Below, in pieces: positions 1 to 33,989 of a stretch of DNA of 33,989 nt. Every line of letters starts with the position of its first letter. The stretch's first letter is position 1. The position numbers and the translations under genes are program-made. The notes below the pieces were generated by a model. It had not been told where the DNA came from and did no database searches. It was given only the letters and a program-made list of their open reading frames with translations. This DNA comes from a virus, in IMG/VR virus record IMGVR_UViG_3300034375_009143, positions 1 to 33,989 of that record; one strand, written 5' to 3'.

Positions 1-78
1 AAGAATAAAATGCCGGCAAGTAATAGTTTATTTATTTATAGATAGAGATTAGTCACAAAATCTTTATTTTAAAGATGT

Positions 79-1119
79 GTGATATTTAAAAAAGTTAGAA
101 GCCAAATCGAAGCTAATAAAAGGAGAAGTGACGCTGGTGAAACAGTTACTATACCTTTTCCTTTTGCTCGATTTGGCAAGCATATACCAGGTATAGACAG
201 AAAGATGTATATAGGCTTAACAGCAAATCAAAAAGTTGGTAAAAGCCAACTTACTGATGAAATGTTTGTCTTTCATCCTTTTGAATACTGGTTAAAACAT
301 AGAAACTTTACTTTAAAAATTTTCTATTTTAGTTTAGAACTTAGTGTAGAAAGTAAGATTAAAAAACTTATTTCAAGATTATTATATAAAAAATATGGTA
401 GACGTATTTCTCCTTTAGAACTAGATTCTAAATTTGAAGGACGTAGTATTGATGAAGAAGATCTTGGATTAATAAATAAGTTAGAGTCTTATTTTGTTTT
501 ATTTGAACAGTGTGTTAAATATATAACACATCTAAGAAGTCCTAAAGAAATTTTTAATTATCTTAAAAGATATGCTGAAAATAATGGAGAGGTAATAACT
601 CAAGCTGATGGTAGTATAAAATATAACTATCCAGAAGATGAGTTTAGAATTGTAATAGTAGACCATATTTCTTTACTTAGAAATCTACCTGAACATACAC
701 AAAGGGAAACTTTAGGTGTGTTCTCATCAGATTATATGTTAGAGTTACGAGACACTTATGGTTATACTATCGTATCTGTTCAACAACAAGCACAAGCTCA
801 AGAAGGTATTAAAAACTTTGAACTAGATAGACTACAACCGTCTGTTGATGGTTTAGGTAATAATAAAGAAGTTTCAAGAGATTACGATTTACTTTTAGGT
901 CTATTTAATCCTTCACGTTTTAGGATTAATAGATACAATGGTTACGACATAGATATTCTAGGTGATCATTACAGAGAACTGAATGTTATAAATAATAGGG
1001 ATGGAGAACCTATAGCAACCAGTTTGTATTTTGATGGCGCGGTTAATTATTTTAAAGAATTGCCCCCATCATTTCATACAGAAGATTTAAAACGTATTTA
1101 CGATACTATCCCAAAATAA
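79..1119 (+). CDS. DnaB-like replicative helicase (SF4/RecA-fold)
   Basis: Predicted hexameric replicative helicase reduced to the RecA-like motor. Seen: a Walker A-type loop at residues 49-56 (ANQKVGKS, with Ala for the usual first Gly), a Walker B-like strand and loop (IVIVDHISLL, about residues 192-201), and a Gln-rich stretch (SVQQQAQAQE) where SF4 helicases carry the motif after Walker B. The leading IPFPFARFGKHIPGI segment resembles the linker before the motor in short DnaB-like phage helicases. The only start that keeps this N-terminus is GTG at 79: the frame is closed by TAA at 70-72, and the ATG at 75 is out of frame and stops at once. The stop is one base before the next gene's GTG, so the two are probably co-translated. 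The family is fairly sure; 346 aa lacks room for a full DnaB N-terminal domain. Confidence 0.85.
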   Translation: MIFKKVRSQIEANKRRSDAGETVTIPFPFARFGKHIPGIDRKMYIGLTANQKVGKSQLTDEMFVFHPFEYWLKHRNFTLKIFYFSLELSVESKIKKLISRLLYKKYGRRISPLELDSKFEGRSIDEEDLGLINKLESYFVLFEQCVKYITHLRSPKEIFNYLKRYAENNGEVITQADGSIKYNYPEDEFRIVIVDHISLLRNLPEHTQRETLGVFSSDYMLELRDTYGYTIVSVQQQAQAQEGIKNFELDRLQPSVDGLGNNKEVSRDYDLLLGLFNPSRFRINRYNGYDIDILGDHYRELNVINNRDGEPIATSLYFDGAVNYFKELPPSFHTEDLKRIYDTIPK

Positions 1120-1120
1120 T

Positions 1121-1822
1121 GTGAGCGAGATTACATTACCAAAAAAAATTATCAAAGCGACAAGAAAATCGCCTGGTAAGTTAGTTATTTATTCGTCTCC
1201 CAAAACAGGTAAAACTACACAACTAGCTGCTCTTGAAAATAATCTAATTCTAGATTTAGAAAAGGGTACGCACTTTGTAGATGCTTTAAAAATAGAGGTA
1301 AATAGTTTGAAAGAATTATACGAAGTAGGTAACACAATTAAAAAAGAAGGCAAGCCTTATAAATATATTTCATTAGATACTGCTACAAAATTAGAAGAAT
1401 GGTGTGAAGAGTACGCTACTAATTTATATAAGCAGACTCCTATTGGAAAGAATTTTAAAGGTAAAAGTGTCTTAGAACTGCCTAATGGAGGTGGTTATCA
1501 TTATTTACGACAAGCATTTGTATTTTGGTTAAATTTTGTTACAGAATTAGCAGATAATGTTATTTTTGTATGTCATCTAAAGGACAAATTCATCTCTAAT
1601 AAACGAGGTGAAGAAGTGGCCGCAAAAGATTTAGATTTAACCGGTAAAATACGTAATATTATTGCTGCTGGTGCTGATGCTATAGGCTATATGTACCGAG
1701 GTGAAAATTCAAATTTACGTATATCATTTACCACAAGTGATGAAGTTGTATGTGGTTCCAGAACAAAACATCTTGCAGGTCAAGATTTTGAATTCAGTTG
1801 GGACAAGATTTATATAGATTAA
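1121..1822 (+). CDS. Sak4-like / AAA_24 RecA-type ATPase
   Basis: A RecA-fold ATPase of the phage Sak4/AAA_24 type, expected to act in single-strand annealing or recombination alongside the SSB. Residues 25-33 (SSPKTGKTT) form the Walker A loop. A hydrophobic strand ending in Asp (YKYISLD) fits Walker B, and a later strand (NVIFVCHLKD) fits the sensor strand. At 233 aa it is the usual Sak4 size. The start is GTG at 1121; the overlapping ATG at 1119 runs straight into TGA. It lies between helicase and SSB, as such ATPases often do in phage replication blocks. ATP-dependent recombination is inferred from family and context. Confidence 0.8.
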   Translation: MSEITLPKKIIKATRKSPGKLVIYSSPKTGKTTQLAALENNLILDLEKGTHFVDALKIEVNSLKELYEVGNTIKKEGKPYKYISLDTATKLEEWCEEYATNLYKQTPIGKNFKGKSVLELPNGGGYHYLRQAFVFWLNFVTELADNVIFVCHLKDKFISNKRGEEVAAKDLDLTGKIRNIIAAGADAIGYMYRGENSNLRISFTTSDEVVCGSRTKHLAGQDFEFSWDKIYID

Positions 1823-1839
1823 TTCAGAGGTATAATATT

Positions 1840-2424
1840 ATGTTTAGTACAAAAGATATAAACAGCGCTGAAGGTGGATCAAAGTATATCCGCCCTGGCA
1901 TTTCAGAGGTAACAATTGTTGATGTAGAAGGTAATTCAGAAAATCCTGATAAACCGTACATTAACATGACATTTAAATTAAAAGGTGAAGATGATGAGTT
2001 TAAAAATTCGTATAGACTTTATATGAATGAGCGAGCTCAAAAATATTCCCTTGAACAGATTGCGCATTTAGCTACTAAATGTGTGACAAAAGAAGAACTT
2101 GACGCCACTACAGGAAAAGATGTAGAATCCTATGCAGATGCGTTAGCTAAATTATTGAGAAATAAAAGCTTACGTATGAAGTTTTCTGGACAAGAATACT
2201 TAAAAAGCGATGGGACATCTATAGGAGTCCGCACGAGAATACCGCTAAAGTATTTCGCGGAATCTATTTCTGAGGGTAGCGAGTATCCAGTAGTTGAAAA
2301 CACTAGACTACGTTATGATAAAAATAACGTGTATGATTTTCAACCTTTACCGGCTTCTGAAACAGGTGAAGATCTTCCTACAAATCCAGGTAATACTGAG
2401 GTTAGTGAAGACTTACCATTTTAA
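1840..2424 (+). CDS. Single-stranded DNA-binding protein
   Basis: Predicted phage ssDNA-binding protein of 194 aa. I chose ATG 1840 rather than an in-frame start at 1798, because the extra 14 residues only re-read the end of the ATPase gene; AGAGG lies about ten bases upstream. The protein is rich in beta-type sequence (FSTKDINSAEGGSKYIRPG, INMTFKLKGEDDEF). It ends in an acidic, disordered tail whose last residues are SEDLPF, closely resembling the acidic DIPF-type tip by which bacterial SSBs recruit partners. Placement after helicase and Sak4-like ATPase supports the call. No detailed OB-fold motif can be read by eye, so the function rests on tail, size and context. A hairpin follows 20 bases after the stop. 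Confidence 0.7.
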   Translation: MFSTKDINSAEGGSKYIRPGISEVTIVDVEGNSENPDKPYINMTFKLKGEDDEFKNSYRLYMNERAQKYSLEQIAHLATKCVTKEELDATTGKDVESYADALAKLLRNKSLRMKFSGQEYLKSDGTSIGVRTRIPLKYFAESISEGSEYPVVENTRLRYDKNNVYDFQPLPASETGEDLPTNPGNTEVSEDLPF

Positions 2425-2444
2425 GTAGTAAAAAGTATGAAAAC

Positions 2445-2470
2445 GGAGGGTGAAATTCCCTCCATTTATT
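2445..2470 (+). terminator. Hairpin terminator after the SSB gene
   Basis: GGAGGG (2445-2450) pairs with CCCTCC (2458-2463) around a 7-base loop and is followed by ATTTATTTT. It sits between the SSB stop and the ATG at 2494. An open frame runs through it from ATG 2437, but the hairpin argues for non-coding DNA there. The T-run is interrupted, so termination may be partial, allowing graded read-through. Confidence 0.6.
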
Positions 2471-2493
2471 TTAAAACAAAAAAACAACAAAAG

Positions 2494-3273
2494 ATGTCAA
2501 AAGTAAAGATAGGAATTCCAGGATGGTCAACAGGACCACAAAGTTATGGAGTATCTAAAACTTATTTAGAATATATTTCTACATTCGGTATACCGGTAAT
2601 TTTAACTCCTGAAATTGAAGTAGGAGATGTAGAAATCGATATGCTGTTCTTGTCTGGAGGGCCTGATTTAAATCCTGGTCTTTATGGACAAAAGCCGAGC
2701 TATTTTAATGGGACTGGAGATCTATTTAGACAATGGTTCTATATTAGCAGATTACAACAGTATATTGAGTCTGGTATACCTATTATGGGTATATGCCTAG
2801 GTATGCAAATGTTAGCTGCTCATTTTGGTTCCAGGATAACTCAACATTTGGGAAATCATCCTGATTCAAAAAATAGATGGGAAAAAGGCCATCAAGTGTA
2901 TGTACCTGTATATACATATGGAGAGGAATTAGTGTATCCGCAGAATTTTGGTATGGATGTTAATTCACATCATCATCAAGGAGTTATGCTTAACGATTTA
3001 TCTACAGATTTATTGGCTACGCAAATATTTATTCACAACAGACAAAACCGTGAAATACCTCAATCAGAGGCTGTAGTAGAAGCATTTATACACAATAATT
3101 TACCTATCTTTGGAGTACAGTGGCATCCAGAAGAATTTTATGATGAATATACAACCAGTATGGTAGAGTTATTTATCGATAATATTCAAAATGAAAATGG
3201 AAATTTCAACAAAGCAAACGCATCCCCCAGAGAACCTTTCCAAAGAATTGTTCAAGAGGCACAGCTTGTATGA
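2494..3273 (+). CDS. Class-I glutamine amidotransferase-like hydrolase (peptidase C26 type)
   Basis: Predicted gamma-glutamyl hydrolase or class-I glutamine amidotransferase of the C26 (PuuD-like) type. Seen: the nucleophile elbow GICLG with Cys101, and QWHPEEF with His211 and Glu213 completing the Cys-His-Glu triad. LFLSGGPDLNP at about 51-61 matches the oxyanion-side loop, and NSHHHQG at about 157-163 matches a conserved C26 segment. The start is ATG 2494; ATG 2437 would place the preceding terminator inside the gene. The 3' end overlaps the primase start by 83 bases, suggesting translational coupling. A diverged relative lies at 14473, among amide-bond ligases, so a role in trimming or supplying gamma-glutamyl groups to that pathway is plausible but inferred. 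Confidence 0.85.
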   Translation: MSKVKIGIPGWSTGPQSYGVSKTYLEYISTFGIPVILTPEIEVGDVEIDMLFLSGGPDLNPGLYGQKPSYFNGTGDLFRQWFYISRLQQYIESGIPIMGICLGMQMLAAHFGSRITQHLGNHPDSKNRWEKGHQVYVPVYTYGEELVYPQNFGMDVNSHHHQGVMLNDLSTDLLATQIFIHNRQNREIPQSEAVVEAFIHNNLPIFGVQWHPEEFYDEYTTSMVELFIDNIQNENGNFNKANASPREPFQRIVQEAQLV

Positions 3274-3535
3274 TGTAGACATTTTTAATTTTTATTACGG
3301 TTCATTTCAACCGCGAAAGATGTATAAAAGTCCTTTTAGAAAGGATAAAATACCTTCTTTCAATATATATCCTTCAGAGAACGGCTATGATCTTTTTTAT
3401 AAAGATTTTGGCCACTCCTCTGGAGATAGTATAGTTTTTGTTTCTAATCTGTATAGTATTTCTTATACAGAAGCGTTACAAAAAATATATAATGATTTAA
3501 TTTTAACACATCCGTTAACTAAACTAGCGGCATAA
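3191..3535 (+). CDS. DnaG-like primase, N-terminal part (proposed exon 1, ending at 3515)
   Basis: The N-terminal domain of a DnaG-type primase. SPFRKDKIPSFNIYP, a short FYKDFG segment, GDSIVFVSNL and SYTEALQKIY follow the order of the CHC2 domain (CPFHxEKTPSF, CFGCGxGGD, FxEALxxLA). The zinc-binding Cys and His positions are occupied by Ser, Arg and other residues, so it probably folds without zinc. The protein stops 20 codons after the domain. Toprim, the catalytic half, is found alone at 5908-6554. If RNA is spliced after T3515, the true product is 323 aa and the last residues read here are intron-encoded. The ATGs at 3191 and 3197 are both possible starts. Domain identity is good; exon status is a proposal. 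Confidence 0.75.
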   Translation: MKMEISTKQTHPPENLSKELFKRHSLYDVDIFNFYYGSFQPRKMYKSPFRKDKIPSFNIYPSENGYDLFYKDFGHSSGDSIVFVSNLYSISYTEALQKIYNDLILTHPLTKLAA

Positions 3536-3552
3536 TATAGTAATATATTATG
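3531..3552 (+). repeat. Perfect hairpin with GTAA tetraloop (candidate intron P2)
   Basis: CATAATATA (3531-3539) pairs with TATATTATG (3544-3552) around a GTAA (GNRA-type) loop. It overlaps the stop codon of the primase N-terminal ORF. There is no following T-run, so it is not a typical terminator. Its place directly after a candidate P1 matches P2 in T4-type group I introns. Confidence 0.6.
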
Positions 3553-3575
3553 AAAAAACTCAGAATAATTTAATT

Positions 3576-4109
3576 ATGTTTACTATTATTAAAACAAGAG
3601 AAACGAGTAATTGTAAAATGACCCTTATCGATAATGCGATTGGGGCTTTTGGTAACGGTGGTCGTAATATCTTAAACGAAATTGAGCATATCTACGAAGA
3701 CATCAGAATAACTGGTTTTTTTCATGTAAGTTCTGCTTATGTAAAAGATGTTATTTTTAAGTATTTTCCAGTTATCTATTGTAATGAAGTGCATATAGGT
3801 TATGGCCCTGTTCCACAATATCATATTTTGGTAGCTAATATAAATAGATTAGATTCAATATATATTAAAAAACATTTAAGGCGTCAGGAATTTTTAAATG
3901 ATGTAAATAAAGTAAAGCGAGATTTAAATGCTTTAAAGAGAAAAAATCTTAAAAAGCCTGTTAATATGATATGTACATTTGGTACAAATACTTTAACTTT
4001 AGGAAGAACTTATAAAGTTACAAAAATTGTAGACACAGGAAAATTAAAAGTTAGAAACGATAATGGCAGAACTATATACGTATCACCTTTCAGATTTAAA
4101 CTTAAATAA
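3576..4109 (+). CDS. Hypothetical protein with SH3-like C-terminus
   Basis: Not recognised. It encodes 177 aa from ATG 3576. The first ~110 residues mix hydrophobic and basic segments and include a Lys/Arg-rich helix (VNKVKRDLNALKRKN). The last ~45 residues (ICTFGTNTLTLGRTYKVTK, then IYVSPFRFKL) have the alternating strand-turn pattern of small SH3-like barrels seen in many phage accessory proteins. The next gene starts two bases after the stop. It lies inside the proposed primase intron but has no HNH, GIY-YIG or LAGLIDADG motif, so it does not look like a homing endonuclease. Probably a normal phage gene. Confidence 0.6.
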   Translation: MFTIIKTRETSNCKMTLIDNAIGAFGNGGRNILNEIEHIYEDIRITGFFHVSSAYVKDVIFKYFPVIYCNEVHIGYGPVPQYHILVANINRLDSIYIKKHLRRQEFLNDVNKVKRDLNALKRKNLKKPVNMICTFGTNTLTLGRTYKVTKIVDTGKLKVRNDNGRTIYVSPFRFKLK

Positions 4110-4111
4110 CT

Positions 4112-4801
4112 ATGGCAAGTACATGTAATTATAAATTAGGAAAGCTTAAATTTGTAAAAGGCTCAATCTGTTTTGCAGCAATACGTAATTTTAAGGGTAC
4201 TGTGAAAATAATTGTATATTTTCAAAAGTCTCCTTTTACACCAACACAAATTAGAAAATATTTAGTCTTATTAAAAAATGTAGGATTTAATTTTACTTTC
4301 AAAACTATAGAAGACTCTCCAGAATATAAAGATCTTTGTATAGAAATTGATTTGAAAGAAGATACTAGTGTTATGAGAACTTTATTTTGTATGTATGTAA
4401 GATGTCTTTGGGAAGGTTATGTTAAAAACCAACCTAGCACTAGAACTCCTAACTATGATGAATTTATCAAAGTAGTTGAGTTTTTATTTAAATTGAAAGA
4501 AGCTTTTCCAAATAAGCGAAATTATATACTTCTAAATATAGCTTGTAACTTATTTATTATACAGCAGAATCCTTATAACTCTAACCATTTTCCAGCAAGG
4601 CAATTAGGATGTTATTTATTTGACACTTTACCTAGACAACAGTTAACAGATTTAGGTAATGTTAATGATGTAATGACTATTATAGACACGGTTAAAATTA
4701 GTACTAAGGCTAAACAGGTTATTGCAGAAGACTTTAAAAATCCTAAAACAAATAAAGACTTCTATGCTGAAATGCTGCACCTTTATAAAAAACATAATTA
4801 A
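4112..4801 (+). CDS. Hypothetical protein, possible 5' exon
   Basis: Not recognised; 229 aa from ATG 4112, two bases after the previous stop. It has mixed alpha/beta character with a helical middle (YDEFIKVVEFLFKLKEAF) and no signal peptide or membrane segment. The stop (TAA 4799-4801) falls directly in front of the group I intron P4 strand at 4804, so the 3' end may lie in the 5' part of an intron, with the C-terminus read from intron RNA. If so, its downstream exon could be the frame at 5312-5896, which lacks an ATG. I could not find a convincing 5' splice site in its last 100 bases. Confidence 0.55.
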   Translation: MASTCNYKLGKLKFVKGSICFAAIRNFKGTVKIIVYFQKSPFTPTQIRKYLVLLKNVGFNFTFKTIEDSPEYKDLCIEIDLKEDTSVMRTLFCMYVRCLWEGYVKNQPSTRTPNYDEFIKVVEFLFKLKEAFPNKRNYILLNIACNLFIIQQNPYNSNHFPARQLGCYLFDTLPRQQLTDLGNVNDVMTIIDTVKISTKAKQVIAEDFKNPKTNKDFYAEMLHLYKKHN

Positions 4802-5300
4802 TAACGGGGAAACTCTTTAAAAATATAAATATGACTCCTTTAAAACAACAAATAATAAAAGAGCTTCATGCTTTTAATCAATTAGATAATAAAATAGTTG
4901 AGGCATTTGGAGCTAAAGAATATTGTGCTAAAAATGGTATTACATATAATATTATTGAAGACAATCCCGTGCCGTCACTTGAATCAAAAAAATTAGCTTG
5001 GAAATTTGGAAAATTACTTTGGGATAATGAATATGCTCAAGATGTAGGAACTTTTGAAAATCCAAAACAAACAAATATGAAAGAAATATTTGATAATTTT
5101 TTGAAACAAAACGGTGTAGAGACTAACAATGGGCAACCTAAAATTTCAACTGATTTAAAAATAGCTATAATGAAACTTATGGAAAAACATGTTGATTTGA
5201 GAAATTCAGATGAACTTAAAGATGTAGATTTATATCATAAATTTTTAGATTGGGAAAAAGAAATGTGGAAATTACTTTAGGTTGATGAGATAGTCCGAAC
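4799..5300 (+). ncRNA. Group I intron ribozyme core (P4-P7)
   Basis: Four conserved helices can be drawn in order. P4: ACGGG 4804-4808 with CCCGT 4966-4970. P5: TCTTTAA 4814-4820 with TTGAAGA 4955-4961 (one G-U). P6: GCCGT 4971-4975 with ACGGT 5111-5115. P7: GACTA 5121-5125 with TAGTC 5291-5295. The flanking words match the group I P, Q, R and S boxes: AACGGGGAAAC, GACAATCCCGTGC, GTAGAGACTA and GATAGTCCGAAC. The first two closely resemble T4 td as I remember it. GAA after P7 could form P9.0 with the UU before G5338. P3 and P8 were not resolved. The P5 and P8 regions are expanded and carry an ORF. Confidence 0.85.
4831..5280 (+). CDS. ORF embedded in the group I intron core
   Basis: 149 codons from ATG 4831 to TAG, running through the P5, P4, P6 and P7 strands of the ribozyme. 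The product is helical and charged (DLKIAIMKLMEKHVDL, KLAWKFGKLLWDNEY, FLDWEKEMWKLL) with no recognised homing-endonuclease motif. Most codons are AT-rich like the rest of the phage, but those over the Q box (CCC GTG CCG) are not, as expected where RNA pairing constrains the coding sequence. A stop-free run this long in AT-rich DNA favours a translated gene. It could be a small maturase-like factor or an ORF captured by the intron; I have no direct evidence for either. Confidence 0.5.
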   Translation: MTPLKQQIIKELHAFNQLDNKIVEAFGAKEYCAKNGITYNIIEDNPVPSLESKKLAWKFGKLLWDNEYAQDVGTFENPKQTNMKEIFDNFLKQNGVETNNGQPKISTDLKIAIMKLMEKHVDLRNSDELKDVDLYHKFLDWEKEMWKLL

Positions 5301-5335
5301 TGCAAATATAAATAATAATTCAAAAATTTACAAAA

Positions 5336-5896
5336 TTGATTAATAATTTTAAACGAAAACTTACTAAACATTCAATTAAAAATGTTTGTAATGAAGCTCT
5401 GATTTCGTATTTTTATGGCCTTGGTTACCAATCTAAGCATATAGAAGCTTTCGATAAGGGTAATGGTACATATTATACTGGAGTTAGATTGTCTTATATA
5501 AAAGAATACGTATTACCGCAATTTGATAAAGAATTTATTTTAGAAAGGTTAGATGACCTAATAAATAAAGGTGTTTTAAATACACTATATTGTGGTGATG
5601 TTAACGATGTCATCTTTGAAAATAAGAATACCGAACATAGACAATTCTCTTTAACAAATGTTTTAGATTATAGCCGTAATCGAGAAACAGATGATATAAA
5701 ATTTATAAAAGAATACTTAACAAAGTTAGAGCAGAAAAAACTTAATAAATTGCAGAGTAAGGCAGAAATGACCTTACCTAAAAAGGAAGCCATTCAGGCA
5801 GAAAAACAAGAAGACGTGGAAAATGTAGAAAATACAGAAAATACTCCAGGAACTGAGAGTAATATTTTTTCATTTAGTTCTCTCGATCCTTTTTAA
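5336..5896 (+). CDS. Hypothetical protein lacking an ATG start (possible 3' exon)
   Basis: Not recognised. The frame is open from 5312 to TAA 5894-5896 and contains no early ATG; TTG 5336 is the only listed start. It begins within ~40 bases of the group I P7 strand, and TTG 5336-5338 also matches a group I 3' splice site (UUG with G last), so this may be a spliced 3' exon. The ~185 aa product has a globular N-terminal part (ISYFYGLGYQ, YIKEYVLPQF) and a charged helical stretch. It ends in a Glu/Asn/Thr-rich disordered tail finishing FSFSSLDPF. That tail resembles partner-binding tails of replication proteins, and the SSB of this phage ends in DLPF. Confidence 0.5.
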   Translation: MINNFKRKLTKHSIKNVCNEALISYFYGLGYQSKHIEAFDKGNGTYYTGVRLSYIKEYVLPQFDKEFILERLDDLINKGVLNTLYCGDVNDVIFENKNTEHRQFSLTNVLDYSRNRETDDIKFIKEYLTKLEQKKLNKLQSKAEMTLPKKEAIQAEKQEDVENVENTENTPGTESNIFSFSSLDPF

Positions 5897-5907
5897 GTAA
5901 CAAAATG

Positions 5908-6554
5908 TAAAACGTGTTGAAGTTAAATATATTGAACCTGAAAAAAAGGAAATCAGTGTCAAAACAAACAAGACTTTTAGACCCGAAGAATTAGACTATT
6001 TTATTAGTAATGGGATAGATCCTAAAATATTAAAAAAATATAATGTATACTCATTAAATTCAGTTAAGGTAAATTACCGAACTGTATGGGTAAGGAATCC
6101 AGAACATTTTATTATAGGTTACTATATTCCAAGGTTACAACGAATTAAATGTTATAAACCAAATACTAAAGAGTATATTTCTAATTTTAATTCGTCAATT
6201 TTATATGGCTATGAACAACTACATGAAAAAGGTAACATAGTTATTTTTACAAAATCTCCTAAAGAGGTTTTATTTTACGCGTCTAATAATATACCGGCTG
6301 TATGTCCAAATACAGAAAACACATTATTAGAAGACTTACCTAAAGAATTTTTAATAGATTTACAAGAGAGATTTTCTCAAGTGATTGTTAATTTTGATAA
6401 TGATTCTTTAGGAAAACGTTATGGTAAAATGTATGCAGAATATTTTGGAACAGAGCCGTTTTTTTTACCAGATGGCGATAAAGATATTACTGACTTTTTT
6501 AAAAATCATGGTAAAGCAGAAACAAAAACAATAATAAAAATGTTTTTAGAATGA
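5908..6554 (+). CDS. DnaG-like primase, Toprim half (proposed exon 2)
   Basis: The catalytic half of a DnaG/Twinkle-type primase. After a linker (TFRPEELDYFISNGID, LKKYNVYSL) typical of phage primases comes a Toprim fold. It has VIFTKSPKEVLFY with the conserved Glu, VIVNFDNDSLGKRYG with the metal-binding DxD, and LPDGDKDITDFFKNHG with the final acidic motif. The frame is open only from 5901 (TAA at 5898) and contains no ATG, GTG or TTG before the linker; ATG 5905 is out of frame and meets TAA at once. Joined at 5908 to T3515 it completes a 323-aa primase. Its TGA overlaps the ATG of the next gene (ATGA). A one-base assembly error at ATG 5905, or a rare ATT start at 5931, are alternatives. Confidence 0.8.
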
Positions 6555-7006
6555 CAAAATTAATTCATACAAATAGTAGTGATATATTATATCATGTCAC
6601 AAGCGCAGATTTAGAAAAGCTAGATTTTATGTTAGATTATTATGTTGATCTACATAATGACAATAACGTACCAACTATGGGAAATTATGCATTTCATTGG
6701 TGTAATACTACAGTGAAAACGCAAGAATCGAGGAGGGAACATTACATTCCATTTTCTTCTTTTTATGAAATTTCGCCTGGGTATGATACTCCCGAATATG
6801 CAGGTCACTATTCTTTTCCGGATTTAATATTTAGAGTTTTGCCAAATTTGATTTTTGGTAAGACAGAAAAAGCTAATCAACTTGCTTTAATACTTTTTCA
6901 AAAATATTACACAAATGAAAAAGATGTAAATTTAGTTGATATCTTGTATCAGCAATTTGTAAAAACGACAAATAGTAAAATAAATGAAAATATTAACCTC
7001 TACTGA
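6551..7006 (+). CDS. Hypothetical protein
   Basis: Not recognised; 151 aa from an ATG sharing ATGA with the primase stop, implying coupled translation. It is a soluble, acidic-aromatic protein (YHVTSADLEKLDFMLDYY, YAFHWCNTTVK) without a visible catalytic motif, signal peptide or membrane helix. Its end overlaps the next gene by 23 bases. Confidence 0.6.
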   Translation: MTKLIHTNSSDILYHVTSADLEKLDFMLDYYVDLHNDNNVPTMGNYAFHWCNTTVKTQESRREHYIPFSSFYEISPGYDTPEYAGHYSFPDLIFRVLPNLIFGKTEKANQLALILFQKYYTNEKDVNLVDILYQQFVKTTNSKINENINLY

Positions 7007-7325
7007 AAAAGTAAACTTTGCAAATACTTTACTTAAAACTTTGAGAACAAAATATCCTCAATATGTTTTAATAATGCAAGATAATTCTTTACTTATTAAA
7101 ATTACTAAAGAGACTGCTGAAAAAAATGGTCGTTATGTTTTTTATATAAGTGAAGAGACTTTAGTAAAAGATTTTTTAGAAAATACTTTATCAACTAAAG
7201 AATTAAAATTTTATTACTTAACTAGTTTACATTACGCGTTAATATTTAACTCTGTTAATCCATTAAATTGGCTTAATGGAGTATTAGCGTCAGATAAACT
7301 GCTAATAGACTTAAAAATGTTATGA
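6984..7325 (+). CDS. Hypothetical protein
   Basis: Not recognised; 113 aa from ATG 6984, overlapping the upstream gene by 23 bases and the downstream one by ATGA. The sequence alternates hydrophobic strands (YVLIMQDNSLLIKI, YVFYISEETLV) and helices, consistent with a small alpha/beta protein. Nothing points to a function. Confidence 0.6.
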   Translation: MKILTSTEKVNFANTLLKTLRTKYPQYVLIMQDNSLLIKITKETAEKNGRYVFYISEETLVKDFLENTLSTKELKFYYLTSLHYALIFNSVNPLNWLNGVLASDKLLIDLKML

Positions 7326-7813
7326 CAGTATCACCCAAAACAACGAATTTATTAATTTATGATTCTTTTTGTTCTACAGGATCTGACCACTTAAAGTTTT
7401 TACAAACTTTACATGGATTTGATAACTTTAGAGATATAAGGGTTAATATTAATCCAAGATATGAGGTATTACTGTCTCCATTTTCTATGTATGTACACCA
7501 GAATATAACAGTACCTTCTATATGTTTTAATCCTAGAGATACTAGACAAAAACCTATTAAATGTGAATGGTATGCTGTAAGTGATAGGGTGTTACACAAT
7601 TTAGAAAAATTTTACAAAGACTTTCAATTAAGTTTAGTAGAAATAGATATTAATAAATTCACTTACCTTAATTCTAGATTTAGTTTAGCTGGAGAACCGT
7701 CTAAATTTGCAATATTCTTAAATCTTGAAGATTTAGATGATGCAGAATTAGAATATTATGGGTTTTTACAATTAATATCTGGAGATTTTAATAACTTACA
7801 AAATAAACTTTAA
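7322..7813 (+). CDS. Hypothetical protein
   Basis: Not recognised; 163 aa. The start overlaps the previous stop (ATGA) and the next gene begins one base after its own stop, so it belongs to the same tight operon as the ATP-grasp gene. The protein is mixed alpha/beta with scattered Cys (SFCSTG, SICFNP, CEWYAV) that do not form an obvious metal site. A minus-strand open frame inside it is a shadow. Confidence 0.6.
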   Translation: MTVSPKTTNLLIYDSFCSTGSDHLKFLQTLHGFDNFRDIRVNINPRYEVLLSPFSMYVHQNITVPSICFNPRDTRQKPIKCEWYAVSDRVLHNLEKFYKDFQLSLVEIDINKFTYLNSRFSLAGEPSKFAIFLNLEDLDDAELEYYGFLQLISGDFNNLQNKL

Positions 7814-7814
7814 T

Positions 7815-8696
7815 ATGGCAACTATAATCAAAAATTCTCAACCTAGAAATATTAGAAGGGCAAGGCCGGTAAGACCTGCACGTCCTGTTCTAGTAAATCG
7901 AAATAATAGGGGTAGATATTTTTTAAGCCTTAGGTCTAGACATCCTTCACATAGACCCTTACGTAGATCTGTTAGGGTCCCTGTAAGAACAGTTCTAAAT
8001 CTAGGCTCTACTACACGTCCTAGAGAAGGTTATCTAGTTTTAAATAGCGAAGAAGCAGTAAGAAATAGTGCTAGTAAAGTACGTATGAAAAATTGCTTTG
8101 CTAGAAACAATGTTAGTACAGCTAACTATATACATTCTGCAGACATTAACGAAGTTCGTGATTGGGTAAGGAATAACCTTCCTGTAGTATCTAAATCTGA
8201 ATTTGGTAGTCGTGGTAGAGGAAATAAAAAGCATAATACTATTGAAGAGTTTAATGCTTGGGTACAGAATAAAAATTTACGAAACTATATTTTTGAAAAC
8301 TATAAAAACTTTAATAGAGAATATAGACTTCATGTAACTCCTTTGGGGTGTTTTTATTCTTGTAGAAAGATGATTAGGCGAGAAACTCCTGAAAACCAAC
8401 GTTGGTTTAGGAATGATAATAATTGTGTTTGGATACTACCAGAAAATCCACAATTTGAAAGGCCTGTAAATTGGCACGAAATTGAGCAAGGATGTGTTCA
8501 AGCATTATTAGCTGTAGGATTAGATGTAGGAGCCTGCGATGTCAGAGTTCAATCTGCAGTAGATGCTGAGGGTAACAGACGTCAAAGATGTGACTTTGCC
8601 ATTATTGAAATCAATTCAGCACCATCTTTTGGTCAAATCACTTTAGAGAAATACAGGGAAATGCTTCCTGAATTAGTAAATCATAAATTACAATAA
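7815..8696 (+). CDS. ATP-grasp carboxylate-amine ligase
   Basis: Predicted ATP-grasp enzyme that would activate a carboxylate as acyl-phosphate and couple it to an amine, as RimK-type and related ligases do. Seen: a lysine plus glycine-rich loop (KSEFGSRGRG, 127-136), EYRLHV at 169-174 with the Glu-x-Arg typical of the fold, GLDVGACDVRV at 235-245, and the metal-binding strand IIEINSAPSFG (263-273; Glu265, Asn267). Residues 1-60 form a separate Arg/Pro-rich basic tail (RRARPVRPARP), possibly for nucleic acid, cell-wall or partner binding. It is followed two bases later by a class-II amidotransferase and then an amidoligase. Family call is strong; the substrate is unknown. Confidence 0.85.
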   Translation: MATIIKNSQPRNIRRARPVRPARPVLVNRNNRGRYFLSLRSRHPSHRPLRRSVRVPVRTVLNLGSTTRPREGYLVLNSEEAVRNSASKVRMKNCFARNNVSTANYIHSADINEVRDWVRNNLPVVSKSEFGSRGRGNKKHNTIEEFNAWVQNKNLRNYIFENYKNFNREYRLHVTPLGCFYSCRKMIRRETPENQRWFRNDNNCVWILPENPQFERPVNWHEIEQGCVQALLAVGLDVGACDVRVQSAVDAEGNRRQRCDFAIIEINSAPSFGQITLEKYREMLPELVNHKLQ

Positions 8697-8698
8697 AA

Positions 8699-10447
8699 AT
8701 GTGTGGAATCTTTGGATCAATAGGGCCTAATGACCCTAATATTTATAAATTGCATATCTTAGGCATGGATAACGAAGTTAGAGGGAGAGATAGTTGTGGG
8801 TTGTATTGGAACGGCGTTGTATTACGAAGTTCTGCTATAAGAGAACGTGAATATACTGATTATATCAGTACTTACCGGCTTAAAGATTGGAATGGTAAAA
8901 ACAAAATAAATTTTGGACACGTAAGAAACTCCAGCGTAGGAATTATAAGCGATGAAAATGCTCATCCGGTTACAATTTACAGTGAAGCTAAAAAGGTTAG
9001 ACCTACTTTAATAGGTGCGCATAATGGAACTATTTATAACATAGACGAATTAGCTAAAAAATACAAAGTTAATGTAGAAGACTATGAAACAGATAGCCAA
9101 AAAATATTTGCTATTTTAGCAGAAAAACATTTTGATGTTTTAAAAGAATATCAAGGTAGTGCTACTTTAGTATTTATGTATCCGCAAAAAGATCCTAATC
9201 TGTTATATATATGGAAGGGTAAAAGTAAAAAATCAGCCTCTTCTGTACAATCTTTAGAAGAAAGACCTTTGTATATGTATATAGAAGGTAGTACAGGCCA
9301 GCATTATTTCTCGTCTAGAGAAGAGGGATTAAATATTATTAATCACGATATTGACGGTAAGATTATTGATCTGCCTTGTAATCAACTTTTAATATATTCT
9401 ACAGATAAAGGGCTTATAGACCAGAAAGAATATGATAGAACTGAACAAAGTCAAAGTAAGACTTATGACTATCATACTAGAGGAGCTAATAGCTATTTTA
9501 GAAATGGAAATGAAAATTTTACTAATGGGGTAGGTACTAGAAAAACTACCACTACTTACTCCAGAAATACGTCTTCTTCTAATACGTTTATTAATTCCAG
9601 TAATCTTAAGTTTGAAAATCTTATAGATACTTTAAAAGAAATGTTAGATAATAAAGATTTCCTTAAAAAGGAGAAAAATATTTCATTTGATATTTCTAAA
9701 GAACCTAAACGAATAGGATTACCTTATACTCAAATTGTATTTTATAAGGGTAAATATTACGTTGGAGAAAGACTGATAGGTGATAATAATTTGATTGCTA
9801 ATCCGGAACGTATACATATTGATATGGAAACTAATGACCGTGTTTATGCTAAAGATTTATTAGATGGAGAATCAGTAAAACAATTTGTCGTTTATGAAGG
9901 TATTATATTTAAAGACGAATCAAGTTATGCTGCATGTATACAAGCTCTAAGAAAAAGCTTGACTGGAATTACAATGTCTCCTACGACTAATCTTCTAGAA
10001 GAGTTCTCTTTAAGTTTTGTTAAATCTACGCATACAAATATTTATATGCAAGGAGGTACAATTTGTCATGGATTCTATTCTCCTTTATTTAGCGATAGGA
10101 CTTATGTTATGCATAGTGGTTATCTTATTGCTGTATTAGATAAAGCTAAAACTTTAGATGAAGATGATAGCGCGTTAATTTGCTGTAGTCAAGAGATGTA
10201 TAACATATTAGATCCAGAAGATTCTAATACTTATGCTGATGTAGAACTAGGTAATCAATTACCATTACTATCTGATGAATATTTAAATACTTTATCTGAA
10301 CAGAATAAAAAAACTAAAATTGACATGTCTACCTCATTAAAAGAGGCAAAAGGTCAAATTAGTAAATTAGTACAAGATGATGAAGAAACTTTTCAAGAGC
10401 ATAAGACAGCTATAGATCAAATTATAACTGTTTTAGAACAAGTTTAG
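8699..10447 (+). CDS. Class-II glutamine amidotransferase domain protein
   Basis: An N-terminal Ntn-type glutaminase domain. The protein starts M-CGIFGSIG, so Cys2 becomes the N-terminal nucleophile after Met removal. RGRDSCG (28-34), NFGHVRNSS (71-79) and GAHNGTIYN (106-114) match the substrate-binding and oxyanion segments of GlmS/PurF/AsnB-type domains. This part would release ammonia from glutamine. Residues ~250-300 are low-complexity Ser/Thr/Asn, and the ~280-residue C-terminal part is not an asparagine-synthetase or sugar-isomerase domain that I can recognise. It lies between an ATP-grasp ligase and an amidoligase, so it probably feeds ammonia to them. Start certain from Cys2. Confidence 0.85.
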   Translation: MCGIFGSIGPNDPNIYKLHILGMDNEVRGRDSCGLYWNGVVLRSSAIREREYTDYISTYRLKDWNGKNKINFGHVRNSSVGIISDENAHPVTIYSEAKKVRPTLIGAHNGTIYNIDELAKKYKVNVEDYETDSQKIFAILAEKHFDVLKEYQGSATLVFMYPQKDPNLLYIWKGKSKKSASSVQSLEERPLYMYIEGSTGQHYFSSREEGLNIINHDIDGKIIDLPCNQLLIYSTDKGLIDQKEYDRTEQSQSKTYDYHTRGANSYFRNGNENFTNGVGTRKTTTTYSRNTSSSNTFINSSNLKFENLIDTLKEMLDNKDFLKKEKNISFDISKEPKRIGLPYTQIVFYKGKYYVGERLIGDNNLIANPERIHIDMETNDRVYAKDLLDGESVKQFVVYEGIIFKDESSYAACIQALRKSLTGITMSPTTNLLEEFSLSFVKSTHTNIYMQGGTICHGFYSPLFSDRTYVMHSGYLIAVLDKAKTLDEDDSALICCSQEMYNILDPEDSNTYADVELGNQLPLLSDEYLNTLSEQNKKTKIDMSTSLKEAKGQISKLVQDDEETFQEHKTAIDQIITVLEQV

Positions 10448-10456
10448 TAATTAAAA

Positions 10457-12700
10457 ATGAAGTTAATACAAAAAATGAAAAAAGTATTTATAAAAACTTT
10501 TGACGGGATGGAGATATTAAAAAGTAAAGCTAGGAAAATTGGCGAATCTTTTTACATTCCTAATAGAAGTTGTTTTAAAATAGGAAATCGTTGGTATCCT
10601 ATAAATTCTTCCAGCATTGCATTAAATGTGGAGACTAATCAATATGATTTAAAATCTAATTTGCAAGGAGTTGTAATAGACTTTGATAAAGATATGTACC
10701 CAATTTTCGGGTACATATCTAAACGAGTCTTTGCTGATGAATATATTCAATTTTACGGAAAAATCAAGAAAAAGAAAGGAGATGATAAGGTTGACGCTAT
10801 AGCACAAGTTTATTTAGCTAGTATGGACTTAGTTAAAAAATATAATCTTTATTTAGATAAAGATAATTTAGTGTATATGTTTGACAAATGTTCTACAGCT
10901 AAATCTAACAAAAAGTATAATTACAGATTTTTACAAGGCGAAAGGATTAGAAATTATACTTGGGATGGTTCTAAGATTACTAGGCGTGTTATAGAACGTT
11001 ATGAAGAGGCTAATTTTCCTATTCAACCAGGATATTATAAATTAGCTAAAGTTTTAGGAAACCTGTCTTTTGGATTAGAGTTTGAAACTATTTATGGAAC
11101 TATACCTTCTTGGGAATTGTTTGATTTAGGATTAATACCGGTTAGAGACGGTTCTATATCTGGTTATGAATATACTACAATTCCTTTAAAAGGAGCTAAA
11201 GGATTACAAACTATTGAAAATATTTGTTTAGCTTTAAATAAATATTGCGAATTTGATTTTTCCTGTTCTTTACATATTCATTTTGGAAATACTTTTAAAG
11301 ATAAGATTTTTATCACTGCTTTTTATGCTGCTGCATGTCAGTTGCAACAAGAAGTATTTGATTTAGTACCTTTCTTTAAAAGAAATCAAAGAGAATTCTT
11401 AGGATCATCTAAAGAATATTGTAAAATGCTTCCTTTACTAAATATCGGTAACTATTCTAAAGAAGATATTACTGATATCGAAAACTTTAAAGGTAAAGTA
11501 CTTACTGATATGAATATTCTTTATAAATTTTTATCAGGAGGATATGATTTAGGTAGGTATAATAATAGAGATCATCACCCAGAAGATATAGATGATAGGC
11601 GTAAATGGCAAAGAGAAGCCAGGTATCATTGGGTAAATTTAATACCTTTAGTGTTTAAGAAAGATGGTACTATTGAGTTTAGGATACATCACTCTACATA
11701 TAACCCAGAATTAATTATAAACTGGTTATTTATTTGCGCAAGTATTATTAAATATGTAGAAAAGCATCCACATGATATTTTATCTAAAAGTTCTTTAATT
11801 ACTTTAGAGGATACTATAAACGTATTTGCAGCAGGAAATGCTAAAAAATCTGGATTTAGAACTGATTTAGTAAATACTTTATTGAAGCATAAAGATTTTA
11901 CTATTGAAAAATTTAGACAATATTTTTTGGACAAAAAGTTTGTTCCTCATAGTGAAATAAATGCTGATTGCGAGCCTATTAAATATCCTATTTTAAAATT
12001 GGAAAATTTTTATAAGGAGTTAGGACCAGTTAATTCTGAAAATAGCTCTCCTGCTTTTAACATTAAGCCTTCAAGAAGAAATCTTAGTTCAAATACTTCC
12101 CATTATGGAGGTTTAGATAATTATAAGTCGCTTGATCTAAAAAAAGTTGAGTGGGGCTCTGATACTTTTAGAGAGCCTACGACGTTTGAACAGTGGCTAA
12201 CTTTAAAAGAAGAAAATGAAACAATTAATAGACACCCAGAATCTGCAAACGGTTCTGCCGTGTTTGGGCAGGCTGAGATTGTTAAGTCTATTACAAAAGC
12301 TTTGGGCAATGATATATTTTTCGAAGCTGTTGCTAATTTTCGCAACTCTAAGATACAGAATGAGTTTTTCCCTCATACCGTTTCTGCAGCGATTAAAGGA
12401 ATACTTCTTGAGCATCAGGAAGGGTCTCCGGCACGATTAGGATTTCTAGCCAAACTTATAATTGTAGAACTTATAAATCCTACGCAGTCCCAAGCTGTAA
12501 TGAATCAATTAATTGACATAGCGTTAAATGAACCTGAGTTTCAGGATACTTTTAATGGTGTGATAAAACAACTTGAAGAATTATACAAAGAAAACGTATC
12601 AAAAAAACAATCGCCGGAAGGGTCACTCCTTAGAGAGGAGTACAGTGACAGATCTGAAGAATCTACCACAATTGCAAAAGATCCTTACCCAGACTTTTAA
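10457..12700 (+). CDS. Amidoligase (glutamine synthetase/GCS-like fold), large multidomain
   Basis: Predicted COOH-NH2 ligase of the amidoligase family related to gamma-glutamylcysteine synthetase and glutamine synthetase. Residues ~200-410 carry the signatures: FGLEFET with Glu208 and Glu210 (metal ligands), RDGSISGYEYTTIPLKG at 230-246, CSLHIHFGN with His273 and His275, and later WVNLIPLVFKKDGTIEFRI then HHST. The first ~195 residues are a separate uncharacterised domain (NRWYPINSSSIALNV, VVIDFDKDMYPIFGYISKR). The last ~240 are helical and disordered. At 747 aa it is much longer than a single amidoligase domain. The 3' end overlaps the nuclease gene by 128 bases in another frame. Family call is good; substrate unknown. 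Confidence 0.85.
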   Translation: MKLIQKMKKVFIKTFDGMEILKSKARKIGESFYIPNRSCFKIGNRWYPINSSSIALNVETNQYDLKSNLQGVVIDFDKDMYPIFGYISKRVFADEYIQFYGKIKKKKGDDKVDAIAQVYLASMDLVKKYNLYLDKDNLVYMFDKCSTAKSNKKYNYRFLQGERIRNYTWDGSKITRRVIERYEEANFPIQPGYYKLAKVLGNLSFGLEFETIYGTIPSWELFDLGLIPVRDGSISGYEYTTIPLKGAKGLQTIENICLALNKYCEFDFSCSLHIHFGNTFKDKIFITAFYAAACQLQQEVFDLVPFFKRNQREFLGSSKEYCKMLPLLNIGNYSKEDITDIENFKGKVLTDMNILYKFLSGGYDLGRYNNRDHHPEDIDDRRKWQREARYHWVNLIPLVFKKDGTIEFRIHHSTYNPELIINWLFICASIIKYVEKHPHDILSKSSLITLEDTINVFAAGNAKKSGFRTDLVNTLLKHKDFTIEKFRQYFLDKKFVPHSEINADCEPIKYPILKLENFYKELGPVNSENSSPAFNIKPSRRNLSSNTSHYGGLDNYKSLDLKKVEWGSDTFREPTTFEQWLTLKEENETINRHPESANGSAVFGQAEIVKSITKALGNDIFFEAVANFRNSKIQNEFFPHTVSAAIKGILLEHQEGSPARLGFLAKLIIVELINPTQSQAVMNQLIDIALNEPEFQDTFNGVIKQLEELYKENVSKKQSPEGSLLREEYSDRSEESTTIAKDPYPDF

Positions 12701-13019
12701 TATTGATACAAAGTTTATCAAAACTTCTAGACAAGCTAGTAGATTATACGATGATTCTAAAATAGATATTTGGGGTGTACCTTTACTTATACAAGTAAAA
12801 AATGTTAAAAGTTCTTTGAACTACACTACTATATTTAATGAGATGGATGAATGTTTGAAACAAAACTTTCCTCCAAATCAATTAGAGCATAGTTACCCAA
12901 AAATAATTAGACATCAAAGGCGTAGAGCCACGAGACTACAAGCTTATGAAGATTTAATCATCATGCCTTATGACGATTGGTTAAAACTAATTGCTAAGGC
13001 ATACAAAATAAATGACTAA
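12573..13019 (+). CDS. PD-(D/E)xK nuclease, Holliday-junction-resolvase-like
   Basis: A small nuclease with the resolvase-type PD-(D/E)xK layout: RRKGHSLERSTVTDLKN (Glu21 in the first helix), SRLYDDSKIDIWG (Asp65), then PLLIQVKNV with the Q-x-K pair (Gln74, Lys76). It would cut branched or damaged DNA during phage replication. TTG 12573 is the listed start. The GTG inside STVTDLKN would remove the conserved first helix, so the longer form is preferred, creating a 128-base out-of-frame overlap with the amidoligase. The true start lies somewhere in 12573-12615 and is not ATG. An ACTCCT/AGGAGT hairpin (12625-12641) sits in the overlap. The stop overlaps the following nuclease gene by 8 bases. 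Confidence 0.75.
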   Translation: MKNYTKKTYQKNNRRKGHSLERSTVTDLKNLPQLQKILTQTFNIDTKFIKTSRQASRLYDDSKIDIWGVPLLIQVKNVKSSLNYTTIFNEMDECLKQNFPPNQLEHSYPKIIRHQRRRATRLQAYEDLIIMPYDDWLKLIAKAYKIND

Positions 13020-13962
13020 CGAAGAATATAGAGCATTAGATTGTGTAAATCAATCTAGTCTAAAACTTCTAAGAAGGTCTCCAAAAGCGTTTAAATTTAA
13101 TGTATATAATAACGATAGTATTGCCTTTGTTGAAGGTGATGCTGTCGATACATTACTAACTAATGGCGAAGATGCTTTTCATTCTAAATTTTATGTAGGT
13201 GCTGCTGAAAAACCAACTGGTAAAATGGCAGTATTTGTTAAAAAGCTTTTAGAATTAAATGATCTTGGCGACACCCCTAATAGTATGTTTTATCAAGAAG
13301 CATATGATGCAGGAGAGTGGAGTCCCAGGGCAGCTAGTCTTGGCGCCATTATTAAACGTTTTGAAGACAACTTTTTAGATTATTACAAAGAGCAAAAAGA
13401 AAACGAAAATAAAATAGCACTAAGCGAAAGTGTATACAAAAATACATTTGAAATTGTGCATACAATATTATCTGATCCACATTGTTCTGTATATTTTACA
13501 GAAAATACAAAATATCAAGTTCCTATAGTAGGTAATCTTGAAGACGTTCCTTGTAAAGGATTGTTAGATATGGTTATTGAAACAGATAAAACTATATTAC
13601 CTATAGACATCAAAACTACAGGTAAAGATATTTATGATTTTAAACGATCTTATTTACAATATGGTTATGATTTTCAAGGTAGTTTCTATACAGCATTGTT
13701 ACAACAACAATATCCTGATAAAGAAATTTTACCTTTTAAATTTATAGTGTGTGAAAAGTCCTTATTTAATCCTCCTTTAGTATTTGAAATGACTAAAGAG
13801 GAATTAGAATTTGGAAAAAATGGAAGGATACTTAACAGTTATAAGTACCGAGGTTGGAAAAACTTACTGGATGAATATAAATATAGAAATGCTACTAACA
13901 ATTGGGAATATCCTATTGATTATGAAGGGTGTGAATACATATCCATTCCAGGTAGTAAATGA
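13012..13962 (+). CDS. RecB/ExoVIII-like PD-(D/E)xK exonuclease
   Basis: Predicted 5'-3' exonuclease of the phage-type family related to the C-terminal domain of RecE (exodeoxyribonuclease VIII). Features: an N-terminal NQSSLKLLRRSPKAFKF (13-29) matching the 'S-S-L-K-x-L-x-x-S-P' opening of the family, then CKGLLDMVI with Asp186, PIDIKTT with Asp199 and Lys201, and a later helix with QYGYDFQGSFYTALL supplying the usual Gln/Tyr. With the Sak4-like ATPase and SSB this would make a recombination set. It overlaps both neighbours by a few bases. 316 aa is a normal length. Confidence 0.85.
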   Translation: MTNEEYRALDCVNQSSLKLLRRSPKAFKFNVYNNDSIAFVEGDAVDTLLTNGEDAFHSKFYVGAAEKPTGKMAVFVKKLLELNDLGDTPNSMFYQEAYDAGEWSPRAASLGAIIKRFEDNFLDYYKEQKENENKIALSESVYKNTFEIVHTILSDPHCSVYFTENTKYQVPIVGNLEDVPCKGLLDMVIETDKTILPIDIKTTGKDIYDFKRSYLQYGYDFQGSFYTALLQQQYPDKEILPFKFIVCEKSLFNPPLVFEMTKEELEFGKNGRILNSYKYRGWKNLLDEYKYRNATNNWEYPIDYEGCEYISIPGSK

Positions 13963-14489
13963 TATTATATGATACAGTAAAAACTAGAAGTACAATGTAC
14001 TTACTATATATGCTTAATATTAATCTTACAGAATTATTCAAACACGATAACTTTTTAAACTGTTATTTTGGAGATGATGGGCATCATACAGATTATCCTG
14101 ATTCTCTATATGTAAGATTCTCTTACGAGCATACAGATCAATTCAGTCGATTTTTAGAAAAACAAGAGGCTAACTCTACTTTTATAACTTCCTATGATTT
14201 GCCTGAGGGTGAAATCATGTTAGTATTTAAAATACCTCCTGAAAAATTAGATGACTACAATCATTTTAAAGCAGGACGTTATTCTAAAATAGACAAAAGA
14301 TTTATTACTAGATTTTTTCAACCTACTGATCCGAGATTTTTAATATGTTTTAAAAGAGAAACTGTTAAAAAGGATTTAGAGAAAGCTTTAGGTGTTACAT
14401 TATCTGACGATGCAGAATTAGATAGTATTCCAGATTTAGAAACAGAAATTTTTAGATATAATAACGAAAAACATGAAAAAAGCATTTAG
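13959..14489 (+). CDS. Hypothetical protein
   Basis: Not recognised; 176 aa, starting in the ATGA overlap with the exonuclease stop and overlapping the next gene by 17 bases. The middle (SLYVRFSYEHTD, EGEIMLVFKIP, DPRFLICFKRETVKKDLE) alternates strands and helices. The C-terminal tail is acidic (SDDAELDSIPDLETEIF). No catalytic signature is visible. Coupled translation with a nuclease and a glutamine-amidotransferase-like gene is the only context clue. Confidence 0.6.
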   Translation: MILYDTVKTRSTMYLLYMLNINLTELFKHDNFLNCYFGDDGHHTDYPDSLYVRFSYEHTDQFSRFLEKQEANSTFITSYDLPEGEIMLVFKIPPEKLDDYNHFKAGRYSKIDKRFITRFFQPTDPRFLICFKRETVKKDLEKALGVTLSDDAELDSIPDLETEIFRYNNEKHEKSI

Positions 14490-15102
14490 CTTTAAACATA
14501 ATTTAAGCAGTTTTATTGATGGTTTTGAAGAAGTTCAAAATCCGGAAGAGGCTGATTTAATTATTTTTCCTGGAGGAGCTGACGTTTCTCCATCTCTATA
14601 CAAAGAAGATCCTCATCCATTTACTGGCTTTAGTGATAGTACTGATAAATTACATCAGTCTGTTTTTAAAGAATACGTAGGTAAAGTACCTATGTTAGGT
14701 ATTTGTAGAGGTTCTCAATTTTTAAGTGTGATGAATGGTGCTAGTTTAGTACAACATATGAAACATCCTTATTGGCATTTAATGGCTACATATGATGGTA
14801 AAATATTGACAGTAAATTCTACCCACCATCAACAGATTTATTTAAGAAATTTAAATAAACAGACTTATAAATTATTAGGATTCACTCCTAATAAGATTTC
14901 TCCTATCCATGAAAATGGTAATAGTGAAGATTATCATTTTGCAGCTACTTACAGAGAACCTGAAGTAGTCTATTTTGGACAAACTAATTGTTTATGCATG
15001 CAGTATCATCCAGAATTAATGGATATTTCACAAAATAGGGAGGCTATAGAATGGAGTAATAACGTAATAAACCAATATTTATTTGAGAATGTCACAGTAT
15101 AA
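14473..15102 (+). CDS. Second class-I glutamine amidotransferase-like hydrolase (peptidase C26 type)
   Basis: 209 aa with the same triad as the protein at 2494: LGICRGSQFL with Cys78 in the nucleophile elbow, NSTHHQQ at ~115-121, and CMQYHPELMD with His179 and Glu181. IIFPGGADVSPSLY (30-43) matches the C26 glycine loop. It is shorter, and lacks ~20 residues of the 2494 protein's N-terminus, so the two are diverged relatives rather than a recent duplication. Its 3' end overlaps the COOH-NH2 ligase by 14 bases. A hydrolase paired with a ligase suggests a gamma-glutamyl product that is made and trimmed. The direction of action is inferred. Confidence 0.85.
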   Translation: MKKAFSFKHNLSSFIDGFEEVQNPEEADLIIFPGGADVSPSLYKEDPHPFTGFSDSTDKLHQSVFKEYVGKVPMLGICRGSQFLSVMNGASLVQHMKHPYWHLMATYDGKILTVNSTHHQQIYLRNLNKQTYKLLGFTPNKISPIHENGNSEDYHFAATYREPEVVYFGQTNCLCMQYHPELMDISQNREAIEWSNNVINQYLFENVTV

Positions 15103-15910
15103 AGTAGGAGCTGATATAGAAGTATTTTTATGTCAGCCAAATAATGAAGAAAAGTATGTTTCAGTAGTAGGATTACTGGGAGGTACTAAAGATGAGCCTA
15201 AAAAGCTTAATAGAAAAGGATGTTTTGTGCAAGAAGATAATGTAGCAGCCGAATTTAATGTTTCTCCAACAACTGATCCTGAACATATGTGGCAGGATAT
15301 TCAATATACTATTGATTATATTCAAGAGAAAACACAATATCCGGTTAAGGTTATCGCGTCAGCACAATTTCCTGAAGAAGAATTACTAACAGAACAAGCT
15401 AAAGTATTTGGGTGCGAGCCTGATATAAATGCATGGGATGAAGCTCTTATTATAGTTTCTGATGAAGTTAAAGAGAAGTATCCATTATTACGCACAACTG
15501 GAGGTCATATACATATAGGCTATGACTTATTTGCGAAAGATAATGATGCTTGTTTTGAAGCTGTCAAACTGTTAGATTTTTATTTAGGTATACCTTCTTT
15601 ATTATTAGATACTGATACTGATAGACGAATTTTATATGGTGTTGCAGGAGCTTGTAGGTTAAAACCTTATGGGTTAGAATACAGGTCTTTATCATCATTT
15701 TGGTGTTCTTCTAAAGAACTTGTTGAATGGGTATTTGAAGGAGTTGAACGTGTTATGAATGACGTTAGGGAAGGTAGGACTATTAATGATTTATTAAGAG
15801 GTACTGACATTAATGTTGAAAATATAATTAACTCTTATGATAAAGAAACTGCACAAGCTATTGTTGAAGAGTTTGCACTAATTCCAGAAACTGTTAAAAT
15901 TAACGCATGA
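15089..15910 (+). CDS. PhiEco32-type COOH-NH2 ligase (amidoligase type 2)
   Basis: Predicted glutamine-synthetase-fold ligase of the phage phiEco32 COOH-NH2 ligase family. It has GADIEVFL (residues 7-14; Asp9 and Glu11 as metal ligands), QEDNVAAEFNVSP, TGGHIHIGYD, and the long C-terminal core with GVAGACRLKPYG then LEYRSLSSFWC. At 273 aa it is a single catalytic domain, close to the family norm. ATG 15089 is preferred over TTG 15083, two codons upstream. It overlaps the C26 hydrolase gene by 14 bases and the next small gene by ATGA. Family call is confident; partner substrates are unknown. Confidence 0.9.
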   Translation: MSQYKVGADIEVFLCQPNNEEKYVSVVGLLGGTKDEPKKLNRKGCFVQEDNVAAEFNVSPTTDPEHMWQDIQYTIDYIQEKTQYPVKVIASAQFPEEELLTEQAKVFGCEPDINAWDEALIIVSDEVKEKYPLLRTTGGHIHIGYDLFAKDNDACFEAVKLLDFYLGIPSLLLDTDTDRRILYGVAGACRLKPYGLEYRSLSSFWCSSKELVEWVFEGVERVMNDVREGRTINDLLRGTDINVENIINSYDKETAQAIVEEFALIPETVKINA

Positions 15911-16173
15911 AATGTATATTAGAGAAAATAGGAGAACGTAAGTCTAATTCAAAACACATACGCTACAATAAAGTAGGTACTAAAATAGAGGGAGAATTAA
16001 TTTATACCCCTCGTATAGCTACCTGTGTGGTAATCCAAAAAGAAATTAGCGAATATTTTTCTACAGATAATGTTATTAAAATTATCAAAGAAGATGACAA
16101 TGTAACCACTTTTTGGACAATCCATAGTGTATGGAGACTAACATTAATTAACGTACCAAATTTGGTAAATTAA
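15907..16173 (+). CDS. Small hypothetical protein
   Basis: 88 aa, not recognised. It starts in the ATGA overlap with the COOH-NH2 ligase. It is basic at the N-terminus (ERKSNSKHIRYNKVGTK) with a Trp-containing C-terminal half (FWTIHSVWRLTLINV). Tight coupling to the ligase makes it a possible accessory or substrate protein, which is speculation. Confidence 0.55.
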   Translation: MKCILEKIGERKSNSKHIRYNKVGTKIEGELIYTPRIATCVVIQKEISEYFSTDNVIKIIKEDDNVTTFWTIHSVWRLTLINVPNLVN

Positions 16174-16202
16174 ATAAATTTTTTTAACTTTAAAAATAAA
16201 TA

Positions 16203-16586
16203 ATGACGAGAAATATTGCAGTATACGGATCCTTACGTCAAAAGGAATATAATTTACAACGCTTTCAAGCAATGTTTGGAGCAGAAAATATGGTATATAA
16301 AACAACAGTTGAAGTACCTAATTTTAAATTGTATTCATTACATGGTGGAGCATATCCAGGTATTAAGAAAAGTATAGACGATTCGGACACAATTCAAGTA
16401 GATTTATTTGAAGTAGCTGAAGAAGTATATGATGCTATTAATGCTATGGAAATAGGAGCTAACTATATTCCAGAAAGGATTACAGTTGGTAACGAAACTT
16501 ATACTATTTGGGTATATAGAGGAATGATAGAACCTCAAAATTATATTAAATCCGGAGATTGGTCTACTAGAGATGAAATGGTATAG
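16203..16586 (+). CDS. Gamma-glutamylcyclotransferase (GGCT/AIG2-like)
   Basis: 127 aa with the GGCT fold signature VYGSLR (7-12), a strand-rich middle (FKLYSLHGGAYPGI) and Glu83 in NAMEIGANY, the likely catalytic acid, followed by the conserved Tyr. These enzymes cleave gamma-glutamyl amides and release 5-oxoproline, or act on gamma-glutamylamines. Placement after two amidoligases and a C26 hydrolase fits removal of a gamma-glutamyl group. Length matches the family. Its 3' end overlaps the deaminase by 14 bases. Confidence 0.85.
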   Translation: MTRNIAVYGSLRQKEYNLQRFQAMFGAENMVYKTTVEVPNFKLYSLHGGAYPGIKKSIDDSDTIQVDLFEVAEEVYDAINAMEIGANYIPERITVGNETYTIWVYRGMIEPQNYIKSGDWSTRDEMV

Positions 16587-17004
16587 TAGATTTCTAGATT
16601 TAGCAAATCTAGTTGCTTCTTGGAGTAAAGATGATCCTACGAAAGTAGGGTGTGTAATAGCTGATACAGACAACAAAATATTAAGTGTTGGATATAACGG
16701 CTTTCCTAAAGGTATTGATGATGACGTGAAATCAAGAAAAGAACGCCCTCAAAAATATCTTTGGACAGAACACGCAGAAAGAAATGCCATCTTTACTGCA
16801 AGTAGTAAAGGCACAAAGTTAGAAGGTAGTACAATGATAACTACTATGTTTCCTTGTGCAGATTGTGCGCGAGCAATAATAGCTTGCGGCATAAAAAATG
16901 TATATTCTCCAGCTCCTAAAGAGTTGGGGTGGGAAGAGTCACATAAAGTCTCATTAGAAATGTTCAATGAGGCTGAAGTAGCTGTGATTTTTAGTAATGA
17001 TTAA
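16573..17004 (+). CDS. dCMP deaminase (ComEB-like)
   Basis: Zinc-dependent deoxycytidylate deaminase, making dUMP for thymidylate synthesis. HAERNAI (His67, Glu69) and PCADCARAII (Cys95, Cys98) provide the zinc site and proton shuttle. WSKDDPTKVGCVI and GYNGFPKG match conserved segments of the dCMP deaminase branch. 143 aa is the usual length. With ThyX downstream it forms the dCMP to dUMP to dTMP route. The gene overlaps the GGCT gene by 14 bases and shares TAATG with the next. Confidence 0.9.
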   Translation: MKWYSRFLDLANLVASWSKDDPTKVGCVIADTDNKILSVGYNGFPKGIDDDVKSRKERPQKYLWTEHAERNAIFTASSKGTKLEGSTMITTMFPCADCARAIIACGIKNVYSPAPKELGWEESHKVSLEMFNEAEVAVIFSND

Positions 17005-17345
17005 TGGAACAAGCATTAAGATATAACGATTCTAAATCACAATTAAGTTTGTTAGATTTAGATAGCTTCTCTGACGTTGCTGATGTGTTGCAATTTGGCG
17101 CTAATAAATATAGTAGAGATAACTGGCGAAAAGGTTTACCTGTAACTAGTATTCTTGATAGTTTACTACGCCATGTTGCAGCACTCCAACGTGGAGAATT
17201 TTTAGATCCAGAAAGTGGATTACCTCATACAGGTCATATAGGATGTAACGTAATGTTTTTAAACTACGTTATGAGAAATAAACCTAAATTTATAGATATT
17301 CCTGGTATAATTGATAGTAGGAACGAATATTATGAATCTAACTAA
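17004..17345 (+). CDS. dATP/dGTP diphosphohydrolase-like protein (MazZ-like domain)
   Basis: 113 aa resembling the dATP/dGTP diphosphohydrolase N-terminal family: LRYNDSKSQLSLLDL at the start, LQFGANKYSRDNWRKG at 30-45, and a helical segment with LLRHVAAL, GEFLDPESGLPHTGH and NVMFLNYV. Such phage proteins hydrolyse dNTPs, in some phages to favour modified nucleotides. Here it sits between dCMP deaminase and a deoxyribosyltransferase-like gene, so dNTP-pool shaping is the likely role. The ATG overlaps the previous stop. Which dNTP it acts on cannot be read from sequence. Confidence 0.75.
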   Translation: MEQALRYNDSKSQLSLLDLDSFSDVADVLQFGANKYSRDNWRKGLPVTSILDSLLRHVAALQRGEFLDPESGLPHTGHIGCNVMFLNYVMRNKPKFIDIPGIIDSRNEYYESN

Positions 17346-17700
17346 GATTTATTTAGCTATTCCTTATACAGGAATGGAAGATGAATCATACGAATTAGTA
17401 AATAAAGCGTGTGTAGAGATTTTACGAAATAAAGAATTTAACGTATTTTCTCCAATTACACACTCTCATCCATTAGCTAAAAACCATGGCCTAGAGGGCG
17501 ATTGGAATTTTTGGCAAAATATGGATAAACAATTTATTGATTGGTGTGATGAGCTTTGGGTAGTAATTCCTCCCACTGAAGATGGAATGAGTTTAGTACG
17601 TAATTCAGTAGGAGTTCAAGCTGAGTGTGAATACGCCGCCTCGTTGATGAAGCCTATTCATTACTTTTCTTTTGAGGAGGCTGTATATAAAATAACATGA
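17332..17700 (+). CDS. Nucleoside 2-deoxyribosyltransferase-like protein (DUF1937 type)
   Basis: 122 aa from ATG 17332; an in-frame start at 17311 adds only seven residues. KIYLAIPYTG, FSPITHSHPLA, WNFWQNMDKQFIDWCDELWVV and SVGVQAECEYA follow the pattern of the DUF1937/nucleoside deoxyribosyltransferase-like fold, with the Tyr near the N-terminus and the Glu of AECEYA as candidate catalytic residues. It may cleave or exchange bases on deoxynucleosides or dNMPs. It overlaps the upstream gene by 14 bases and the polymerase by ATGA. Confidence 0.75.
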   Translation: MNLTKIYLAIPYTGMEDESYELVNKACVEILRNKEFNVFSPITHSHPLAKNHGLEGDWNFWQNMDKQFIDWCDELWVVIPPTEDGMSLVRNSVGVQAECEYAASLMKPIHYFSFEEAVYKIT

Positions 17701-19589
17701 TTTATTTTGTAGGACAAAACAATTTTTTTGATGGTAATAAAAACATTATACAAAATGCTTCAGTAGAAGATTGTTTAAATTATTTTAAAAATCATTATAG
17801 TATACAAGTAGATACCGAAACTCAAGGTAGAGATCCTCATACAAAAAAGATAATTTCTCTACAGATTGGCGATACTAATAATCAATACGTTATTGATTGT
17901 AGACATATTGACATTTTGTTATTTAAGAATTTATTAGAATCTAAACTATGTATATTACATAATGCTAAATTTGATTACAGCTTTTTAAAAATAGCTGGAA
18001 TTATATTAGAACGTATTTACGATACTATGTTAGCAGAATGTATAATTTATTGCGGATATGAAAAGTGGGGATATGGATTAGATAAGCTTGTCAAACGCTA
18101 CTGTAATGTAACGTTAAGTAAAGATACTAGAGGAGAATTTTATTTAGTTAAAGACAAACCTTTAACATTTAAACAAATAGAATATGGCTCTTTAGATGTT
18201 AAATACTTACATGATATTAAAAAACAGCAAGAAGCAAAATTATCGAAGTATAAATTACAATATTGCGCTAATTTAGAATTTGAGGTAGTTAAGGCGTTAG
18301 CAGACATTGAATTGAATGGTATGTACCTAAATACTGAAAAGTGGCTTAAACTGGCTGAAAAGTATGAAGACGACCTTATTAAGTATGAAGACGCTTTAGA
18401 TGAATTACTATTAACAGACCCTATATTAAAAAACTATTATAAGTCTAATGGCGTTATAAATTTATTTGGAGAACAAGAAAGACAATTAAATATTAATTAC
18501 TCTTCTCCTAGCCAGGTTCAAAAATTAATTAATTACACAGGTATAGAATTAGAAAATACTTCTAATCAAGCTTTAATAGCCAATGTTAATAAACATCCTC
18601 TATTTGGTAAATTAATAGATTATAGAACTTCTGCTAAAAGAGTTTCTACTTACGGTAAATCTTTCTTAAAATACATTAATAATAATACCGGTAGAGTACA
18701 TACTAATTTCTGGCAAATATTAGCCACAGGAAGAATAAGTTCAGGAAGTGAGCAAATGAATGCTCCTAATTTACAAAATATTCCTAATGATAATACAACA
18801 CGAAATTGTTTTGAAGCTAGAGAAGGATATAGTTGGGTTTCCATTGATTATTCCGGACAAGAATTAAGACTAATGGCTGATGCTTCTAACGAATCAGGTT
18901 TTATTGATTGTTTAAATTCTGGAGACGACTTACATTGTTTTGTGGGTTCTATGATGTTTAAACGTAAAATAACTAAAGCTGATAAAGATTTAAGGCAAAA
19001 AGCTAAAACGATTAATTTTGGTAAGCCTTATGGAATGGGGCCTCTTAAATTAGCCTCTACCCTAAAGATTTCTATGGATGAAGCCGAATCATTATTTTTA
19101 GAATATGCTAAGGCATTTCCTAGATTAAATAAGTGGCTAGACAAGCAGGGTAATAAGGCTAAAAGAAATATGTATTCTTCTACATATGCTCCTTGTTTAA
19201 GAAGAAGATGGTATCCAGATATGAGACGTGCTAAGTATTTAAGAGCTTTAAATCCTACTGACACAGAAAGTTGGCGAGAGATTTATAAAATCGAAGGTAG
19301 TACTGAACGTAATGGTATGAATGCTCCAATACAAGGAACTGGTGCTGATATTACTAAAGAAGCTTTAGTAGGTGTTAGAAAGTTAGTATCTAGATATAAT
19401 AAAGAATACGGCACATGTGCCTATTTAATATGTACAGTACATGATCAAATTGATGTAGAAGTGCGTGAAGATTTCGCAGAAAGATTTGCTAAAGAAATGG
19501 AAACAATAATGATAGATTGTGGTAATAAGTATGTAAGCCAAGTAAATATGGATGTAGATACTACTATCACAAAGATGTGGGTAAAATAA
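17697..19589 (+). CDS. polA: DNA polymerase, family A, with 3'-5' exonuclease
   Basis: The replicative polymerase. The exonuclease domain has QVDTETQ (Asp39, Glu41), HNAKFDYSFL and YGSLDVKYLHD, so proofreading looks intact. The polymerase domain has motif A VSIDYSGQELRL (Asp384), motif B with the R-x3-K-x3-F-x3-YG spacing (RQKAKTINFGKPYG), and motif C TVHDQIDVEV (His582, Asp583). It lacks a 5' nuclease domain. 630 aa is typical for phage family A enzymes. Upstream and downstream genes overlap by a few bases, so it is translated with the dNTP-metabolism genes. Crassvirales members carry either family A or family B polymerases, and this is the A type. Confidence 0.95.
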   Translation: MIYFVGQNNFFDGNKNIIQNASVEDCLNYFKNHYSIQVDTETQGRDPHTKKIISLQIGDTNNQYVIDCRHIDILLFKNLLESKLCILHNAKFDYSFLKIAGIILERIYDTMLAECIIYCGYEKWGYGLDKLVKRYCNVTLSKDTRGEFYLVKDKPLTFKQIEYGSLDVKYLHDIKKQQEAKLSKYKLQYCANLEFEVVKALADIELNGMYLNTEKWLKLAEKYEDDLIKYEDALDELLLTDPILKNYYKSNGVINLFGEQERQLNINYSSPSQVQKLINYTGIELENTSNQALIANVNKHPLFGKLIDYRTSAKRVSTYGKSFLKYINNNTGRVHTNFWQILATGRISSGSEQMNAPNLQNIPNDNTTRNCFEAREGYSWVSIDYSGQELRLMADASNESGFIDCLNSGDDLHCFVGSMMFKRKITKADKDLRQKAKTINFGKPYGMGPLKLASTLKISMDEAESLFLEYAKAFPRLNKWLDKQGNKAKRNMYSSTYAPCLRRRWYPDMRRAKYLRALNPTDTESWREIYKIEGSTERNGMNAPIQGTGADITKEALVGVRKLVSRYNKEYGTCAYLICTVHDQIDVEVREDFAERFAKEMETIMIDCGNKYVSQVNMDVDTTITKMWVK

Positions 19590-20638
19590 TGTATAATTGT
19601 GAAATACTAGCTGATTCTCTATCTCCTACAGGGGATAGAATCACAACAATGAAAATAACTTTTCCTAGAATAATGTTAGCTGAGTTTAATACTCACAGAA
19701 TGTTTTCAAGGAATAGTGCTAGCTCAAGAGCTATACCATTTAAAAAAATGGTAAAAATGGTAGAAGAAAATCCTTTTATTCCTATTGCTTGGCAAAAAGA
19801 TCATAAAGGTATGCAGGGAACTGAATATTTTACAGAAAAAGAAGATATTGATGAATCAATAGATAATTGGCTGCAAGCAAGGGATAGAGCAGTAAGGCAA
19901 GCTAACGAGCTTACTGATATAGGTATAACTAAACAACTTTGTAATAGACTTCTCGAACCTTTCATGTGGCATACAGTAATTGTAACTGCTACGGAGTGGG
20001 AGAACTTCTTTAAGTTGAGATGTCCTCAATATTGGTTTAGTAATTTTCCTAATGAATATCATCGTAGTAAAAAAGATGCTAAGAAGAAACAACCTGTTGT
20101 ATTAGATAAATACACAGACTTGATGTGGCTAAAAGCAAATAAAAGTCAAGCAGATATCCATATTCAAGCAATAGCTGAATTAATGTGGGATGCTATCAGT
20201 GAATCTACTCCTAAAGAACTTGAAGAAGGCGAATGGCATATACCTTTTGGAGATAATTTAGAAGAATCACGTCTTTACGATATTGTAAGTCGCCAAGGAA
20301 GTTGGAGCTTTATGGATGTTCCTATTAAAGAAATGGAAGACTTATCTGTAAAAATAGCAACAGCTAGATGCGCTAGAATAAGCTATGAAACACTAGGTGA
20401 TAATCCTAAGATTGATTATGAAGCTGATGTTAAGTTACATGATAGGCTATTAAAAGAAGGCCACATGTCTCCATTTGAGCATTGTGCTAGAGTTATGACT
20501 GAAGATGAGCATTTTCATTATACACAAACTAGGCCTACAAAAGGTAAAGAGGTAGAAGCGGGAAATGAACATAGTGATTTTGGTTGGTGTAGAAATTTTA
20601 GAGGATTTATTCAGTATAGACATTTAGTAGATACCTAA
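19589..20638 (+). CDS. thyX: FAD-dependent thymidylate synthase (ThyX)
   Basis: Makes dTMP from dUMP using FAD and methylenetetrahydrofolate. The ThyX signature is THRMFSRNSASSRAIP (35-50), with the Arg/Ser/Arg residues of the RHRxxSxxxxSxR motif; the first Arg is Thr here. Later segments (ATARCARISYETLG, HDRLLKEGHMSPFEH) match ThyX C-terminal conservation. 349 aa is long for ThyX, with an extra insertion before those segments. ATG 19589 overlaps the polymerase TAA. With the dCMP deaminase it completes de novo dTMP synthesis. Confidence 0.88.
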   Translation: MYNCEILADSLSPTGDRITTMKITFPRIMLAEFNTHRMFSRNSASSRAIPFKKMVKMVEENPFIPIAWQKDHKGMQGTEYFTEKEDIDESIDNWLQARDRAVRQANELTDIGITKQLCNRLLEPFMWHTVIVTATEWENFFKLRCPQYWFSNFPNEYHRSKKDAKKKQPVVLDKYTDLMWLKANKSQADIHIQAIAELMWDAISESTPKELEEGEWHIPFGDNLEESRLYDIVSRQGSWSFMDVPIKEMEDLSVKIATARCARISYETLGDNPKIDYEADVKLHDRLLKEGHMSPFEHCARVMTEDEHFHYTQTRPTKGKEVEAGNEHSDFGWCRNFRGFIQYRHLVDT

Positions 20639-20650
20639 AAAAAACAAATT

Positions 20651-21337
20651 ATGACAACAAGATTTATAGGCTGTTTACATTTTGGACATAAATGGATGGC
20701 TGCTCATAGAGGATTTAATGATACTTTTGATCATGATGAGACACTCATTGAAGTATGGAATTCTCATGTAAATAAAAGAGATTTAATATATGTTTTAGGT
20801 GATATTACTATGGAAACTAACTTATTTTATGGTCATTTAGATAGACTAAAAGGTAATAAAATTTTTGTGTTAGGTAACCATGATTTACCTAAACATGTAC
20901 CTGAACTTATGCAGTATGGACAAACTTGTGCAGGTATGATTGATTATAAAGGTTATGCTATTACACATTGCCCAATTCATCCGCAGGAAGTACAATATTA
21001 CAAAGCGAATATTCATGCTCATGTACATGAAAACAGTATTGATGATCCACGTTATATAAATGTGGATGCAAAACTTAGAAATTTTATACCATTATCTTTA
21101 GACGAATTAAAAGAATTAAGTGATGAGTCCATAACTCTTCAAAAAAGAGCTAACTTTGAAAAGTGGATAACCTTAAGAGAAGAAACTAAAAATGAAGAGG
21201 GTAAACTTTGTTATTGCGGTCATACAAATAGATGTGACTGCGCTAACCCAAATCAAACACTGTTTGAAGAATCTGTAAAAAGAGGAGTTTTATCTCCTGA
21301 TGACCCAAAAAATGGTTGGAAGTCATTTAACGAATAA
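20651..21337 (+). CDS. Calcineurin-like metallophosphoesterase
   Basis: A phosphoesterase fold with the motifs CLHFGH, VLGDI, VLGNHD, ITHCPIHP and NIHAHVH in the usual order. The first metal-binding Asp of the D-x-H motif is Cys here (GCLHFGH), which may weaken one metal site. After the catalytic domain comes a charged helix and a Cys-rich tail (LCYCGHTNRCDC) that could bind zinc. Such phage enzymes may act on nucleotides, 2',3'-cyclic ends or signalling molecules; the substrate cannot be deduced. It is the last sizeable gene before the terminator at 21364. Confidence 0.8.
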   Translation: MTTRFIGCLHFGHKWMAAHRGFNDTFDHDETLIEVWNSHVNKRDLIYVLGDITMETNLFYGHLDRLKGNKIFVLGNHDLPKHVPELMQYGQTCAGMIDYKGYAITHCPIHPQEVQYYKANIHAHVHENSIDDPRYINVDAKLRNFIPLSLDELKELSDESITLQKRANFEKWITLREETKNEEGKLCYCGHTNRCDCANPNQTLFEESVKRGVLSPDDPKNGWKSFNE

Positions 21338-21363
21338 TTTTAATAATATAACACTGTTTTTAT

Positions 21364-21388
21364 GGGGAGTGTGGCAGCTCCCCTTTTT
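21364..21388 (+). terminator. Rho-independent terminator after the metallophosphoesterase gene
   Basis: GGGGAG (21364-21369) pairs with CTCCCC (21378-21383) around an 8-base loop and is followed by five T. It probably ends the long plus-strand operon. An open frame reads through it, but ATG 21392 just beyond is the better start for the next gene. Confidence 0.8.
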
Positions 21389-21391
21389 AAT

Positions 21392-21622
21392 ATGCCTAAG
21401 AAGAAAAAGGTATTTATACAAGACAAAAACCTTTACAAACCTACTAAAGAGCAAGAACAAACAGCTTATAGGTTAAGTAAAGCAGATTATCACTACTATA
21501 AAATAATAGATAGTGGAGATAATACAGGAAACTTATTAATAAAAAAACAATTAAATAATCATATACTGATTATTTTTAAAGACGGTAGTTGTAATGATTA
21601 CATAAGTTCTTTAAATCAATAA
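21392..21622 (+). CDS. Small basic hypothetical protein
   Basis: 76 aa, not recognised. I prefer ATG 21392 to ATG 21362 because the earlier start would place the terminator hairpin inside the gene. The N-terminus is Lys-rich (MPKKKKVF), then a helix (TKEQEQTAYRLSKADY) and a strand pair (NHILIIFKDGS). As it directly follows a strong terminator it is expected to be expressed at a low level, or from its own unseen promoter. Confidence 0.55.
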   Translation: MPKKKKVFIQDKNLYKPTKEQEQTAYRLSKADYHYYKIIDSGDNTGNLLIKKQLNNHILIIFKDGSCNDYISSLNQ

Positions 21623-21638
21623 TTAGTGATTTATAAAC

Positions 21639-21827
21639 ATGAAAGACATAACAATTAATATATTTTATAATGAAGCAGCAAGTGAATTTACAGCCGTATC
21701 CCCTGAAATTGATTCGATAGAAGGATTTGGCTCAGATATACCTGACGTATTAAGAAATTTTGCAGATCAGCTAGAATCAAGTACAGACTTTATAGACGAA
21801 TTTTCGATAGATTATGAAGATAATTAA
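21639..21827 (+). CDS. Small acidic hypothetical protein (HicB-like pattern)
   Basis: 62 aa, strongly acidic. INIFYNEAASEFTAVSPEI, followed by GFGSDIPDVLRNFADQLE, has the strand-strand-helix order of small HicB-like or DUF1902-like proteins. There is no HicA partner next to it, so an antitoxin role is not supported. It is the last plus-strand gene before the convergent terminator. Confidence 0.5.
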   Translation: MKDITINIFYNEAASEFTAVSPEIDSIEGFGSDIPDVLRNFADQLESSTDFIDEFSIDYEDN

Positions 21828-21844
21828 TTCTTTAGAAGGATATA

Positions 21845-21873
21845 ATAAAAAAGGGGAGTATTTAACTCCCCTT
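21845..21873 (-). terminator. Terminator between convergent transcription units
   Basis: AAGGGGAGT (21851-21859) and ACTCCCCTT (21865-21873) form a 9-bp stem with a 5-base loop. On the minus strand the stem is followed by a run of T (the A-run at 21845-21852), so it mainly ends the giant minus-strand transcript. The plus-strand side has only TTAAT and would be weaker. Confidence 0.85.
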
Positions 21874-21901
21874 AATCTATTGTTTATAATAACAGTATCA
21901 A

Positions 21902-24900
21902 TTAATAGCTTTTCCTACCCTCAATATTCATTCCATTTAATTCATATAAACGTTGAATTTGTGCTAACATAGGTATGGCTTGATTAGTTTGTCTAATAAA
22001 GTTACTTCTACCTGCATTAGGTCCAGACTCTATTATATCATCTCCTGATATTAATCTTACTGTAGCATCTCCTATCTCAATTATATCTCCAATAGTTCCT
22101 GCTAACGGTACAAAATCATTTAAGATTATTTGTTGAGCATTGGGATTTAAGTAAAAAGTTAAATCCGTTTCAACTCTATATATACTCATTAGTAAGAATT
22201 TGGCTAATGATTGTTCATTATCATCATCATCATCTATAGTTAAACCTTTTATAATAACTCCTACAGCCATTAACATTAAAGTAAATCGTAAAGCAGCTAT
22301 GTTCTTTTTCATATTAGCTTTATCAACTTCAGTTAGATTTTCAAAAGCCTTAAAGTCTACAGTTTCTTTTCCAAATGTGATAGAATTAATAATTTGTTTA
22401 GATAGTTCTAATGTCATATCTTTTAACAGATTAACAATACCTAAACGCTTACCTTCAGGAGACTTATTAAAATAAGCACCATAACTTAATAACCTACCTT
22501 TCTTAACAAAATCTTCTCCAAATCTAGACTCTACTCTTTCTGAAGCAAATCTAGTATGTAAACCTTGAGGTAACCAGTTACGGAATACCATTAGAATTCT
22601 ACCTAAAACGGTTTTATTAATAAGCTTAGGATTGAGACTATTATAATCTCCATGAAGATCTTCAGTTATACGTTCTATTTTTTGTCGTAATTGGTATTTT
22701 TGTTCACTCTTTTCTTTGAATTCTTCCGCTCCAAATTCTTCAGTATCCCATACTAATTCTCCATCCACTAGTTTATACGCTTCATATAAATTCCTTTCTT
22801 TATTGTATTTATCAGTTATTTTCTGATTAAATAAGATAGATAAAAAAGTATGTCCATATATAAAATTCTCAGTAACTCCTTGTAAAGCAAATAAAAGCTT
22901 ATCAATCTTTTTAGTATTAATTAAACTACCTTCTGAACTGACATCCATGTAATCTTTCATTACATCAAACTTGTCCATCAATAATAGTATTTTTTTACCT
23001 TCAGCATTTAATTTACCACCTAATGCTACATTTAACATCTTCATTAACGCTTGGTTAGATTGATGTTGATTAAAATGCTGTTCTGCATTACTTTCTATAT
23101 GCGTAGAAAGAATACCAAAGAATAAGTTAGCAGTTGCTGCAAATGAGTTGAAGCCCATTCCTTTTCTTCTAGTCCAGTGTATTAAAAATTCAGCTAGTCT
23201 AGTAAATGAAAAACCTTGTATCTTTTCTTTACCAGTAATAGGATCTTTAATAGTTTTAGTTAATGTTTTAGAAGCGTCAGGATCGTTAGTCTTAGTATCA
23301 TATAAAGATGCATCTAGGAAATAATCTAAAGCAGCCATGGTATTTCTACTCTGACCTTTACGTTTCTCATAGAACCTAGAGGTATTTATATTTCCTTGAG
23401 GAGTATTAGATAGTTGTTCCGCAACTTCCCCAAATAAGTTTCTTAGTACTAGCAAATCTGGCTCAACTTGTGAACGTTGTTCATATAAATAAGACATTCC
23501 AGAAAATGCTTTTAAAATATTCTCTAAATTATTGTCTTTATTTTCAGGCTTAATTTGCCCAGAAAGCATGTATACAGGAATAGTTTTTTCAGGCATACCT
23601 GTAGTAGGATCTTCACTTTTAGACGATTCAGAGGCAGGTAAAGGGGCAGAAAAGGTCTTCCAGACAGCATTACCAGCAGATTGCATAATATTTCCTACAC
23701 TCAGTCCTTCTTTTATACCTTTTTTATACAATTCAGGTAGATAATTTGGAACCCTTAGTCTAGGATTATAAGGTAATGCATTCTTACGTTCTGTAAGTAA
23801 CTCCGTAAAGAAATTATAGTATTGTAATAATTGAGGAGTATTTTGAATACGTGCAAATCTAGAATCCGGCCATAAATCGACTTTAGGTTCTCTAATTATA
23901 TAATGATCACTATTATCACCAGCACCATCAGGTTCATATCCTCTATACCATTTATCGTATGCAGCTTTATCTAAGACACCGTTGACATCAGTATATCTAA
24001 GTTTAATAGCTTCTTTAGCGGCTTCCCAACGTTCTTTATCAACGCGTTTAGTAGTATTCTTATTTAACCATCTTCTATAGGCATTTTTCTTTTGCGTAGC
24101 TAAACTTTTATTACCAGCATCGATAGCTTTTCTCCATTCTTTATATAACTTAGCTTTAGTCTCATAAAATTCCTGAGAAACCTCGTGTATATAGTTTCCT
24201 GTAGCTTTCCCTTCACTATCTAACTGTTGGAAAATTTTCCATAACTCATTGTCAGATATTCCATTATCTTTAGCCCATTTCTTTAATTGCTTAGTTTCAA
24301 ATTCTATTTTTTTATTTGTCTCTATTGTATTTTCATGAGCTAGATAATTAGCTTTTTGTACTATATCATAAATCTTTTGAACTAATGGTATCTTACTAAC
24401 TGAAATATTTAAAAATTGTGATTCAAAGAAATTAGTATCTACAAATTCTACAAAAAAGTCTTCTACACCTTTAGTACCGGATAACCTACGATTATATTCT
24501 TCTTTATAAATCTCAATCAATCTATTTTGTAATAGCTCAGCTCTACCACTAACTTTTTGATATTGAGCCTGTAAGGTATTTTCAACCTCTTCTCCTAATA
24601 CTCCACCACTAAAGTCTACAGACCTATTCAATATTTTCCAACCTTCTAAGTACTGATTAGCCATTAAATAAAATCTAGCAGCTTCTCTAGCATCGAACTG
24701 ATTAAATTTAGCTAACATAGACTCAATCTCATTTAAATCCGTATTTGCATACTGTACTAAATGGTCTAATCTATTTCCTGAATTAGCAGTACCAAATCCT
24801 CTAATTCTTTCATTTAGTTTTGAAATTTCACCTTGTATAAAAATATTATCAGCTTCTCTATTAGGAGTTAATTGTTTTTGTAACCTATCGATTTGATTTT

Positions 24901-26383
24901 TCCATTCACTTACAATCTTTTCTTCTAGCGGCTGTTCACTTCTAAACTTATAATCTCTAGCACGTTCTTGCTCATGGTATTCAGCTCCAGTTTTTTGAGC
25001 GAATAATCCTGCCTTAGCATTATCTTTAGATAATCCTGTAATGTCTTTATTTAAAATCTGAGTAGCAGCTGTTTCAAAAACACGGTCTAGTCTTTGCGTA
25101 AAAGTATCATGATTAACTGTCTTAAATAATTTTAAAATCATATCTACCAACTCTTTTAATTTAGAGAAAATGGTAGGAGAGCTTTTAGTTTTAACAGTTT
25201 CAAATTGCTTCAACAAATAACTAGCTAATAGTTTACCTACAGCTTCAGATTTAAGTTTATAAGGATTATCTTTATAGTTTATATCTGAGCCATACTCTGC
25301 TAAAACTTCTTGATAAATTTCAGTTTCTGTAATTAACTCAAACATTTCTTGCAGCATAGGATGATTTTCTCCTAGTAATTCTACAAAAACGTGAGCTGTT
25401 TCTTCAGCTAAAGTATCATTAAATTCTTTCCCTTGGGCTATTCGAATTATGATATCCACAATCTTACCAGCCTTTTTTAAGAATTCAGTCTCAGCATTAC
25501 TATCACCGCTTTTTAAAACAACTTGTTGGTCTTTTACTGTTACCCCTAACTTATCTAAAAATTCTAATAAAATACTTCTTAATTCTTGATTTACTTCAGC
25601 GTTACTTTTAGAAGTTTTTTGGGCTGTAGTTGATTTAAAAGGATTATATTTTTTACCATCTCTTTTAATATACATACTACCAGTACTAGTTACATGAGCT
25701 GTAACTCCTACTAGATTTAATTTAGCGATATCTTGCTTTAGATAGTCTAAATTACTAGCAGGACTATTAATAAATCCTTTAGTAGACATATTCCAAGCAG
25801 CTGCTAACTTTAATGCTTTTTCTTGGAAAGTTCCAGCAGTAACAGGTTTATTATTTTCTGAATATTTAGTAAATACAAAATGATCTCCAGCTTCTTCTGC
25901 CCATCCGGCATCCATAAACCTTTCCCACATTTTAATTGCAGGAGTAGTCATTCTCTTTTCTATAGAATCGCTACGAAGCTGTAAACCTAATTTAGCCATT
26001 TCTGCAGAGGCTAGCATATAGGCAGCATGCCCAGTACCAGGTTTACCGTTTATTTTAGTATTAATAGCTGTAGCGTATACACCGTCATTCTCTAAATTTA
26101 ATTCTCCTACAACTTTACCTTTTTGTACAACTCTATATTTAAATAACTCTGCAGAACTTGATGTTAGTTGTATGGTAGTTTCTTTAGCTGCTTCTTCTAT
26201 AAGGGCATTTTTACTTTTAGAAAGCATAAAACTAGACTCAGTCTTTTCTTTAGTTAAGTCTACTTCATTCCAGGTATTACCTGCTAACTCACGCTTATTC
26301 CATTCAACATAAGCTACATTTTCTCCTACCTCTTTTACTAAATCTTTCCACTCTTGGGAATTTATATTAGGACAACTTATCAT
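21902..26383 (-). CDS. Large virion-type protein with degenerate zincin-like domain and C-terminal membrane segment
   Basis: 1493 aa, probably a virion-packaged 'cargo' partner of the adjacent RNA polymerase, judged from its size, position and opening (NSQEWKDLVKEVGENVAY). At plus-strand positions 25391-25405 it encodes EETAH within AEETAHVFVELL, and SEAVGKLLASYLL follows. This is the layout of zincin-like domains in giant phage proteins, but the first His of HExxH is Glu, so protease activity is doubtful. The middle is long, charged and partly coiled coil (EFETKQLKKWAKDNG, TQKKNAYRRWLNK). Near the C-terminus a ~18-residue hydrophobic segment (TLMLMAVGVIIKGL) precedes five Asp residues. The start codon is four bases downstream of the neighbour's stop on the minus strand, so the two are co-transcribed. 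Confidence 0.7.
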   Translation of the reverse strand: MISCPNINSQEWKDLVKEVGENVAYVEWNKRELAGNTWNEVDLTKEKTESSFMLSKSKNALIEEAAKETTIQLTSSSAELFKYRVVQKGKVVGELNLENDGVYATAINTKINGKPGTGHAAYMLASAEMAKLGLQLRSDSIEKRMTTPAIKMWERFMDAGWAEEAGDHFVFTKYSENNKPVTAGTFQEKALKLAAAWNMSTKGFINSPASNLDYLKQDIAKLNLVGVTAHVTSTGSMYIKRDGKKYNPFKSTTAQKTSKSNAEVNQELRSILLEFLDKLGVTVKDQQVVLKSGDSNAETEFLKKAGKIVDIIIRIAQGKEFNDTLAEETAHVFVELLGENHPMLQEMFELITETEIYQEVLAEYGSDINYKDNPYKLKSEAVGKLLASYLLKQFETVKTKSSPTIFSKLKELVDMILKLFKTVNHDTFTQRLDRVFETAATQILNKDITGLSKDNAKAGLFAQKTGAEYHEQERARDYKFRSEQPLEEKIVSEWKNQIDRLQKQLTPNREADNIFIQGEISKLNERIRGFGTANSGNRLDHLVQYANTDLNEIESMLAKFNQFDAREAARFYLMANQYLEGWKILNRSVDFSGGVLGEEVENTLQAQYQKVSGRAELLQNRLIEIYKEEYNRRLSGTKGVEDFFVEFVDTNFFESQFLNISVSKIPLVQKIYDIVQKANYLAHENTIETNKKIEFETKQLKKWAKDNGISDNELWKIFQQLDSEGKATGNYIHEVSQEFYETKAKLYKEWRKAIDAGNKSLATQKKNAYRRWLNKNTTKRVDKERWEAAKEAIKLRYTDVNGVLDKAAYDKWYRGYEPDGAGDNSDHYIIREPKVDLWPDSRFARIQNTPQLLQYYNFFTELLTERKNALPYNPRLRVPNYLPELYKKGIKEGLSVGNIMQSAGNAVWKTFSAPLPASESSKSEDPTTGMPEKTIPVYMLSGQIKPENKDNNLENILKAFSGMSYLYEQRSQVEPDLLVLRNLFGEVAEQLSNTPQGNINTSRFYEKRKGQSRNTMAALDYFLDASLYDTKTNDPDASKTLTKTIKDPITGKEKIQGFSFTRLAEFLIHWTRRKGMGFNSFAATANLFFGILSTHIESNAEQHFNQHQSNQALMKMLNVALGGKLNAEGKKILLLMDKFDVMKDYMDVSSEGSLINTKKIDKLLFALQGVTENFIYGHTFLSILFNQKITDKYNKERNLYEAYKLVDGELVWDTEEFGAEEFKEKSEQKYQLRQKIERITEDLHGDYNSLNPKLINKTVLGRILMVFRNWLPQGLHTRFASERVESRFGEDFVKKGRLLSYGAYFNKSPEGKRLGIVNLLKDMTLELSKQIINSITFGKETVDFKAFENLTEVDKANMKKNIAALRFTLMLMAVGVIIKGLTIDDDDDNEQSLAKFLLMSIYRVETDLTFYLNPNAQQIILNDFVPLAGTIGDIIEIGDATVRLISGDDIIESGPNAGRSNFIRQTNQAIPMLAQIQRLYELNGMNIEGRKSY

Positions 26384-26387
26384 ATTA

Positions 26388-29300
26388 CTATAATTTACAG
26401 ATTTTTTTAATTAGATTATTCAAATCCTCATCTGTTTTTGCTTTATTAATTTTATTCGTCCAGATAGTTATTTGTCTATCTGATAATTTATCAGTTCTAC
26501 TTTTAAGAGTATCTAAGGCATTTGATTTAATCTCTTCAAAAGATACTTCTACTCCAGCAAATAAATCTCCTTGTTTATTTTCTGCTTTTTGTGTAGTCTC
26601 CCCAGTATCTCTAGCATCTTCTTTACTAAAGAATAGATTTTCCATAGATTCATCAAATGCTAACATAGGAGCAGCGTTGTCTGACGTTTCTAAAGTAGTT
26701 GCCTCATCATTAACAGCTTCCGCCGCTTTTTTATTATTGGTAACAGACTGTTTAGTAGAACGTATTTCAATCTTTCCTTTGTACGCAGAATGCTTTAATT
26801 TATTCGGTACTTTATTTCTTTTTAATTCACTTAAAGGTTCGTCTAATTTAAAGTCATATTCAGGTAATTTTTCATGTCCTAATTCAGGCATGTATTTATA
26901 AATATGACTTGTTACGCCATCAACAGTTTCAGATTTAAAAAATTTATGAATCCTATCTTTTCCTCCACGTCTTATTAATCCATATTTAGGTACACCTAAT
27001 TCAGATAGAACAACTTGAGTATAAGGGCCATCTGTCGCAGCATTTCCTGTAAATTTTATCCTAGGTAACTTATCTTTATTATGCCTCACAAATTGGTCAT
27101 GGAATCTTTCAATTACTTCAGGACTTAATAGATTAGATATTTGAGAAACTTGTTGGGCAACAGCAGCATCCAATATAACTTGGATAGGTATATACGAAGC
27201 CACAGAACTAGAAGAAGATACTAAACCTTCTACTAAATAAGAGTATTCAATTAAGCCTTCTGCAAAAGTTTTTGCTTGCTCATCTTGACTATTTAGTAAT
27301 TCTAAAAATGCAGACACTACATAAATAACTTCATTAGGTTCCATATTCAAATGCATAAAATCTACTTTAGAAATTTTAGCTTTTTTAAGAGTTCTATTAT
27401 CTGAAGTATTTAATCTTTGTAGAAATACATTTAAAGCAAACTCATCTCTATTTTTTAATTCTGCTAATTGTTTAGCTATATTATTTTTTGAGCGTACGTA
27501 TTTACTTCTTAATTTTTTAGCTGTTAAATCCTTATTTTTATAAATATTTAAATCTGTATTACTCATTAAGAATAATAGTATTGATCTTTTAATATCTCTA
27601 AATAATTGGTCATTTACCTTTCTATTTAAATGGTCTTCTATTTTAAAAGCTTCTTTAAAGAATGGTTTTGAGTATGGGAATAAGTCATCTTGATTAAATA
27701 CTGTCATACCCAAACCTATAGCATCTTCTAATATCCTACCGTTTAATGTACTTAGTAATGAATCCTGTCCTACAAATAACTTCTTAGCAGCTGTCATTTG
27801 TTCTGAAGGTAATATACCTGAACTAATACCTGCTTCATTCTTTTTCTTTACAGTAAACCAGTTTTTACCTATAGATTGTGTATCAGTATTGTAAGCATTC
27901 ATCATTTGAGCAAGGATATCACCTTCCTTCTTATACATCATAAAAGCTTTTAATACTTCTAATTGGCCGGTATAATATTTAATAAGAGTTTCTCTAGGTA
28001 CTTCAACATCTTCTTTTAGAGATTTTGATACCTTCATCAAAGCTTGTAAATTCTTAATACTGAAAGCCTGAATTAAATCATCTTCATAAACAGCATCATG
28101 AACATCTGCTTTTAATTCTTGTAAAAGATTTTTATACTTTTCTACCAATTCAGCAGCAGCTAACACATCCATACTTCCATAATTAGTTTGAGTACTAGAT
28201 TTTGTCTTTTTGAAATTTACCTGCTTAACCCACTCTTTCAAAATAGGCTGGCGCATAAATCCTACAATCATATTAAAATCATCAATACCCATAGCCGCTA
28301 AGTAAAGAGCTGTGTTAAAAGTTTCTAAATTTAAATTAGCTCTATTCAACTCTTGTTCTTTTGCGTTATCCACAGCTGCAGACTGTACAACCTGGATAAT
28401 ATAGGAAATAAAGTTACCATTTTCCCCTCTAACCTTTCCTAGCTTATGTAAGCCTGTAGAAGTTTTATATTTAGCTGGTATTTTTTTACCAGTTCTTGCA
28501 AAAAACTGCTCTTCAATATGTTGCCATGCTATTAATTCTAATTTATGTTCATCTTGAGTTTTCTCTTCTTGAGTTTCTACCTCTCTACCGTCTTTCTCGA
28601 TTATAAATTTAGGCCCCATAGCTTTAATATAATGCATGTGGCTCTCTTTACTAAATCCAATTTTAGATAAGATTATATCATGATACTGGATTGTAGAGTG
28701 GAATGTATTCCATAGAGAAGCAATACCAATACCTGTCTTACCTGAAGCATTATCATCAAATAAATTATCTTGCGTGATAATAGATAAAGGACTAATCTCA
28801 TCAGGAGCAGGGTCAAACTCATCAAAAGCCTCATTTGCAGAACGTAAATCTTCTACTGAGTTAGGCATTAATAACTTAGTTAAAATTTCAGGTCTTGAGA
28901 ATATACTTTGATACAAGTCTAACACCCTATTATTTCTAGCAGCTGTAGTATTACGCTGCATTGGAGATAACTCAATAAACTGTTCATATGAAGGTACTAT
29001 ACCTTCTTTAATCATCATATCACGTAAAACTCTGCTATGTACAAATATTTTAGCAAACGCCTCATCTATTAACTCTTGATATTCTTTCTTTTCTCTTACA
29101 GTTTTTGCCTGGTATTGCTCAGCTTTTAATTTAGATATCTCTTCATTTTGGTCTTCTAAAGCTTCTATGTACTCAGGAAAACTATTTTTATAGTATCTGA
29201 TAGCCTCTTGAACTTTAGCTTCATAAAGCCTTTTTAAATCTGCTTCTGTTTCAGATATACTATACTCAACTTTAGAGATACTATCACCTTCCTTTTCTAC

Positions 29301-32300
29301 TTCATAGAGATAAAGATATAACTTATCAACATCAAAATCCGAACCCATACGTTTAAGCATATCTTGATGGACTACTACCATATCGCCTGAACTTGGAGGT
29401 AAAAATCCAGCAATCTCAACCATCACCATAGAGTTATGTCCCTGGTTAGGTATACGCATGGCAAATGCTCTCAACAAACCTTTAGCTTTTAGAGTAGCTA
29501 AGTCTATTTTTTCTCCTTTCTTAAATTGTCTTTTGTAGATATTAGGTAATAAAATCTGTTCAGGAGATAATGAATAACTATCCGCATCATATTCAATACC
29601 TTTTAATGCAGGGTTTTGCATTTTATCTATAAAAGTATTTTTAGTAGCCTCGTCAATCCATGTAACAGCATCAATCTCGGCTTGAGTTAAAGATGTTTTT
29701 AATCTAGTATCTCCAAAACCCTGGTTTGATGCCTGAACGAATGATTTACCTTTCTGTTTACGCTTAGCCAATCTAGTAGATATAGTACTTAATAACAGAG
29801 ATTCAAAACTCTCTGATTGAGGAGTAAACCATAATGGTATCTTAAACGATTTTCCATCATCAGATAACTGTAAAGCTTCTATAGAATTTTCATCAAATCC
29901 TCTAGCAACCGCTTCTTTTCTTAATAGTTTATTTACTTTAACAACATCTGTTATAAATAAGTTCCCTTCAGCATCTTGGTCTACACCAAATTCTTTTTTA
30001 AATATTTGCCACTCATCGTTAAAGTTTTCAATATATAAATTTTCATGCTCTCGATAAAGTTCTTCAGCTGTAAATTCACTACCGTCTTCTGTAACAAATT
30101 TTTCGGTATTAAATAAAGGATCTTTCAAATCCTGCATAACCATTTTACGTGCCTGGGTTACAGTTTTAATCTGTTTTTTATTCTCATCATAAGGTATTTC
30201 TTGCTGAAGTTTCAATCCAGAATAAGGTAATTCTTGTATAGCACCTGGAGCAATAGGTTCTCCAAATTTTTGTACTAGTTTATTACCAGTTTTTCCTGCA
30301 GAAACATATGCAGCCATCCCTACATTTTTCTCCTCCATATCTTTTCTAACAGCGTCTAACTCTGGAAAAGATTGTGTAAGTTCTTTATATAAAGGAATAA
30401 CGGATAGCTTAATATACTTTCTAACAGTACGCCCATCGCCTAAACTTTCATCTATAACATCACCTACATACACAGGCTTTAAAGGTTGTAGTATTTTTTG
30501 TACACCATCTTCTAAAGTATGTAAAGTACCATTTCTAGCCGCGTCAATAGCAGTCTGCATATCAGCATCTAATCTACCTAAACCATCTAAAAGCTTCGCA
30601 TACTCATCGAGAGTGACATATCCTTGAGCGTCTGTATTATTAGTAGACTCATAACTCTTTAATAATTTCTTAGCTTCATCTTCAGCCTCCATTAAAGTTT
30701 TTCCAGCTTTAACATAAACATCTTTAACAGCCTTATATAAAGAAAATAATTGATCTGATGGGAACTCAACATCATCAAATAATACAGTTTTCATGTTCCC
30801 TTCTAAGAAAAATTCTTGACCTGGAGCTAGCACCATCGCTAGACGTTTAGCCATATCTGTATATCCCTTAGTAAAGGCAATATCATTCGCAAAGATTTGA
30901 TAGAAGTTACCATTCTGTATCATGTAATTTACTACATAATCATTCATCAGATCTAAATTAGTATTACTTTCAGACATTTGGGTTTTACCAGGAACAGTTA
31001 TATCCGAAGTAAACATAGACTCTTCATCAGGAGTTAGTTCATATTCAGAAGCTAAAATAGGTGAAGCAACTCTACCTGTAAAGGTATTAGTTTCCCTATT
31101 AAAAAATCCGTATTCAACAAACTGATCTTTTACCTGTTCTATAATCTCAAAAATGTTATTATTAATTACTTGTAATAACTCTTCTTTTAAAGAATCAAAA
31201 CTCTCAGCTTCAACTAATTCATCTAATGTTTTTACACCGTTCAGTAATGGGAAGAAGTGAAACTTTAAACCTTGTGCATTAAGAAAACCTGCCTCATCTT
31301 TCTTTCCAGTATAATGATAGTTTTCAATCAATTCATGCATCAAGGAATTATCTCCTGCTTCAGCTAATTCTTTGGCAGCTAATTGTTCCTCATAAACAGC
31401 TACAATTCTTTGATATTCAGCTGCAACTAAATTCATAATTTCTTTAGATGCTTCCTCAGATAACTTACCATTTTTGTAAGTATTAAACATTTTATTAGTA
31501 CGTATTACTGGTATAGTAGGTTTATCTGATATTGTAGGAGGTATAAAGAAACCGGTATGCTTAGAACCATTTGCAAAAAGTACAAACCTAGCAAACTGCC
31601 TATCTTGAGGTGAGAGATTTTTATAAGTAGTACCCGTAAGGCCTCCACCCTGTTCTGACAAAGTTGATATATAATGTAAATCATAAACAAACGATGGGTC
31701 TCCATCATTTATCTTCTGTAATATACTACTTCTTGATCTGAAAGGATCATCTAGCATACTTTCAGCTAGACTACCAAACTTTAGTCCTTCAAAAGTTTTA
31801 CTTAGGTGATGGTTCTGGAATATAGTGTATATATTTTTACCTTCATCATTTCTATATAGAGTAGAAAATACAGTACCTTCAACTAGCAACGATAACGATG
31901 CTAAGACTCTAACATTTTTAGCTTCCTCTATAAAGAAATTAGTGTTTTTAAAGTCGTAAGTTACTTCATCGTCAGCTGTTTTAGCAAGTTCTTTAGACGC
32001 AGTATCTACTAATCTAGATACTATTTTCGCAAAATCTTGTCTTTGGAAACTTCTTCCTACTAACTTAGTATTATGATAAACTAAATTTGCTACTTCAATA
32101 GGTAAATTAATTCCTAACTCAGGCAAAATGTCTGTAATAAGATATTCATAATACTCTAAATTAGAATATTTTACACGCGCTTCTTCTAACTTCTCTTTAA
32201 GAGCGAGCATTTTATCTCTATTAATAACAAATTCACCATCGTTATTAGAAACATTATTACCGTATTTAAACCGGTCAAACCAATTACGTATTACAAATTC

Positions 32301-33989
32301 ATCCGAGTTAGCAATATTAGCGTAAATAACTGCGTGATTATATGACACTAAAGAAGAATCACCTTCTAATGTACTTATTTCTCTCTCACTGAATAACGGA
32401 GTAACTAGCTTAGCTCTTTGTTTTTGGAAATGAGAGTGGAATTCTTTAAAGAAAGCTCTATCATTTTGAGACTCAGAGTTTTCTGAACGTTGCAGTTCAT
32501 CTACAAATTGTTTTAGTGTAGGATTATACTGTGATAGTATCTCTAATTTAGGCATAAACTCTTCTGCCGGTAAATCTGTTAAAGCTTCACTAATTGTATT
32601 ATATAAAATATCAAATGGAATATAGCTGTATAACATAAAGTTATTAGTCTCTGGAGCAACTATACCATTAATTTTAGTCTGCTTTATAATAAAACTAAGT
32701 CTATTTTTTAAACGCTTCGTAGCAGAGTCTTTAGGATTAAGTTCCCAAGCTTCTTTACCGTAATTTTCTATACCTTCACCTACACTTTCGTCAGACTCTT
32801 CATAATCTAATTCAATATCTGTAGTAAAGTCTCTAAGTATTTGTATATTATTCTTAATATAAGTTTTACTACGTTCTACAAAAGCTTTGTATAAAGGATT
32901 ATCACCTCCATTTGCAATAACCTTTTCTAGTAATCCAGCATACTTAGTTTGTCCAGCATTCTTAAGGTAATCTACTTGGTTAGCAAGTCTTTTATTTACC
33001 CTAGAATAAGTTCTAGAATATGTCTGTTTAGGATTTTTCTTAAGTTCGTACAGTACTAAATAGTTTATACTAGCTGATAAATCAAATACATCCTGTAGTA
33101 AAAAACCATTTTCTGTAAATATATCTAATAAAGTATCTTCAACTGACTCCTTACTAAGTTGCGCGTTACTAGGCTCTTGTAAAAATTCATAAGTAAGACG
33201 TTCTACCTCTTCTAAGATATTAGTATCCATACCTACTAGTTTACCTAAGAATTCGATAAACTTAGTCCATAGATTCTTCTTATTTACAGACATTCCTGCC
33301 AACTCTTCTCTAAAAGATTTATTAGTAAATGCCTCTGCTACAAATTCGCGAATATTTTTATAACCTAACTGGTTAGGATTTTTCGCTAAAGCTTTTGCAG
33401 TAGTATACAAGTTCTGTATATCTTTAGCAAATTGTTTTTCAGCAGCTGTTTTAGGATACTGTAATGCTTGAGAAGTAGCTAAGTGTAATAATTCGTGAGC
33501 AAATGCTGCAGGAGCTTGTCTAGAAGAATATACAAAAGCGTCAGCATTAATAATAATAGACTGTTTACCGTCTTTAGTTACGGCACGCATAATAGGCGAG
33601 TTTAAGCCTCTATTTTCGAAAGAGATACTTACCTTACCTAAGTCTAAGAAACCCGCTAAGATTCGTCCTAACCTACTTAAATTAGGGTCTAAAGAATCTT
33701 GTACAGAGTCTACCATAAACCCAACCTTATCCTCGACAGTTTTAAGTTTTCCTAAAGCGTGGCTATTAGATATATTTAATGAGTCTTGTAAATTTTCAAC
33801 TAATGTATCTCCTACAATAGCTTGTAATGCCTCTAAAGATTTAGTTTCATAAAGCGTTAAAAGTATTTCTTCTAAATGCTTAGAAGCTAGTTTTGTATCA
33901 ATTCTTTGTTGTCCAAAAACTAATAGTGTAGTAATACCTTTAGAAGTAAAAGAATCTAAAGCTGCTAATGCATTTACATAAGCAAGTTC
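26388..33989 (-). CDS. Giant virion RNA polymerase with N-terminal metalloprotease-like domain (5' truncated by window)
   Basis: The frame is open to the window edge, so the gene begins beyond 33989; the ATG at 33716 is internal and at least 2533 codons are present. Near the N-terminal side AHELLHLATS (HELLH at 33483-33497) plus a downstream REFVAEAFTN (third ligand Glu) form a zincin-like site. Much later, RIPNQGHNSMVMVEIAGFL followed by GSDFDVDKLYLYLYE (D-F-D-V-D-K at 29322-29339) matches the double-psi beta-barrel active site of the crAss-like phage RNA polymerase, in which three Asp bind magnesium. This enzyme is packaged and transcribes early genes after injection. A C-terminal acidic/Lys-rich tail (ETTQKAENKQGDLFAGVE) follows. 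It lies upstream of the 1493-aa protein in the same transcript. Confidence 0.8.
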   Translation of the reverse strand, partial: ELAYVNALAALDSFTSKGITTLLVFGQQRIDTKLASKHLEEILLTLYETKSLEALQAIVGDTLVENLQDSLNISNSHALGKLKTVEDKVGFMVDSVQDSLDPNLSRLGRILAGFLDLGKVSISFENRGLNSPIMRAVTKDGKQSIIINADAFVYSSRQAPAAFAHELLHLATSQALQYPKTAAEKQFAKDIQNLYTTAKALAKNPNQLGYKNIREFVAEAFTNKSFREELAGMSVNKKNLWTKFIEFLGKLVGMDTNILEEVERLTYEFLQEPSNAQLSKESVEDTLLDIFTENGFLLQDVFDLSASINYLVLYELKKNPKQTYSRTYSRVNKRLANQVDYLKNAGQTKYAGLLEKVIANGGDNPLYKAFVERSKTYIKNNIQILRDFTTDIELDYEESDESVGEGIENYGKEAWELNPKDSATKRLKNRLSFIIKQTKINGIVAPETNNFMLYSYIPFDILYNTISEALTDLPAEEFMPKLEILSQYNPTLKQFVDELQRSENSESQNDRAFFKEFHSHFQKQRAKLVTPLFSEREISTLEGDSSLVSYNHAVIYANIANSDEFVIRNWFDRFKYGNNVSNNDGEFVINRDKMLALKEKLEEARVKYSNLEYYEYLITDILPELGINLPIEVANLVYHNTKLVGRSFQRQDFAKIVSRLVDTASKELAKTADDEVTYDFKNTNFFIEEAKNVRVLASLSLLVEGTVFSTLYRNDEGKNIYTIFQNHHLSKTFEGLKFGSLAESMLDDPFRSRSSILQKINDGDPSFVYDLHYISTLSEQGGGLTGTTYKNLSPQDRQFARFVLFANGSKHTGFFIPPTISDKPTIPVIRTNKMFNTYKNGKLSEEASKEIMNLVAAEYQRIVAVYEEQLAAKELAEAGDNSLMHELIENYHYTGKKDEAGFLNAQGLKFHFFPLLNGVKTLDELVEAESFDSLKEELLQVINNNIFEIIEQVKDQFVEYGFFNRETNTFTGRVASPILASEYELTPDEESMFTSDITVPGKTQMSESNTNLDLMNDYVVNYMIQNGNFYQIFANDIAFTKGYTDMAKRLAMVLAPGQEFFLEGNMKTVLFDDVEFPSDQLFSLYKAVKDVYVKAGKTLMEAEDEAKKLLKSYESTNNTDAQGYVTLDEYAKLLDGLGRLDADMQTAIDAARNGTLHTLEDGVQKILQPLKPVYVGDVIDESLGDGRTVRKYIKLSVIPLYKELTQSFPELDAVRKDMEEKNVGMAAYVSAGKTGNKLVQKFGEPIAPGAIQELPYSGLKLQQEIPYDENKKQIKTVTQARKMVMQDLKDPLFNTEKFVTEDGSEFTAEELYREHENLYIENFNDEWQIFKKEFGVDQDAEGNLFITDVVKVNKLLRKEAVARGFDENSIEALQLSDDGKSFKIPLWFTPQSESFESLLLSTISTRLAKRKQKGKSFVQASNQGFGDTRLKTSLTQAEIDAVTWIDEATKNTFIDKMQNPALKGIEYDADSYSLSPEQILLPNIYKRQFKKGEKIDLATLKAKGLLRAFAMRIPNQGHNSMVMVEIAGFLPPSSGDMVVVHQDMLKRMGSDFDVDKLYLYLYEVEKEGDSISKVEYSISETEADLKRLYEAKVQEAIRYYKNSFPEYIEALEDQNEEISKLKAEQYQAKTVREKKEYQELIDEAFAKIFVHSRVLRDMMIKEGIVPSYEQFIELSPMQRNTTAARNNRVLDLYQSIFSRPEILTKLLMPNSVEDLRSANEAFDEFDPAPDEISPLSIITQDNLFDDNASGKTGIGIASLWNTFHSTIQYHDIILSKIGFSKESHMHYIKAMGPKFIIEKDGREVETQEEKTQDEHKLELIAWQHIEEQFFARTGKKIPAKYKTSTGLHKLGKVRGENGNFISYIIQVVQSAAVDNAKEQELNRANLNLETFNTALYLAAMGIDDFNMIVGFMRQPILKEWVKQVNFKKTKSSTQTNYGSMDVLAAAELVEKYKNLLQELKADVHDAVYEDDLIQAFSIKNLQALMKVSKSLKEDVEVPRETLIKYYTGQLEVLKAFMMYKKEGDILAQMMNAYNTDTQSIGKNWFTVKKKNEAGISSGILPSEQMTAAKKLFVGQDSLLSTLNGRILEDAIGLGMTVFNQDDLFPYSKPFFKEAFKIEDHLNRKVNDQLFRDIKRSILLFLMSNTDLNIYKNKDLTAKKLRSKYVRSKNNIAKQLAELKNRDEFALNVFLQRLNTSDNRTLKKAKISKVDFMHLNMEPNEVIYVVSAFLELLNSQDEQAKTFAEGLIEYSYLVEGLVSSSSSVASYIPIQVILDAAVAQQVSQISNLLSPEVIERFHDQFVRHNKDKLPRIKFTGNAATDGPYTQVVLSELGVPKYGLIRRGGKDRIHKFFKSETVDGVTSHIYKYMPELGHEKLPEYDFKLDEPLSELKRNKVPNKLKHSAYKGKIEIRSTKQSVTNNKKAAEAVNDEATTLETSDNAAPMLAFDESMENLFFSKEDARDTGETTQKAENKQGDLFAGVEVSFEEIKSNALDTLKSRTDKLSDRQITIWTNKINKAKTDEDLNNLIKKICKL

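What the first reader, a model, noticed from the sequence alone, without database searches (positions are those of the whole stretch)
7815..16586. Phage island of amide-bond ligases, amidotransferases and gamma-glutamyl cleavage enzymes
Six enzymes of linked chemistry lie in about 9 kb: ATP-grasp ligase (7815), class-II glutaminase (8699), large amidoligase (10457), C26 hydrolase (14473), phiEco32-type COOH-NH2 ligase (15089) and GGCT (16203). A second C26 hydrolase sits at 2494. Several are start-stop coupled. Comparative genomics has predicted that amidoligases, ATP-grasp enzymes, glutamine amidotransferases and GGCT-like proteins form peptide-modification or small-molecule pathways, but as far as I know no substrate is established for such a set in crAss-like phages. 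Candidates are a gamma-glutamyl or amide tag on a phage or host protein, a cell-wall peptide modification, or an amino-acid-decorated nucleotide. Three different ligases imply at least three coupling steps.
Basis: partly seen in the sequence, partly recalled or inferred. Interest (0 to 1): 0.88.

Follow-up and report, generated by a model that had tools for sequence, protein, structure and literature searches.

The report
Phage cassette of linked amide-bond enzymes
A gut-type (crAss-like) phage carries a set of enzymes that make and cut unusual amide bonds; the same set is already known from other phages, nearly always travels as a unit, and has been guessed, but never shown, to alter the host's cell wall.

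Summary
The second C26 hydrolase at 2437/2494 is also real. The window is from a crAss-like phage: its giant minus-strand gene matches the RNA polymerase of Cellulophaga phage phi14:2.

The set is not new. The same enzymes occur in crAss-like phages phi14:2 and cr108_1, and in LUZ24-like, phiEco32-like and Zobellviridae podoviruses. There the literature calls it a "peptidoglycan modification cassette", proposed to block superinfection. No substrate has been demonstrated in any paper I could read.

In 78 non-redundant IMG/VR loci, all four core enzymes (ATP-grasp, COOH-NH2 ligase, amidoligase-2, class-II GATase) are present together in 72, in six gene orders. Replication genes in the same loci reach at most 48.

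New details: 36 of 118 cassette glutaminases, all in crAss-type arrangements, carry a membrane helix just before the catalytic cysteine. The two C26 hydrolases belong to separate clades that often co-occur.

Best reading: one gamma-glutamyl/amide ligation-and-hydrolysis pathway, most likely acting on cell-wall precursors. The pathway is well supported; the substrate is not.

The parts
7815..8696 (+). ATP-grasp amino-acid ligase (RimK/MptN-like glutamate-ligase type)
   Evidence: phrog_2599 E 3e-33; PDB profile hits alpha-L-glutamate ligases E 1e-15; K88, E169, R171, K185, D242, E265, N267 invariant in 29 sequences
8699..10447 (+). class-II glutamine amidotransferase, Cys2 nucleophile, glutaminase domain about 1-250, poorly predicted C-terminal part
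   Evidence: Pfam GATase_6; C2, H74, R76, N109, G110, D132 invariant; AF2 residues 1-250 confident, the rest low; Foldseek best hits GlmS/PurF glutaminase
10457..12700 (+). amidoligase-2 (PF12224), core about residues 203-430, crAss-type N-terminal extension of about 200 aa and a long C-terminal extension
   Evidence: Pfam Amidoligase_2; GxExE 206-210, D231, E238, H273, H275, Y390, E407, R409 invariant; extension lengths
12573..13962 (+). insertion between the two cassette blocks: RusA-like endonuclease (12573-13019) and PD-(D/E)XK exonuclease (13012-13962); not part of the pathway
14473..15102 (+). class-I GATase / C26 gamma-glutamyl hydrolase, cassette clade b
   Evidence: Pfam Peptidase_C26 53.2 bits; Cys78, His179, Glu181 nearly invariant; tree
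15089..15910 (+). phiEco32-type COOH-NH2 ligase (PF14395), glutamine-synthetase fold
   Evidence: Pfam COOH-NH2_lig; phrog_3815 E 7.5e-67; AF2 pLDDT 95.4; Foldseek: glutamine synthetase, glutamate-cysteine ligase, YbdK, GmaS
16203..16586 (+). GGCT/GGACT gamma-glutamyl cyclotransferase, Glu83 kept
   Evidence: Pfam GGACT 51.7 bits; E83 invariant in a three-row alignment; PDB profile hit YtfP E 1.6e-26
2437..3273 (+). second C26 hydrolase, cassette clade a (start may be 2494), about 5 kb upstream
   Evidence: Pfam Peptidase_C26 87.9 bits; falls in a 30-row clade with 100/100 support, separate from the 14473 copy; several cassettes carry one copy of each

Best explanation
This is the crAss-like form of a widespread phage amide-bond cassette. 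Shown: four enzymes form a near-obligate core (ATP-grasp ligase, GS-fold COOH-NH2 ligase, amidoligase-2, class-II glutaminase), and C26 and GGCT hydrolases are frequent accessories. Inferred: the glutaminase splits glutamine to supply ammonia; the ligases use ATP to form carboxylate-amine bonds, probably adding gamma-linked glutamate or amide groups to a peptide-like acceptor; C26 and GGCT cut gamma-glutamyl bonds to trim, deprotect or remove host-made conjugates. Most likely target (inferred, about 40%): peptidoglycan precursors or stem peptides at the inner face of the host membrane, changed early in infection to hinder superinfecting phages or premature lysis. That the genes form one pathway I rate at about 0.95.
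For: All four core enzymes together in 72 of 78 non-redundant IMG/VR loci of at least 18 kb, in six gene orders; replication genes in the same loci reach 48 at most. Catalytic residues kept. The same set in phi14:2, cr108_1, Leptolyngbya phage Lbo-JY46 and Citrobacter phage CVT22, and without C26 in Escherichia phage Bas89. Membrane helix before the catalytic Cys in 36 of 118 relatives, with 81 Lys/Arg after the helix against 12 before it, which predicts a catalytic domain on the cytoplasmic side: where lipid-linked wall precursors are made. Published transcriptome: the predicted peptidoglycan-modification genes of Pseudoalteromonas phage HP1 are expressed immediately on infection (PMC7082346). 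The named hosts seen in the listed rows for the COOH-NH2 ligase are Gram-negative.
Against: No biochemical or genetic test of any cassette member was found. No peptidoglycan-specific gene was found linked to the cassette. The window's own glutaminase has no membrane helix. The same chemistry would serve a soluble gamma-glutamyl metabolite or a protein tag. The glutaminase has no recognisable ammonia-using domain.
Confidence: 0.42

Rival explanations
1. The cassette makes a soluble gamma-glutamyl compound (thiol-, polyamine- or antibiotic-like), using gamma-glutamate as a handle that the C26 and GGCT enzymes later remove, as in glutathione/ergothioneine, Puu or butirosin chemistry.
For: The closest solved folds of the COOH-NH2 ligase by TM-score are glutamate-cysteine ligase (0.54) and YbdK (0.48). 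The ATP-grasp is glutamate-ligase-like. C26 shows sub-threshold similarity to gamma-glutamyl-CDP-amidate hydrolase and PuuD.
Against: No tailoring enzyme such as an oxidase, methyltransferase or aminotransferase recurs with the core in the neighbour clustering. The membrane helix on a third of the glutaminases is unexplained.
Confidence: 0.25
2. The cassette tags a host or phage protein with glutamate or amide groups (like RimK on ribosomal protein S6), and the hydrolases edit the tag.
For: RimK-type ATP-grasp. Phage ATP-grasp ligases were proposed as protein modifiers (R2K family, PMC4431377). GGACT family members are known to cut gamma-glutamyl-lysine isopeptides (general knowledge).
Against: The sequence is far below the RimK family cut-off (30.6 vs 143.4 bits). 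A tag needs one ligase, not a conserved trio plus a glutaminase.
Confidence: 0.2
3. The genes only recycle host nitrogen (auxiliary glutamine/glutamate metabolism), as proposed for phage ZRK32.
For: PMC10945688 proposes this for a planctomycete phage carrying amidoligase, glutaminase, GGCT and a glutathione-synthase-like gene.
Against: Does not explain strict co-retention of three different ATP-using ligases.
Confidence: 0.08
4. The cassette makes an amino-acid-modified nucleotide for phage DNA.
For: It sits among DNA-metabolism genes (dCMP deaminase, dATP/dGTP diphosphohydrolase-like, ThyX, PolA) in the window.
Against: Those genes are not linked to the cassette elsewhere: dCMP deaminase in 0 and ThyX in 2 of 78 loci.
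Confidence: 0.05

Closest known systems
Podovirus 'peptidoglycan modification cassette' (Pseudoalteromonas phages RIO-1 and HP1, LUZ24, PaP3, phiEco32, 7-11, CW02; PMC5498523, citing Hardies 2013 and Iyer et al.)
   Same: COOH-NH2 ligase, second amidoligase, ATP-grasp, glutamine amidotransferase(s) and GGCT, placed among early/replication genes
   Different: Window order is ATP-grasp, GATase-II, amidoligase, then C26, COOH-NH2 ligase, GGCT, split by three other genes. No phrog_11055 homologue found in the window. The amidoligase has a ~200-aa N-terminal extension absent from podovirus copies. A second C26.
Cellulophaga phage phi14:2 genes g037-g041 (Crassvirales, Steigviridae)
   Same: GGCT, ATP-grasp, COOH-NH2 ligase, GATase-II and amidoligase in one contiguous run; same kind of phage RNA polymerase
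   Different: No C26 detected in the stretch read; the GATase-II carries an N-terminal membrane helix; different order
crAss-like phage cr108_1 (Steigviridae)
   Same: ATP-grasp, C26, COOH-NH2 ligase, GATase-II and amidoligase together
   Different: No GGCT detected; two extra unknown proteins between ATP-grasp and C26
Gamma-glutamyl protecting-group pathways (Puu putrescine pathway; butirosin BtrJ/BtrG) - a working analogy from general knowledge, not membership
   Same: Ligate gamma-glutamate, later remove it with a C26 or GGCT-type enzyme
   Different: Those use one ligase; here there are three and a glutaminase

Membership tests
Phage peptidoglycan-modification (amidoligase) cassette | phiEco32-type COOH-NH2 ligase present | tested here: met
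   PF14395 43.6 bits, cut-off 25
Phage peptidoglycan-modification (amidoligase) cassette | second amidoligase (PF12224) present | tested here: met
   29.5 bits, cut-off 22
Phage peptidoglycan-modification (amidoligase) cassette | ATP-grasp ligase present | tested here: met
   phrog_2599 E 3e-33
Phage peptidoglycan-modification (amidoligase) cassette | glutamine amidotransferase(s) with catalytic Cys | tested here: met
   class II Cys2 and class I/C26 Cys-His-Glu
Phage peptidoglycan-modification (amidoligase) cassette | GGCT accessory | tested here: met
   PF06094 51.7 bits, cut-off 22.8
Phage peptidoglycan-modification (amidoligase) cassette | phrog_11055-type protein next to the amidoligase (podovirus branch only) | tested here: not met
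   in 30/30 CL2A and 10/10 2CLA loci, none in AC2L/CA2L (crAss-type) loci, no hit in the window; this marks the branch, not the whole cassette
Phage peptidoglycan-modification (amidoligase) cassette | acts on peptidoglycan | not testable with these tools
   no biochemical data found in any paper read
RimK alpha-L-glutamate ligase | NCBIfam rimK_fam cut-off | tested here: not met
   30.6 bits vs 143.4: related, not a member
PuuD gamma-Glu-GABA hydrolase | NCBIfam NF008471 cut-off | tested here: not met
   34.9 bits vs 266 for the 2437 copy; still within Pfam C26
Glutamine-synthetase fold (COOH-NH2 ligase) | fold match | tested here: met
   AF2 pLDDT 95.4; 33 PDB matches at E <= 0.001, those listed being GS/GCL/GmaS-type

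The most novel reading that the evidence does not exclude
In crAss-like phages the cassette works at the membrane: about a third of its glutaminases are made as a membrane-tethered precursor that must be cut just before the catalytic cysteine, releasing ammonia next to lipid-linked wall precursors, so the phage builds a wall chemistry not found in the uninfected host.
Probability: 0.25. Interest if true: 0.75.

Novelty: new member of a known kind. Interest (0 to 1): 0.47.

Why it matters
The cassette occurs in phages of Bacteroidota, Gammaproteobacteria and probably cyanobacteria, is retained as a unit, and no product was found reported. Knowing it would explain a common phage investment in ATP-costly chemistry and could reveal a new way of altering the bacterial envelope or a new phage-made metabolite. 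The E. coli phage Bas89 carries the four core enzymes plus GGCT and the phrog_11055 protein, so the question can be tested in an ordinary laboratory host.

Tried and rejected
Megablast of the island against phage records found nothing. PDB profile searches with the two GS-like ligases found no credible homologue by sequence. PADLOC gave no hit for any cassette protein. Idea that the podovirus protein phrog_11055 became the N-terminal extension of the crAss-type amidoligase: profile-profile comparison gave no support, though their distributions are complementary. No domain fusions between cassette members in the viral loci. Neighbour clustering for a linked peptide precursor or wall gene found only replication genes, phrog_11055 and families of unknown function. 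The structure of the GATase C-terminal region was too uncertain to interpret. Iyer 2009 and Hardies 2013 could not be read; their content is cited through later papers.

Full report
CHECK. All six enzymes and the second C26 hydrolase are present at the stated positions and match their families: Pfam cut-offs are passed for all except the ATP-grasp, which is identified by phrog_2599 (E 3e-33) and by a PDB profile match to alpha-L-glutamate ligases. Alignments with 23-35 sequences show the catalytic residues kept: Cys2, Arg76, Asn109, Gly110 and Asp132 in the class-II glutaminase; Cys78, His179 and Glu181 in the C26 at 14473; the GxExE and other acidic/His/Arg positions in both GS-like ligases; the Glu265-x-Asn267 pair in the ATP-grasp. 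The GGCT keeps Glu83. Tight gene coupling runs along most of the plus-strand run, so it is not specific evidence for the six. The cassette lies in two blocks, split by a RusA-like endonuclease, an exonuclease and an unknown gene.

WHERE IT IS. The window is one virus record of 33,989 bases, near-identical (99.9%) to parts of a longer IMG/VR contig of 41,750 bases. Its minus-strand protein of at least 2,442 aa contains a DFDVD motif and matches the catalytic RNA polymerase subunit of Cellulophaga phage phi14:2 (E 1e-33). The next gene matches that phage's RNA polymerase-associated protein (E 2e-17). The phage is therefore crAss-like. Leaders upstream of the genes are A-rich with no obvious Shine-Dalgarno, which fits a Bacteroidota host (inference).

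SAME SET ELSEWHERE. phi14:2 has GGCT, ATP-grasp, COOH-NH2 ligase, GATase-II and amidoligase in a row. cr108_1 has all but GGCT. Leptolyngbya phage Lbo-JY46 has all, with two C26 genes and a third, degenerate one lacking the Cys. Citrobacter phage CVT22 (Zobellviridae) has the four core genes plus C26. Escherichia phage Bas89 has the four core genes plus GGCT and the phrog_11055 protein. For ATP-grasp, GATase-II and amidoligase, the only crAss-like records hit among 50,697 phage records are phi14:2 and cr108_1, plus the unclassified Lbo-JY46, so among these a phage tends to have the whole core or none of it.

CO-OCCURRENCE. I fetched IMG/VR loci with three separate seeds and searched them with iterated profiles. 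In 78 loci of at least 18 kb (exact duplicates removed; close relatives may remain) all four core genes occur together in 72. C26 or GGCT is present in 73. Control replication families reach 48 (DnaB-like), 45 (primase), 36 (exonuclease) and 28 (PolA); dCMP deaminase is in 0 and ThyX in 2. Six core gene orders are seen over a median span of 5.9 kb; the window's order is not among them. With the COOH-NH2 ligase as seed, 36 of 36 loci have all three other core genes. Caveat: each seed kept at most the 80 best matches, which favours relatives of the window. Relatives in MAG contigs are mostly phage-like; one Syntrophothermus protein joins an ATP-grasp-like half to a COOH-NH2 ligase domain.

NEW DETAILS. 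(a) In 36 of 118 non-redundant GATase-II proteins the catalytic Cys is not at residue 2 but follows a segment of about 23-48 residues with one hydrophobic helix, then Lys/Arg (81 after the helix, 12 before), then usually Leu at -2 (27 of 36). Of 82 Cys2-type proteins none has an open upstream frame of this kind. None is in the podovirus gene orders. Because this enzyme class needs a free N-terminal Cys (established for Ntn amidotransferases), the segment is probably removed or acts as a propeptide; by the positive-inside rule the catalytic domain faces the cytoplasm. The window copy is of the Cys2 type. (b) The two window C26 enzymes fall apart in the tree: the 2437 copy is in a 30-row clade with 100/100 support. 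Several cassettes carry one of each. (c) phrog_11055 is present in 40 of 40 podovirus-order cassettes (CL2A, 2CLA) and in none of the AC2L/CA2L order. crAss-type amidoligases instead have a ~195-aa N-terminal extension; no sequence homology between the two was found.

STRUCTURE. The COOH-NH2 ligase model (pLDDT 95.4) matches glutamine synthetase, glutamate-cysteine ligase, YbdK and gamma-glutamylmethylamide synthetase, which fits gamma-carboxylate ligation. The glutaminase domain resembles GlmS and PurF; no ammonia-using domain could be seen in the low-confidence remainder.

PRIOR KNOWLEDGE. PMC5498523 describes the seven-gene 'Peptidoglycan Modification Cassette' in RIO-1-like podoviruses, lists phiEco32, 7-11, PA11, tf, LUZ24, PaP3 and CW02, and gives the superinfection hypothesis. 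PMC11945000 repeats it for a LUZ24-like phage. PMC3890496 lists the same genes in UFV-P2. PMC7082346 reports that these genes of phage HP1 are expressed immediately on infection. PMC10945688 proposes a nitrogen-metabolism role instead. Searches for crAss-like phages with amidoligase or with glutamine amidotransferase found no paper in the held library. No biochemical test was found.

MECHANISM. Shown: family identity, intact catalytic residues, near-obligate co-retention. Inferred: ammonia release by the glutaminase, ATP-driven amide/gamma-glutamyl ligation by three ligases, and trimming by C26 and GGCT. Substrate: cell-wall precursors are favoured (membrane helix, early expression, Gram-negative named hosts) but only at about 0.4. 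A soluble gamma-glutamyl metabolite (0.25) and a protein tag (0.2) remain open; DNA modification is unlikely.

VERDICT. A correct observation of a known kind of phage cassette, in a rearranged crAss-like form, with an unsolved substrate.

Noticed in passing
L002:16202-18115, L168:8046-10001 and 34 other non-redundant loci: Cassette class-II glutaminases with an N-terminal membrane helix directly before the catalytic Cys; a possible membrane-tethered precursor.
   Followed up: partly
L010:12253, L014:14175, L023:15742, L066:14162, L082:14933, L091:15191, L108:17451, L119:12354: A second, divergent class-II GATase-like protein (starting MCLI/MCII/MCVI) follows the amidoligase in many crAss-type cassettes.
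   Followed up: partly
L085:2572-3207, L016:9739-10341, L193:8016-8627: phrog_11055 family (unknown function) is an apparently obligate extra member of podovirus-type cassettes, absent from crAss-type ones.
   Followed up: yes
L003:15674-17572, L140:10779-11582: Unknown 250-335 aa protein family with a conserved CF motif, usually between ATP-grasp and C26 in some crAss-type cassettes, sometimes in tandem.
   Followed up: partly
L191:9155-10588 (Syntrophothermus MAG): One protein joins an ATP-grasp-like half to a COOH-NH2 ligase domain, directly downstream of two proteins that look YheC/YheD-like (by eye).
   Followed up: partly
L186 (MAG labelled archaeon, 176 kb contig): COOH-NH2 ligase, amidoligase and GATase-II lie near an adenylosuccinate-synthase-like gene and an IMP-dehydrogenase-like gene (by eye), possibly a phage contig with modified purines.
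   Followed up: no
window:26388-33716 (-): Giant protein with DFDVD motif matching the crAss-like phage RNA polymerase of phi14:2.
   Followed up: yes
window:5897-6380: The largest gap in the otherwise tightly packed plus-strand gene run (484 bases) with no ORF of 50 aa or more on either strand.
   Followed up: no
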